The translations under genes and the position numbers were made by a program. Shown piece by piece: positions 1-51,779 of a stretch of 51,779 nt of DNA; position 1 is the stretch's first letter, and the number at the start of each line of letters is the position of its first letter. The stretch is taken from NCBI GenBank assembly GCA_026993805.1, contig JALWSA010000041.1:1-51779 (forward strand), read 5' to 3'. The stretch is from Thermotogaceae bacterium. Its GTDB lineage: Bacteria; Thermotogota; Thermotogae; Thermotogales; Thermotogaceae. A model generated the notes under the pieces. The model saw only the letters and a program-made list of their open reading frames with translations, did no database searches and was not told the DNA's origin.

Positions 1-1
1 G

Positions 2-1399
2 GAAGTTGCTTCCAAGACCAACGACGTTGCCGGTGACGGAACGACTACTGCTACCGTTTTAGCACAGGCCATGGTCAAGGAAGGATTCAAGAATGTGGCA
101 GCCGGTGCCAATCCAATTCTTCTCAAAAGAGGTATAGACAAAGCCGTAGACGCTGCTGTTAAGGAGATCAAGGGCCTTGCAAAGAAACTCAGCGGTAGGG
201 ATGACATAGCCCATGTTGCGGCGATATCCGCGAACGACAAGGAAATAGGAGATCTCATAGCTGAAGCCATGGACAAGGTCGGAGAAGACGGAGTCATAAC
301 TGTTGAGGACTCCAAGACAATGGAAACTTATGTCGAATTCACCGAGGGAATGCAGTTCGACAGGGGATACATTTCACCCTACTTCGTGACCGATACCGAA
401 AAAATGGAAGTCGTTCTCAAGGAACCCTTCATACTCGTTACCGATAAGAAACTCAGCTCCGTGAAACCTCTTATACCTATACTCGAAAAGGTCGCTCAGA
501 CTGGCAAACCATTGCTCGTCATAGCCGAGGATGTCGAAGGTGAGGCTCTCACAACTCTCGTTCTTAACAAACTCAAGGGAACTCTTGAGAGCTGCGCCGT
601 CAAGGCTCCTGGATTCGGCGAGAGAAGGAAGGCAATGCTCCAGGATATCGCGATACTCACAGGTGGACAGGTCATAAGCGAAGAGCTCGGACTCACCCTT
701 GAGAAAGCCACTCTCGAGGATCTCGGAAGAGCAGACCTCGTTAGGGTCAAGAAGGACGAAACTATAATCGTCGGTGGAAAAGGAGACCCCGAAGCGATCA
801 AGAAGAGAATCGAGCAGATCAAGTCTCAGATCGAGCAGACCACTTCCGAGTACGAGAAGGAAACCCTGCAGGAGAGAATGGCAAAACTGGCTGGTGGAGT
901 TGCGGTTATAAAGGTCGGAGCCGCTACCGAGACCGAGCTCAAGGAGAAGAAGCACAGGATTGAAGACGCTCTCAGCGCAACCAGGGCAGCCGTCGAAGAA
1001 GGAATCGTAGCCGGTGGTGGAGTAACGCTCCTCAGAGCAAGAAAAGCCGTTGAGAAGGTAATCAACGAGCTCGAAGGTGACGAAAAAGTCGGAGCCCAGA
1101 TAGTCTACAAAGCCCTTGAATACCCGATCAGACAGATAGCCACCAACGCAGGATACGATGGCTCGATAGTCGTCGAGAAAGTACTCGAAAAAGACGATCC
1201 CGCATACGGATTCGACGCACTCAAAGGCGAGTACACCGACATGTTCGATGCCGGAATAATCGACCCGGCGAAGGTCACAAGGAGCGCACTTCAGAACGCC
1301 GCATCGATCGCAGGAATGCTTCTCACAACGGAAGTTCTCGTAGTGGAAAAACCCGAAGAGAAGAAAAACTCCGGAATGCCCGAAATGCCAGAGTACTGA
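2..1399 (+). CDS. groEL: 60 kDa chaperonin GroEL (5' end cut off by window)
   Basis: Large subunit of the GroEL/GroES folding chamber in the cytoplasm, which folds client proteins by ATP-driven cycles. The reading frame is open from base 2, and the visible protein begins in the conserved ATP-site segment ([12 protein letters not shown] at visible residues 11-22). Roughly the first 75 residues of the usual 540 lie outside the window. Other hallmarks are EDVEGEAL, the [10 protein letters not shown] segment and [13 protein letters not shown]. The C-terminus is short (GMPEMPEY) and lacks the long GGM repeat of many mesophilic GroELs. The gene is followed 18 bases later by a strong terminator, so it ends its transcript; groES would be expected upstream. 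The first ATG at base 71 is internal, not the real start. Confidence 0.98.
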
Positions 1400-1416
1400 T
1401 CCTTGACAAAAAATTG

Positions 1417-1446
1417 AACCCCGGCCAAATGGCCGGGGTTTTTATT
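1417..1446. terminator. Rho-independent terminator between groEL and the convergent barrel gene
   Basis: A perfect 10-bp stem (AACCCCGGCC at 1417-1426, GGCCGGGGTT at 1431-1440) with an AAAT loop is followed by a T-rich stretch on the plus strand. It is preceded by an A-rich stretch (AAAAAATT), which gives a T run on the minus strand. It can therefore stop both groEL and the convergent gene ending at 1468. Confidence 0.9.
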
Positions 1447-1467
1447 TACGCTTCGAGACACTATTTA

Positions 1468-2676
1468 TCAGAATCCAAACGCAATCGCTGCAGAGATTCC
1501 ATATCCTCTGTGGCTGAAATCCCAAGGAGCCGTACTCACACCTCCCAATGAAACAGCCAGCTTCAATATTCTCAAATCCAAGTCGAGTCCCACGCTCGCT
1601 TTCCAGAGTGAGTATTCCGAGAAGTTTGTGAAGTCCATCCATAAAAATCTAAAAATCCCAAGGTAAAAACCATAGTTGTTGTAAGAATGTTCACCGAAGC
1701 TTGCATGGATTCCTGCTTCCATAGGGCCAAAATTCCCTCCAGCTTGAACGGTGTAGTACATAGGAAGCTTCACTTCTTCCGGAGTCTCTAAAGAAACTGG
1801 CTCGTTGAACGAGAAATCAGGTTCTCCAGTATTGACTTCACCATTTTGTACACTCATGCTCATTACAAAAGCGGCTGTAGCTTCTGCCGTTGCCTTTGCA
1901 GAAGCCAATGTTATATTCTTCGCCGCAAAGCCCGCGTAAATAGAAGCATTTCTCCCAAGTTCCATCTTCCACACTAACCCGAGGTCTGCGAAATAACCGA
2001 GTGAATCGAAGTTAAATTCATCCTTTGAAAAACCGCTGAGAAGCCTTGCATATCCGTCAAAACCGAGTTCGAGTGTCGCTTGATTCGGATCCGATATGTA
2101 ATAAAATCTCATCGTTTTCGTCTCATCAGTGTGAAAAACGGGCAAAAAGCCACCTACAAATGCGGAAAAAGCCAGAGTGTTGCGCCCAAGATTTAGCCTC
2201 TGCCCATAATACATCCCGGCTTTGGCATATATTCCACCGACAAGAAAATTGAACTTCTTGTCTATGTTTTCCTCATAGTCAACATCCTTTGTTAGGACCT
2301 GGAAAAACTCGTAGGGAAGACCCAAAGCCATGTTTCCTTCAACATCAAGATCAAATCCCATTTTTGCGCCAGCGAGCCCAAAGTAAATTCCCGTATTCAA
2401 TCCGAGCGGCAACCCCAAAACAAAACCCATATTCTTGTCTAAATACTGAAGGCGCGTTTTGTCTATCACTAAGTCGCCAGTCCCGTTCGCTATAGAATCT
2501 AGCTCCTCCAAGGTGAAAAAGTTCTGCAATATGGTCAAGGACGGAGTCATGTAAACTCCAAAGAACGAGCGAGATTCAAAATCGTAGAAGGCTGGATTTT
2601 CCTCCAAAAGCGGACTAATGTATGCAAAGGATACAGTCGCAATTAGAACGGCCAAAAACAGCGCCATTTTTCTCAT
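1468..2676 (-). CDS. Predicted outer-membrane beta-barrel protein
   Basis: I do not recognise a named family. The 402-residue product starts with a typical signal peptide (MRKMALFLAVLIATVSFA). The rest is rich in alternating hydrophobic/aromatic strands and glycine, and it ends in ...AAIAFGF; a C-terminal Phe is the classical signal of outer-membrane barrels. Segments such as GFVLGLPLGLNTGIYFGLAG and the final LDLDLRILKLAVSLGG read as amphipathic strands. Start and upstream stop overlap in ATGA, with GGAGGTGAT ahead of the ATG, so it is translationally coupled to the lipoprotein gene before it. In Thermotogota such a protein would sit in the outer sheath (toga). Location is inferred; function is unknown. 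Confidence 0.7.
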   Translation of the reverse strand: MRKMALFLAVLIATVSFAYISPLLEENPAFYDFESRSFFGVYMTPSLTILQNFFTLEELDSIANGTGDLVIDKTRLQYLDKNMGFVLGLPLGLNTGIYFGLAGAKMGFDLDVEGNMALGLPYEFFQVLTKDVDYEENIDKKFNFLVGGIYAKAGMYYGQRLNLGRNTLAFSAFVGGFLPVFHTDETKTMRFYYISDPNQATLELGFDGYARLLSGFSKDEFNFDSLGYFADLGLVWKMELGRNASIYAGFAAKNITLASAKATAEATAAFVMSMSVQNGEVNTGEPDFSFNEPVSLETPEEVKLPMYYTVQAGGNFGPMEAGIHASFGEHSYNNYGFYLGIFRFLWMDFTNFSEYSLWKASVGLDLDLRILKLAVSLGGVSTAPWDFSHRGYGISAAIAFGF

Positions 2677-4142
2677 TCCTCATCACCTCCTGAAAACTGA
2701 ACGGAGACATCCACATCGACCTTTACCACATAATCGATCTTTCCTGGATTACTAAAGTCTATGGTTTGCTCTCCGCTTGCTGCAACTACAAGCTTTACAG
2801 GAAGCCCACTCTCGCTCTTGAGAAAATCAAAATCTCCTTCTTTCAACGAAAAGCTTCCTTCAAAATTATTCGAAAGCGCAAATTCGGATCTCTTTTCCCC
2901 GTTCACATAAACCAAAAGTGTGGGAGTAAATCCAGTCGTATTCGTTCCCTCTATTGTGAAAGTTGCCGCCTTTATCTCTTGGCCTTCAGGAAGGTCGAAT
3001 TTTAAAGGATCAGGACTAAACTCGAAAACTGTGGCTTCGTTGCTAAAGTCAAATGTTACTTTGGAGAGCTGAACTTCAGTGTTTAAACTCAGGTCCACTC
3101 CCAAATTCTGCAAATCCCTGCCTTCTTCAAAATACACGGTAACAGTTGAAAGAGAAAGCGGCAAAGGTTCGGACGAATCCCATCTGCCCTGCAAGTGGTA
3201 CACGAGATCCCCATTTTCGGGCGTGAAAGTCCCATTTGCCTCCGTGAAAGCCATATCATCCGAATGAATACTAACGATATTCTGCGAATCCGCCGGAAAT
3301 TCCACAGCCGATATGCCTTTGTCTTTCAAATCTTGAGGAAAGTCTATGTTCAGATCCTGTCCACTCATATCTATGCTGTTGATTTTATATACCTTTCCAG
3401 ATTCAACAAAAATATTTGTAGTGCCAGATGCATTTCCATCATAATAAACCTGATCTACATTTTTATCGATGTCAACAGGGGTAATGGTTATAGTTGCACT
3501 CGTTATGGTGGCATCATGACCCGTAACATTTCGTAATTCAACAGAGGTTATCGTCACAGTCATGGGCCCTTCTATTGATACAGCATTGCTGTCATTCTCT
3601 CCTCTTATTATTCTAAGAACAATTGGGTTCCTTTCATAATCATCAATCGAAAATTCCACGTTCTTACCCTTGCTATCATTGATGGTTATCGTAGCGGCCG
3701 TTATTACAAAATCATTCAGCGTTTTACCGCCATCGTCCTCAACGGAAACCCCTAAAAGAATGGGAAGCTCCACAACGACTGACGACGCACCGCTTCCTGT
3801 GAGATCTAGTTGGACTGATTGATTAACAAGAACTTCTCCTGTGGCTCCACTAAGAACTTCTATAGAATTCACCAATTCGCCTGTATTAACTTGAGCACCT
3901 GATAGATTATTGAAACTCGGAAGGCTAACCGTCACACTCTGACCAGAAAACCCTCCTTCAAAATCTTGCAACAACTCTGACAAATCAAAACTGCCCGTTA
4001 AAACCCCAGTTTTCAAACCTGTATCCAGTCTGATCTTGGTCTTCTGCAAATTCTCCAGAATCTTATCCGGAGAATTCAAAACACAAGAGCTCATAAAAAT
4101 CGCCAACAAAATTGCAGCGATCACGGCTAAAGCTCTCGTCAT
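2673..4142 (-). CDS. Large predicted surface or periplasmic lipoprotein
   Basis: The product is 489 residues from the ATG at 4142, chosen because GGGGAGGTGG lies just upstream and because a lipoprotein signal starts there (MTRALAVIAAILLAIFMSSC, lipidated Cys at 20). A longer frame upstream runs through a terminator and is spurious. The mature part is Thr/Ser/Val/Asp-rich with many alternating hydrophobic residues and few aromatics, as in repeated beta-sandwich adhesin- or sheath-like proteins; no catalytic motif is visible. It is coupled by a 4-base overlap to the beta-barrel gene, so the two may form an envelope complex. The gene starts only 27 bases past the hairpin of the upstream gene's terminator, so it may be expressed partly by read-through. 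Confidence 0.7.
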   Translation of the reverse strand: MTRALAVIAAILLAIFMSSCVLNSPDKILENLQKTKIRLDTGLKTGVLTGSFDLSELLQDFEGGFSGQSVTVSLPSFNNLSGAQVNTGELVNSIEVLSGATGEVLVNQSVQLDLTGSGASSVVVELPILLGVSVEDDGGKTLNDFVITAATITINDSKGKNVEFSIDDYERNPIVLRIIRGENDSNAVSIEGPMTVTITSVELRNVTGHDATITSATITITPVDIDKNVDQVYYDGNASGTTNIFVESGKVYKINSIDMSGQDLNIDFPQDLKDKGISAVEFPADSQNIVSIHSDDMAFTEANGTFTPENGDLVYHLQGRWDSSEPLPLSLSTVTVYFEEGRDLQNLGVDLSLNTEVQLSKVTFDFSNEATVFEFSPDPLKFDLPEGQEIKAATFTIEGTNTTGFTPTLLVYVNGEKRSEFALSNNFEGSFSLKEGDFDFLKSESGLPVKLVVAASGEQTIDFSNPGKIDYVVKVDVDVSVQFSGGDEE

Positions 4143-4159
4143 AAAACCACCTCCCCTAT

Positions 4160-4191
4160 TTTTAAGAAAGGGCGACCACCGCGGTCGCCCT
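4160..4191 (-). terminator. Terminator after the cyclic-DPG-synthetase-like gene
   Basis: A 9-bp stem (AGGGCGACC 4169-4177, GGTCGCCCT 4183-4191, loop ACCGC) is followed on the minus strand by TTCTTAAAAAT. It lies 19 bases past the stop of the gene ending at 4211 and directly in front of the lipoprotein ribosome site. It could therefore act as a partial terminator or attenuator between the two genes. The T run is interrupted, so efficiency may be modest. Confidence 0.65.
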
Positions 4192-4210
4192 CTCGAATTC
4201 CTCACCCTTC

Positions 4211-5539
4211 TCAGAGTTTTTCGAAGAAGTCCTTTATTACATCCTCGAGGTCAGGCTTCCCTATCTCCTGGAGCTCGTACCTCACCCTGACGGCCGGCTT
4301 GTTAAGCTTTATGACCCTTCTCAAATCTATAGGTGTGCCAATGACCACGAGATCCGCATCCGATTTGTTTATCGTCTCTTCGAGTTCCTTCATCTGTTTT
4401 TCACCATATCCCATAGCTGGGAGTATCACATCGAGATGCTGATATTTCTTGTAAGTCTCAACTATGGAACCAACTGCAAACGGCCTTGGATCAATGATTT
4501 CAGCAGCCCCGAACTTCTTCGCAGCTATGTATCCAGCTCCGTATCTCATCTCTCCGTGCGTTAGAGTCGGACCGTCTTCTACTACTAAGACTCTCTTTCC
4601 TTTGATTGCGTTCGGATCGTCGACGAATATCGGGCTGGCAGCATCAACAACAACGGCTTTCGGATTCCACTTCTCTATGTTCTTTCTGACTACTTCAATT
4701 CCTTCGGGATCCGCTGTCTCCTCCTTGTTGATGACTATAACATCTGCCATCAGCAGGTTCGCCATTCCCGGATAGTAGGAAACTTCATGGCCGGGCCTGT
4801 GCGGATCGACTACCACGATGAATAGATCCGGTTTGTAGAAAGGAAAGTCGTTGTTTCCACCATCCCACAGTATAACATCCGGATCATCTTTGTAAACCTC
4901 TTCCAAAATCGCTCCATAATCGACCCCGGCGTATATTATGGATCCTCTGTCGATGTGGGGTTCGTACTCTTCTCTCTCTTCTATGGTACATTCGTGTTTG
5001 TCAAGATCCTCATAAGTCGCAAACCTCTGAACCTTCTGTTTTACAAGGTCACCATAGGGCATTGGGTGGCGGATCGAAACGACCTTTTTGCCCATGGCTC
5101 TAAGAATGTCGAGAACCCTCCTTGTGGTCTGGCTCTTTCCACAACCTGTTCTGATGGCACAAACTGCAATGACTGGCTTTTTGGCCTTTATCATGGTGCT
5201 CTCAGGTCCCATGAGCTTGAAATCCGCGCCAGCAGCGAGGGCTATAGAAGCCCTTTTCATAACATAATCGAAGGAAAGGTCAGAGTAGGCGAGAATGACC
5301 TCATCGATCTGCTTCTCCTTTATTATCTTGGGCAGATCTTCCTCGGGAAGAATCGGAATTCCTTCGGGATAGAGTTTTCCAGCGAGTTCCGGAGGATACA
5401 TCCTTCCTTCAATATCAGGTATCTGCGTTGCGGTAAAAGCCACTACTTCGTACTCCTCGTTGTCCCTGAAATAGACATTGAAATTGTGAAAGTCCCTTCC
5501 TGCCGCTCCCATTATGACTACTCTCTTCCGCCTGCCCAT
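4211..5539 (-). CDS. Cyclic 2,3-diphosphoglycerate synthetase-like P-loop NTPase
   Basis: A 442-residue protein matching the length and layout of archaeal cyclic 2,3-diphosphoglycerate synthetase (about 460 residues). That enzyme makes cDPG, a thermoprotective solute of hyperthermophilic methanogens, from 2,3-diphosphoglycerate and ATP. Visible parts are an N-terminal Rossmann-like stretch (VVIMGAAGRDFHNFN), a Walker A loop at 131-138 (TGCGKSQT) and acidic motifs (VILWDGGNNDFP, VVVDPHRPG, VINKEE, VVEDGPTLTHGEM). Homologues occur in Thermotogota and many other organisms not known to make cDPG, so the true bacterial reaction is uncertain. The start has an AAAGGAGGGAGG site. A good promoter 105 bases upstream gives a long leader. 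Confidence 0.75.
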   Translation of the reverse strand: MGRRKRVVIMGAAGRDFHNFNVYFRDNEEYEVVAFTATQIPDIEGRMYPPELAGKLYPEGIPILPEEDLPKIIKEKQIDEVILAYSDLSFDYVMKRASIALAAGADFKLMGPESTMIKAKKPVIAVCAIRTGCGKSQTTRRVLDILRAMGKKVVSIRHPMPYGDLVKQKVQRFATYEDLDKHECTIEEREEYEPHIDRGSIIYAGVDYGAILEEVYKDDPDVILWDGGNNDFPFYKPDLFIVVVDPHRPGHEVSYYPGMANLLMADVIVINKEETADPEGIEVVRKNIEKWNPKAVVVDAASPIFVDDPNAIKGKRVLVVEDGPTLTHGEMRYGAGYIAAKKFGAAEIIDPRPFAVGSIVETYKKYQHLDVILPAMGYGEKQMKELEETINKSDADLVVIGTPIDLRRVIKLNKPAVRVRYELQEIGKPDLEDVIKDFFEKL

Positions 5540-5643
5540 AACTCAACCTCCCTCCTTTTACACGTTATTTCATCGGTTCACCCACCCTCAATTTGTACCA
5601 AAACGACCCCATAACTCCAAATTTTCTTGGAATGTGTGAGAAC

Positions 5644-5672
5644 ATTTTACAAAATGACTTTACAAATATCAA
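5644..5672 (-). promoter_or_regulatory. Promoter for the cyclic-DPG-synthetase-like gene
   Basis: On the minus strand TTGATA (5672-5667) is separated by 17 bases from TAAAAT (5649-5644), close to the sigma-A consensus. The predicted leader of roughly 100 bases contains a weak 6-bp inverted repeat (AATTTG/CAAATT) but no riboswitch I can name. Confidence 0.6.
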
Positions 5673-5696
5673 ATCTAATCTTTTTAATTCATTGAC

Positions 5697-6257
5697 TCAT
5701 TCATTATTCCCCACGAATATTCCTGGCACAAAACCCCAAGGATAGTAGCTAATCTGGTCATCATCCCAGCCTATGGCCTCTATATACCAGCTTCCTCTAA
5801 CCTTAACAGCATAAACGGCACCAGTAGCATCCTTAGCGGAAATCGTTATCTCGGCATAAGAATCTACATCGTCAGCAAGGCTAGTCGGTACATTAGTGGG
5901 ATTCAAGATCTCCACCTTTTCCACGGTGTAAGTGCTAGTAGCATCCCACATTCCAATGTGATTGTAGATCATGCTCGCTATGAAATCCTTAGCCGCTTCC
6001 AATCCTTGCTCATCACCCCAGCTGTAATTTTCCAAGCTCTTATCCAGATATATGTACTTTTCCATGACATCTCTGACCGCTTTTTCCCCACCTTGAGTGT
6101 CATCCTTGTATTTTTCATATATACTGACCATATCAGTTATGAAATCCTTTAAAACCTGCACAACTTGGCTTTCATCACCACCAATGAGCACGCAGGAAGT
6201 CATTGCTCCAAACACGACAAGAAGCACGGCACCAACCACAAACAAACCTTTTCTCAT
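5697..6257 (-). CDS. Small lipoprotein of an uncharacterised family, intact paralogue
   Basis: A 186-residue predicted lipoprotein: signal MRKGLFVVGAVLLVVFGAMTSC with lipidated Cys at 22, preceded by an AGGAGGTGGTG ribosome site. The mature part is helical at first (VVQVLKDFITDMVSIYEKY, then a YIYLDKSLENYSWGDEQ block). It ends in beta-rich text containing YAVKVRGSWYIEAIGW and YYPWG. That helix-then-sheet order with a Trp-Tyr strand resembles small NTF2-like domains, but this is only a shape impression. The same blocks recur in the broken gene at 17232-17860, so the genome carries at least two copies of the family. Function is unknown; exposure at the cell envelope is inferred. Confidence 0.75.
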   Translation of the reverse strand: MRKGLFVVGAVLLVVFGAMTSCVLIGGDESQVVQVLKDFITDMVSIYEKYKDDTQGGEKAVRDVMEKYIYLDKSLENYSWGDEQGLEAAKDFIASMIYNHIGMWDATSTYTVEKVEILNPTNVPTSLADDVDSYAEITISAKDATGAVYAVKVRGSWYIEAIGWDDDQISYYPWGFVPGIFVGNNE

Positions 6258-6387
6258 GACACCACCTCCTAAAGATTAGTATTTCTTTCATCAAAATTTC
6301 CGGTACATTATTCTCCAGACACTCACCATTCACCATCCAAAATATTAAAAACCTTCAGGTAAAAGGTCACGCGCCTCCAAAAGTGAA

Positions 6388-7023
6388 TCATATCCTCTCA
6401 AACAGCACACATGCAAAACCTGGCTCTCCCAATTCCTTTTCCCTCTCCCAGCTTACCTCTTCTCCCGGGGCACTTCTCAAGCAAAACCGTATTTCCTTGA
6501 AATTCCTGTGCTTTGTAAAAATTTCGACATCTGGAAAGTGAGCGTGTGAAAAGATCGGATGGCCTTCTTTCGCTTTTTTCTCGTAAAACCGTGCCCAGGG
6601 ACCTGTTATAAAGCCCACAACTACCTTCCCTCCTCTTTTCACAACTCTCAACATCTCATCTATGGCTTTTTCAACATCTTCAAAAAATTCGACTGCTGTA
6701 ATGCTCACCACGGCATCGAAGGTCTCATTGTCAAAGGGCAGAGCTTCTGCAACTCCATCCACACATTCAAGGCCCTTCATTCGCGCTCTTTCCCTCATCA
6801 GAGGATGAGGCTCAAGGCAAACAGCATTGTATCCCAGGTTCTTTAACTTGAGTGCGAAGTTCCCACTCCCACATCCAACATCCAAAATCCTGCTTCCCCG
6901 CACGGGGAACAGCAGCGAAAAGACGCAGTCCGTCTCTATGAGATCTATGAGCTTTCCCTGCGGAGTTTCGTACCAGCTGTCATACTCTTCAGGATCCCAT
7001 CTTATACTTTGCGGTCTTCTCAT
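6388..7023 (-). CDS. Class I SAM-dependent methyltransferase
   Basis: A 211-residue Rossmann methyltransferase of the UbiE/Methyltransf_11 type. SAM-binding motif I is ILDVGCGSGNF at 46-56, the acidic residue of motif II is in CLEPHP, followed by a GVAEALPFDNETFDAVVS segment (motif III/IV) and MLRVVKRGGKVVVGF (post-motif). The substrate cannot be told from sequence. The N-terminus (RWDPEEYDSWYETPQGK) matches a small family of stand-alone methyltransferases. Its ATG lies inside the 3' end of the preceding gene (35-base overlap), so the two are translationally coupled. Confidence 0.85.
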   Translation of the reverse strand: MRRPQSIRWDPEEYDSWYETPQGKLIDLIETDCVFSLLFPVRGSRILDVGCGSGNFALKLKNLGYNAVCLEPHPLMRERARMKGLECVDGVAEALPFDNETFDAVVSITAVEFFEDVEKAIDEMLRVVKRGGKVVVGFITGPWARFYEKKAKEGHPIFSHAHFPDVEIFTKHRNFKEIRFCLRSAPGEEVSWEREKELGEPGFACVLFERI

Positions 7024-7279
7024 CTATTCTCACGCCCCCACTCTTGATGTCTATCTGGAAGCTGACAACACACCGGCGTGAGTTACTCTCACAGGTGTCG
7101 ATGATCCGCTCAAGAAGCTTTAAAAGCTCCTCCTTTTCACCCTCCACAACTGTTGAGTGAGCGTTAACCTCGTACCTGAGTTTGCTTTCTTTAATGACTT
7201 CAACTACCTTGTCTATTAACTCAGAGAGCTCCTCTCCTTCGCAGAATATCGGTATGACCTGAAAGCTTGCAGTGTACAT
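6989..7279 (-). CDS. MTH1187-family (DUF77) thiamine-binding-type protein
   Basis: A 96-residue protein of the MTH1187/YkoF-like superfamily, small ferredoxin-fold proteins that bind thiamine or related ligands. Family signs are the opening beta-strand (SFQVIPIFCEGEELSELIDKVVEVIKES), the central LRYEVNAHSTVVEGE motif and LLKLLERIIDTCESNSRRCVVSFQIDIKSG. The last part after position 80 is a short extension whose coding sequence contains the start of the methyltransferase gene. Start ATG at 7279 follows AAGGGGGG. In other bacteria the family is linked to thiamine or HMP uptake, but no such genes are near here. Confidence 0.8.
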   Translation of the reverse strand: MYTASFQVIPIFCEGEELSELIDKVVEVIKESKLRYEVNAHSTVVEGEKEELLKLLERIIDTCESNSRRCVVSFQIDIKSGGVRIDEKTAKYKMGS

Positions 7280-7294
7280 ACCGGCCCCCCTTCC

Positions 7295-8479
7295 TCACCA
7301 AGAAGTTTCAACAGTAAGCTGGAATTCTTCTTTTCCCGGTGCAAGATCCACCAGAAAGCCTATCTCGTCGGAAGAAACATATTCTGGCACTACATCGCTA
7401 CTTTTGAGTTCCATCATGTTTCCATGAAGTCTGATGAGCACTCTCACACCTTCATCTTTCAGATTTTTGAGCTCGATTTTAAGAGTCCTTAAAAACCTAT
7501 CATTTGAAAGCCTTTTGTTGTTTAGAAGAACTACCCTACCAAGAACTGATGGCGTTTCGTTCTCTATAACATATGCCATATCTCCTTCCTCACACCCCTT
7601 GAAAGTGAAATTCCCGACGGGTACACTTTCACCTTCCATATCTTTGAAGACCAGTACATTTCCATCGGGGAGAGAAAAGCCAAGGCCATTTCCGCGGCTG
7701 TTCTCGATGACAAGCGTATATACGGCCTTTTCAAAAGGAGTGCTGGTAGATACCGGAAAATCAAGCGTGAAAACCCTCTCAACCGAGTTTAGGAAGGTAT
7801 CGAACACCTCAACACCCGCTCCTCTCGAAAGTCCCTGAAGATCCCCTATATCGAAAATTCTCCTTTCAAAGGCTTTGGTAACAGCAGGCGCTGGTGGTGC
7901 AGCCCCCATCCCCTTCTCCGCTCTGAAAGCCGCAACAGCCGCCTTTTTCTCTTCTTCGAACCTACCCGTAACGAGGTAAACATGGCCGCTATCCACACAC
8001 TTTGAAAAAACCTTCACAGTCAGTGAAAGTTCTTTTTCTCCTTTCAAAGTGTAAAGAGCGCTCCAGTTCCCCGGGCATGCCATCAAGGCTTTTATCTTCC
8101 CATCGGTTTTGACAACACTTTCAAAATTCCCATCCCATTTGAAGGAAAACCACTTTCCAAGTTTCGACATGTAGACGTAAAAAGTTCCATCCTCACCGCG
8201 AAGCACAAGGGGAGACGAGCTAATCAGATTCAAGCCGCCCTTGGGAAGCTCCTCAACGAGCGTGAGCTTCACCTTTTTCAAAACATCATCCCAGCTAACC
8301 GCTGCTCTTTCAAGCCACCATTTGCCGCCTTCCGCATACACAATCCTTTCACCATTTTTCAGGGAGTAAGAGCCTTCTATCTCTTTCCAAAAAACTGCCG
8401 TGTCTTGGAATACATAAATAGCCCGGGAAATCGCAAAAACGGCAATGGTCAAAACGATCAAAATAAAAAGCCTCCTCAC
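7295..8479 (-). CDS. Secreted or membrane-anchored protein with DUF4139-like C-terminal half
   Basis: A 394-residue protein from the GTG at 8479, which sits 8 bases after AAAGGAGGTGATT; a GTG three codons earlier lies inside that ribosome site. A single N-terminal hydrophobic helix (RRLFILIVLTIAVFAISRAI) is a signal peptide or anchor. The C-terminal half reads like DUF4139: an aromatic/aliphatic strand region, then ENSRGNGLGFSLPDGNVLVFKD (the lean-protein PLPAG-V-VY pattern). It ends with LKIELKNLKDEGVRVLIRL and a PGKEEFQLTVE tail. Molecular role is unknown. The next gene follows after 15 bases, so it probably heads a three-gene operon. Confidence 0.6.
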   Translation of the reverse strand: MRRLFILIVLTIAVFAISRAIYVFQDTAVFWKEIEGSYSLKNGERIVYAEGGKWWLERAAVSWDDVLKKVKLTLVEELPKGGLNLISSSPLVLRGEDGTFYVYMSKLGKWFSFKWDGNFESVVKTDGKIKALMACPGNWSALYTLKGEKELSLTVKVFSKCVDSGHVYLVTGRFEEEKKAAVAAFRAEKGMGAAPPAPAVTKAFERRIFDIGDLQGLSRGAGVEVFDTFLNSVERVFTLDFPVSTSTPFEKAVYTLVIENSRGNGLGFSLPDGNVLVFKDMEGESVPVGNFTFKGCEEGDMAYVIENETPSVLGRVVLLNNKRLSNDRFLRTLKIELKNLKDEGVRVLIRLHGNMMELKSSDVVPEYVSSDEIGFLVDLAPGKEEFQLTVETSW

Positions 8480-8506
8480 AAAAATCACCTCCTTTTTCTC
8501 ACCTTG

Positions 8507-8533
8507 AGTGTAGCACGATCGGTCTCAAAACAA
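8507..8533 (-). promoter_or_regulatory. Extended -10 promoter for the minus-strand operon
   Basis: On the minus strand TGC-TACACT (-10 at 8512-8507) is an extended -10 element. A weak -35 (TTGTTT, 8533-8528) lies only 15 bases away. It is 28 bases upstream of the start at 8479. Confidence 0.4.
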
Positions 8534-8541
8534 GATCAACA

Positions 8542-8569
8542 TTGCAAGAAGACCCTCTTCTGTTATAGT
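8542..8569 (+). promoter_or_regulatory. Promoter for the DUF5131 gene
   Basis: TTGCAA (8542-8547) and TATAGT (8564-8569) are separated by 16 bases and lie about 25 bases before the ATG. The short distance implies an almost leaderless message that still contains AGGTGATT. Confidence 0.55.
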
Positions 8570-8593
8570 ATACATATGGATAGGTGATTGGAT

Positions 8594-9319
8594 ATGATGC
8601 TGTTTAAAGATATGATTCTTCCAGGAACTACTTGGAATCCGGTCACTGGATGCACGGAATACAGCCTGGGCTGCAAGAATTGCTATGCAAAGCGGATAGC
8701 CCTTCGCCTTCAAAAAGAAGGTGTGGAAAAGTACAGAAACGGCTTCAAAGTGACCCTGCATCCTCAGGAACTCGACGCTCCCCTTCACTGGAAAAAACCA
8801 AAAGCTATCTTTGTTGTATCCATGGGAGATCTCTTTCACCCAGAAGTCCCGGACGAGTTCATCATGAAAGTATTTGATGTGATGAACAGGGCCTACTGGC
8901 ATCACTTCCGACTTCTAACCAAGAGAATCGAAAGGATGCTCGAAATATCGAAAAAGGTAGAGTGGACGAGAAACATATGGGCAGGTGTGACCGTCGAACA
9001 CAAAGCCTATCTTTACAGATTAGATATACTGCGGAAAATCCCTGCGTATATAAGATACATAAACTTCTCGCCGCTTCTGAGCGACATCCCTTGGATAGAC
9101 CTTGACGGTATAGATTGGGTAATAACAGGCGGCGAAAGCGGGCCAAATGCCCGAAAAGTAAAACCAGAATGGATAAGGCATATAAGGGACATGTGCAAAG
9201 CCCAAGGAGTACCCTTTTACTTTGCCCAATGGGGCGGTCTCGACAGAAAGAAAAACGGCAACGTCTTAGACGGTCAGGTCTACGAAGAACTCCCCCTCGA
9301 AAAAATGATACAGATTTGA
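8594..9319 (+). CDS. DUF5131 family protein (phage Gp37/Gp68 type)
   Basis: A 241-residue member of the Gp37/Gp68 (DUF5131) family, first named from phage proteins but widespread on chromosomes. The N-terminus holds a conserved cysteine cluster (Cys 20, 27 and 30 in TWNPVTGCTEYSLGCKNCYA), and the family is regarded as related to radical-SAM proteins. Further conserved pieces are IFVVSMGDLFHPEVP, LLTKRIERM, NIWAGVTVE, INFSPLL and WVITGGESGPNAR-PEWIRHIRD. The start is placed at ATG 8594 because AGGTGATT lies 7 bases ahead; the TTG at 8588 is too close to it. Its reaction is unknown. No other phage genes are nearby. Confidence 0.85.
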   Translation: MMLFKDMILPGTTWNPVTGCTEYSLGCKNCYAKRIALRLQKEGVEKYRNGFKVTLHPQELDAPLHWKKPKAIFVVSMGDLFHPEVPDEFIMKVFDVMNRAYWHHFRLLTKRIERMLEISKKVEWTRNIWAGVTVEHKAYLYRLDILRKIPAYIRYINFSPLLSDIPWIDLDGIDWVITGGESGPNARKVKPEWIRHIRDMCKAQGVPFYFAQWGGLDRKKNGNVLDGQVYEELPLEKMIQI

Positions 9320-9328
9320 GCGGTCACA

Positions 9329-9757
9329 TCAGTCTCCAAACACCATCCTGTACGCCCTACTAAAGAGTTCATCAGGAGGATTCGCCGCCCGCCAGTGCGC
9401 GTAGTCCTCTACATCGAGCTTTATGAGTTCCCAAACGACCGTTATTACGAAGGCATCATCGCTCATACCGATTATGGGGATGAAATCGGGAAGGAAGTCA
9501 AAAGGCGTAAGGAAATAGATGGCGGAAAAAGCGGCCGCCGAGACGCTGCTCCACGGAACTTTCCTGTATTTCCCAAACGCGTAGTCTTTCACCATGTAAA
9601 AGAAAAGAAGAACCTGAGCTATCTCCCTTTTTATGCGATTGACAAGTCCCTTCGCCTTTCTCTTGAAAGCGCCCTCCCTTGATACAAGCTTTTTCACTTC
9701 TTCTTCCGTCGTCTTGGAAGATTCATTCTCAACATACTTTTTGCTTGGAATCTTCAA
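9329..9757 (-). CDS. DUF1232 (YkvA-like) membrane protein
   Basis: A 142-residue protein with the DUF1232 signature YFLTPFDFLPDFIPIIGMSDDAFVI near residues 82-106: a hydrophobic hairpin around a DFLPD motif, followed by an amphipathic helix. The first 60 residues are charged and helical. The start is a TTG at 9757 overlapping the proC stop, with GGAGGG 10 bases upstream; no in-frame ATG is available nearby. Function of the family is unknown. It is probably translated from the proC message. Convergent with the DUF5131 gene, with only 9 bases between stops. Confidence 0.8.
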   Translation of the reverse strand: MKIPSKKYVENESSKTTEEEVKKLVSREGAFKRKAKGLVNRIKREIAQVLLFFYMVKDYAFGKYRKVPWSSVSAAAFSAIYFLTPFDFLPDFIPIIGMSDDAFVITVVWELIKLDVEDYAHWRAANPPDELFSRAYRMVFGD

Positions 9758-10566
9758 ATATTTTCGCCCTCCTCGAAGTAACGAGCCCTTCTGAAGGTGT
9801 CAGATATCGCTTTCATGAGAATTCCTCTTATACCTTCCCTTTCCATAGAATATATCCCTTCGATGGTTGTTCCTGCGGGAGATGTCACAAGATGCCTGAA
9901 TTCTCCCGGATGGTTTCCTTTCCTTTGCAAAAGTTCTGCCGAACCTTTCAGAGTTTCTATGACGAGCTCTCTCGAAAGATCGTAAGAAAGTCCCAGTCGA
10001 AGCCCTGCATCTATAAGGGCTTCTATGAGAACGAAGACGAAGGCCGGACCGCTTCCACTCAGAGCGGTAACAGCTGCCATGTGCTTTTCCTCTATCTCAA
10101 CGACCTTCCCGAGCGTTGATAGTATCTTCAAAACCATCTCCTTCGTGCTCGGACTGTCCTTCAAAACTTCCGAAAAGCTCACGGGGATAATTCCTCTTCC
10201 TATCATAGAAGGAACATTCGGCATTATTCTTGCAACGAGCGGAGTGAGAAGTCTTTTTTGAATGTATTCGGTCTTTATCCCAACCATAGTGCTTACGACT
10301 ACCTTCTCTTCCATATCGACGCCTTCCAATTGTTTGAACATCACATTCGCGTCCTGGGGCTTCACGCAAAGGAAAACCACATCTGCTTTCTCGGCGAGCT
10401 CTGCATTGGAAGAAGTTATCTTTACCTTCCCGCCTTCCAGGTTCACAATTTTGCTGATCGTTCTGCTGTGTATGAGAATCTCCTCTATATCCATGTTGCG
10501 CGCCCTTTTGAGCCGCTGCAGTATTATCTTTCCTATATTCCCAACCCCTATTATTCCAATCTTCAT
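9754..10566 (-). CDS. proC: Pyrroline-5-carboxylate reductase
   Basis: Catalyses the last step of proline synthesis, NAD(P)H reduction of 1-pyrroline-5-carboxylate. At 270 residues it matches the usual length. The N-terminal dinucleotide fold is GIIGVGNIG at 4-12, with the cofactor-side motif VVFLCVKPQD. Substrate and dimer region motifs include RIMPNVPSMIGRG, ALSGSGPAFVFVLIEALIDAG-RLGLS and the C-terminal TSPAGTTIEG (SPGGTT in most homologues). ATG at 10566 follows GGGGGTG. The gene lies 76 bases after a small unknown gene, with a hairpin in the gap. Confidence 0.95.
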   Translation of the reverse strand: MKIGIIGVGNIGKIILQRLKRARNMDIEEILIHSRTISKIVNLEGGKVKITSSNAELAEKADVVFLCVKPQDANVMFKQLEGVDMEEKVVVSTMVGIKTEYIQKRLLTPLVARIMPNVPSMIGRGIIPVSFSEVLKDSPSTKEMVLKILSTLGKVVEIEEKHMAAVTALSGSGPAFVFVLIEALIDAGLRLGLSYDLSRELVIETLKGSAELLQRKGNHPGEFRHLVTSPAGTTIEGIYSMEREGIRGILMKAISDTFRRARYFEEGENI

Positions 10567-10596
10567 TTAACACACCCCCAGCTCTTTTATACGAAA

Positions 10597-10616
10597 CCCG
10601 CCCCAAAAGGGGCGGG
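10597..10616 (-). terminator. GC-rich hairpin between the small unknown gene and proC
   Basis: A perfect 8-bp stem (CCCGCCCC 10597-10604, GGGGCGGG 10609-10616, loop AAAA) is followed on the minus strand by TTTCGTATAAAA. This would end or weaken the cstA transcript before proC. The U-tract is poor, so read-through is likely. Confidence 0.55.
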
Positions 10617-10642
10617 CTCATCGCGCGTGCTGTGAAGGTTTT

Positions 10643-10921
10643 TCAGCATACATCCCTTATTGCTCTTTCACCGAAATCCTGCAGATCAAAGACCTCGACT
10701 TTCTTTCCACTCGCCTTAAGCTCCTTTGCTTTCTGACGTGCCGCTTTCCTCGGATTTTCAGTTATGTTTATCTCAATATCTTCTGCGATTTCAGCGACAG
10801 CTTCTGCGGGTTCTTCCCTGCAATAAACTATGACCCTTTCGACATCGTTCCTCTCCCTGAACTTTGCAATTCCTTCAACATCTACACGCCCCAGTTTGGA
10901 CGTGTATCCAATGAATATCAC
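10643..10921 (-). CDS. Small unknown protein coupled to cstA
   Basis: I do not recognise this 92-residue soluble protein. It alternates strands and helices (MIFIGYTSKLG, then VERVIVYCREEPAEAVAEIAEDIEINI, then KVEVFDLQDFGERAI), like half of a Rossmann-type fold. It has a Lys/Arg-rich middle helix and two Cys. The GTG start overlaps the cstA stop in GTGA, so expression is coupled to the transporter. A regulatory or accessory role for CstA is possible but only guessed from position. Confidence 0.6.
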   Translation of the reverse strand: MIFIGYTSKLGRVDVEGIAKFRERNDVERVIVYCREEPAEAVAEIAEDIEINITENPRKAARQKAKELKASGKKVEVFDLQDFGERAIRDVC

Positions 10922-12630
10922 TCGATTTCTCCCTCCTCAAATTTCCTGGCCCGGGACAGCACAACGATCGCCTCTATCACAAGCCAGACCATGAGTATGA
11001 AAACGATCGTTCCGATGGTGAAGAGCAACGTATTGTGCGTTTTATAGAAGTTCTTTATGTTCATCACCATAGCCCAACCCGTCATGAATACCATGAAGAC
11101 CATTGGGATCGCGGCTATCCACGGATTGGATCTCTTCCTAACCAAGTACACAGTGACTATCAGTAGCGCAAGAGCAGCGAGCAGCTGATTGACCGTTCCA
11201 AAGAGCGGCCAGAGTATGAGAGCACCTTTTCCGCTGGGATTCGCAAACGCCAACGCCAGTGCAGAGGCAACGGCAATAAAGGTGGCAACATACTTATTCT
11301 TAAGCCAGTTCTGTTTCAAGCTATCTCCTATTTCCTGGACTATGTACCTCTGGACCCTTGTTGCAGTATCCAACGTGGTTCCAGCAAAACTGACAATAAA
11401 GACTCCCATGATCGTCGCGAGCAGGTCATGCATGAACTTGCTTCTTCCAAAGAGGTACATCATCATGTTTGTGGAACCTTCGACGAAAGCGCTTATCTTA
11501 GCTCCGAGGCCCTTGGCCGTAGCCCAATCTGCGTAATGCTGACTCCAGGCTTGAACACCGGCCTCCAATCCCTTACCCATCGCTCCGAATCCAGCCGCAA
11601 CAGCCAAAACGACCAGAGACGCAAGAATACCTTCGGCGACCATTCCGCCGTATCCAACGAGCTGCGCGTCAGACTCTTTGTCTATCTGCTTTGAAGAAGT
11701 TCCGGACGAGACCAGGGAGTGGAATCCGGATATAGCACCACAGGCTATCGTAACGAACAGGAACGGCCAGATCGGCGGTGCTCCCTTAGGAGTCGGGTTG
11801 AACGCTGGAGCGACATAATTCAAATGTGCCGGGTCCCTTATCACTGCTGCTATTCCACCCAGGAATATGAGTCCCATAGCCACCAATAGCTCGTGGGAGT
11901 TTATGTAGTCCCTTGGCTGAAGGAGCGTCTCGACGGGAAGCGTGGATGCTATGAAGGCGTAAATCATGAGTATCCATAGCCATGTGACTATTGGATTTGG
12001 AAGCGTTATCGGCAAGAAGACACCTATGACGACGGTCAGGTACATCAAACCGAGCGCTACCCAGGACCACGTGTGAAGGTTTCTACCCTTCTTGTAGACC
12101 ATGTAAGAGAGCGTTATCGCTATGGGTATCTCCATCCACACGGGGAAGACAGACTGCGGGTACATGTTGAACAAGATTCCCATGATCATTGCGAATATCG
12201 CTATGACGATCCAGAGCTCGAAGAAGATTATGGCGATAAACAGGTACTTCGCCCTTGGCCCAACGATTCTCGTGGTGAGATCTCCAATACTCCTTCCCTT
12301 GTTTCTCATGGAAACGACCAGTGATCCGAAGTCATGGACTGCACCTGCAAGGATCGTTCCAAGAGTTATCCACAAAACTGCGGGAACCCATCCCCACATT
12401 ATCGCGATGGCAGGTCCGACGATAGGACCGAGCCCTGCTATGGAAGTGAAGTGGTGTCCCCAAACTACCCATTTGTTGGTGGGAACATAGTCCACCCCGT
12501 CTTCTAATTCATGAGCGGGGGTTGTCCTGCTGTCATCAAGCTTGAAGATCTTCTTGGCGATCCAGCCGCCGTAGAGCTTGTACATCACGAAGAACCAAAT
12601 GAGTGAGAGTACGAACACCAAGAAACCCAT
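10918..12630 (-). CDS. cstA: Carbon starvation protein CstA (peptide/pyruvate transporter family)
   Basis: A 570-residue polytopic membrane protein with the CstA core: WVVWGHHFTSIAGLGPIVGPAIAIMWGWVPA at 53-83, GAVHDFGSL, SMRNKGRSIGDL, and later CGAISGFHSLVSSGTSSKQI. CstA proteins import peptides or, in some species, pyruvate, and are typically induced when carbon runs low. The C-terminal half has the usual extra helices (PLFGTVNQLLAALALL). ATG at 12630 is preceded by GGGGAGGTGGG and a clear promoter. A four-base overlap links it to the small gene at 10643. Confidence 0.95.
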   Translation of the reverse strand: MGFLVFVLSLIWFFVMYKLYGGWIAKKIFKLDDSRTTPAHELEDGVDYVPTNKWVVWGHHFTSIAGLGPIVGPAIAIMWGWVPAVLWITLGTILAGAVHDFGSLVVSMRNKGRSIGDLTTRIVGPRAKYLFIAIIFFELWIVIAIFAMIMGILFNMYPQSVFPVWMEIPIAITLSYMVYKKGRNLHTWSWVALGLMYLTVVIGVFLPITLPNPIVTWLWILMIYAFIASTLPVETLLQPRDYINSHELLVAMGLIFLGGIAAVIRDPAHLNYVAPAFNPTPKGAPPIWPFLFVTIACGAISGFHSLVSSGTSSKQIDKESDAQLVGYGGMVAEGILASLVVLAVAAGFGAMGKGLEAGVQAWSQHYADWATAKGLGAKISAFVEGSTNMMMYLFGRSKFMHDLLATIMGVFIVSFAGTTLDTATRVQRYIVQEIGDSLKQNWLKNKYVATFIAVASALALAFANPSGKGALILWPLFGTVNQLLAALALLIVTVYLVRKRSNPWIAAIPMVFMVFMTGWAMVMNIKNFYKTHNTLLFTIGTIVFILMVWLVIEAIVVLSRARKFEEGEIE

Positions 12631-12667
12631 CCGCCCACCTCCCCATTTGTTTGGTTACTCAACCTTG

Positions 12668-12695
12668 ATTTTACACATATAAGTGGTTTGATCAA
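12668..12695 (-). promoter_or_regulatory. Promoter for cstA
   Basis: Minus-strand TTGATC (12695-12690), 16 bases, TAAAAT (12673-12668), about 40 bases before the cstA start. Confidence 0.6.
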
Positions 12696-12988
12696 AAACG
12701 AGAGCTCTGACCCCTCTTTTCACCCCAATAATCTCATCTTTTTTATCATACCCCGCCGCCACTTTTTCTTCAATTTATTCCAAATTCACGATTTTTCCTT
12801 CAAAGCCACATGTTCAACAAAAGCTGAGACATACGATTTCACAATCCTACCGATTATTTTACCTCTTCACACCGCAAATGCCATTCTTTTGAAAACCCTT
12901 CCTTTCACTACCAGGGATTTAGCAATAAATCTTCTTCGTTTTGAGCCCTACCATTTGGTACCATAAGCTATGCAGGGGAGATGAAAAC
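12696..12988. other. Intergenic region without a recognisable gene
   Basis: About 290 bases between the cstA promoter and the molybdenum-hydroxylase gene. It is pyrimidine-rich on the plus strand. I see no RNA gene, no terminator and no convincing promoter for the downstream gene. The one open frame here (12688-12966) has no ribosome site and an unlikely composition. Confidence 0.5.
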
Positions 12989-15244
12989 GTGAAACTCGTG
13001 GGAAGGAAAGTAAAAAGGATTGACGCAATGGAAAAAGCCCTCGGAAGATCGACATACACGCATGATTTCGAGCTTCCCGGGATGCTCTACGGAGCCGTCG
13101 TGTACCCAGGCGTTGCCCATGGGGTTTTGAAAAGCATAGACACATCAAAAGCCAAAAAGGTACCGGGAGTCGCCGCGGTTGCGACGTACAAGGACGTTCC
13201 AAACAACGAGCTCGGTATCGTCACAAAGGACATGCATGTTCTGGTGCCAGTGGGTGGGAAGGTGAGGTTTGAAGCGGACCCGGTGGCTTTAGTTGCAGCC
13301 GAAACAAAGGAGGCTGCAGAGGAAGCCGCAGCTCTTGTGAAATTCGAGATCGAAGAACTACCGCCAGTCTTGACGATAGATCGGGCTTTAAAGAACGACA
13401 TCGTAGTCAATGGCGAGAGAAACGATGCTTTTCACAGAAAAATCAGAAGGGGAGATGTCGAAAAGGCACTGGAAGAAAGTCATCTCGTCATCGACATGGA
13501 ATTCGAAACGGGATACCAAGAGCATGCCTATCTGGAAACACAAGGCGCAGTCGCATGGTGGGATGGAAACACGATGACCATTTGGGGCTCTATGCAATGC
13601 CCTTACTATGTACAGAACGATGTTGCGGAAGTTCTTCGTCTCCCACTTTCAAAGGTTCGGGTAATTCAGCTTGAAACTGGCGGGGGTTTTGGCGGAAAAG
13701 AAGACGTTCCCTCTTATATAGCTGTCAAAGCGGCTCTCCTGTCTTATCTCACGATGAAACCTGTAAAGCTCGTTTACAAAAGAGAGTGGGATTTCAGGGA
13801 AACGAGCAAAAGACATCCGAGCAAGTCGCGCTACAGAGTCGGATTCTCCAAAGACGGAAAAGTTCTTGCGCTCCACGCAACAGTTTATTTAGACATGGGA
13901 GCGTACTCAACTCTCACACCTATAGTCATGTACAGAAGCCTTACGCACGCGGGAAGTGCTTATTCCATAGATAATGTACATGTCGATGTCTACGGCGTTT
14001 ATACGAACAAAGTCCCCACAGGCGCTTTCAGAGGTTTTGGCTCTCCGCAGGTTCTCTTCGCCATGGAAAGCATCATGGACGAAGCAGCAAAGCGCCTTGG
14101 AATAGATCCGCTCGAAATAAGGATGAAGAACGCCCTGCAGCCTGGAAAATCCACGATAACCGGTCATGTTCTGAAAAGCTCTGTTGGAGCAAAGCAAACA
14201 CTAATGGCGGTCAAAAAGGCTTCGAACTACGAAAAGCTAAAGAAAGAAGTCGAAGAATTCAACAAAAAGAGCGTCTTCCTTAAAAGAGGGCTTGGCTGGT
14301 CCCACGTGATATACGGCGTATCTCTTGGCTCAGCAGGCCAGCATCTTGACGCGTCGGCTGCTCAGGTTCACGTGAAAGCAGACGGGAGCGTAACCGTGAT
14401 GATAGGCGGAACGGAGATGGGACAGGGCGCAAAGACTGTCATGGCAATGATAGCCTGCGAAGTGTTGGGATGCGAACTTGAAAAAGTCACAGTCCTTCAG
14501 CCCGATACATCTGTGCTACAGGACAGCGGACCTACTGTCGCATCGAGAACGACTGTATTTTCTGGAAACGCGGTCAAAATCGCCGCCCAGAAGATAAGAG
14601 ATAGGATCGTGGAATTTCTCAAGAAGGAAGGGTATAAAAGCATTGAGATAGGCAAAGGCATCTGGGTTCTGGACGGGGAACACGTTCCATTTGGAGCGGT
14701 AATCAGAAAAGCAAACGATGCCAATGTAAAACTCGTTGAAACCGGATGGTATGAAACACCAAAACTCCACTTCGACCAGGAGACGGGTACAGGAGAGGCT
14801 TATATAACTTACACTTTCTCAACCCAGCTTTCTCTCGTCGAAGTCGATATATTGACGGGAAGAGTACAGGTTAAGGAAGTCTGGGTGTGCCATGACATAG
14901 GAAAAGTGATAAACCCCGATGGGGCAATCGGACAGGTCCAGGGAGGAGTAGTTCAAGGAATGGGGTACGCCCTAATGGAAGAGATAAAGCACGACGAAAA
15001 GGGAAGAATGATCATCAGGAACTTCGACAACTACACTGTTCCGCTCATAACGGACATACCGAAGATAAACGCTATGTTCGTGGAAGAAGAATTTGAAGAA
15101 GGTCCTTTCGGGGCAAAAGGGCTGGGAGAACCCTCCCTCATGAGCTCTCCCCCTTCCATTGCAAATGCTGTTTCCAATGCCCTTGGTGTTAGATTCAATA
15201 GACTTCCAATAACTCCAGAGGAGGTGCTCCTGAAACTGTCATGA
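12989..15244 (+). CDS. Xanthine dehydrogenase/aldehyde oxidase family molybdopterin-binding subunit
   Basis: The 751-residue catalytic subunit of a molybdenum hydroxylase. It has the N-terminal aldehyde-oxidase 'hammerhead' domain (about 10-120), then the molybdopterin-binding domains: GGGFGGKE at 231-238, GAFRGFGSPQ at 345-354, GTEMGQG at 474-480 and GAKGLGEP with the base-catalyst Glu near 714. All key motifs are present, so it should be active. Start is the GTG at 12989 after GGGGAGATG. Unusually, no FAD subunit, 2Fe-2S subunit or cofactor-maturation gene is next to it; remA follows with an overlapping start. Substrate cannot be assigned: purine, aldehyde and nicotinate hydroxylases share this fold. 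Confidence 0.92.
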   Translation: MKLVGRKVKRIDAMEKALGRSTYTHDFELPGMLYGAVVYPGVAHGVLKSIDTSKAKKVPGVAAVATYKDVPNNELGIVTKDMHVLVPVGGKVRFEADPVALVAAETKEAAEEAAALVKFEIEELPPVLTIDRALKNDIVVNGERNDAFHRKIRRGDVEKALEESHLVIDMEFETGYQEHAYLETQGAVAWWDGNTMTIWGSMQCPYYVQNDVAEVLRLPLSKVRVIQLETGGGFGGKEDVPSYIAVKAALLSYLTMKPVKLVYKREWDFRETSKRHPSKSRYRVGFSKDGKVLALHATVYLDMGAYSTLTPIVMYRSLTHAGSAYSIDNVHVDVYGVYTNKVPTGAFRGFGSPQVLFAMESIMDEAAKRLGIDPLEIRMKNALQPGKSTITGHVLKSSVGAKQTLMAVKKASNYEKLKKEVEEFNKKSVFLKRGLGWSHVIYGVSLGSAGQHLDASAAQVHVKADGSVTVMIGGTEMGQGAKTVMAMIACEVLGCELEKVTVLQPDTSVLQDSGPTVASRTTVFSGNAVKIAAQKIRDRIVEFLKKEGYKSIEIGKGIWVLDGEHVPFGAVIRKANDANVKLVETGWYETPKLHFDQETGTGEAYITYTFSTQLSLVEVDILTGRVQVKEVWVCHDIGKVINPDGAIGQVQGGVVQGMGYALMEEIKHDEKGRMIIRNFDNYTVPLITDIPKINAMFVEEEFEEGPFGAKGLGEPSLMSSPPSIANAVSNALGVRFNRLPITPEEVLLKLS

Positions 15245-15480
15245 TAATCCATCTTGGAAAGTTCTACATAGTTAGAGAACGGGTTCTGGCGGTTCTTCCA
15301 GTCGATGTATCGAGTGTGAGAAGACTCAAAAAAGCCGCTTCATACGAGGGAAAGGTTGTAGATCTGACCTACGGAAAGCGCTCAAAGTCGGTCATACTCA
15401 CCGACAGCGGCCATGTTATAATCACTTCAATCGATGCAAAGGAGTTAGTTGAAAAGATCTGGAAGGGAGAAAAGAAATGA
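15241..15480 (+). CDS. DUF370 / RemA-RemB family regulatory protein
   Basis: A 79-residue protein matching the RemA/RemB (DUF370) family, small DNA-binding proteins that control extracellular matrix genes in Bacillus. The central segment VVDLTYGKRSKSVILTDSGHVI (residues 39-60) closely follows the RemA pattern [22 protein letters not shown], and the start MIIHLGKFYIV resembles RemB. Start ATG overlaps the stop of the preceding gene, and its own stop overlaps the lgt start (ATGA), so it is coupled to both. A target in envelope or surface genes is suggested by lgt next door but not shown. Confidence 0.8.
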   Translation: MIIHLGKFYIVRERVLAVLPVDVSSVRRLKKAASYEGKVVDLTYGKRSKSVILTDSGHVIITSIDAKELVEKIWKGEKK

Positions 15481-16349
15481 GGAAACACCTGCTTGCGGCG
15501 CTTATAATAGCGGGTGTTGGGATTTTTTTCCTTGCGTGGTTCCTCCATGCGACTTTCTCTGGAAAACTGGTCGTCGATCCCTTTATATTCAGAATAGGAA
15601 GGTTTAGACTCAAATGGTATTCCACCCTCATTGTTTCTGGACTGCTTCTCGCCTATTTTATAGCAAGGAAGTATTTCAAAAGTAGAGGATGGAAACCAGA
15701 AGAACTCGATGAGGCACTCCTTCTCGGTGTTGCGTTTGGAATAATCTGCGCAAGAGCCTACTATGTCGTCTTCGAATGGGATTACTTCAAAAACAATCCC
15801 TCCGAGATAATAAAGATCTGGCACGGCGGGATAGCGATACACGGCGGAATACTGGGCGCAATCTTTGCCGTCTGGCTTTATACGAGAAAGAAAAGATCAT
15901 TCACTTTTCTCGAAGGGTTAGATGTGATGACCTGGGTCTTCCCACTGGCTCAAGCCATCGGAAGGTGGGGAAATTTCTTCAACCACGAAGCTTACGGAAC
16001 ACCTACGAATCTTCCTTGGAAAATGTTTGTGCCACCTGCCTTTAGAATGCCCGGTTATGAAAGCTTTTCTTACTTCCATCCCACATTTCTCTATGAATCG
16101 GCGTGGGATCTCATGGTATTTGTCATTTTGACCATCTTCGTAAAACGCCATTACGAAAAGCCGGGGCAAGTAACAGCACTTTATCTTGTTCTATACTCCA
16201 TGGGAAGGATAATGGTGGAAGGGCTAAGAACAGACAGCCTGTGGTTTGGAAACATAAGAGTTGCGCAGCTTTTCAGCGCTGTAGCGATGTTTCTTGGTGC
16301 AATCTGGTACCTCATGCTGGTGAGGAAAAATGAGACTCGTGGCGATTGA
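15477..16349 (+). CDS. lgt: Prolipoprotein diacylglyceryl transferase
   Basis: Inner-membrane enzyme that transfers diacylglycerol from phosphatidylglycerol to the lipobox cysteine of prelipoproteins; the lipoproteins predicted in this window would be substrates. It has 290 residues and about seven membrane helices. The family signature GRWGNFFNHEAYG is at 162-174, with HGGIAIHGGILGA near 116-128 (containing the essential His) and YSMGRIMVEGLRTD towards the end. There is an extra N-terminal hydrophobic segment. Start overlaps the DUF370 stop; the 3' end overlaps the next gene by 20 bases. Confidence 0.96.
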   Translation: MRKHLLAALIIAGVGIFFLAWFLHATFSGKLVVDPFIFRIGRFRLKWYSTLIVSGLLLAYFIARKYFKSRGWKPEELDEALLLGVAFGIICARAYYVVFEWDYFKNNPSEIIKIWHGGIAIHGGILGAIFAVWLYTRKKRSFTFLEGLDVMTWVFPLAQAIGRWGNFFNHEAYGTPTNLPWKMFVPPAFRMPGYESFSYFHPTFLYESAWDLMVFVILTIFVKRHYEKPGQVTALYLVLYSMGRIMVEGLRTDSLWFGNIRVAQLFSAVAMFLGAIWYLMLVRKNETRGD

Positions 16350-17067
16350 TCTCGGTGATGATATCGATGTCTCCAAGACAGTAAAAGACCTGGGAGTAAA
16401 ACCCCCAGCGACTTGGGAGGATCCCATCGCAGTCTCTCACTCTTTAGGAGAAATCCTCCTTTACAGCTTCGGTGCGCTTGTGGGAATAAACATTCCTCAC
16501 AGCGATATAACGAGAATCGCAAAGGAGTTCTTAAAATTCACGCAAAACGGAAGCTTGGGTGAAGTTGAAGAAGTTGTGATAGAAAAAGGTTCCGGCTCGG
16601 AAGAAATCATTGGTGTTGAAAAGTTAGATGAGCTGGCCATAAAAGTTGTATCTTTCGCGCTCGCACAGAGCGTCGCACTCTCAAGGATGGAAAAGATAAT
16701 GGACGAGATAGAAGAAGAAGTCGAAAAAGTCCTCTTCAGCAAAAGAAGGTTCTCCGGAAAGAAAGCCCTTGACGTAGCAAAAACTCTTATGAAAACCCGC
16801 CATGAGCTCATCTCCGATATAATGATCCTCGAAAAACCATCTTTGACATGGGAAGAGGACAGGCTGGATGATCTTTACGAAAAAGTATCCAAATACCTCG
16901 AACTCGGAAGAAGATATCGCGTGATGGAAAAACGCCTTCAGAGTGCATTCGAAACCGTTCAAGTCCTTTTGTCCTTCTCTTCCGAAGCTCGTGGAAACCT
17001 GCTCGAACTCCTTATTGTGATCTTGATAATCATCGAAATCTTGCTCTGGATAGTGGAGATCTTTTAA
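16330..17067 (+). CDS. RMD1/YagE family (DUF155) membrane protein
   Basis: A 245-residue protein with the DUF155 (RMD1/Sif2) layout: an N-terminal soluble region, then FALAQSVALSRMEKIMDEIEEEVEKV, a helical linker, and LEKPSLTWEEDRLDDLYEKVSKYLELGRRY. It ends with a hydrophobic membrane helix (ELLIVILIIIEILLWIVEIF). Yeast relatives act in mitochondria and meiosis, but the bacterial role is unknown. It lies within the lgt message, overlapping it by 20 bases, so expression is coupled. Confidence 0.85.
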   Translation: MRLVAIDLGDDIDVSKTVKDLGVKPPATWEDPIAVSHSLGEILLYSFGALVGINIPHSDITRIAKEFLKFTQNGSLGEVEEVVIEKGSGSEEIIGVEKLDELAIKVVSFALAQSVALSRMEKIMDEIEEEVEKVLFSKRRFSGKKALDVAKTLMKTRHELISDIMILEKPSLTWEEDRLDDLYEKVSKYLELGRRYRVMEKRLQSAFETVQVLLSFSSEARGNLLELLIVILIIIEILLWIVEIF

Positions 17068-17076
17068 CAAGGTCAC

Positions 17077-17199
17077 TTGTATCACACCTACAAATACTCC
17101 ACGAGTTCTTACGCAAGCTACATGAACTCGGAAGGCGCCAGAAGATACAGAACACTCCTTGCCGAAAATGGAAGGATTATTCTGGAAGAAGAATACTAA
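17077..17199 (+). CDS. Possible 40-residue small protein
   Basis: A short open frame after the DUF155 gene reads LYHTYKYSTSSYASYMNSEG, then ARRYRTLLAENGRIILEEEY, and ends just before the terminator. The composition (Tyr/Ser-rich, then a charged helix) looks protein-like rather than random. The start would be TTG at 17077 with only AAGG upstream; the first ATG (17122) leaves 25 residues. No family recognised. It may equally be untranslated trailer. Confidence 0.3.
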   Translation: MYHTYKYSTSSYASYMNSEGARRYRTLLAENGRIILEEEY

Positions 17200-17204
17200 T
17201 TAAA

Positions 17205-17227
17205 AACCCCCCGCGTCTGCGGGGGTT
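17205..17227. terminator. Bidirectional terminator between the lgt operon and the broken lipoprotein gene
   Basis: Stem CCCCCGC (17208-17214) with GCGGGGG (17219-17225), loop GTCT. Flanks are TTAAAAAC on the left and TTATATTT on the right, giving U-rich tails on both strands. It separates two convergent transcripts. Confidence 0.85.
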
Positions 17228-17231
17228 ATAT

Positions 17232-17860
17232 TTACCACGCCCACTCTTCTCCGCCCGGGTAAAAACTTACATCCGTATCTCCTTGACCGTAATAAACCAT
17301 GTTTATGTACCATTTTCCGGACACTTTGACCACATACCTCTCTGTCGGACCGGCTTCAGGATCTGTGAGAACCACCACAGGAGCCAGAGCCTGAATATCT
17401 CCATCCTGCAGCTCTTTTGGTACAAACGGAGCTTCATCCGAATAGGGATCCACTGTTGGCTTCACTTGCTTGATTTGTGCGACTATTATCACATCAATGG
17501 CTTGATACAAATCGCACACCATTTCGCTCTTGGCTTGCTCCTCCCCCCAGAATAATTAGCTAACGAATCATCGAAATAGTAATAAGTCTCAAGCAAGCTC
17601 ATTATCTTCTGGCTTATAGGATCTGACTGGTCGTTGCAGTCAACTTCGCCAGAAATTGCTTCCCAAATTTTCCTCATCTCATTCACAAAATCCTCCACAA
17701 CCTTGCTCGCCGTCGGGTCTATAACTCCGTATCCTCCACCGCTTTCGCCGCCACCTTCCTGTTCATCCCCATTATCGACACCGGGAATCGATCCACCACA
17801 TGAAACCAAAACAGCTATCAAAATCTCTACAACTGCTACAAGCAAAACTCTTTTCCACAC
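17232..17860 (-). pseudogene. Lipoprotein gene split by a single-base frameshift, paralogue of the gene at 5697-6257
   Basis: The first frame starts at GTG 17860 (GGGGTGGGG upstream) with a lipoprotein signal MWKRVLLVAVVEILIAVLVSC (Cys at 21). It has a Gly/Glu linker and a helical block ending ...FDDSLANYSGG, then goes out of frame and stops at 17489. The second frame continues to 17232. Adding one G to the six-G run (minus strand, 17548-17543) joins them as NYSGGEEQAKSEMVCDLYQA and gives about 209 residues. The joined protein aligns with its paralogue: LxNYSxGxEQ in the middle and YxVKVxGxWYI plus SxYPxG at the end. This is a recent mutation, slippage at a homopolymer, or a sequencing error; the second half is otherwise undamaged. 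Confidence 0.85.
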
Positions 17861-17988
17861 AGCACCCCACCCCTTTCCAAAGAGTCTTCAAAGTTCACAA
17901 AAAATTATAAACCTCTCGTCCCCTATACTACCCAAAAATTGATGGTAAAATACCGAAAAAGTTTGCAAGCTCGAAAGGAGAGATAGCT

Positions 17989-19923
17989 ATGATAAAAATT
18001 GAGCTTCCAGATGGTAGTGTTCTCGAATTTGAAAGTCCCGTTACCCCAAAAGAAATAGCGTCCAGAATATCCAAGCGCCTTGAAAAGGAAGCAATAGGAG
18101 CTCAGGTAAACGGTCAGCTTTGGGACTTAAACCGCCCGATAGATTTTGACGCCAAGGTCCGGCTCATAACCTTGAAAGATGAACTTGCGCCCCAGATCTA
18201 CCGTCACACGATGGCCCACATAATGGCACAGGCTGTCATGAGAGTCTTCGGGCAGGAAAGGGTAAGGCTTGGAATCGGGCCTGTCATCGAGAACGGCTTT
18301 TATTATGATTTCGAGATCTTAGATGGCAGGATAACAGAAGAAGACCTTCCAAAGATAGAAGAAGAGATGAAAAAGATAATCAATGAAGACCTTCCTATAG
18401 AAAGGTTCGAACTTCCCAAAGAGCAGGCTATAAAGCTAATGGAAGAAAAAGGGCAGGTTTACAAGGTCGAGCTCATAAAAGACATAGAAGATGAAAAGGT
18501 TTCCTTTTACAAGCAGGGCGAGTTCGTGGACCTTTGCCGCGGACCCCACCTTCCATCCACGGGAGTGGTAAAGCACTTCAAGCTTCTTTCGCTCGCAGGA
18601 GCGTACTGGCGGGGAGACGAGAGAAACCCGATGCTCCAGAGAATCTATGGAACAGCATTTGCCAAAGCAAAGGATCTGGAAGAGTACCTAAAGATGGTCG
18701 AAGAAGCCAAGAAAAGGGATCACAGAAAACTCGGATCCAAGCTGGATCTTTTCCTCATAGACACTGACATCGCTCCCGGGATGCCCTTCTTCCTTCCAAA
18801 CGGCGCGGCGACTCTCAATGAACTAATGAAGTTCTCAAGAGAGGTTCATATAAAAGCTGGATACAAAGAAGTAATAACTCCGCTCGTCATGAACATAAAA
18901 CTCTGGCATCAATCGGGACACTGGGACCATTACCAGAAAAACATGTACTTCACCGAAAAAGAAGACACGATGTACGCGATAAAGCCGATGAACTGTCCCG
19001 GCCACATCCTCATATTCAAGTCCAGAACGGTGTCTTACAGAGACCTCCCAATAAGGTACTTTGAATTCGGCAAGGTTCACAGATACGAAAGAAGCGGCGT
19101 CCTTCACGGGCTTATGAGAGTTCGCGCTTTTACTCAGGACGATGCGCACATCTTCTGCAGGGAGGACCAGATTGAAGAAGAGATAACCGGTGTGATAAAG
19201 CTCATAGACGAGCTCTACAGTCCCTTCGGATTCACCTACAGAGCGGAGCTTTCAACAATGCCGGAAGATCACATGGGAGACGAACAGACATGGCACAGAG
19301 CGGAAAGTGCTCTTAAAGCTGCGCTTGACAGCATCGGGCTTGATTACAAGATAGCCGAAGGAGAAGGCGCTTTCTACGGTCCCAAGATCGACTTCATGAT
19401 AAAGGATTCGCTGGGAAGGGAATGGCAGTGCGCGACCGTGCAGCTTGACTTTCTCATGCCGGAGCGCTTCGATGTGACCTACATAGGCGCGGACAACCAG
19501 CCCCACCGCGTTGTAATGATACACAGGGCGATATTCGGATCGCTCGAAAGATTCTTTGGAATACTCATAGAGCATTTTGCCGGGGCTTTCCCGACATGGC
19601 TCGCACCTGTTCAGGTGGCGATAATACCGATATCTGACAGGCACACAGAGTACGCAAAAAGCGTTTGGAAAATGCTCTTCGCAGAAGGTATAAGGGTAGA
19701 GCTTGACGACAGAAGAGAAACTCTGGGCTACAGGATAAGGGACAACCAGATGAAGAAGGTTCCCTACATGCTCATACTCGGTGATAAAGAAGTGGAGTCC
19801 GGAAAGATCTCCGTTAGGACACGCCAGGGAAAGGAAATAAAAGATGTGGACATAAATGTCTTTATCGGCACTCTAAAGGAAGAGATAAAGCAGAGAAAAA
19901 GAGAGATAAGCTTTGAAAGCTGA
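17989..19923 (+). CDS. thrS: Threonyl-tRNA synthetase
   Basis: A 644-residue class II synthetase that charges tRNA-Thr. Domains in order: TGS domain (1-60), the editing domain (about 65-225, with [11 protein letters not shown] and [14 protein letters not shown]), the catalytic core (about 245-540), and the anticodon-binding domain (from [12 protein letters not shown]). Zinc ligands are visible as the Cys of MNCPGH, the His of DDAHIF and the His of [11 protein letters not shown]. Motif 2 is [26 protein letters not shown] in two overlapping parts. Start ATG follows AAAGGAGAGAT. No T-box-like leader is visible in the 130 bases upstream. Confidence 0.98.
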
Positions 19924-19928
19924 TAGGT

Positions 19929-20360
19929 TCATTCGCCTTCCGCACGGCTCGGGATGCTTTCCAGCAGCCCGTGCGGTTTCATCTTTATGGATATGAAGTT
20001 TTCTTCGAAGGAGACATCGAATATCGTGAACTTCTTCAACATTGAGAATATCTTATAAGGATACACATAGAGCGTGTTTTCCTTTATCTCGAAAGTGCTC
20101 GTTTTGAAATCCTTAATGAAGCCCATTATTATCCTGTTTGCCGTGATCGTGAAGGTGAGGGGATCTTCGGGAGAAGACTGAACATCCTTGAGTTTAAGGC
20201 TCAGGGATATTGGGATCTTCATGAGGCTGAGCACTTTGCTCGTAAGGACTATGTTCATCCCGTCCCCTTCCATCTCAAGCGTGACGCTCTCAAACTTTCC
20301 GGCGTCTTTCAAAAACTTCTCCACAAGCTCCTTGCCAATTCTCAGCTCTAAAAAATCCAT
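19929..20360 (-). CDS. Unknown 143-residue protein
   Basis: Not recognised. Soluble, no signal peptide. It has a beta-rich pattern with alternating strands (VTLEMEGDGMNIVLTSKVLS, ISLSLKLKDVQ, LTFTITANRIIMGFI) and ends in MKPHGLLESIPSRAEGE. Such a layout is typical of small barrel or lipid-binding-like domains, but nothing more can be said. Start is ATG 20360, overlapping the stop of the preceding gene by one base (TGATG) with AAGGAG upstream. It is the last gene of the rubredoxin/flavodiiron run. Confidence 0.6.
   Translation of the reverse strand: MDFLELRIGKELVEKFLKDAGKFESVTLEMEGDGMNIVLTSKVLSLMKIPISLSLKLKDVQSSPEDPLTFTITANRIIMGFIKDFKTSTFEIKENTLYVYPYKIFSMLKKFTIFDVSFEENFISIKMKPHGLLESIPSRAEGE
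19940..19980 (+). terminator. Possible thrS terminator embedded in the convergent gene's 3' end
   Basis: An 8-bp stem CCGCACGG (19940-19947) with CCGTGCGG (19969-19976), extended by CT/AG across a bulge, is followed by TTTCATCTTT. It starts 17 bases after the thrS stop, inside the coding end of the minus-strand gene. Confidence 0.4.
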
Positions 20361-21388
20361 CAAACATCCACGCTCCTTATAAAGACTTCTTCTCCCTTCT
20401 CAAACTTAGATATTACCACTCCCTTGCGTGGCTCACCACTTCCCTTGAATTCCATGACTCCCGTGACCCCTTCAAGCTTTCTGGATTTCTTGATGAAGTC
20501 CAGCGGCAATCTCTTCCCATATTCTTCATAAAGGCTCTTAGCTATTAGGAATGCATCGAACGTGAGAGCTGCTATAAAACTTGGAAGCTCCTGCCACTCT
20601 TTTTGGTAGAGCTTGCGAAATTCAGACGATAGAGATGTCAAATTGGCCATAGGGTTGTATTGAGAAGTAACATATAAACCCTCTGCAACCTCAGGCTTAG
20701 GTACACCGAAGGCAGATATCACATCTGTGGATACATAATCCGCCTTTATCCCCAACTTCTTCCCTTGTTCCATCAAAGCCATGAGCTTCCTCGGAAATGA
20801 AGCCGCGAAAAACACATCAACACCTCTTGAAGCGGCGGCTTTAAGATAAGGTTCGAAGATAGTTCCGTCCCTTCTCTGGAAAAAACTTTCCACAATTCCT
20901 CCTAAACTCGAGAATTCCCTCTTATATTCATTGGATATGACGGCGCTGTACTTCATGTCTATGTCTATAAAAACAGCGCTCCTTCTCTTCTTGAGATCAT
21001 TTATGACAAAACGCGCTGCCGCTGTCCCCTGCCTATCGTCTCCAAAGCAAACCCTCATAACGCGGCTGGAAGATTCTAAAAGCCGCGGTTCCGATGCTAT
21101 GGTAAATATTGTAGCAACACCGTACTTCTCTGCAGCGGCTATCATGCTTCTCGCTTGGCTCGAAAGTACTGTGGCAATAATGAGGAAGGGGCGTTTTCTA
21201 TATATTTGCTCTACCTTCATGGGATACTTACCGCAACCAGAATCATCATACTCCACAGCAAGCGTTCTTAACTCATTGAAAATTTTGCCAAAGACTTCGA
21301 CTCCACGAACTGTTTCTACAAACAACCCCTTTAGCTCCTCACACTTCGGAGCCAAAACGACGATCCTTGGCTTTCTAAAACCTATCAC
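20360..21388 (-). CDS. Receptor-family (LivJ-type) ligand-binding-like protein without signal peptide
   Basis: A 342-residue protein with the two-lobed periplasmic-binding (type I, Leu/Ile/Val) pattern: IVVLAPKCEELKGLF at the start, AAEKYGVATIFTIASEPRLLESSSRVMRVCFGDDRQGTAAARFV, a VDVFFAASFPRKLMALM hinge region, and a C-terminal LTFDAFLIAKSLYEEYG segment. Unusually there is no signal peptide or lipobox, so it would be cytoplasmic unless the start is wrong. It is preceded by GGAGGAG and starts at GTG 21388. It follows the flavodiiron gene by 18 bases; no transporter genes accompany it. Confidence 0.65.
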   Translation of the reverse strand: MIGFRKPRIVVLAPKCEELKGLFVETVRGVEVFGKIFNELRTLAVEYDDSGCGKYPMKVEQIYRKRPFLIIATVLSSQARSMIAAAEKYGVATIFTIASEPRLLESSSRVMRVCFGDDRQGTAAARFVINDLKKRRSAVFIDIDMKYSAVISNEYKREFSSLGGIVESFFQRRDGTIFEPYLKAAASRGVDVFFAASFPRKLMALMEQGKKLGIKADYVSTDVISAFGVPKPEVAEGLYVTSQYNPMANLTSLSSEFRKLYQKEWQELPSFIAALTFDAFLIAKSLYEEYGKRLPLDFIKKSRKLEGVTGVMEFKGSGEPRKGVVISKFEKGEEVFIRSVDV

Positions 21389-21406
21389 TACGGATTTTCT
21401 CCTCCT

Positions 21407-22573
21407 TCAAAGCCTACTTACGATTTCGTCTGCAAGCTCTTCTATTCTCCTGTAATCTTCTTCTTTTGGCAAGCCCTTAACCAGAAGGTCCTGAGTGTAC
21501 TCCACTCTGAGCCCGCTTAAAAGATCCCTGACCTGCTTTGGCATCATTCCGCCCCAGCCGTAAGATCCCATTATTCCAACCAACTTAAGTTTCGGTCTCA
21601 GAGCATTCGCGAGGCTAAGGGCATATGCAACCTTTGGATGAAGACCGCCAAGAACCGTCGGGGAAGCCACGACCATCGCGGCAGCATCCACAAGCGCCAT
21701 GGCAAACTCCCCGATATCCGCAACGCTCAGGTTAAAAAGGACCGTTTTTATTTTGCGCTTTACAAGCTCATCGTATAGCTTTTCTACCATCTTTTCCGTG
21801 CTCCCGTGCATGGAGATGTAGGCAACAACGACTTCTCTTTTGACTTCATCGGAGATCCAATCTTCGTAAGCGGAGATTATGAAGGAAGGATCATCGTAAA
21901 CGGGTCCGTGACTGGGTGCTATCATCCTGGGCTCGAGCTCTTTCACTTTCTGGACATTCTTCTTTATCGAGACTCTGAAAGGCATCATTATCTCGGCGTA
22001 ATACCGCTTTGCCGCATCGTATACTCTGTCGTCTTTCTCGGCGAAAAGCTCACTCGAAGCGAGATGCGCTCCGAAGAAGTCACAGCTAAAAACGATCCCG
22101 TCTTCCTTCAAAAATGTGACCATAGTCTCGGGCCAGTGAACCCAAGGGGTCATGTAAAAGGTGAGAGTCTTTCCGCCAAGATCTACCTCATCGCCTTCCT
22201 TTATGATCTGAAACTTGTCTTCGGGAATGTGAAGGAGATCCATCAGCATTCCCTTTGCCTTGGCGTTGGTGACGACCTTTGCGCTTGGGAAAAGTTCAAG
22301 AAGCTTTGGTATCGTTCCGGAATGGTCCTGCTCTGCGTGATTGGAAATTATGTAGTCAATGTTTTTAACGCCAAGCTCGCGAAGGTTGGAAAAGAGTATG
22401 TGAGACTTTGAAGGATCCACAGTATCTATCAAAGCAGTCTTATCGCTTCCCATAACAACATAGGCGTTATAAGTTGTGCCTTCGGGCAACGGTATGAGCT
22501 CGTCGAATTCCCTTCTGTCCCAGTGCTGGACACCTACTTCGTAAACTCCTTCGACCAGTTTTCTCACTGCCAT
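21407..22573 (-). CDS. Flavodiiron protein (A-type flavoprotein, oxygen reductase)
   Basis: A 388-residue cytoplasmic enzyme that reduces oxygen (or NO) to water in anaerobes, taking electrons from rubredoxin. The N-terminal metallo-beta-lactamase domain carries the di-iron ligands: His79, Glu81, Asp83 and His84 in NHAEQDH, His146 in WVHWPE, Asp165 in SCDFFG and His222 in PSHGP. The C-terminal flavodoxin domain (from about 249) has SMHGSTEKM for FMN phosphate, then SPTVLGGLHP and GSYGWGG. It lies 18 bases after the rubredoxin-fusion gene, its probable electron donor. T. maritima has a characterised homologue. Confidence 0.95.
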   Translation of the reverse strand: MAVRKLVEGVYEVGVQHWDRREFDELIPLPEGTTYNAYVVMGSDKTALIDTVDPSKSHILFSNLRELGVKNIDYIISNHAEQDHSGTIPKLLELFPSAKVVTNAKAKGMLMDLLHIPEDKFQIIKEGDEVDLGGKTLTFYMTPWVHWPETMVTFLKEDGIVFSCDFFGAHLASSELFAEKDDRVYDAAKRYYAEIMMPFRVSIKKNVQKVKELEPRMIAPSHGPVYDDPSFIISAYEDWISDEVKREVVVAYISMHGSTEKMVEKLYDELVKRKIKTVLFNLSVADIGEFAMALVDAAAMVVASPTVLGGLHPKVAYALSLANALRPKLKLVGIMGSYGWGGMMPKQVRDLLSGLRVEYTQDLLVKGLPKEEDYRRIEELADEIVSRL

Positions 22574-22591
22574 TTCAAAACACCCCCTGTC

Positions 22592-23266
22592 TCAAAGCTC
22601 TTCGAAAGCGCTCTTCGGGGCTCCGCATAGCGGGCAGACCCAATCTTCGGGAAGTTCTTCGAAGGGAGTATCTGGCGGGATGCCTGCTTCCGGATCCCCT
22701 TTCTCCGGATCGTAAATGTACCCGCATATCCTGCATCTGTATTTCTTATACTCCTTCTTCGGAACTTCCATGGCCATTGGAGCCGTCTTAGGAACGCTTC
22801 CTCTTTTGATCTGATGGTAATAATCGTATGTCATGGGCTCTCCTTCCTTGTAAACCTCGGCGTTTATCACCTTTGCAACGAAAAGCGTGTGACTGCCCAC
22901 ATCGACTTCCGTCTCCACTTCACACTCAAGGCTTGCCAGTGCGTGCTCGATCAGAATCGGAACACCGGATCCACCCATCTTGTACTTCACATTCTCAAAC
23001 TTCTTGATCTCCCTTCCCGACTTAAAGCCAAATGTACCGATAAGACTCATTGGCGTCTCTTTCTCAAGGATGGAAACGGAGAAGACTTTTGACTTTTTCA
23101 AAAGCTCGTGAGTGTAATTGTTTTTGTTCAAAGCCACCGCCACTTTTATGGGCTCCGCCGTTATCTGAAAGACGGTGTTCGCCACCTGACCGTTCAGCTC
23201 GCTGCCATACCTCGTGGATACCACATAAAGCCCGTAGCTAAGCTTCCAAAGCGCCTTTTCATTCAC
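22592..23266 (-). CDS. Flavin reductase-rubredoxin fusion (high-molecular-weight rubredoxin)
   Basis: A 224-residue fusion. Residues about 1-160 are an FMN-binding flavin-reductase split-barrel domain ([38 protein letters not shown]). The end (about 173-224) is a rubredoxin with two CxxC iron sites ([17 protein letters not shown] and [12 protein letters not shown]). Such Hrb proteins pass electrons from NADH to flavodiiron proteins, encoded next in this operon. Start is GTG 23266; the longer frame's GTG at 23275 lies inside the GGGGGTGG ribosome site. Confidence 0.93.
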
Positions 23267-23301
23267 AAAAACCACCCCCAGTTAGGTTTTCCTTATTTCA
23301 C

Positions 23302-23310
23302 ATTATAGCA
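23302..23310 (-). promoter_or_regulatory. Extended -10 promoter for the rubredoxin/flavodiiron operon
   Basis: Minus strand TGC-TATAAT: a perfect -10 hexamer (23307-23302) with the TGn extension at 23310-23308. No good -35 is visible, as expected for extended -10 promoters. It is 36 bases upstream of the start. Confidence 0.6.
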
Positions 23311-23391
23311 CACCAGAAATCTTTTTCATATTACATGAAATTGAAACTACTCCTCATATCAAATGAAACAAACCAGATACCGCCAAAAAGA

Positions 23392-24336
23392 TCACATACT
23401 TCTCACATACTCTTCTCTTTCTTGAACATATCGGACAGATTCTTCCACCATACTATCAAGAATTTTGGGATCTGGAGTGCCCTGCAAAAGCACATAGGGG
23501 TCAGCATATGGGCCAAGGGGTTCGAAGGTCAAGAATCTTCCTTCCTCATTCATGCCAACCAAGTATGACGCCATGAGTATAACATCAAAGTCCAACATTC
23601 CTTTCCCTGGTATATCTCTATTACTATCGGCTAAATGGAGATTTATCAGCCTATTACCAGCTTTCAATATTGCCTCCCCAACATGCTCTTCTTCGTTCAG
23701 CATGTGATACACATCTCCGTTTATATGTTTAACACCATCATGATTCACAGCTTCTATATATTCTATAGCCTCCTCAACTGTATGAATCAGACTCACCTCT
23801 GCCGATCTTATAGGCTCTATGGCTGCTTTTACATTGTAACTTGCAAAATGCTCTCCACACTTCCTGAGAGTTTCTACACTTCTCCAGAATTCATAATCAT
23901 CTATCTTTCTCGTCCTTCCCACAGCACTTGGGACAACGATTAAATACTTTCCACCAACAGCTGCAGTGAATTCCACCTGTCTTTTGATGTAATCAATCGC
24001 ATTTTGCCTTATATATGGATCAGGACTTGCCAAATCGTTATTCTCAGAGTAAAGTCCACACACTCCTGAAACCTTTAGCTCGTATTCCTCTAACAACCTT
24101 ATAATTCTCTCATAGTCAGGCTTTATATCTGCCGTATAATATGAACCCTTTAACTCCACATACTCCAAACCCTTGCTCTTTAATCTTTCAAAACTTCTTT
24201 CCAAGGGTTCTTGACCAAACATCCAAATACTCCATGATAAATCTATTCTTCTCTCGAATCTCTCTGGTTCCTTCTCTTTCATTTCGAGATAGGTATCTTT
24301 TATACTCTCATTCTTTATCTGAAAATTTTGTAGCAT
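23392..24336 (-). CDS. TIM-barrel sugar epimerase (ketose 3-epimerase type)
   Basis: A 314-residue member of the AP-endonuclease-2 / xylose-isomerase-like TIM-barrel family. Its metal-site residues follow the D-tagatose/D-psicose 3-epimerase pattern: Glu in AAIEPIRS, Asp and His in NGDVYHM, His and Arg in NLHLADSNRDIPGKG, and Glu in TFEPLG. Those enzymes move a proton at C3 of ketoses. Start is taken as ATG 24336, since AAGGGGTG lies 8 bases ahead and the GTG at 24348 overlaps it. Last gene of the sugar operon; composition is AT-rich like the two genes before it. Confidence 0.8.
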   Translation of the reverse strand: MLQNFQIKNESIKDTYLEMKEKEPERFERRIDLSWSIWMFGQEPLERSFERLKSKGLEYVELKGSYYTADIKPDYERIIRLLEEYELKVSGVCGLYSENNDLASPDPYIRQNAIDYIKRQVEFTAAVGGKYLIVVPSAVGRTRKIDDYEFWRSVETLRKCGEHFASYNVKAAIEPIRSAEVSLIHTVEEAIEYIEAVNHDGVKHINGDVYHMLNEEEHVGEAILKAGNRLINLHLADSNRDIPGKGMLDFDVILMASYLVGMNEEGRFLTFEPLGPYADPYVLLQGTPDPKILDSMVEESVRYVQEREEYVRSM

Positions 24337-24344
24337 ATTACTTT

Positions 24345-25319
24345 TCACCCCTTTTTAAAGTATGCACTGAAAACACTTACTCCAAGAGCTATGATTATGA
24401 ATATTCCGAAAACCACCTCTTGAAAGTATGGATTTATCCTCAGCATGTTCAGAGAATTCGATATTATTCCCATCAAAAGAACGCCAAGAAAAGTGCCTAA
24501 AATATTCCCTCTACCTCCTGTTAGAGCAGTACCTCCAATCACTACGGCTCCAATAGCCTTTAACTCCATTCCTGATCCGGTCGTCGGCTGAGCAGCCCCT
24601 ATTTTCGAGAGCAATATCATAGAAGCAAGTCCTATAAGCAAACCGTTTATGAAAAACACAAGAAGTTTTGTTTTAGCAATGGATATACCTGAATAAAACG
24701 CCGCCAAGGAGTTGCTTCCAACCGCATAAATATGCCTTCCAAGGCGGGTGAAACGTAGAAGAAAATCGACTATTATGTATATAACTAACCCAATGAGAAA
24801 GCTCAAAGGAAACCAACCCCATAGTCTCGTCAGCCCAAGAGTCTCAAATTTCCCATATATAGTTTGAAAAACCCCTTTCGTTATTGCAAACGCTGTTCCC
24901 CTAAAAACACTTAAAAATCCTAAGGAGACTATAAAGGATGGTGCTTTAAAAGCTATCGTTGAAATGCCCACAAGCATACTGTTTAAAACTGCCAGACCAA
25001 GTGCTACCATAACAATCCAAAATGTTGGGACCTCAGATTTTATTAGCATCGCAGAGACACATGCAACCAAACCAAGATTCGTCCCTATAGATATATCTAT
25101 TTCGCCTGTCAGTATTATCAAAGTCATTCCCGAGGCTAAAATACCAAGAACGGATATCTGATCTAATATATTAACCATATTGTTCAAGGTGAAAAACCTG
25201 GGATTTATAGAACCCGTTATAATCGCTAACGAAGCTTCAGCAACAAGCAAGAAGAACCATTGAGTAGAATAAAATGGCCTTTTGGATTTCTCTATTACAA
25301 CTTTTTCTCTGCCTTCCAT
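24345..25319 (-). CDS. Ribose-type sugar ABC transporter permease
   Basis: A 324-residue inner-membrane permease of the RbsC/BPD_transp_2 family with eight to ten hydrophobic helices. The conserved segments GASGMTLIILTGEIDISIGTN-like (GILASGMTLIILTGEIDIS) and GGTALTGGRGNILGTFLGVLLMG are present. It would form the channel together with the ATPase encoded just upstream. ATG 25319 is preferred over 25325, which is only one base from GGAGG. The gene is more AT-rich than the binding-protein genes of the same operon. Confidence 0.93.
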   Translation of the reverse strand: MEGREKVVIEKSKRPFYSTQWFFLLVAEASLAIITGSINPRFFTLNNMVNILDQISVLGILASGMTLIILTGEIDISIGTNLGLVACVSAMLIKSEVPTFWIVMVALGLAVLNSMLVGISTIAFKAPSFIVSLGFLSVFRGTAFAITKGVFQTIYGKFETLGLTRLWGWFPLSFLIGLVIYIIVDFLLRFTRLGRHIYAVGSNSLAAFYSGISIAKTKLLVFFINGLLIGLASMILLSKIGAAQPTTGSGMELKAIGAVVIGGTALTGGRGNILGTFLGVLLMGIISNSLNMLRINPYFQEVVFGIFIIIALGVSVFSAYFKKG

Positions 25320-25333
25320 TTCCATTCCTCCTT

Positions 25334-26824
25334 TTAAACACCAATGAAACTTCTCAAAAGCTTTTCTTCAGATAGATCTTTATTATCGAGTATTTCCACC
25401 ATCTTACCCTTTCTCATAACACCTATACGATCGCTCATAGAAAGAAGTTCCGGCATGTCCGACGAAACCATAATTATTGCCTTCCCTTGCTTTGCCAGCT
25501 CTATCATAACTTGATAAATCCTCTCTCTTGCTCCTACATCAACTCCTTTTGTAGGTTCGTCAAATATAAAAACCTTTGCGTTTTCATCAAGCAACCATCT
25601 TCCCATGACGACTTTTTGCTGATTTCCCCCAGATAGATGTTCTATTAGCTGAGAAAACCCGCTTGTAACAATATCTAACTCATTTATCAGTCTCCTTGTC
25701 ATATTCATTTCCTCTTTTTTTCTTAAGAATGCTACTTTAAGAAGCTCATTGATTATAACCACAGAATTTTCAACTATGTCCCTTCCAAGGAACATGGCCA
25801 TTCTTTTTCTATCCTCTGGAACCATACAAATCCCATTTCTTATAGCATGAATAGGGGTCTTAGGCACGTATCTTCTTCCTTCTATGTAAATCTCACCTGC
25901 ATCTGGCTTTAGGATGCCAAAAATTAAACTCACCAGCTCTGTTCTTCCAGATCCAGCAAGACCTCCTATTCCAAAAATCTCACCTTTTCTTACTTCAAAA
26001 CTCACATTCTCAACTAACTCTTTCTTTGATAATCCCTTTACTTCAAATAACTTTTCACCTATGGGTACCCTTTCTCTCTTGTAAAAAAGATGCACCTCTC
26101 TCCCTACCATCTTGCGAACCAAAAATTCTGTATCCACCTCGGAAACCTTGTAAGTACCCATATATTCTCCATCCTTCAATACTGTCACCCTATCACCTAT
26201 TTCAAAAATCTCCTTCAAATAGTGGGAAATGTATATTATCCCCATCCCCCTCTTCTTCAAACTTCTGATTATCTCCATAAGAGCCTTTGTCTCCTCTAAT
26301 CCCAAAGAAGCTGTAGGCTCGTCAAAAATGATGATTTTAGACTGTCGAAACAAAGCTTTTGCTATTTGCACCACTTGCTTATAAACTAAGGGAAGTTCTC
26401 CAACAGGTATATCTGGATCTATAGAAATTCCCAGAGATTTGAGAATAGCTTTGGCCTGCTCATTCTGATATCGCCGATTAACAACTATAGGAATGGGAGA
26501 AGGGACTTCCGAACCAAGAAATATATTCTCCGCAACAGAAAGGGTATCCACAACCTCTGTATCCTGATAAACTGTCGAAATCCCCAACTCTATGGCAAGT
26601 CGTGGATTCAGATTACGCACTTTTCTACCCATTATGAATATCTCTCCTGAATCTGGATGTACCGCACCAGAAATTATCTTTATAAGTGTGGATTTACCCG
26701 CTCCATTTTCTCCAACGATACAATGAACCTCTCCAGGTTTTAAATCAAAAGAAACCTTTTTCAGTACCTCATGACCTCCGTATTTCTTCACAATTCCCGA
26801 AACTTTTACAAGATAATCAGACAT
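25334..26824 (-). CDS. Ribose-type sugar ABC transporter ATP-binding protein (two ABC domains)
   Basis: A 496-residue RbsA/MglA-type protein with two fused nucleotide-binding domains. The first has Walker A VGENGAGKST (about 37-46) and Walker B IIIFDEPTAS, but its signature motif is degenerate (LPLVYKQ instead of LSGGQ). The second has a degenerate Walker A (GLAGSGRTE) but intact LSGGNQQ and VFIFDEPTKGVDVG. Complementary defects of this type are normal for this family. It is separated from the upstream binding-protein gene by a strong hairpin, so it is probably expressed at a lower level. Confidence 0.95.
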   Translation of the reverse strand: MSDYLVKVSGIVKKYGGHEVLKKVSFDLKPGEVHCIVGENGAGKSTLIKIISGAVHPDSGEIFIMGRKVRNLNPRLAIELGISTVYQDTEVVDTLSVAENIFLGSEVPSPIPIVVNRRYQNEQAKAILKSLGISIDPDIPVGELPLVYKQVVQIAKALFRQSKIIIFDEPTASLGLEETKALMEIIRSLKKRGMGIIYISHYLKEIFEIGDRVTVLKDGEYMGTYKVSEVDTEFLVRKMVGREVHLFYKRERVPIGEKLFEVKGLSKKELVENVSFEVRKGEIFGIGGLAGSGRTELVSLIFGILKPDAGEIYIEGRRYVPKTPIHAIRNGICMVPEDRKRMAMFLGRDIVENSVVIINELLKVAFLRKKEEMNMTRRLINELDIVTSGFSQLIEHLSGGNQQKVVMGRWLLDENAKVFIFDEPTKGVDVGARERIYQVMIELAKQGKAIIMVSSDMPELLSMSDRIGVMRKGKMVEILDNKDLSEEKLLRSFIGV

Positions 26825-26846
26825 TCCAAAACCACCTCACATTGCG

Positions 26847-26873
26847 GTTAAAAAAGGGGTGGGGGGCCACCCC
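26847..26873 (-). terminator. Intra-operon terminator after binding protein 2
   Basis: Minus strand GGGGTGG (26873-26867), loop CCCC, CCACCCC (26862-26856), then TTTTTT. This is a strong intrinsic terminator 15 bases past the stop of the binding-protein gene and before the ATPase gene. It would give more binding protein than transporter. Confidence 0.8.
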
Positions 26874-26887
26874 AAAGGAGGATCAAC

Positions 26888-27901
26888 TCACTTCAGAGCA
26901 TCTATTAGACCAATGTATTGGGGGAAATATTTTTTCGTGAGTTCTATCCAAACGGGATCAACATCCCAAGGTACCACTTTCGTTTTATCATTTATGGTTT
27001 CCTCCGTAACAGGAGTAACAGGAAGTAGAATCCATTGTCTCTCTTTCTTTATCTTCCCAGTGACGTAAGCATGGAGTGCGAGGAAAGATATGAACCCTTC
27101 CCAACCGGGAGAGCTTGAAATGGAGTATTTTATGCTTCCTTCCTTTATCAAAGCAATACCATAAGGCGCACCGTTTTGGGAGGTTATTTTGATAGGATTG
27201 TTCAACAGATTCCTTGATTTCAACCATCTGACGACTGCTGCAGCCATTTCTTCGTTGAATATATGCAAAACGGTGAAATCATAGCCAGATTCTATCAGGT
27301 CTTGAACCTGGCGCACAGCCTCATCGGGAATATATTTTCCATCTCTAATAGCCACTATCTTGTTTTTGCCCAGCTTGGCTACTTCTGCTTTAAAGGCCTT
27401 CAAGAAAACTTGCACAGGAACATGTTCTAATCTTCCAGCTATGAATGCTATATTCTCTCCTGGCCAATGTTTGGCTATGTATTGAGCTATGTTCTTTCCC
27501 ATAGCATCCCAGTCGAAATCAATTGCTGCCACCACAGGTTCTTTTGCTTTCAAAACCTGTCCAACATTGTCGGTAACAACCAAGGGAATCCCAGCTCTGG
27601 CTGTCTCCCTTGCGGCGATAAACGGCCCATTGGGATTGAACGAAAATATGCACATACCGTCTACTCCCATATCAACTAGTGTCTTTATGTTACTGATCTC
27701 TTTCTCCACATCGTAGTCAGAATTCAAAACTACCACTTTTACGCCAGCAAGTTTTGCAGCATACAAGAACCCCTCCACGTCTTTCCTATACCAAGTGTCT
27801 GGTCCAGGCGTCACATATCCATACACAAGCTGTTTTGAAAGCGCAACGACTCCAATCAGAAAGATAATAAGAACAACAAAAATCAGCTTAGCCTTACCCA
27901 T
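26888..27901 (-). CDS. Sugar ABC transporter substrate-binding protein 2
   Basis: A 337-residue exported binding protein of the periplasmic-binding 4 (RbsB-like) type. It has an N-terminal signal or anchor helix (KLIFVVLIIFLIGVVALS), then VYGYVTPGPDTWYRKDVEGFLYAAK, NIKTLVDMGVDGMCIFSFN, and GIPLVVTDNV. The second lobe includes ENIAFIAGRLEHVP and VRQVQDLIESGYDFTVLHIFNEE. It is more divergent from RbsB than binding protein 1. The GGGAGGTG ribosome site is strong. Substrate unknown. Confidence 0.88.
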   Translation of the reverse strand: MGKAKLIFVVLIIFLIGVVALSKQLVYGYVTPGPDTWYRKDVEGFLYAAKLAGVKVVVLNSDYDVEKEISNIKTLVDMGVDGMCIFSFNPNGPFIAARETARAGIPLVVTDNVGQVLKAKEPVVAAIDFDWDAMGKNIAQYIAKHWPGENIAFIAGRLEHVPVQVFLKAFKAEVAKLGKNKIVAIRDGKYIPDEAVRQVQDLIESGYDFTVLHIFNEEMAAAVVRWLKSRNLLNNPIKITSQNGAPYGIALIKEGSIKYSISSSPGWEGFISFLALHAYVTGKIKKERQWILLPVTPVTEETINDKTKVVPWDVDPVWIELTKKYFPQYIGLIDALK

Positions 27902-27920
27902 AAAAACACCTCCCTTCGAG

Positions 27921-28838
27921 TTAAATCACCTTCCTAAGAAACTCCAGGCCCATTAATAAACCCTTCTTGGATTTTTCCTCGCTTCCTTCCCAAACAGGAT
28001 CTTCATGCTCTATGCTCAAGACGAAATCGTAACCAACCTTTTTCAGAGCTAACACAAGCTCCTCCCAATCGATTTCACCAAAACCAGGCAGCCTGTACTG
28101 CCACCAACTTTTGGCGTGAGGATTTTCTCCGAAATACCCGTATATCCCTTGTTCATAGAGTTTCCTCTGATCCACCTCCACATCTTTGGCATGAACATGG
28201 AATATTCTGCTACCAAACTCTTTTACGACTTCTATGTAATCTATACCGAGCCAGTACAGGTGAGACGGATCTAAATTCAGTCCGAAGGAGTCCGGAGTTA
28301 TCCTGAATATTTCTCGCCAAACCTGGGGAGAGTAGAATATGTTTCCTATTTTCTCCGGCTCCTGCCAGCTCACCATCGGGCAGTTTTCTATCATGAGTTT
28401 TACATTCTTACTCTCGGCATAGGCTATGAGCGGCTTGAAAACCTTCTCAAATTCCTCGATGTTCTCCTCAACACTCTTTTTCACATCTCTTCCTATGAAG
28501 GTTCCTACGAGCTCCACACCTATCAAGCTGGCAGCGTCTATCACCCTTTTCAAATGCTCGTTTATCCTCTTTCTTCTCTGGGGATCCGCATCGAGGTTGT
28601 TGTCGTAATAAGCAAAAGAAGAGATTATTAGCTCGTTCTCCTCTAAGATTTTCTTCACCTTTTGGGCTTCCTCTGGACCGAAATTCTCAACATCGATAGT
28701 AGTGGAAGAGTAATCTCTTTCATTCACAATCGGCCAAGCTGCAACTTCAAGCGCCTCAAATCCAACGGAATGAGCCCACCTGGCTATCTCCTCGAAATTC
28801 ATGTTCTTCAAAGCCACTGTCAAAAATCCTATCTTCAT
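27921..28838 (-). CDS. TIM-barrel sugar isomerase/epimerase (IolE/xylose-isomerase-like)
   Basis: A 305-residue TIM-barrel protein. Metal/active-site residues are visible as Glu in KLMIENCPM, Asp-Pro-Ser-His in LNLDPSHLYW, His residues in HVHAKDVEVD and Glu in LSIEHEDPVWEG. The pattern is that of inosose dehydratase (IolE) and related isomerases rather than the C3 epimerase at 23392. Together with the Gfo/Idh/MocA dehydrogenase in the same operon this points to oxidation and rearrangement of an inositol or another polyol/sugar, but the substrate is not determinable. Start is ATG 28838 or 28841 after AGGGGGTG. Confidence 0.82.
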   Translation of the reverse strand: MKIGFLTVALKNMNFEEIARWAHSVGFEALEVAAWPIVNERDYSSTTIDVENFGPEEAQKVKKILEENELIISSFAYYDNNLDADPQRRKRINEHLKRVIDAASLIGVELVGTFIGRDVKKSVEENIEEFEKVFKPLIAYAESKNVKLMIENCPMVSWQEPEKIGNIFYSPQVWREIFRITPDSFGLNLDPSHLYWLGIDYIEVVKEFGSRIFHVHAKDVEVDQRKLYEQGIYGYFGENPHAKSWWQYRLPGFGEIDWEELVLALKKVGYDFVLSIEHEDPVWEGSEEKSKKGLLMGLEFLRKVI

Positions 28839-28858
28839 CATCCGCACCCCCTGACAAT

Positions 28859-28876
28859 GGGGGGCACGAGCCCCCC
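28859..28876 (-). terminator. GC hairpin after binding protein 1 (no U tract)
   Basis: Perfect 7-bp stem GGGGGGC (28859-28865) and GCCCCCC (28870-28876), loop ACGA, placed 8 bases past the stop of the binding-protein gene. No T run follows, so it is more likely an mRNA 3'-end protecting stem-loop, as seen after many binding-protein genes, than a terminator. Confidence 0.5.
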
Positions 28877-28884
28877 GGACAGCT

Positions 28885-29829
28885 TCAGAACACGGAATCT
28901 GGGTAGTAGTAATCTTTGGCGTTTTCTTTCGTTATGGTTTCAGTGGAAAGGATAATCTTTCTCGGTATTCCCTTTTGATAGAACCCATTCAGTGCTTCCC
29001 CTTTGAGCGCCATAACAGCAAGGTTGATAGCCGTTGCGATCATGTTCGGGGGATAGGTGAAATCAACCTGAACCAAAGGATTGCCTTCCATGATCATCTT
29101 GACTATGTTCTTCTCTCCAGCACCTCCAACGAGAACGATGTTTTTATCCCTTCCAGCCTGTTTCAATGCCAGTATTACCCCATGAAGCATGTCGTCATCA
29201 CCCGTCCAAACTGCGTCGATTTTGGGATACTTCGTGAGGATGTTCTGCATGACTTCAAATGCTTTCTCCCTGCTCCAATAGCCGGGTTGCTGGGCTATTA
29301 TCTTTATACCCGGATAGGGTTTGAGGGCATCTTTGAAAGCGTTCACTCTCTCTGTGTTTATGGAACACGGGATTCCCTCGATTATCACGACATTACCCTT
29401 GCCGCCGAGTTTCTCCGCTATATACTTCCCGGCAAGATATCCGTACATGTAGTTATCCCCTGCGATATAAGTGTTGTACTCCTCGGAGTTTATTCCTCTA
29501 TCCACTACAACCGTATAAACACCTTCTCGGAAAGCCTTGACCACTATCGGCGTTAACGGGGCGGATTCATAAGGATTGATCACCAGAGCGTCTATTCCTT
29601 TAGCAAGCAGTGCTTGAACCTGGGCGATTTGCTCACTCGGCTCTCGCGCTGTAACCAGATAAAACTCGACGGTTGGATCGTTCTTGTACTGGTTGATAGC
29701 GTACTTCGCCCACCAGACCATTCCAGCCGTCCAGCCGTGATCCGCCGCTGGTATCGCAACTCCTATTTTAAATTTCGCGAATCCAAGAAAGGCGATTATC
29801 ACAAGAAAGACAACCAAAAACTTCTTCAT
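28885..29829 (-). CDS. Sugar ABC transporter substrate-binding protein 1 (RbsB-type)
   Basis: A 314-residue exported protein: signal peptide MKKFLVVFLVIIAFLGFA, then KIGVAIPAADHGWTAGMVWWAK. Ribose-binding-protein landmarks follow: LAKGIDALVINPYES, YTVVVDRGINSEEYNTYIAGDN, YIAEKLGGKGNVVIIEG and AVWTGDDDMLHGVILAL. The start is ATG 29829 after GGGGAGGTG; the longer frame upstream adds a non-signal extension. It is the second of two binding-protein genes in the operon, which has only one permease/ATPase pair. Confidence 0.92.
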   Translation of the reverse strand: MKKFLVVFLVIIAFLGFAKFKIGVAIPAADHGWTAGMVWWAKYAINQYKNDPTVEFYLVTAREPSEQIAQVQALLAKGIDALVINPYESAPLTPIVVKAFREGVYTVVVDRGINSEEYNTYIAGDNYMYGYLAGKYIAEKLGGKGNVVIIEGIPCSINTERVNAFKDALKPYPGIKIIAQQPGYWSREKAFEVMQNILTKYPKIDAVWTGDDDMLHGVILALKQAGRDKNIVLVGGAGEKNIVKMIMEGNPLVQVDFTYPPNMIATAINLAVMALKGEALNGFYQKGIPRKIILSTETITKENAKDYYYPDSVF

Positions 29830-29870
29830 AAAAACACACCTCCCCACAGAGTTTTCCCCGCATTGGGATC

Positions 29871-30899
29871 TCACTCCAGCTTTCTAACCTTCCCTTCCTT
29901 GAAAGAAGCCATTAATTCCTCCACAACCTTTACGGCGATGTACCCGTCTTCGGGATTCACAATGGGCTCTTCCATACCCATGCAGACCCTGGCAAAATGG
30001 TCTATGACTGGCATCTTCCAGTAGGAGTCTTCGTTCGTGAAGAGAGGCGGAAGCTCTATCTGACCATGGAATCTGACTGGTTTATCAAGGTAAATGTCTA
30101 TCTTATTTGGATCCGAATAGCCGATCTTCAAAGTGCCGAACTCGCCGTAAATAACCGTCCAGTTTTCTTCAAGCCCTTTCGTTATCCAGTTGGCATCCAA
30201 CGTTGCCAGAGCACCGTTCGACAGCTTTAAAACAGCACTCGCTATATCCTCAACATCTCCTTCTTTTTCAAGCGTTGCGGCCATGGCATAGCATTCCTCT
30301 ATTTCAAGACCTGTTAGGTATCTGATGAGATCTACCTTATGGACACCGAGATCCCCCAAAGCCCCGAACATGGCCCTCTCTTTCTCGAAAAACCATTTGG
30401 CTGTGGGGGACCAATTCTCCGGTCCAGAATGGCCGAAAACTGTTTTAACGAACCTTATCCTTCCCAAGAGACCGGACTCTATGATCTCCTTGGCTTTTAT
30501 GTGATGAGGGAAGAATCGTTGCGAATGATTTACCATAAGCACTTTACCCGTCTCACGGGATGTTTCTATCATCTTTTTTGCATCGGCCGAAGTGGTTGCC
30601 ATGGGCTTTTCAACGAGAACATGCTTCCTGGCTTTCAAAGCGTCTATAGTTATCTGGGCGTGAAAGGAATTAGGGGTTGCAACCACGACGGCGTCTATAT
30701 CATCTCTGGACAAGAGTTGCTTGTAATCTGTGTACATATCAACATCCAGTCCGTATTCCTTTGCCACTCTCTCCATCTTTTCGATGTGTGGATTAGAAAG
30801 GGCGATTAGATCTGTATAAGGTGAGAACACTATATTTGGAATATGAAGAACTTGTGATATCTTACCCGTACCTATAACTCCCATTCTCAATCGCTCCAT
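29871..30899 (-). CDS. Gfo/Idh/MocA family NAD(P)-dependent oxidoreductase
   Basis: A 342-residue dehydrogenase. The N-terminal Rossmann fold has GVIGTGKISQ near 8-17, the helix-strand following it ends in DAVVVATPNSFH, and the catalytic-lysine motif VEKPMATT is near 96-103. The C-terminal alpha/beta domain contains ALGDLGVHKVDLIRYLTG with the conserved Asp and His. Family members oxidise inositols, sugars or sugar derivatives. First gene of the seven-gene sugar operon; ATG 30899 follows GGAGGTG. Confidence 0.92.
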   Translation of the reverse strand: MERLRMGVIGTGKISQVLHIPNIVFSPYTDLIALSNPHIEKMERVAKEYGLDVDMYTDYKQLLSRDDIDAVVVATPNSFHAQITIDALKARKHVLVEKPMATTSADAKKMIETSRETGKVLMVNHSQRFFPHHIKAKEIIESGLLGRIRFVKTVFGHSGPENWSPTAKWFFEKERAMFGALGDLGVHKVDLIRYLTGLEIEECYAMAATLEKEGDVEDIASAVLKLSNGALATLDANWITKGLEENWTVIYGEFGTLKIGYSDPNKIDIYLDKPVRFHGQIELPPLFTNEDSYWKMPVIDHFARVCMGMEEPIVNPEDGYIAVKVVEELMASFKEGKVRKLE

Positions 30900-31225
30900 A
30901 AAAAACGCACCTCCTCAAAACGAAATAAGCCCCACCCCATCCAAAAAAACGCCACAAAACCACACGAAAACCGTGATCAACCGTTTTCGCAACCCCCTTC
31001 TCCCATCCCGTTTCCACTTGAAGATTACTCTTCAACACATCATAGTGAAAACCTGTTCTGATCTGAAAATTGTCTGTAACATTGAAATATGTTTGAAAAG
31101 GGATACACCTCTGAGCATAATCCAACTTTTCTCAAATTTCCGGTGCAACATTCCGAAAAAACGACAATTTTTTATTGTATATTCTGATGAGCAATCGGTT
31201 TCGCAACTCTTTTCAAGGAGAAGGC
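30900..31225. promoter_or_regulatory. Control region upstream of the sugar operon with inverted repeats
   Basis: No gene seen in these 326 bases. It contains an imperfect 25-base palindrome (CGAAAAC...GTTTTCG, 30965-30989) that resembles a LacI-type operator. A nested inverted repeat follows: outer arms GTTTCCACT (31010-31018) and AGTGAAAAC (31044-31052), inner perfect hairpin TTGAAGA/TCTTCAA (31018-31024, 31029-31035). I could not place a convincing -35/-10 pair. The minus-strand leader near 30991-31010 is G-rich. Confidence 0.5.
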
Positions 31226-31253
31226 AATAAAAAGCCCGCCCAATTGGGCGGGG
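31226..31253 (-). terminator. Terminator of the fucI-family gene
   Basis: Minus strand CCCGCCC (31252-31246), loop AATT, GGGCGGG (31241-31235), then CTTTTTATT. It lies 26 bases past the stop at 31279 and insulates the sugar operon from the isomerase gene. Confidence 0.9.
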
Positions 31254-31278
31254 ACGAGAAAGGCGTTTTGGTGATCTA

Positions 31279-32691
31279 TTATGCAAACACCGTGGCGTCT
31301 ATCCCTTTAATCTCACAGAAAGCAACAAGCTCATCTACAAAGTCTCCATAAACTCCGTGCGTATGGTTGCAGGGATAGTGTTTCAAGAAATCATCTACGC
31401 TCGCTTTGAATTTCACATACGCATGCGGCCACTCTATCTGCACCTGTTCGGCTCTTCTTTCCATCTCTTCTTCCGGCAGGTCCACTACTTCCCCTTTCAA
31501 TATGATCATCCTGTATTTGCCGTCTTTTCTCGTAAGCCTTGCAAACGTCATCTCTCCCGGCGCAGCAAAGTGTCTAACCGCAGCCCCACCAGCCGGGAAG
31601 TAGAACGTTTCAGGATAGAATGTCACTTTCTTCAGGTTCTCTTCTGGATCGAAAGATCTGGCAGCAAAGTATGTAGCATGTGTACCTGAGTTGCAAAGGT
31701 CTACTATCCCGTCTTCGAATATGTGCCTTACATCTGCGAACAACACCGGAAGGCCTGAGATGTGCTTTAGTATCTCCATGCTCAGCGCTCCGTCCATGTC
31801 CGTTTCTGTGGCTGCTACTATCGGTTCTTTTGGACCTTCGAAGTCGTACGGATCGTTCAGGAAGGCTTCCGCTACATCCATCGTTGCGTAGTTGTTCGTC
31901 ATCTCAGGCTGGCCTTTGAATCCCACAAAGTCGAGTTCATATTCCTCTATTATCTCTTTCGCAGCATAGTAGAGCGCTATCTGCTTTTCGAGCTTTTCGG
32001 GGGTAAGGGCTTTTCCATCGTATTTCACATTTGATTTTTCTTCAAGCCACAGGCGCGCTTTCGTTAGCTTTTCTTTCGGCACTTTCTCCGCCCTTAGAAC
32101 GAGTTCGTACTGGTCTATTTGCTCCACGTCTATTCCGAACTCTTTGAGCCACTGATCTCCATTGGCTGCTGCTGTATACATCCCCATCGGCCTTCCACCG
32201 AATTTTCCGTATCTTTCCCCAACGAGCCGATTGGAAGCACTTATCGCCCTTATGTATCCCATGAGTTTTTTCATAACCGCTTTGTCTGACGGATCTCCCC
32301 ACACTTTAAAGTGTTTCACACCGACTTGATCGAGTGCACCAGATGCTGCCAAAAGTCCCACCATTCCGGGGTATTTCGGGTTTATGTGTCCGTAGAGTAT
32401 GAATGGACCCGGCGCGAAAAGGGATGCGATTACGCTAAGGTGGGGCCAGCACCATATGGAGTAGTTGAATATGGTCACTTCCACATCCTGAGAGCGCAAG
32501 AATTTTCCAGCCTTTTTTGCAAGGGAAGGTTTCCAAACGATGTCGGGTGCCGTTATTACTTCTACTTCACCAGTACTTTCAAGGGCTTTGGCGAGTTTTT
32601 CTTGGAACTTTTTGTTCATCTCCAAAAGCTCTTCATGTACGAATTTCCTTCCATCCGAAAAGGTTATTATCCCCACTCTTTGCTTCTTCAT
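31279..32691 (-). CDS. L-fucose isomerase family protein
   Basis: A 470-residue protein of the L-fucose/L-arabinose isomerase superfamily, which interconverts aldoses and ketoses (for FucI, L-fucose and L-fuculose) at a Mn site. Recognisable pieces are GPFILYGHINPKYPGMVGLLAASGAL, VGFKGQPEMTNNYATMDVAEAFLND (metal Glu), AATETDMDGALSMEIL (metal Asp), and a late HATYFAARSF plus HTHGVYGDF. It is shorter than E. coli FucI (591), like the Thermotoga-type enzymes. ATG 32691 lies after AAAGGAGG; the longer frame runs through the promoter and operator. Monocistronic, with its own terminator. Confidence 0.85.
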   Translation of the reverse strand: MKKQRVGIITFSDGRKFVHEELLEMNKKFQEKLAKALESTGEVEVITAPDIVWKPSLAKKAGKFLRSQDVEVTIFNYSIWCWPHLSVIASLFAPGPFILYGHINPKYPGMVGLLAASGALDQVGVKHFKVWGDPSDKAVMKKLMGYIRAISASNRLVGERYGKFGGRPMGMYTAAANGDQWLKEFGIDVEQIDQYELVLRAEKVPKEKLTKARLWLEEKSNVKYDGKALTPEKLEKQIALYYAAKEIIEEYELDFVGFKGQPEMTNNYATMDVAEAFLNDPYDFEGPKEPIVAATETDMDGALSMEILKHISGLPVLFADVRHIFEDGIVDLCNSGTHATYFAARSFDPEENLKKVTFYPETFYFPAGGAAVRHFAAPGEMTFARLTRKDGKYRMIILKGEVVDLPEEEMERRAEQVQIEWPHAYVKFKASVDDFLKHYPCNHTHGVYGDFVDELVAFCEIKGIDATVFA

Positions 32692-32733
32692 TTTTCGTTG
32701 CCTCCTTTCTCGTACGCCTTGTTCAATTGATAA

Positions 32734-32747
32734 TGCAATCGCTTGCA
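32734..32747. promoter_or_regulatory. LacI-family-type operator palindrome at the fucI-family promoter
   Basis: TGCAATCGCTTGCA is a near-perfect 14-bp palindrome (arms TGCAA/TTGCA around a central TCGC) of the form bound by LacI/GalR-family repressors, including CcpA-like proteins. It starts 10 bases downstream of the -10 box of the isomerase promoter, covering the start of transcription, so a bound repressor would block it. Confidence 0.55.
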
Positions 32748-32756
32748 CGCATTTTT

Positions 32757-32785
32757 AATATACCATCCCGATCCATGAATTACAA
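32757..32785 (-). promoter_or_regulatory. Promoter of the fucI-family gene
   Basis: Minus strand TTGTAA (32785-32780), 17 bases, TATATT (32762-32757). Confidence 0.55.
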
Positions 32786-32837
32786 AATTTTTCATGCACA
32801 GATTTTGTTGCTGTTTTGCGGCTTGTATTCGCGGTTT

Positions 32838-32846
32838 TGGTAAAAT
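32838..32846 (+). promoter_or_regulatory. Extended -10 promoter for the class II aldolase gene
   Basis: TGG-TAAAAT, -10 at 32841-32846 with TGn extension and no clear -35. This leaves a leader of about 120 bases before the GTG start. Confidence 0.4.
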
Positions 32847-32971
32847 AGTTTCTTCATGAGCAAATTACATGTTTCGGGATGGTGGTAAAAGGTGTTATCA
32901 TATGGACGAAAGAACAGGGAAATTGTGCAATGCATGATCAAACATTTGAACAAAACATGGAGGTGAACCGT

Positions 32972-33610
32972 GTGGACGAAAAAGAGCAGGTGAGAAGGGC
33001 GGCGCTTTACATACTCCAGAGCGGGCTTGTGAAGGGGACATGGGGGAATGTGAGTCTTCTTTCTGGCGGGAAGGTCTACATAACTCCTTCTGGGGTTCCG
33101 TACGATGAGCTCGAAGCGCAGGACATCGCCGTCGTCGACCTTGAAAGTGGTGATCAGATAGAAGGAAGGCAGCGTGCATCGAGCGAGCTCCCAATGCACC
33201 TTCAGATATACAGGGACCATAAAGCCATCCGGGCGATAGTCCACGTTCATTCGATCTACGCCACGGCCTTTGCCTGCATGAGAAAGCCCATTCCCTGCTA
33301 TGTCGAAGACCAGGCGATGATACTGGGCGGGAGCGTCCAGGTTGCCGAATACGCGCTTCCCGGAACATGGGAACTTGCAAAAAACGCTTCTAAGGCGCTT
33401 GGCGACAGGTTCGCGGTGCTTCTTTCAAACCACGGAGCTGTGGCCGTGGGAAGGAGCATGAAAGAGGCTCTGGTAGCCGCCCAGATACTGGAAAAGAGCG
33501 CCCAAATAGCTTACCTTGTCGGAAAAAATGGGAAGCTGCTTGAAGAGAATGATATCCAGTATCTCCGAAAGGTTTACATAGACTCTTATTCGAGAAAACT
33601 CGAAGAGTGA
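32972..33610 (+). CDS. Class II aldolase, L-fuculose-phosphate aldolase type
   Basis: A 212-residue zinc aldolase that would split L-fuculose-1-phosphate (or a similar ketose phosphate) into dihydroxyacetone phosphate and lactaldehyde. With the GTG start at 32972 (GGAGGTG six bases ahead), the zinc residues fall at Glu72, His91, His93 and His154. These are within one position of E. coli FucA (Glu73, His92, His94, His155), which strongly supports both start and family. The motifs are SSELPMHLQIY, IVHVHSIYAT and SNHGAVAVG. It diverges from the isomerase gene; no kinase for the intermediate step is present in the window. Confidence 0.88.
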   Translation: MDEKEQVRRAALYILQSGLVKGTWGNVSLLSGGKVYITPSGVPYDELEAQDIAVVDLESGDQIEGRQRASSELPMHLQIYRDHKAIRAIVHVHSIYATAFACMRKPIPCYVEDQAMILGGSVQVAEYALPGTWELAKNASKALGDRFAVLLSNHGAVAVGRSMKEALVAAQILEKSAQIAYLVGKNGKLLEENDIQYLRKVYIDSYSRKLEE

Positions 33611-33614
33611 AGTC

Positions 33615-34145
33615 TCAAGCGCTGCCGTCTGACTTTTCCGGCAAAAGCTTTGGAAAAGCTTTTAAAAGTCTTGAAGAGACATAGGAAGCCCCGGCGGTCT
33701 TTAAAAGGTCCACCCATATAAACGGGAGAACGCCGGCCATGATCGATTTCACGAAACTTTTCGTGTAGATCGTAAGCCAGGCGCTGCCGCAGGCATAAAC
33801 CACCCCGATGGAAAGGATGGAAAGAAGGAGCATGTTTTTGAAATCCTGCCTTGAGAGCCCGCTGATAAGAGCTGCAAGCGGAAAGCTCAGGATGTACCCG
33901 CCGGTCGGTCCTATTATGTGAGCAAGGCCGCCTTTCATCCCGGCAAAGACTGGAAGACCCATGGCTCCAAGAAAAACATAGCTTGCCTGAGAGTAAAACC
34001 CCCATTTGGCTCCGAGGATCTGCCCTGACATTATCACAAACAGGAGCTGCAGTGTGAATGGAACGGGTCCGAGCGGGATCGTTATCTGGGCCCCTGCGAT
34101 GGTCAGAGCTGTGAAAAGTCCGGAAAGTGCGATGTTTCTGCTCAT
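33615..34145 (-). CDS. bioY: BioY-type biotin (ECF) transporter substrate-binding component
   Basis: A 176-residue membrane protein with about six hydrophobic helices and the BioY signature: ITIPLGPVPFTLQLLFVIMSGQILGAKWG near 21-49, FLGAMGLPVFAGMKGGLAHIIGPTGGYILSFPLAA in the middle. BioY binds biotin and works alone or with an ECF energising module; no ecfT/ecfA genes are near. It is convergent with the aldolase gene (4 bases between stops, no terminator visible) and divergent from the ATP-grasp gene. Confidence 0.93.
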   Translation of the reverse strand: MSRNIALSGLFTALTIAGAQITIPLGPVPFTLQLLFVIMSGQILGAKWGFYSQASYVFLGAMGLPVFAGMKGGLAHIIGPTGGYILSFPLAALISGLSRQDFKNMLLLSILSIGVVYACGSAWLTIYTKSFVKSIMAGVLPFIWVDLLKTAGASYVSSRLLKAFPKLLPEKSDGSA

Positions 34146-34216
34146 CTAAAGCCCCCCGTCTTATATAATAGCTTTTGACAAGAATTGTACCATCAAAAAC
34201 GGGAGGGGGGATGGAC

Positions 34217-35164
34217 ATGCTAAGAGTCGCTCTTGTGTGCGATTCAGAGCTGGACGAGCACAAAAAGGAGATGCTCGAAAGCGTAAGGAAAGCCCTTGAG
34301 AAGAAGTTTTCCGTGACCGTCGTTCCATTTAATGAAGACTTCATGAGAAAGATCAAAGGCTTTGACATCGCCTTTAACATGGCCACGGGCGGTGGAAGGG
34401 ATAGCAGGCAGGTGCATGTTCCGGCGATTCTCGACCTTCTGTCCGTTCCGTACACGGCGGCTCCTGCTCTCGCACATGCGATATGCATAGACAAGGGGGT
34501 CACAAAGGCCGTCTTGATGAGCCACGGGATAAGCACCGCCGGGTTTTTCGTAGTGCATCCTGGGGAAAAGGTTCCGGAAGATCACGGTCTTAACTACCCA
34601 CTCATAGTAAAGCCCCTAAGAGAAGGAAGCTCGAAAGGGCTCAGAAAAGAGTCCGTTGTGAATGACATGGATTCTCTCGTGAAGGCAGTTGAGTGGGTGC
34701 ACGAGACTTTCAACGAAGGAGCGCTCGTTGAAGAGTTCATAGAAGGAACGGAAGTTACCGTTGGGCTTCTTGAGAGAGAAGACGCAGTAGAAGTCTTGCC
34801 GCTCCTTGAGATAGATTTCTCTGGCCTTCCGGAAGGTGTTGAGCGCTTTTACTCTGACAGGGTGAAAAATCAGGGTCTTGATGTTTACATAAAATACATC
34901 GCACCCGCAAGGCTTCCGGAAGATCTTTACAAAAAGGTGGAAGAAGCCGCGAGAAGGGCTTTTAAAGCACTTGGGCTGAGGGACTACGCGAGAATGGATT
35001 TCAGGATAAAGGATGGGCGCTATTACATACTGGATGTGAATTCTCTGCCGCTTCTCGTTCCAGAGTACTCCGATATAACGAAGATGGCGAAAGCCGCGGG
35101 AATGAGCTACGACGATCTCGTTCTCTCGATAATAGAATCTGCCATAAGGCGTTATGGACTCTAA
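34217..35164 (+). CDS. D-alanine-D-alanine ligase-like ATP-grasp protein
   Basis: A 315-residue ATP-grasp enzyme of the Ddl fold, which joins a carboxylate to an amine via an acyl phosphate. The N-lobe has FNMATGGGRDSRQVHVPAILDLLSVPYTAAP, where true Ddl has a HG..GEDG-type motif; this divergence suggests a different substrate. ATP-grasp pieces are YPLIVKPLREGSSKGL, ALVEEFIEGTEVTVGLL, YARMDFRIKDGRYYILDVNSLPLLV (the metal-site DVN). Start ATG 34217 lies after GGGAGGGGGG. First gene of an overlapping four-gene run with an APS-kinase-like, an amidohydrolase and an NAD-synthetase-like gene. Confidence 0.85.
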   Translation: MLRVALVCDSELDEHKKEMLESVRKALEKKFSVTVVPFNEDFMRKIKGFDIAFNMATGGGRDSRQVHVPAILDLLSVPYTAAPALAHAICIDKGVTKAVLMSHGISTAGFFVVHPGEKVPEDHGLNYPLIVKPLREGSSKGLRKESVVNDMDSLVKAVEWVHETFNEGALVEEFIEGTEVTVGLLEREDAVEVLPLLEIDFSGLPEGVERFYSDRVKNQGLDVYIKYIAPARLPEDLYKKVEEAARRAFKALGLRDYARMDFRIKDGRYYILDVNSLPLLVPEYSDITKMAKAAGMSYDDLVLSIIESAIRRYGL

Positions 35165-35663
35165 ACTCATCTTGATAACCGGTCTGCCCGCTTCTGGAAA
35201 GACGACCCTTGCAAGAGAGCTCGAAAAAGCCCTGAAAAGTAGCTTTTGCACGCTATGGCTCGATGGATACGAGCTAAGAAAGATCTTTGGCCATGAAGAG
35301 ATGAGCGAAATGGCGGCAAGAAAGATGGAAGAAGTTCTTCCACGCTTTCTTGAAGTGTTGAAGGGAAAAGGGCTTTTAATCATCCTTTCGATCGTTGCGA
35401 GCAAAGAGAGCTTTCGAGAAAGGCTTCTTGGCTTGATGGAGAGCGTTCATGTGCATCTTGTGTGCGGTGAAAGGATCAGAAGACAGAGAGATGCAAAAGG
35501 GGTGTATGATAAAGCAATAGAAGGGAAGATATTTCTTCCGGGCTTTTCAGAAACCTACGAAGAGCTAAAAGATGCGGATCTTTTTCTTGACACGACAGGG
35601 CTTTCCATTGATGAAGAAGTCCGGGCGGTTTTGAAGCTTCTGCGGGAAAGAGGGTGGATCTGA
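35154..35663 (+). CDS. Adenylylsulfate-kinase-like P-loop kinase
   Basis: A 169-residue P-loop kinase resembling APS kinase (CysC) at reduced length: Walker A GLPASGKTT at 10-18, TLWLDGYELRKIFG (the DGD-type motif, here DGY), the hydrophobic strand LLIILSIVASKESFRERL, and a lid-like RRQRDAKGVYDKAIEGKIF followed by LPGFSETYEE and LFLDTTGLSIDE. The last two match the CysC pattern with a DPKGLY/FTGIDDPYE-type motif. No sulfate-assimilation genes are nearby, so the real acceptor may be another phosphoryl substrate. It overlaps the ATP-grasp gene by 11 bases. Confidence 0.8.
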   Translation: MDSKLILITGLPASGKTTLARELEKALKSSFCTLWLDGYELRKIFGHEEMSEMAARKMEEVLPRFLEVLKGKGLLIILSIVASKESFRERLLGLMESVHVHLVCGERIRRQRDAKGVYDKAIEGKIFLPGFSETYEELKDADLFLDTTGLSIDEEVRAVLKLLRERGWI

Positions 35664-36994
35664 TGTTCGATCTTGCGATAGTGCGCGGTTTTGTTTACAG
35701 ATCGGGTGACTTTTTCAGGGAGAATGTTTACATAAAAGGCGGCAAAATAGCGGCGGTGACTTCGGAAGTTCTGGAAGCAAGGGAAGTTTACTCGGCGGAC
35801 GGGCTCTGGGTGCTTCCGGGTTTCATCGATCCACATGTTCACTTCAGTCTCAGGGTTGGAAAATGGACATCGGTGGATGACTTTTTTAGCGGTTCTGTGA
35901 GCGCAGCCTTTGGAGGAATAACGACATTCATAGATTTCATAGATCCTGTGAAAAGCGTAGCGGAAATGGAAGAAGCGTTTAAAAGAAGGCTCGAAGAGGC
36001 AAAAAGCAGTGTGGTCGACTACGCTTTTCACGCAACGATAGCGTCTCCCACCGACGCGCCGGGAGATATCGCTTCGAAGGCGAAAGAGCTCGGTATGGCG
36101 AGTATAAAGCTTTTCACTACATATTCTTCGAGCAACAGAAGAACCTACGATGATTACATAGAAGAACTCTTAAGGCTTTCATCCGAGATGGAATTCGTTG
36201 TGGTTGTTCACGCAGAAAACGACGAGATAATAAAGAAGATGGAAGGAAAGAATGTACCGCCAAAAGATCACTCCAGGGCAAGACCGACCATTGCAGAGCT
36301 TTCAGAAGTCCTCAAACTTGCCGCGATGGCCAAATACCACAAGGGTCAGCTTTACATAGTTCATATCTCGAGCGGGATTACGGCGAAAGAGATCTGGGAA
36401 AGGTACGGCGACATCCTTGGGCTCCATCTCATAACCGAGAGCTGCCCGCACTACTTCTGGCTCGACGAGAGCGTTTATTCAAGGGAAGACGGAAAGCTCT
36501 TTTTGATGACACCGCCGCTCAGGTCTTTGGATGAAGTCGAAACACTCAGGGACTACTTCGATGCGATAGTCACGATAGGCACGGATCACTGCTCTTTCAT
36601 GCGAAAGGAAAAGATGGAAGGAAACTTCACACATGGAATTCCCCAGGGAATAGGCGGAGTGGAGTTCTCCTTCAGTCTGATGTACACACTCTTTGGGCCA
36701 GGCGTGATAGACAAGTTCACAAAAAATGTGGCCAAAGTTTATGGTCTTTATCCCAAAAAAGGCGTGATAGAAGTTGGAAGCGATGCAGATCTTGTGGTTT
36801 TCGATCCGGATGAGCGCTGGTTCGTCCAGAGCCACCACAGCCGCTCGGATTACGATGTCTACGAAGGGCTTGAGCTTCACGGCAGGGTTATCACGACACT
36901 CTCAAAGGGAAGGTTCGTCGTTAAGAACGGTGAGTTCGTTGGTGAAAAGGGCTGGGGAAGCTTCCTTGAGAGGGAGGCGATAAGATGGCTTTAA
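35663..36994 (+). CDS. Dihydropyrimidinase/hydantoinase-like cyclic amidohydrolase
   Basis: A 443-residue amidohydrolase-fold enzyme. The binuclear metal site looks intact: His58 and His60 (DPHVHF), carbamylated Lys149 (ASIKLF), His183 (VVHAEN), His234 (IVHISSG) and Asp308 (GTDHCS). C-terminal SDADLVVFDPDERW is typical of the dihydropyrimidinase/hydantoinase/allantoinase branch. It would open a cyclic ureide or amide. Start is ATG 35663, overlapping the previous stop (TGATG) with GAGGGTGG upstream. Its 3' end overlaps the next gene by 10 bases. No other pyrimidine- or purine-degradation genes are adjacent. Confidence 0.88.
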   Translation: MFDLAIVRGFVYRSGDFFRENVYIKGGKIAAVTSEVLEAREVYSADGLWVLPGFIDPHVHFSLRVGKWTSVDDFFSGSVSAAFGGITTFIDFIDPVKSVAEMEEAFKRRLEEAKSSVVDYAFHATIASPTDAPGDIASKAKELGMASIKLFTTYSSSNRRTYDDYIEELLRLSSEMEFVVVVHAENDEIIKKMEGKNVPPKDHSRARPTIAELSEVLKLAAMAKYHKGQLYIVHISSGITAKEIWERYGDILGLHLITESCPHYFWLDESVYSREDGKLFLMTPPLRSLDEVETLRDYFDAIVTIGTDHCSFMRKEKMEGNFTHGIPQGIGGVEFSFSLMYTLFGPGVIDKFTKNVAKVYGLYPKKGVIEVGSDADLVVFDPDERWFVQSHHSRSDYDVYEGLELHGRVITTLSKGRFVVKNGEFVGEKGWGSFLEREAIRWL

Positions 36995-37863
36995 GCGGTG
37001 AGTTTTCACCTGAAAGAGAAGTGGAAAGGATAAGCCAGTTTCTCAAAGACTTCATAGAAAAGAACGGTTTTAAAGGGGCTACCATCGGAATAAGCGGCGG
37101 GATAGATTCGGCGGTTGTTGCCGCGATTCTTTCAAGAGTTTTGCCGAAAGATAGAATAAGGGCTCTGGTGCTTCCCGAAAGGGACTCTCATCCGGATTCG
37201 GTGAAGGACGCAAAGATGGTTTGCGAGAAATACGGTCTTGAGTGTCAAGTGCGGCCCATAACGCCCATTTTGAAGAAACTTGGAATCTACAAGCTCCAGC
37301 CGCCAGCAGCGTTTGTTCCTTACACCGTGAAAGCAAAGTACGCCATGGCGAAGTGGCAGGAGCACGGCCAAGACGCGGTATACGAAAGGGACATAGCGAT
37401 GGAGGGATCCGAAGATTTCTTGAAGGGGATCGCGTACTACAGGGCAAAGCACAGGGTCAGAATGTGCGTCCTTTACATGGAAGCCGAGATGCGTGGATAC
37501 ACGGTAGTGGGGACCACGAACAAAACCGAGTGGATGACGGGCTTTTATGTGAAGTGGGGAGACGATGCAACGGATGTCGAGCCCCTGCTGCATCTTTACA
37601 AAACGCAGGTCTTCGAGCTTGGAAAGTTCCTTCAAGTTCCTGAAAGAATTTTGAAAAAGCCCCCTTCCCCCGATCTCGTTCCGGGCGTGACGGACGAGTT
37701 CGCGCTTGGAATGAAGTACGAAGAGATAGACAGGATACTGATGAAGTTGGAAAAAGGCCAGAGTCTCGATGACGAAGACAGCGAAAAAGTGGAGAGAGTG
37801 AAGAGGTTAGTGGAGCTGGCCGAAAAGAGGAACATGAGGATGGTTAGTTTACTTCAGTCATAG
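36985..37863 (+). CDS. nadE: NAD synthetase family protein (ammonia-dependent type)
   Basis: A 292-residue N-type ATP-pyrophosphatase. It has the P-loop-like SGGIDS at 37-42, the adenylation motif VVGTTNKTEWMTGFYVKWGDDATDVEPLLHLYKTQVFELGKFL, and IILKKPPSPDL-type ending (ILKKPPSPDLVPGVTDE). There is no N-terminal nitrilase domain, so ammonia would be the nitrogen source. The stretch around 88-135 (GIYKLQPPAAFVPYTVK and onwards) is longer than in classical NadE and GTTNKTE replaces GTGNKSE, so a paralogue with another substrate is possible. Last gene of the overlapping run. Confidence 0.82.
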   Translation: MALSGEFSPEREVERISQFLKDFIEKNGFKGATIGISGGIDSAVVAAILSRVLPKDRIRALVLPERDSHPDSVKDAKMVCEKYGLECQVRPITPILKKLGIYKLQPPAAFVPYTVKAKYAMAKWQEHGQDAVYERDIAMEGSEDFLKGIAYYRAKHRVRMCVLYMEAEMRGYTVVGTTNKTEWMTGFYVKWGDDATDVEPLLHLYKTQVFELGKFLQVPERILKKPPSPDLVPGVTDEFALGMKYEEIDRILMKLEKGQSLDDEDSEKVERVKRLVELAEKRNMRMVSLLQS

Positions 37864-37912
37864 CCGGGAATTTTTGCCGTCCAATGCCTGCCCGCCATTT
37901 TATCATCCCTGA

Positions 37913-37940
37913 TTGAGAAGGGCACGAGCTATGCTACAAT
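37913..37940 (+). promoter_or_regulatory. Promoter for the DMT transporter/murJ pair
   Basis: TTGAGA (37913-37918), 16 bases, TACAAT (37935-37940), followed 22 bases later by the TTG start. Confidence 0.6.
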
Positions 37941-37962
37941 TCAAGCTCAAGGGGGGTTGTGA

Positions 37963-38775
37963 TTGAAGCTCAGGGCTTTTTCGCTCCTGCTCCTTGTAAC
38001 GGTTATCTGGGGAACGACGTTTCCTTTCCAAAAGATGATAATAGGCGGGGTCTCTCCCCTGCCCTATATTTCTTTTAGGTTCACCATAGCAGCTGTAGTT
38101 TCTTTGCTTCTTTGGGGAAGGGGAAACTGGAAAGACGGTTCGGTATTGGGCTTCATATTGGCTCTCAGCTATACAACGCAGACTCTCGGACTGAAATTCA
38201 CGACTGCTTCGAAAAACGGCTTTTTCACATCGCTCTATGTCGTTTTGGTTCCGCTTGTTTCTTGGCTTCTTGAGAAAGAGAGGCTCACAAAGCTTCAGGC
38301 TATAGGGCTCGCTACCGCAGCTGTTGGAAGCTATTTCATGTCGGGTGGAATTTCGGGATTCAATTTCGGCGACTTTTTGTCCTTTCTATGTGCGGTAGGG
38401 TTTGCCTTCCATGTCGTGCTGATAACCGTTTTCTCAAAGAAAGTCAAAGAAGAAAGTCTTCTAACTCCCCAGTTCACAATCACCGCTGCTCTGAATGCTC
38501 TCTTTGCCGCTGGCCTCAGCTGGCACATGACGGTTTCAGCAACTGTTGTTGCCCTTTACACGGCAATTCTTGCAACCGTGTTTGGAATATGGGTTCAGGT
38601 GAAGAATCAAAAGCTAATAGGGAGCAACCTCACAGCACTCGTCTTCGCCGGTGAGCCTGTCTTTGCCGCGCTGTTTTCGTTCCTCTTCCTCCACGAAGTG
38701 CTGACTCCTCTGCAAATACTTGGAGCCTCACTTCTTACTGCGGCTATAATCCTTTCGGGGGTTAATGCAAAATGA
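37963..38775 (+). CDS. DMT superfamily (EamA) transporter
   Basis: A 270-residue membrane protein with about ten short hydrophobic helices in two EamA repeats. The first repeat has the typical opening LLLVTVIWGTTFPFQKMI, SYTTQTLGLKFTTASKNGFFTSLYVVLVPLVSWLL; the second ends with LVFAGEPVFAALFSFLFLHEVLTPLQILGASLLTAAIIL. Members export amino acids or metabolites; substrate unknown. Start is TTG 37963 after AGGGGGG. It overlaps murJ by four bases. Confidence 0.9.
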   Translation: MKLRAFSLLLLVTVIWGTTFPFQKMIIGGVSPLPYISFRFTIAAVVSLLLWGRGNWKDGSVLGFILALSYTTQTLGLKFTTASKNGFFTSLYVVLVPLVSWLLEKERLTKLQAIGLATAAVGSYFMSGGISGFNFGDFLSFLCAVGFAFHVVLITVFSKKVKEESLLTPQFTITAALNALFAAGLSWHMTVSATVVALYTAILATVFGIWVQVKNQKLIGSNLTALVFAGEPVFAALFSFLFLHEVLTPLQILGASLLTAAIILSGVNAK

Positions 38776-40199
38776 GTCTTTTGGCGGGTAGTTTGGCTTT
38801 CACCACCGCGACCTTGCTCTCTCGAATTCTGGGACTTGCGAGAGACATGTCCCTTGCTGCCGTTTACGGGGCAGGGGCGGCTCTCGACGCGTATATGATC
38901 TCCATAATCTTTCCTTTCTTCTTGAGAAAGATATTTGGCGAAGGCGCAATGGGATCTTCTTTCGTTCCCTTTTACAAAACTGCCGATGATAGGGATACCT
39001 TCACTTCTTCTGTTGTGAATACGTTCCTTGTGGTAACTCTGCTTATTGTGGCTGTTGTTGAAATATTTCCTGATCTCGTTCCCGCCGTATTTTCCATGGG
39101 ATATCCTGTTCGGGAAAGGGAAAAGATAGAGACCCTCGTAAGAATTACTTCTGTTTTCATACCCGAGGTCTTCCTGTGGGCGGTATTCTATTCAGTGCTG
39201 AATAGCCACGGAAAGTATTTTCTCCCCGCTTTGACGCCACTTTTCATAAACGTCGGAGTTATCGCGGGAACGCTTGCTGGAAGAGATCCTGTCTGGAGCG
39301 CAGTTGGATTCGTCATAGGAGGCGGCGTGGCAGCTGCGGTTCTGGGAGCTGCTGCATCGAAGTACTGGAGATATAGATTCACGTTCAGGGGCATTGGAAA
39401 GTTCATGCCGGCGTTTTTGAAAGCAACAGGTGCCATGGTCGCGAATCAGTTCAACTTACTGGTTGATACGAACGTTGCCTCATTTCTTGGAATGGGAGCC
39501 ATTAGCTCTTTACAGCTTGCATCAAGGCTTTATCAGCTTCCTCTCGGGCTTTTTGGGGTTGCGGTATCTACCGTGGCTCTCAGTGTCATGAGTGGTGAGA
39601 AAGAAAAGGCGGAAAGGATGAAAGATGCCATCACCACGGCTCTTTTCCTCACCTTTCCAGCAGCGGTTGGGTTGTTCGTTCTCTCAAAAGAGATGGTTTT
39701 TCTCATCTTCGGGTTTGGAAGGTTTCAGCAAAGCGCTGTTAATCTGACATCCGAGATTTTGAGGATGTACTCCATTGGGGTGGTTCCCTATTCTCTCTTT
39801 TACATCGCCCTGAGGTATCATCATTCATCGAAGAGGATGGGAATACCTCTCCTTGCCACGTTTTTGGTCTCTGGGAGCAACGCCGTTCTCGATATTCTTC
39901 TGGCGATGTGGATGGGTGCGGCGGGAATAGCCCTGGCTACCTCGATTTCGGGAATCTTGGGACTTCTTTTCTTCACTTTTAGAGGCGAAATAACCGCATC
40001 AAAGGCAGAGAGCGTAAAGGTAGCCATATCGTCTGCGGTAATGGGGACGGTTCTTTTGGCATTCAGAAACAGCTTCAGAGGAAGGCTCATGTCCGCAGCA
40101 GCGGTGTTGATAGGAGTGGGAATTTACTTTGCATGCCTTTGGATCTTAAGATCAGAGAAGCTGAAAGAGCTCAAAGTCATCATATATAGACGGCGCTGA
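38772..40199 (+). CDS. murJ: Lipid II flippase MurJ
   Basis: A 475-residue MOP-superfamily flippase that moves lipid II across the inner membrane for peptidoglycan synthesis. The N-terminal signature LLSRILGLARDMSLAAVYGAGAALDAYMIS and FGEGAMGSSFVPFYK, then NQFNLLVDTNVASFLGMGAISSLQLASRLYQLPLGLFGVAVSTVALS, are diagnostic of MurJ/MviN. About 13-14 hydrophobic helices are visible. Start overlaps the upstream DMT gene in ATGA. The last 20 bases overlap the 3' end of the convergent MEMO1 gene. Confidence 0.95.
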   Translation: MSLLAGSLAFTTATLLSRILGLARDMSLAAVYGAGAALDAYMISIIFPFFLRKIFGEGAMGSSFVPFYKTADDRDTFTSSVVNTFLVVTLLIVAVVEIFPDLVPAVFSMGYPVREREKIETLVRITSVFIPEVFLWAVFYSVLNSHGKYFLPALTPLFINVGVIAGTLAGRDPVWSAVGFVIGGGVAAAVLGAAASKYWRYRFTFRGIGKFMPAFLKATGAMVANQFNLLVDTNVASFLGMGAISSLQLASRLYQLPLGLFGVAVSTVALSVMSGEKEKAERMKDAITTALFLTFPAAVGLFVLSKEMVFLIFGFGRFQQSAVNLTSEILRMYSIGVVPYSLFYIALRYHHSSKRMGIPLLATFLVSGSNAVLDILLAMWMGAAGIALATSISGILGLLFFTFRGEITASKAESVKVAISSAVMGTVLLAFRNSFRGRLMSAAAVLIGVGIYFACLWILRSEKLKELKVIIYRRR

Positions 40200-41013
40200 G
40201 ATAGCCAACGACTTCCAGAAAGTCCCCGGATACCTCTCCGCTCGTTGCGTGTTTGAGCACCTTTGGCTTCCCGACTTCCATTAGCATGAGAGTTGCCACG
40301 GCGCCGTACCCGCACATGGTAACTCCTGCTTCGTAAACGGCTGAGTACAGCATGCGCGGGTCGTTGTTTTCGATCGCTTCTATTATGAGAGAATCCTTTT
40401 TCAGGGTTGATTCGTGGTCGTCGTAGTGATTAAGATCGGTGGATGCAATCACGAGAGTCGTGGGTTTAAGGGAAATCAGCCGCAAAAGAGCTTTTGATAG
40501 GTCCGAAGATGAATTTGGTGACTGGTCGAGCATGGTTATAGGAACGATTTTGAAGGAGTTTCCGTAAAGGTACTGCAGGAATGGGAGCTGGACTTCCAGA
40601 GAATGCTCCATGGAGTGAGCCGATGTGTCGGATTTTGCCAAAGAGGAATTCTCCAGGATTATCTGAACAGCCTCTTCGTCGACCTCTACTCCTCCCAACG
40701 GTGTTTCCCAATTTCCAGACGGATAGACACTTATGGGAGGACCGTATCCGGTGTGGTTCGGTCCCATCAGTATCACCAGATCCGGTGTGCCGAGTTTTGC
40801 TATCTCCGAGAACCCCCATGCAGCAACCTGGCCGCTGTACATGTATCCCGCATGCGGACTTATCAAGCCGTAGGGTTTCTCAAAGCGGTTTTCGTTGATA
40901 GCAGGGATTTCCCCGGGGCCGAGTGGCCCCAGGAAGGAGTCTTCTATTGTTCTGCGAAGCATTTCTTTTCCAGATGGATAGAACACCCCGGAGACAACGG
41001 GTTTTCTCGTCAT
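40180..41013 (-). CDS. MEMO1 family protein (AmmeMemoRadiSam system protein B)
   Basis: A 277-residue protein of the MEMO1 family, related in fold to extradiol dioxygenases. It has KPVVSGVFYPSGKEMLRRTIE at the start, PHAGYMYSGQVAAWGF, LVILMGPNHTGYGPPISVYPSG-W-TPLG, and SAHSMEHSLEVQLPFLQYL, followed by IASTDLNHYDD and GVTMCGYGAVATLM. The conserved His and Cys (PHAGY, PNHTG, EHSLE, MCGYG) fit the putative metal site. In AmmeMemoRadiSam systems it sits with an AMMECR1 protein and a radical-SAM protein, but neither is next to it here. It overlaps the secretin gene by four bases, so it is cotranscribed with the pilus genes. Confidence 0.9.
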   Translation of the reverse strand: MTRKPVVSGVFYPSGKEMLRRTIEDSFLGPLGPGEIPAINENRFEKPYGLISPHAGYMYSGQVAAWGFSEIAKLGTPDLVILMGPNHTGYGPPISVYPSGNWETPLGGVEVDEEAVQIILENSSLAKSDTSAHSMEHSLEVQLPFLQYLYGNSFKIVPITMLDQSPNSSSDLSKALLRLISLKPTTLVIASTDLNHYDDHESTLKKDSLIIEAIENNDPRMLYSAVYEAGVTMCGYGAVATLMLMEVGKPKVLKHATSGEVSGDFLEVVGYLSAVYI

Positions 41014-43997
41014 GGATTTACCACCCTCGCCGTTATAAAGATCGTCAAATTACGCTTTTCCTTGCTCTCGTTCGTGGATTTAAACAACTCTCCAATTATT
41101 GGCAGATCGCCCAAAAGCGGCAATTTCGTGACGGTCTTGTCCGTTATTTCCCTCAATAGCCCTCCTATCACCACTGTCTCGCCTTCTTTCACCGTAACCC
41201 TCGTTGTGGCTTCCCTCATTCTTTCGGGTGGAATAGTGGTTCCACCCTGTGGGGATCCGTAGTCGCTAACCTTCACACTGATGTCAAGATCTATCGTACC
41301 GTCCGGTCTGTAAGTGGGCCTTATTATAAGTTCTACACCATATAATAGCTCCAAAGGAGTACCACCTGGGAGAGTGTATATAGCTTTGTCACCGATGAAG
41401 ACCCTTGCCTCTTCACCGGAGGATGTGACCACTTTTGGTGCGGCTATGATGTTGGCCTTCTCGCCCGAGATTGAACCCGAGAATCCGATGCTCACAGTTC
41501 CTTTTGCAAGTGATTCTAAGAGTTTTTCGTACTGCGTTAGAGTTATTATATCCGTGCTCAAATTGAGGCCCTCACCCGTAGCTGTTGCGGAGCCCGTACC
41601 GATGGGAAGTCCAAGACTCGTTCTCCAGCTCTTGGAATTTCCATCACTCAGAATTTCATCCACGAGCTTCACTTCTATCTCTATTTGCTTTGGAGCTTCT
41701 GAAAGCTCTTTTATATAACTGGTTACTATTCTCATCGCTTCTTCGTCTTCGATTCCGGAGATGATAGAGACGCCGGATACTTCATCAACGAAGATATTGC
41801 CGTCGAAATGCTTCACCATCTCCGTTATTTTGTCTGTGTTGTGGGATACTTTGAATACAATGTACTTTCCCCTCTCTATTGGCTTCGTGACCTTCTCTTC
41901 GGTCTCTTTCTTTTTGAGCAAAGATCCTTTGTAAAAGCTCTTTATCTCATAGCCGTAAAGATCTATTACTTTTTCGAAGCTCGAGAAATCTATACCAGAA
42001 ACGCTCATGTAGACTCTCTCGCCAGGATAGTCCAGAAAGATTATGGATTTTCCGGAGAGCCTGAAAACCTCTTTGATAACCTTTGCCAGCGGCACGCCCG
42101 ATGCATCTATGTAGAATTTTCCTCCCATTTCAGTGACGATCTTGGTCTCTGTGGCTTCACTCTCCGTTACTGGCCCGGGTACACTCTCAAGCTGCTTTTC
42201 AAGGTCTTCTATTATGGCCTGGAATTTATCGACATCTTCCTTCCTTCCAGCTACCAGAACTATTCCCCTGTTTTCCATGACAACGCTCTTGAGAGCAGGG
42301 AATCTGTCTTTAAGCATTCCAAGGAGATCCTTTATGGGTATTCCAGTGGGGTATTCGATGATTTTCACGATGAGATCTGGTCTTTCAAAAAGATCCAGAA
42401 TGCCTTTTGCTCTGGCTATCTCATCTTTCTTGCCGCTGAGAATGATCAATCTCGTGTCTTTGACGGGAAGGGCCACAAGAGTGGGGAGTATCTTCCCTAT
42501 CACTTTCACGAATGAGTCATATTGGAAACCCGCTCCTACTTTGACATATTCAACGATAACATCTTCTTTGGAAAGGAATTCCAAAAAGTTCTTGACGAAT
42601 AGAGCCGCGTCTTTGTCATCGGATTCCACGATCACTTTACCGATTTTGGGGTAGCTGTATATTTCAACTGTTGCTTCCTTCTCCGCCATAACATAGCTTT
42701 TCAGTTCCTTTATAACGTCGCTTTCAATACCACCTTGCACGTTTACAACGATACTGTAACGCCCTTTCTCCTCTTCTTTTCCTTTCTCGGGTGCAATCGC
42801 AGGCTGATGCGGTTTGTATTTTTGAGCTGCTTCATTTGCCATGTTCAAGGCTTCCAGAACGGCTTTTTCGTCGCTTCCATATACTGCGACCTTTTTCAAG
42901 GATGGGTAGTATTCGACTTTGAGTGTCTCACAGTTGGTTTTTTTGGAGACGAATTCCTGTATCTCTTTGAGAGTTTCGGCGTAGGCTTCAAGCTTTGCAA
43001 GGTCTATTTCCACGTCCGAGCTCTTCATCACTATCTTCTCTTTAGCCTCTCCGACGATCCCGAGTTTTTCCAAAACGTCTTTCATCTTCATGACTGTGGG
43101 GAGGTCTCCCTTCAATACAACTTTGTCTGGAGGAAGATATGTTACCGATGCTTCGAAAAGTTCTTCCAAAACCCGGACGGCTTCTTCTGGGTTTTTTACC
43201 GATACGACTTCATAACCTCTTTTACCACTCAAAACCTCTGCTACTTTTGTATGGATCGCCGGGCCGCCGTATACGAGGAGGATGGATTTTCTCTTGAGAT
43301 ACTCGGCAATAGCGCCGGGTATGATCTCACTCACCGCTTCCGCCACTTCTGGGCTCTTGACTGAGTATATTCCCCAGAATTTGTTGAATTTTTCGGAAAT
43401 ATCCCCGCCAGCTTTTCCTATGTACAGTGTTCCATCCGGAAAGTATGAGTAAGCAACTCCGGGAACAGAGATGAGAACGGCTCTTATAGCGTCTTCAGGT
43501 GTGACATCGTTGAGCATTATAGAAGGAATGCCCATTTTTGATACTTCGCTGGACAGTATGACGTTGAGGTTCAGGTATTCCGACAAATACTTTATTACTT
43601 CCTCGAGTTTGATTCCAGATTCGAAGGATATGTTTATCCTTTTTGGGGATTTTCTAAAGGAAATCATGATTGTACTTCCGCTCTTTTTAACGACGGGTTT
43701 GGTCGGCACCAGGGAATAGAAGATTATGTAGGCTTCTTTTCCGACCTTGGCGAATCGCACCATCTCTAACGGTCCGATGTGAACGGGCATCGTCATGAAT
43801 GATATGTCCATGTCTTTGATCACTATCGAGAAGATCGTTTTGGATATGTCGGTTTCGGTCGAGAAACTGGGATAGCTGTCGAAAGTCAGCTCGACGGTTA
43901 TAGCGGCGGATGAATCCACGACGTTTACACCCGTTAGTTTTACAGAAAAAACCAGAGAAACGCTTAAAATCGTTAGAAATATCACGCTCCACCTCAT
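41010..43997 (-). CDS. Secretin of a type IV pilus/type II secretion system (PilQ/GspD family)
   Basis: A 995-residue outer-membrane secretin, longer than typical PilQ (about 700). Signal-like N-terminus (MRWSVIFLTILSVSLVFSV), then a beta-rich AMIN-like start and several N1-type ring domains separated by linkers (about 120-190, 265-330, 430-490, 560-610). There is a Lys/Glu linker near 410, and the C-terminal secretin core holds AAPKVVTSSGEEARVFIGDK, VELIIRPTYRPDGTIDLDI, VKEGETVVIGGLLRE and KLPLLGDLPIIGELF. The extra ring domains may match a thick periplasm/outer sheath. It follows the PilP-position gene with an ATGA overlap. Confidence 0.93.
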   Translation of the reverse strand: MRWSVIFLTILSVSLVFSVKLTGVNVVDSSAAITVELTFDSYPSFSTETDISKTIFSIVIKDMDISFMTMPVHIGPLEMVRFAKVGKEAYIIFYSLVPTKPVVKKSGSTIMISFRKSPKRINISFESGIKLEEVIKYLSEYLNLNVILSSEVSKMGIPSIMLNDVTPEDAIRAVLISVPGVAYSYFPDGTLYIGKAGGDISEKFNKFWGIYSVKSPEVAEAVSEIIPGAIAEYLKRKSILLVYGGPAIHTKVAEVLSGKRGYEVVSVKNPEEAVRVLEELFEASVTYLPPDKVVLKGDLPTVMKMKDVLEKLGIVGEAKEKIVMKSSDVEIDLAKLEAYAETLKEIQEFVSKKTNCETLKVEYYPSLKKVAVYGSDEKAVLEALNMANEAAQKYKPHQPAIAPEKGKEEEKGRYSIVVNVQGGIESDVIKELKSYVMAEKEATVEIYSYPKIGKVIVESDDKDAALFVKNFLEFLSKEDVIVEYVKVGAGFQYDSFVKVIGKILPTLVALPVKDTRLIILSGKKDEIARAKGILDLFERPDLIVKIIEYPTGIPIKDLLGMLKDRFPALKSVVMENRGIVLVAGRKEDVDKFQAIIEDLEKQLESVPGPVTESEATETKIVTEMGGKFYIDASGVPLAKVIKEVFRLSGKSIIFLDYPGERVYMSVSGIDFSSFEKVIDLYGYEIKSFYKGSLLKKKETEEKVTKPIERGKYIVFKVSHNTDKITEMVKHFDGNIFVDEVSGVSIISGIEDEEAMRIVTSYIKELSEAPKQIEIEVKLVDEILSDGNSKSWRTSLGLPIGTGSATATGEGLNLSTDIITLTQYEKLLESLAKGTVSIGFSGSISGEKANIIAAPKVVTSSGEEARVFIGDKAIYTLPGGTPLELLYGVELIIRPTYRPDGTIDLDISVKVSDYGSPQGGTTIPPERMREATTRVTVKEGETVVIGGLLREITDKTVTKLPLLGDLPIIGELFKSTNESKEKRNLTIFITARVVNP

Positions 43998-44467
43998 TTT
44001 ATTACATACAGCCCCCCTTTCTCCACATCAAGCACGACGACTCCCACGCTTGAAGTGTAAACGATCAGGTATCTATTGAGAACGAGATCATTCACCCCAA
44101 CCGGCATGATCTTTCCGCCCATTTTCAAGAATATCTTCCCTCCGCCTTTGGTTATTATGTAACCGGCAAAAGAGGGATTGTGAAGGATGTTTTCCGATTC
44201 GACCACGAGCCTTCTAAGGTAATCCTTGCCCTTTTCCGTATAGTACGGTGAAAACAAGTCTTTCGTTTCAACTCTTTCCTCCACGACTCTTTGGTAACTC
44301 TCAAGGAACTCGGGCGTTATTTTTATGTTCAGTGATGACTTGGGAGTTCTGGTAGAGGGAAAGGAAGTTGTTGCCTCTCCCTTGTTCATGAGCAAGAGGT
44401 AGTAGAAAAGAGCTCCAGCCCAGATTGCCACGGCTATAATCAACAGCACGATTGTCCTCTTACTCAT
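43994..44467 (-). CDS. Inner-membrane protein in the PilP position
   Basis: A 157-residue bitopic protein: a short cytoplasmic start, one membrane helix (TIVLLIIAVAIWAGALFYYLLL), a low-complexity linker, a helical stretch and a small beta domain (YIITKGGGKIFLKMGGKIMPVGVNDLVLNRYLIVYTSSVGVVVLDVEKGG). That end resembles the beta-sandwich of PilP/GspC, which contacts the secretin. Position between the PilO-like gene and the secretin supports this. The sequence is too divergent for a firm name. Confidence 0.6.
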   Translation of the reverse strand: MSKRTIVLLIIAVAIWAGALFYYLLLMNKGEATTSFPSTRTPKSSLNIKITPEFLESYQRVVEERVETKDLFSPYYTEKGKDYLRRLVVESENILHNPSFAGYIITKGGGKIFLKMGGKIMPVGVNDLVLNRYLIVYTSSVGVVVLDVEKGGLYVIK

Positions 44468-44940
44468 TTTCTCACTTCCATGTACTTTATCTTAGCGGTT
44501 ATCTCGATACTGGGCGAACTTTTCAGCGGAAAGACGATAACGGGTATGGCGAATTTGTTTTGAATGTGCAATTCTTCGAGGCGCAGATTGGAGCTTCCGA
44601 GGATTAAGTTTAAGAAGTCGTATAGCTCTTTCAGCCCGGTCTTTCCAGAAACGAAAATTTCGTCGTTGTTTCTGGATATCGTGAAAGTTTCCTTCAGCTC
44701 GTTTTCGATGTATTCATAATCCACACTCTTGCTCAAAGCCGCTTTGAGCTTCTCGTAATTTTTAACCTGGAGCGTGTAATCGTCGTAGGAGGCTTTTAAA
44801 TCCCCCAGAACCTTTGGATATTGATTTTCTAGGTTTTTAATCTCCAGGTAGCGTGGCAGCCAAAATAGGAGAAAGCCCAAAGCCAAAACTACCACGCCGA
44901 GTAACAATGCCAGCTTCTCACTTACCGGCTTCTCCCACAT
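44464..44940 (-). CDS. PilO-like pilus assembly protein
   Basis: A 158-residue protein with one N-terminal membrane helix (LALLLGVVVLALGFLLFWL), a coiled-coil-like region (NLENQYPKVLGDLKASYDDYTLQVKNYEKLKAAL) and a ferredoxin-like end (ISRNNDEIFVSGKTGLKELYDFLNLILGSSNLRLEELHI ... EITAKIKYMEV). This is the layout of PilO, which pairs with PilN in the inner membrane of type IV pilus machines. It overlaps both neighbours. Confidence 0.75.
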   Translation of the reverse strand: MWEKPVSEKLALLLGVVVLALGFLLFWLPRYLEIKNLENQYPKVLGDLKASYDDYTLQVKNYEKLKAALSKSVDYEYIENELKETFTISRNNDEIFVSGKTGLKELYDFLNLILGSSNLRLEELHIQNKFAIPVIVFPLKSSPSIEITAKIKYMEVRK

Positions 44941-45502
44941 TTAGCTTCATCACCACCTTTTGCATCTTCAGCCCTTCTATGAATGAGACATCGAACTCTT
45001 TCTTTTCCACAACATTGCCGTACGCCAACAAGGAATTCTTCAGAATTATAGATGCTGATTTTATTCCTGGCTTATATATTTCGTAAAAGTCCAAATAAAA
45101 AATACCATCTTTCCAGCTGAGCTCCTTCAATACCATCCAATCTTCTTTCTCCTTTTTCCAGGAATTGAATATGGTTTTAATGGCTTTTTTGCTCAAGTAA
45201 GCCTTTTTTATGAAATCCACAGTCTTTCTTTGCTTCGCCCGCATGAGATCGGCTTTCATTCTGTAAGTTTTAACGGTACTTTCGAGAACGTCTAAGTCAC
45301 TCTCGTTGCCTCTGAGCCTGTAGTGTGCTATGTCGAGGGTGGTGGAGTAGGTTAGGTTTAACTCCTCAACTTTCGACTTCCATTGGAACTCTAATACGAC
45401 CCTCGTTACAATGCCAGGTATAAGCATTATTGCACAGAAGATAATGAGAGTTATCAGTTTAACTCTTCTCTTCTTTGAGGTGTACAGGTTTAGCTTTTCC
45501 AT
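44918..45502 (-). CDS. PilN-like pilus assembly protein
   Basis: A 194-residue protein beginning with a short cytoplasmic segment MEKLNLYTSKKRR (the PilM-binding NLxP-like motif of PilN, here NLY). A membrane helix follows (LITLIIFCAIMLIPGIVTRVVL), then a long helical segment and an alpha/beta domain. Start is ATG 45502 with AGAGGGG nine bases ahead; the frame's TTG at 45511 lies next to that site. It overlaps the PilM-like gene by 44 bases and the PilO-like gene by 23. Confidence 0.7.
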   Translation of the reverse strand: MEKLNLYTSKKRRVKLITLIIFCAIMLIPGIVTRVVLEFQWKSKVEELNLTYSTTLDIAHYRLRGNESDLDVLESTVKTYRMKADLMRAKQRKTVDFIKKAYLSKKAIKTIFNSWKKEKEDWMVLKELSWKDGIFYLDFYEIYKPGIKSASIILKNSLLAYGNVVEKKEFDVSFIEGLKMQKVVMKLNVGEAGK

Positions 45503-46472
45503 ATTCTTCAACCCCTCTCAGCATTAATCCAACAGCGCCCTTCATGTATCTCAAAACCTTTTTTGGAAGTTTGACAATACTTCTGTAAGAAGGGTCCGAT
45601 AGCTCTTCTAATTGTAGGACTTCTTTTAATGATTCCTTGAGTGGCGTTTGAAACACTTCTGGATCGGCCAATACGAGTCTCAAATCCACTTCGGAGGGTG
45701 AAAACGGCATTATTCCCGAACTTCCCAAAAGGGATATCTCCCGTCCAATTTCGAAAGAGAGGTCTGTGAATTCAGCTTTTAGGGCTTCCTTGATAGAAAC
45801 ATCGTCTATATCTGAGATTTTCACCATTTCCTCAAGGCTCATTCCTGTTTCTTCCTGGAAGAAATTCATGATTCTCTTCATGTCCACGCTGGCGTGTCTT
45901 ATTGAAACGAATTGCCCATCCGCATACAACAAAACGGCGTAATACCCTTTCAGAAAATTGACTGTTATTAGTAAGATTTTCCCCAATTTGGGTAGATAGT
46001 ACACGTAAAAGTATTTGAACATATCTGGTATGACCACATCTGGTTCGGGAAGCCCCAGCTCAGAGAGCGGTTTTATTACGGAATTCTCGATGCTCTCTTT
46101 TCTGGCCACGGCAAATAAGCCCTTGTTTTCGAACATACCAACGAGCGATGCGAATATCTCCTCAGGCGCCAGTCCGAAGTTCCTTGCGGCCTCTATTTTT
46201 CCTATGTTCTCGATATCCCTTCTTTTGGCGTTTTTGGGTATTGTCGAGGATATGAATATGACCGAGTCCATGTTGGCGCTCGTTACAATGATATCCTCTA
46301 TGGAATGCGAGAAATCGTCCAATAAAAGGAGGTTGCCGGCCTTTTCCATCTCCTTCCAGGCGAAGCTCTCTACTTCTTCGGAGAAGAAATTCTTTCGGGC
46401 TTTTACCAGGGAGATATGAGTATCGTGAAAATCGATGGCAAAGACTCTTCTTGGAAACAGCCAGTTTAGCAT
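45459..46472 (-). CDS. PilM-like actin-fold pilus assembly protein
   Basis: A 337-residue protein that begins with an actin-like phosphate-1 strand (VFAIDFHDTHISLVKARK). It continues with IEDIIVTSANMDSVIFISSTIPKNAKRRDIE and GLFAVARKESIENSVIKPLSELGLPEPDVVIPDMF, the pattern of PilM/type IV pilus ATP-binding proteins, though divergent. Its cytoplasmic partner would be the PilN-like protein encoded next. Position in the pilMNOPQ order is the main support. Confidence 0.75.
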   Translation of the reverse strand: MLNWLFPRRVFAIDFHDTHISLVKARKNFFSEEVESFAWKEMEKAGNLLLLDDFSHSIEDIIVTSANMDSVIFISSTIPKNAKRRDIENIGKIEAARNFGLAPEEIFASLVGMFENKGLFAVARKESIENSVIKPLSELGLPEPDVVIPDMFKYFYVYYLPKLGKILLITVNFLKGYYAVLLYADGQFVSIRHASVDMKRIMNFFQEETGMSLEEMVKISDIDDVSIKEALKAEFTDLSFEIGREISLLGSSGIMPFSPSEVDLRLVLADPEVFQTPLKESLKEVLQLEELSDPSYRSIVKLPKKVLRYMKGAVGLMLRGVEEYGKAKPVHLKEEKS

Positions 46473-46476
46473 TCTT

Positions 46477-46866
46477 TCACCTCTCGTGGTTGTATATGTA
46501 CATTCTTATTCTTCCACTCACCGGTTCAATGGTCAGGCTCCAATGCTCCTCGGTATTTCTAAGAGTCCCTGCAATGCTTATTCTACCCTTCTCGTACTCT
46601 ATTTTTCTCTGCTCGTTTTCCAAGATCAGAGGCTGGATATCCTCTTTCCAAAGGAGCTTTTTATTAGAGTCTTTAAGATGTATTTTGGAAGAGTAAATTC
46701 TCAAATAACCGTTGACGTTCCTGCAGGCATTCCAAAGTTTGAAGATTTTGATCTTGAGATCCGCGGCGCTGATAAAGGAAGATGTTTTGGAGTCTTTGAA
46801 GCAAGTTGCTCCTGCTATCAAAAGTAGGCTCAATGCGAAAATGAAAAAACCGAGTAAGAATCTCAT
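46477..46866 (-). CDS. Small exported protein in the pilus operon, pseudopilin-like tail
   Basis: Not firmly recognised; 129 residues. A hydrophobic N-terminal helix (FLLGFFIFALSLLLIAGATC) has no prepilin-peptidase cleavage site and reads as a signal peptide or lipoprotein signal (possible lipobox IAGATC). The rest (LWNACRNVNGYLRIYSSKIHLKD, ending RISIAGTLRNTEEHWSLTIEPVSGRIRMYIY) resembles the globular part of minor pilins. It lies between the PilC and PilM genes, overlapping PilC by four bases. Confidence 0.6.
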   Translation of the reverse strand: MRFLLGFFIFALSLLLIAGATCFKDSKTSSFISAADLKIKIFKLWNACRNVNGYLRIYSSKIHLKDSNKKLLWKEDIQPLILENEQRKIEYEKGRISIAGTLRNTEEHWSLTIEPVSGRIRMYIYNHER

Positions 46867-48080
46867 AGTCCTCCTGCCCCCGATTGAAACTGGAATATAG
46901 TTGAATATAGGCTCAAAGCCAGAAAGGCAATGAAGCCTCCTATGAAAGCAATAAGTGCGGGCTCTATCATGGATACGAACTTTTTCACGCTTATTCTAAG
47001 CTGCTGTTCGTAAAAGTCCGCAACTTTCATCATCACTTCGTCTAATTTTCCTGTGGCTTCACCAGTTCCAGCCATTTCGAACACGAGCTGAGGAACCATT
47101 CCGGTCTCTTCAAAAGAGTCCCTCAAAGTCTTACCCTCTTTTATGAGTTCAATTACCTTGGATGCTTTTGACTGCATGGAGGGTTTGTTTGAAGCCTGTG
47201 CTGCCATCTCTATCGCTGTGGTTAGGGATACGCCGGCGCCAACGAGTATCCCCAGGGTGCGGGAGAACCTCTCCAACGCGGCGTTGGTGGACACCGCTCT
47301 CATGGCCGGAATGATGGATAATAAAGCCTCCTTGAACTTCTTGCCAGAGATGGTAGAGAGATATAACTTTATAAGGACTACGACTGCGACTGTACCAATG
47401 ATCAATTCTATGGAATGAGCTGTTAGAAATTGATTTGTATTGTAGAGAAATCCCACGATACCAGTTGGAGAGAGACCTATTCTCTGAATCAGGTTTGGGA
47501 TCACGTAAAAAGCAATGACTCCAACCATCAGAACGGCAAATCCTGCTACGAAGATGGGGTATCTCATGGCTGCTTTCACTTCATCGCTCAAGGCCTTGGA
47601 AGATTCGTAAAAATCAGCAACCTTTTGCAATGTTTCGTCTAAAACTCCGCCTTCTTCTCCCGCTTTTATAAGATTCACAAAAATGGGTTCGAAAGCGCCC
47701 GTTTCTTCAAAGGCTTCTGAGAGGCTTTTGCCCTCTTCCAAGGAAGATAATACGTCTTTGAGAATGAGTCTGAACCTCTTGGAGAAAACCTCTTGATCGG
47801 ACAGAATTTCTAAAGCGTTTTTAACGCGTATTCCAGCCGAGATCATGGTGGCGAATTGGCGGGAAAATATCGCGAGCTCGCTCAGGTTTATTCCAAAAAT
47901 AACCTTTTTTCTCTTTTTTTCCCCGACCTTCTTTTTCCCTTTTGTTTCTTCTATCTTTACCACAGAATAGCCCTTTTGGAGCAAGTCAGAAATGGCTCCA
48001 ACCTTGTTGCTGGCTTCCACAACCCCCCTGACTTTTCTTCCAGAACCATCGTAGGCGATATAAGAATAGAAAGGCATCAT
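46863..48080 (-). CDS. pilC: Type IV pilus/type II secretion inner-membrane platform protein (PilC/GspF)
   Basis: A 405-residue platform protein with two T2SSF repeats. The first is at about 70-190 (FSRQFATMISAGIRVKNALEIL ... GEEGGVLDETLQKVADFYE), the second at about 270-395 (FSRTLGILVGAGVSLTTAIEMA ... GTGEATGKLDEVMMKVADFYE). Three membrane helices are visible, including FVAGFAVLMVGVIAFYVIPNLI and a C-terminal FIGGFIAFLALSLYSTIF. It is the first pilus gene after dnaE; no pilB, pilT, pilD or major pilin gene is in the window. Confidence 0.95.
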   Translation of the reverse strand: MMPFYSYIAYDGSGRKVRGVVEASNKVGAISDLLQKGYSVVKIEETKGKKKVGEKKRKKVIFGINLSELAIFSRQFATMISAGIRVKNALEILSDQEVFSKRFRLILKDVLSSLEEGKSLSEAFEETGAFEPIFVNLIKAGEEGGVLDETLQKVADFYESSKALSDEVKAAMRYPIFVAGFAVLMVGVIAFYVIPNLIQRIGLSPTGIVGFLYNTNQFLTAHSIELIIGTVAVVVLIKLYLSTISGKKFKEALLSIIPAMRAVSTNAALERFSRTLGILVGAGVSLTTAIEMAAQASNKPSMQSKASKVIELIKEGKTLRDSFEETGMVPQLVFEMAGTGEATGKLDEVMMKVADFYEQQLRISVKKFVSMIEPALIAFIGGFIAFLALSLYSTIFQFQSGAGGL

Positions 48081-50557
48081 TTCACCTTCTTTAAAAAAAC
48101 CTTACAATCTGCAGGTATTTTAACATGGTCCGCAAAGATCCCGAATATTCCACAATCGTATGTTATAGCAGCAATCTCCTCTTGAAAAGCGAAATCCAAA
48201 ACCTTTAGATCGCCGTTTAAAACCACAATAAGATCTCCTTTGGGAAGTTCCTCCCTCAAAACAGCGACACTTCTTCCGTCACTAATGAGTCCTTTTCCAA
48301 AGGAACGAACTTTCACTGCCCTTTCCACACTCAGAGCAACTACCTCGCAGAGCTTTGCCCCATCTGTTTCCTCCATGTTCGGAATCGTTAAGGGGAAGCC
48401 GAGAGAGTCGTTTTCCAGAAAAGCCCTGTCTTCTATATCTTCGGAAGTGGCCTCCTTCTCGATCTTTCCAAACTTCTCTTTGATTTTCAGGGCGGCTTTC
48501 GGTATGTCACCTGTTTTCAGAGCCCTTAGAGCCTCTTTGCGTGCACTGTAAAGGCTGTCGAAAGCGCCTGCTTTTATCAAGTTCTCAACCACTGCTCCGC
48601 TCATCACTTTTCTGGAAAAATCGGAGACCGATGAAAATGGCCCTTTTTCATGAGCTTTTATGGATAGTTCCTTACCAATCCCCTTTACCACATGGAGCGG
48701 TAGCCTTATCGTTTTTTCATAGAAGTTGCCCAATGGTTCGTTCACATCAGGATTTAGAATCTTGTATCCTCTGCAGATTCCCTCCTGTACGAGCCTCATG
48801 ATCTTTTCCGTCTCCGATGGGTTGAAATCGATGAACGCCAGCAGAAATTGCGGGAAAAACTTCTCTTTGTAGTAGGAGAGCCAGTAGCTAAGGTGAGAAT
48901 ATGCCACGCTGTGTGACTTGTTGAAAGCGTAAGATGCAAACTCCTTGATTAAATCGAGGGTATCCTTTATGAAAGCGCTGTCATGTCCAAGCTCTTTCAT
49001 CCCTTCTTCCAGGCGCTTTAAGCTCCTTTCCATGAGCTCAGGATCTTTCTTTGCAACTGCCTTTCTCAAGAGATCTGCTTCGGAAAGACTCATTCCCGAA
49101 AGTCTTACAGCCATCACCATTATCTGCTCCTGGTATATGGGAAGTCCAAGGGTCTCGTTAAGAACATCTTCAAGCCCTTTCAGTGATCGCCAACCTCCTT
49201 CTATTCTTCTCTTGAGATACTCCTGATGGAGACCTGTCTTGAGAGGACCGGGCCTGTTTATGGCGAGAACGTGAGACAGCTCCACCATCTTCTTTGGTGC
49301 TACGATTCGAGCTATTTTTCTCGCTTCTTCAGATTCTAATTGGAAGACTCCGCTCGTCATGCCTTTTGAAATGCTCTCATAGACTTGTTCATCATCGAGT
49401 GGAATCTCTTCGGAATGAAGGCTAGTTTTTCTTTCAAGCTCTCTTATGAAACTCAAGGTCTTCAAACCGAGTATGTCTATCTTTTCAACTCCTATCATCT
49501 TCAGAGAATCCATGTCGTATTCACACACTTTCAAATCTTCGTCCACGTAATATGGAAGGGTTGTATCGCTATCGGAGACGATAACGCCAGCTGCGTGTAT
49601 GCTTCTCTTTACAGGTAGCTCTCTCAAAAGCTCTTGCACTCTCTTGGTTGGTCTTATGCCAATTTTTCTAAACGCATTTCTCAAGGCTTTGTCCTTGAGT
49701 GTGGCGAATGTCGAGACCAGCGATACGAAGCGAAACTCTTTCGATAGGGCCTTAATGAGCTCCCTTCTTCTCACATCTTCCACATCTATGTCTATATCTG
49801 GTAGTTCCTTTCTACCTTCGTTTATGAACCTCTCAAAAAGAAGGCCGTACTGGAGCGGATCTACCTGTGTTATACCCAAAAGAAAGGCAAGAAGACTTCC
49901 CACAGCGCTTCCTCTTCCCGGACCGACCTTTATTCCCAATTCCTTTGCCTTGTCCACAATCTTTTTCACCGCAGCGAAATAGCTCTCGAACCCCTTTTCT
50001 TTCACGAGTTTTATTTCCTTTTTCAGCCTTTTTCTTCTCTCCTCGGAGAGATTCCCGAAGTTGAAGAAGTTGTCTCCAGGCTTTGGGAAGGTCTGCTTTT
50101 CGCGGAGGTCGTAAACTTCGAACTCGCCCAAAACTGAGGGATCGGTCTCTTTCTTCGTTAAGGAAAAGTCTCCTTCGACAGGCTTTTGATCGAGAATCGC
50201 TTTCATTATCTCGTAAGCGCGTCTTTCTGATCTGCTTAAGTACATCACGGGTCTGAAATCCTTGAACTCTTTGACTAAAACCCCTTCAAGGTCTTTGCTT
50301 TCTCCCGAATGAAATCTAACAAGACTGCGAAATCCTGTTTTGTTTTTGGCTATGAGGATCTTTTTTCCTTTGACAATGGCATGTATTGGCAGGAGTCCCG
50401 CTTGCCGGGCGGTTTCGTTGAAGACAACGTGGGCGTGAAAGTTCGGGTCGGCTATCATTATGGACTCGTACCCCAAATCTTTGAAGCGTCTTATAGCGTC
50501 CCCGATCCTAACAATCGATCCCCTGAAAGCGTAAGGTGTGACCAAAACGGGTATCAT
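48077..50557 (-). CDS. dnaE: DNA polymerase III alpha subunit (short DnaE) with degenerate PHP domain
   Basis: An 826-residue replicative polymerase subunit, much shorter than E. coli DnaE (1160). Start ATG 50557 follows GGAGGAATGTGGTC; the longer frame has no protein-like start. The palm has GPGRGSAVGS at 212-221 and the catalytic Asp pair in PDIDID (253-258); later motifs are IHAAGVIVSD, KIDILGLKTL, INRPGPL, YQEQIMVMAVRLSGMS and YAFNKSHSVAYSHLSYWL. The N-terminal PHP region is shrunken and lacks the usual HxH (VTPYAF here) and TDHGN (IADPNF), so it should have no PHP nuclease activity. The gene runs into pilC with overlapping stop and start. Confidence 0.95.
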   Translation of the reverse strand: MIPVLVTPYAFRGSIVRIGDAIRRFKDLGYESIMIADPNFHAHVVFNETARQAGLLPIHAIVKGKKILIAKNKTGFRSLVRFHSGESKDLEGVLVKEFKDFRPVMYLSRSERRAYEIMKAILDQKPVEGDFSLTKKETDPSVLGEFEVYDLREKQTFPKPGDNFFNFGNLSEERRKRLKKEIKLVKEKGFESYFAAVKKIVDKAKELGIKVGPGRGSAVGSLLAFLLGITQVDPLQYGLLFERFINEGRKELPDIDIDVEDVRRRELIKALSKEFRFVSLVSTFATLKDKALRNAFRKIGIRPTKRVQELLRELPVKRSIHAAGVIVSDSDTTLPYYVDEDLKVCEYDMDSLKMIGVEKIDILGLKTLSFIRELERKTSLHSEEIPLDDEQVYESISKGMTSGVFQLESEEARKIARIVAPKKMVELSHVLAINRPGPLKTGLHQEYLKRRIEGGWRSLKGLEDVLNETLGLPIYQEQIMVMAVRLSGMSLSEADLLRKAVAKKDPELMERSLKRLEEGMKELGHDSAFIKDTLDLIKEFASYAFNKSHSVAYSHLSYWLSYYKEKFFPQFLLAFIDFNPSETEKIMRLVQEGICRGYKILNPDVNEPLGNFYEKTIRLPLHVVKGIGKELSIKAHEKGPFSSVSDFSRKVMSGAVVENLIKAGAFDSLYSARKEALRALKTGDIPKAALKIKEKFGKIEKEATSEDIEDRAFLENDSLGFPLTIPNMEETDGAKLCEVVALSVERAVKVRSFGKGLISDGRSVAVLREELPKGDLIVVLNGDLKVLDFAFQEEIAAITYDCGIFGIFADHVKIPADCKVFLKKVK

Positions 50558-50597
50558 GACCACATTCCTCCATATCGGTTTTTGAAGGTTTTTTAAG

Positions 50598-50603
50598 TAT
50601 AAT
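50598..50603 (+). promoter_or_regulatory. Possible -10 box for the small gene and argF
   Basis: A perfect TATAAT 14 bases before the ATG at 50618, in the 60-base gap between divergent genes. No clear -35 (TCGGTT at the right spacing), and the ribosome site GAGGTGG follows within six bases, so the leader would be very short. Confidence 0.4.
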
Positions 50604-50617
50604 TCGCTTGAGGTGGT

Positions 50618-51100
50618 ATGTTGAGGAGTATTCTTCAGAACAAATTCGACGAATTTTTGGAGATCCTGCAGTACGACAAAACGCAATGGCACGAATTTTG
50701 GGAGAAATATCGCTCCCGCTATGGTCCCATTATACCAAGCTATGAGAGACTGCACGGACTCGACAGAGAAAAGATAAAAAAGCTGCTTGAAGGGTTTTCA
50801 CGACCTTTCTTGGACAGGCTCAAGCAGGAATGGGAGAAGATGCGATTTGAAGGTAAGAGGAGAGTAGCCTTCAGGCTGCGTGAAAGAGCGGATGAATTAG
50901 AGCTTTCGAATGAAGATTTCGTTGTGTTTCTTTTCGGAGGGCTTGGGATAGCCACTTTCAGCGTTGTGGATGGGATAAAGGAAAAGGTGGTGTTGATAGA
51001 TTTAGTGAAGGTTTGGAAAGATGGGAGGCTCAATAAGCTTGATGATGTTGTGCTCGAGAGTGTGAAAAGATTCAGAAAGGGGGAGGCTTATGGGAGTTAA
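50618..51100 (+). CDS. Unknown 160-residue protein in front of argF
   Basis: Not recognised. Soluble, mainly helical and charged (FDEFLEILQYDKTQWHEFWEKYRSRYGPIIPSYERLHGLDREKIKKLLEGFSRPFLDRL). A C-terminal mixed region follows (NEDFVVFLFGGLGIATFSVVDGIKEKVVLIDLVKVWKDG) that reads like a small alpha/beta hydrolase-accessory or zinc-protease-inspired fold, without a metal motif. ATG 50618 follows GAGGTGG. Its end overlaps the argF start by 11 bases, so the two are cotranscribed. Confidence 0.6.
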   Translation: MLRSILQNKFDEFLEILQYDKTQWHEFWEKYRSRYGPIIPSYERLHGLDREKIKKLLEGFSRPFLDRLKQEWEKMRFEGKRRVAFRLRERADELELSNEDFVVFLFGGLGIATFSVVDGIKEKVVLIDLVKVWKDGRLNKLDDVVLESVKRFRKGEAYGS

Positions 51101-51779
51101 CCTGAAAGGAAGGTCACTTTTAACGCTTCTTGACTTCACACCAGAGGAGATACGCTATTTGCTGGACATCTCCCACCAGGTGAAGAGGGAGTCAAGGGCC
51201 CGCGAAAAGCACAGAAGATTCGAGGGAATGACGCTTGCTATGCTCTTTGAAAAGCGCTCTACGAGAACGAGGCTTGCTTTCGAGACCGCGTTCACAGAGG
51301 AAGGAGGTCACGCCATATTCCTTTCCAAAAACGACATACAGCTCGGAGCGAAGGAATCCATAGAGGACACGGCGAGAGTTCTCGGAAGAATGGTGGACGC
51401 GATTATGTTCAGGGGCTTCGAGCAGAGGACCGTCGAAATATTGGCGGAGTATTCGGGTGTTCCCGTTTACAACGGTCTAACGGATCTTTACCACCCGACT
51501 CAGGTTCTCGCCGATCTCATGACGATAGAGGAGAACTTCGGTTATTTGAAAGGAATAAAGCTCGTTTTCATGGGAGACGGAAGAAACAACATGGCAAACT
51601 CTCTCATGATAGGAGCCGCGAAGATGGGGCTCCATTATGTGATAGTCTCTCCTGAGGAGCTCAGGCCGAGGAAAGAACTCGTTGAGAAGGTAACGGAGAT
51701 AGCAAAAGAAACCGGAGCAAAGATAGAATTCACGGCCGATGTCGAGGAAGGCGTGAAGGGAGCGGACGTTATATACACG
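51090..51779 (+). CDS. argF: Ornithine carbamoyltransferase (3' end cut off by window)
   Basis: Makes citrulline from ornithine and carbamoyl phosphate in arginine synthesis. The visible 230 residues include the carbamoyl-phosphate loop FEKRSTRTRLAFETA (near 52-66), the ornithine-side MFRGFEQRTVEILAEYS, the His-Pro-Thr-Gln motif YHPTQVLADLMTI, and the second-domain start VFMGDGRNNMANSLMIGAA. About 80-90 residues are missing at the C-terminus. Start ATG 51090 follows GGGGGAGG. Confidence 0.96.
   Translation, partial: MGVNLKGRSLLTLLDFTPEEIRYLLDISHQVKRESRAREKHRRFEGMTLAMLFEKRSTRTRLAFETAFTEEGGHAIFLSKNDIQLGAKESIEDTARVLGRMVDAIMFRGFEQRTVEILAEYSGVPVYNGLTDLYHPTQVLADLMTIEENFGYLKGIKLVFMGDGRNNMANSLMIGAAKMGLHYVIVSPEELRPRKELVEKVTEIAKETGAKIEFTADVEEGVKGADVIYT

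Follow-up and report, generated by a model that had tools for sequence, protein, structure and literature searches.

Several steps of the reductive uric acid pathway, those of HyuA, SsnA, YgeY and UacX, have been described experimentally, and HyuA has been shown experimentally to cleave UMH and 5UDU (PMC12507026). The corresponding gene cluster is ygeW-ygeX-ygeY-hyuA-ygfK-ssnA-xdhD in E. coli and includes uacX and uacY in C. difficile; the string "Thermoto" is absent from the main text of that paper. The other described systems that bear on the locus reported here are the ligase Ddl, the kinase CysC, the amidating enzyme NadE, and the glutamate mutase E chain together with the B12 domain of D-ornithine aminomutase.

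A four-gene run in a Thermotogota genome

The locus lies in a Thermotogota genome (G000) with an assembly of 1.69 Mb that is 99% complete. The window, meaning the whole stretch of 51,779 nucleotides that was analysed, is contig C41 of 69. We refer to the ATP-grasp ligase gene as A, the kinase gene as B, the hydantoinase gene as C and the nadE-like gene as D, and use the same letters for their products. The features are as follows.

34217..35164, + strand: A, Ddl-fold ATP-grasp ligase, 315 aa (ORF call, Pfam/NCBIfam, alignment, model)
35154..35164, + strand: A/B overlap, 11 bases (ORF coordinates)
35154..35663, + strand: B, CysC-fold P-loop kinase, 169 aa (ORF call, Pfam/NCBIfam, alignment)
35663..35663, + strand: B/C stop/start overlap (TGATG), 1 base (ORF coordinates)
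35663..36994, + strand: C, hydantoinase, 443 aa (ORF call, Pfam/NCBIfam, tree, alignment)
36985..36994, + strand: C/D overlap, 10 bases (ORF coordinates)
36985..37863, + strand: D, NadE-type amidating enzyme, 292 aa (ORF call, Pfam/NCBIfam, alignment)

The ORF coordinates thus confirm the overlaps of 11, 1 and 10 bases on which an earlier, sequence-only reading had based its proposal of a four-enzyme pathway, and all four genes lie on the + strand. For A, a second in-frame ATG is present at 34211; the start at 34217 better matches the GGGAGGGGG stretch. A signal scan of the locus detected no promoter or terminator signals above chance between the four genes, and an Rfam scan of the window returned 0 matches.

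The conserved unit is A-B-C

Conservation and co-occurrence were assessed in a sample of 103 Thermotogota genomes. Three relatives (G097, G098 and G099) keep the order A-B-C, with the genes placed end to end or sharing a few bases, and in two more (G087 and G088) A adjoins C while B is located elsewhere. A and C are adjacent in six genomes belonging to three genera. The genes flanking A-B-C or A-C vary between these genera, and therefore only the A-B-C unit itself was kept; it was seen in one family only, in a branch of the Thermotogaceae.

D adjoins A-B-C or A-C in none of these five relatives (0/5), where it lies elsewhere in the genome, and it occurs in about 70 of the 103 genomes, with and without A or C. 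We therefore rejected four-gene conservation. The sequence-only reading had taken two findings together as evidence against its proposal, a gene order unique to this organism and the lack of a second nadE. Among the genomes searched, the order A-B-C-D does occur in this genome only; a second nadE, described below, does exist. The data do not support a four-enzyme pathway, and the four genes did not prove to be a conserved set. The conserved object is a three-gene operon, A-B-C, at the level of one family, to which D has been appended in this genome only.

D and A occur together in two different settings, the locus described here and a run of genes in one other family. In G079 and G084, that run consists of D, a glycerate kinase, a hydroxyacid dehydrogenase, an opine-dehydrogenase-like gene, a B12 mutase and A; in G086 the run is alike, with the glycerate kinase replaced by another, reversed gene. 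That D should have met A twice in different settings may be chance.

C is a likely HyuA

C matches Amidohydro_1 (7e-22) and D-hydantoinase (2e-92) in Pfam and NCBIfam, and in an alignment the residues of its metal site are in place (HxH, the IKLF lysine, VHAEN, HISS and GTDH). The earlier description of C as a hydantoinase-type hydrolase of cyclic ureides with an intact metal site was thus correct. Because C scores below the NCBI cut-off for dihydropyrimidinase and shares only 31% identity with E. coli HyuA, its orthology rests on gene neighbourhood and co-occurrence.

C groups with HyuA proteins from uricolytic clusters of Thermotogota. Homologs outside its own family (36-57% identity to C) adjoin YgeY, a YgeW-like carbamoyltransferase, SsnA and a UacX-like dehydrogenase, forming contiguous ygeY-ygeW-hyuA-ssnA-uacX clusters in other Thermotogota. 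The YgeY proteins of these clusters score above the NCBI cut-off and are 48-72% identical to E. coli YgeY, and the YgeW-like carbamoyltransferases share 32-41% identity with E. coli YgeW. When 19 genomes were searched for C, SsnA, YgeY and UacX, all four were present in 15 and all four absent in 4, a count in which the YgeY of G088 is a contig-edge fragment only.

In the genome under study, SsnA (C28:7611), YgeY (C64:50625) and UacX (C37:16168) are scattered across contigs, and a contig end lies directly behind UacX. A search of this genome for a YgeX-like gene gave weak matches to PLP enzymes only. The gene that follows UacX in relatives encodes a threonine-synthase-like PLP protein, which may replace YgeX; similar proteins occur in the G029, G020 and G052 clusters. 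The window itself holds a xanthine-dehydrogenase-family gene (12941-15241). A carbamoyltransferase at 51090 in the window was considered as a YgeW and rejected, as it is 23% identical to YgeW and resembles ArgF.

Taken together, these sequence comparisons make it likely that C is a hydantoinase of the HyuA type, acting in the reductive (anaerobic) breakdown of uric acid. The sequence-only reading had placed C in a possible undescribed pathway; a better explanation is that it provides the HyuA step in a described one, the other genes of which are scattered in this genome. More broadly, these findings suggest that the reductive uric acid route is also present in Thermotogota, with its genes dispersed in this lineage.

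A has a Ddl fold and lacks a Ddl first-substrate residue

A matches the Dala_Dala_lig_C domain (4e-33). Its structure model has a pLDDT of 94, its 50 best structure matches are all Ddl or Van-type ligases, and the TM score to several Ddl structures is about 0.8. In an alignment numbered according to E. coli DdlB, A keeps R259, N275 and S285 of the second-amino-acid site, but neither the G276 position nor E15, which belongs to the site of the first substrate (the first D-Ala), is conserved; the roles of these residues are established for DdlB. The genome encodes a separate Ddl of 312 aa (G000:C15), and in a tree this protein and E. coli DdlB fall on one side and the A-type proteins on the opposite side (100/99). 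Given the separate Ddl and the loss of E15, we rejected A as the main Ddl of the organism. The suspicion that A is a Ddl-like ligase with a non-Ddl N-lobe motif was right, and the suggested checks, a look for a second ddl and a tree with characterised Ddl proteins, place A outside canonical Ddl; on these comparisons it is predicted to be a non-Ddl ligase with a Ddl fold. Its relatives outside Thermotogota (32-40%) are mostly tandem ATP-grasp pairs, none of them adjoined by C, D, the B12 mutase or the opine-dehydrogenase-like gene.

A occurs with a fused B12 mutase and an opine-dehydrogenase-like gene

Across many families, A is usually adjoined by a gene for a fused B12 mutase, together with a gene carrying an Octopine_DH (opine-dehydrogenase-like) domain. 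The mutase has about 540 residues and combines a B12-binding domain and a glutamate mutase E fold in one chain; its model (pLDDT 83) matches 1cb7_B (E = 3.5e-16, TM 0.57/0.64). Across the 103 Thermotogota, 53 genomes have both A and the mutase, 3 have A only, 12 have the mutase only and 35 have neither (Fisher p = 7e-14), where the presence lists come from genome searches with set thresholds and the p-values overstate the association since the genomes are related and not independent. The copies of the mutase and the opine-dehydrogenase-like gene in our genome lie at C28:25088-27789, on a contig other than that of A, and by eye the gene upstream of this pair resembles a nucleotide-sugar dehydrogenase. 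Contrary to the sequence-only reading, the conserved partners of A are these two enzymes.

A and C, in contrast, do not co-occur significantly over the phylum (p = 0.10), so that we dropped phylum-wide co-occurrence as a link between them, and A may have no part in uric acid breakdown. We also rejected a possible connection through the hydroxyacid dehydrogenase encoded close to YgeY in G083 and G009, which shares no more than about 30% identity with its counterpart next to the opine-dehydrogenase-like gene.

The result is a conserved, unnamed trio found in roughly half of the Thermotogota genomes and made up of a glutamate-mutase-like B12 enzyme, an opine-dehydrogenase-like enzyme and a Ddl-like ligase. 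Among the papers searched, none dealt with a cluster of ATP-grasp, opine dehydrogenase and B12 mutase genes or with Thermotogota with SsnA, and the module is apparently without published description.

B has lost the APS-binding motifs, and D is an additional NadE paralog

B matches the APS_kinase domain (7e-18) and scores 59-67 bits where the NCBI cut-offs are 127-163. Aligned with E. coli CysC and three Thermotogota CysC proteins, B and its four relatives lack the DGDN, ENIRR and SPY motifs, and with these APS-binding motifs lost we rejected B as an APS kinase. As had been remarked from the sequence, this small CysC-like kinase has no recognised sulfate-activation genes among the ORFs of the window; a search of the genome also found no second CysC-like protein. 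Close relatives of B (41-48%) occur only in three genera of its own family. In G087 and G088, where B has left A and C, the genes ahead of it encode an ABC transporter whose receptor is PnrA-like, which hints weakly at purines.

D matches NAD_synthase (6e-61). It scores 202 bits against TIGR00552 (cut-off 63.65) and falls below the cut-offs of PRK13980 and PRK00876. The motifs SGGIDS, GTTN..E and TDE are kept (SGGxDS and GTxxxxE are present in the alignment). The unusual mid-region noted earlier is real: relative to E. coli NadE, D has an insert of about 35-40 residues, common to the Thermotogota D proteins aligned, which the NCBIfam subfamily PRK00876 aligns in one stretch. A second nadE, for a separate Gln-dependent NadE of 593 aa, is present at G000:C59, and D was therefore rejected as the only NadE. 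With its motifs kept and the TIGR00552 cut-off passed, D is likely an ordinary nadE, one of the two options the sequence-only reading had offered.

Interpretation of the locus

The best explanation, which we consider somewhat probable, is an A-B-C operon in which C would be the HyuA of the uric acid route, A the ligase of the B12 mutase module and B a kinase for a substrate other than APS, with D adding a NadE-type amidation. It is built on observed gene order, conservation, co-occurrence, folds, and presence or loss of motifs. From there we infer what each enzyme acts on, as well as any passage of metabolites among C, A and B. C would open the ring of ureidomethylhydantoin or ureidodihydrouracil to yield 2,3-diureidopropionate, the other steps found (UacX, SsnA and YgeY) being encoded on other contigs. 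A would be an ATP-dependent amino-acid ligase that follows the Ddl mechanism, acyl phosphate formation and then attack by an amino acid, with a different first substrate, and it would belong with the fused B12-dependent carbon-skeleton mutase and the opine-dehydrogenase-like reductase encoded on contig C28. B would phosphorylate a small molecule other than APS, and D would convert a carboxylate and ammonia to an amide, most simply deamido-NAD to NAD. A chemical link may join A, B and C.

We propose only tentatively that A is the ligase of an undescribed, Thermotogota-wide pathway, in which the B12 mutase would rearrange an amino or dicarboxylic acid, the opine-dehydrogenase-like enzyme would reduce or condense it, and A would ligate the product to an amino acid; in some Thermotogaceae this pathway would be tied to uric acid breakdown through A-B-C, with B providing an extra kinase step.

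It is unlikely, if slightly less so than the readings that follow, that A, B and C adjoin each other for historical reasons alone, as an inherited small operon with members in unrelated pathways. That A is associated across the phylum with the B12 mutase, but not with C, would fit such a history, as would the departure of B from the operon in two genomes, where it follows transporter genes, but the A-C adjacency has been kept through six genomes of three genera with both flanks changing.

The adjacency of A and C could also mean that A acts on a urate-route intermediate, such that diureidopropionate, albizziin or 2,3-diaminopropionate made via C would be ligated to another amino acid and B would activate or salvage a purine-derived compound. 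In G097 and G099 SsnA follows the B12 mutase at a distance of about 4.4 kb, in G000 the two share a contig, and the PnrA-type ABC transporter set ahead of B in G087 and G088 points the same way. We nevertheless regard this as improbable, since A and the mutase occur without C in family f2, and C occurs without either of them in genus g32 of family f10.

A single dedicated pathway of all four genes, in which a cyclic ureide or amide would be metabolised with phosphorylation as the activating step and D as the amidating enzyme, is very improbable, for despite the overlaps of 11, 1 and 10 bases and the stretches that D and A also share in G079, G084 and, with one reversed gene between, G086, D stands apart in all five relatives with A-B-C or A-C, occurs in Thermotogota both with and without A or C, and keeps the catalytic motifs and score of a NadE.

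Comparison with known systems

With Ddl, A shares the fold, the ATP-grasp core and the residues of the second-amino-acid site; it differs at E15 and the G276 position, in its placement in the tree and in being encoded beside a separate Ddl. B resembles CysC as a P-loop kinase with an RDxKGxYxKA-like segment and a similar C-terminal part, but is without the DGDN, ENIRR and SPY motifs and has no second CysC-like copy in the genome. D has the motifs of NadE (NCBIfam PRK00876 / TIGR00552) and differs in its mid insert and in being an extra copy. In the partner of A, the barrel and the N-terminal cobalamin domain have folds like those of the glutamate mutase E chain and the B12 domain of D-ornithine aminomutase, but they form a single chain of about 540 aa with about 16% identity.

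The reductive uric acid cluster (PMC12507026) is matched by the HyuA-type neighbourhood of C's relatives in other Thermotogota and, in this genome, by SsnA, YgeY, UacX and the xanthine-dehydrogenase-family gene of the window. It differs from the arrangement seen here in that the genes of our genome are scattered, that no YgeX-like gene was found among them, and that the operon of the HyuA-type C also encodes a ligase and a kinase.

A conserved, unnamed Thermotogota trio comprises an opine-dehydrogenase-like gene and a fused B12 mutase, usually adjoined by a ligase of the type of A, the window's Ddl-fold ATP-grasp ligase (loci L102, L103, L105, L191, L202 and others). The host genome carries the dehydrogenase-mutase pair at G000:C28:25088-27789, and at loci L149-L152 of its own family, Thermotogaceae, a gene read as nucleotide-sugar-dehydrogenase-like lies upstream of this pair.

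A second A-type copy, 53-56% identical to A and adjoined by ABC transporter genes, was present in two relatives (G097, L098; G099, L099). In Ignavibacteria, Bacteroidota, Gemmatimonadota and other groups (L214-L250), A-like ATP-grasp proteins that share 32-40% identity with A occur as tandem pairs. Ddl-like matches fall inside open frames of 638-679 amino acids (G089:C24, G092:C1:340740, G094:C3:144460 and others), which suggests that certain Thermotogota genomes encode Ddl as a fusion with a second protein.

Two further window genes were considered:
12941-15241, xanthine-dehydrogenase-family molybdenum subunit
51090-51779, carbamoyltransferase, truncated by the window end

The first matched the XdhA model at 524 bits, below the cut-off of 780, and possibly belongs to the same purine route as the uric acid clusters. 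The carbamoyltransferase, at 23% to E. coli YgeW, is likely ArgF.

The main text of the paper describing reductive uric acid clusters (PMC12507026) does not mention Thermotogota. Many Thermotogota carry such clusters (L115-L122 and L125; genomes G040, G043, G053, G083, G009, G004, G029, G020 and G052), whose content varies between loci, with YgeY, YgeW-like, HyuA, SsnA, UacX and xanthine-dehydrogenase components in differing combinations.
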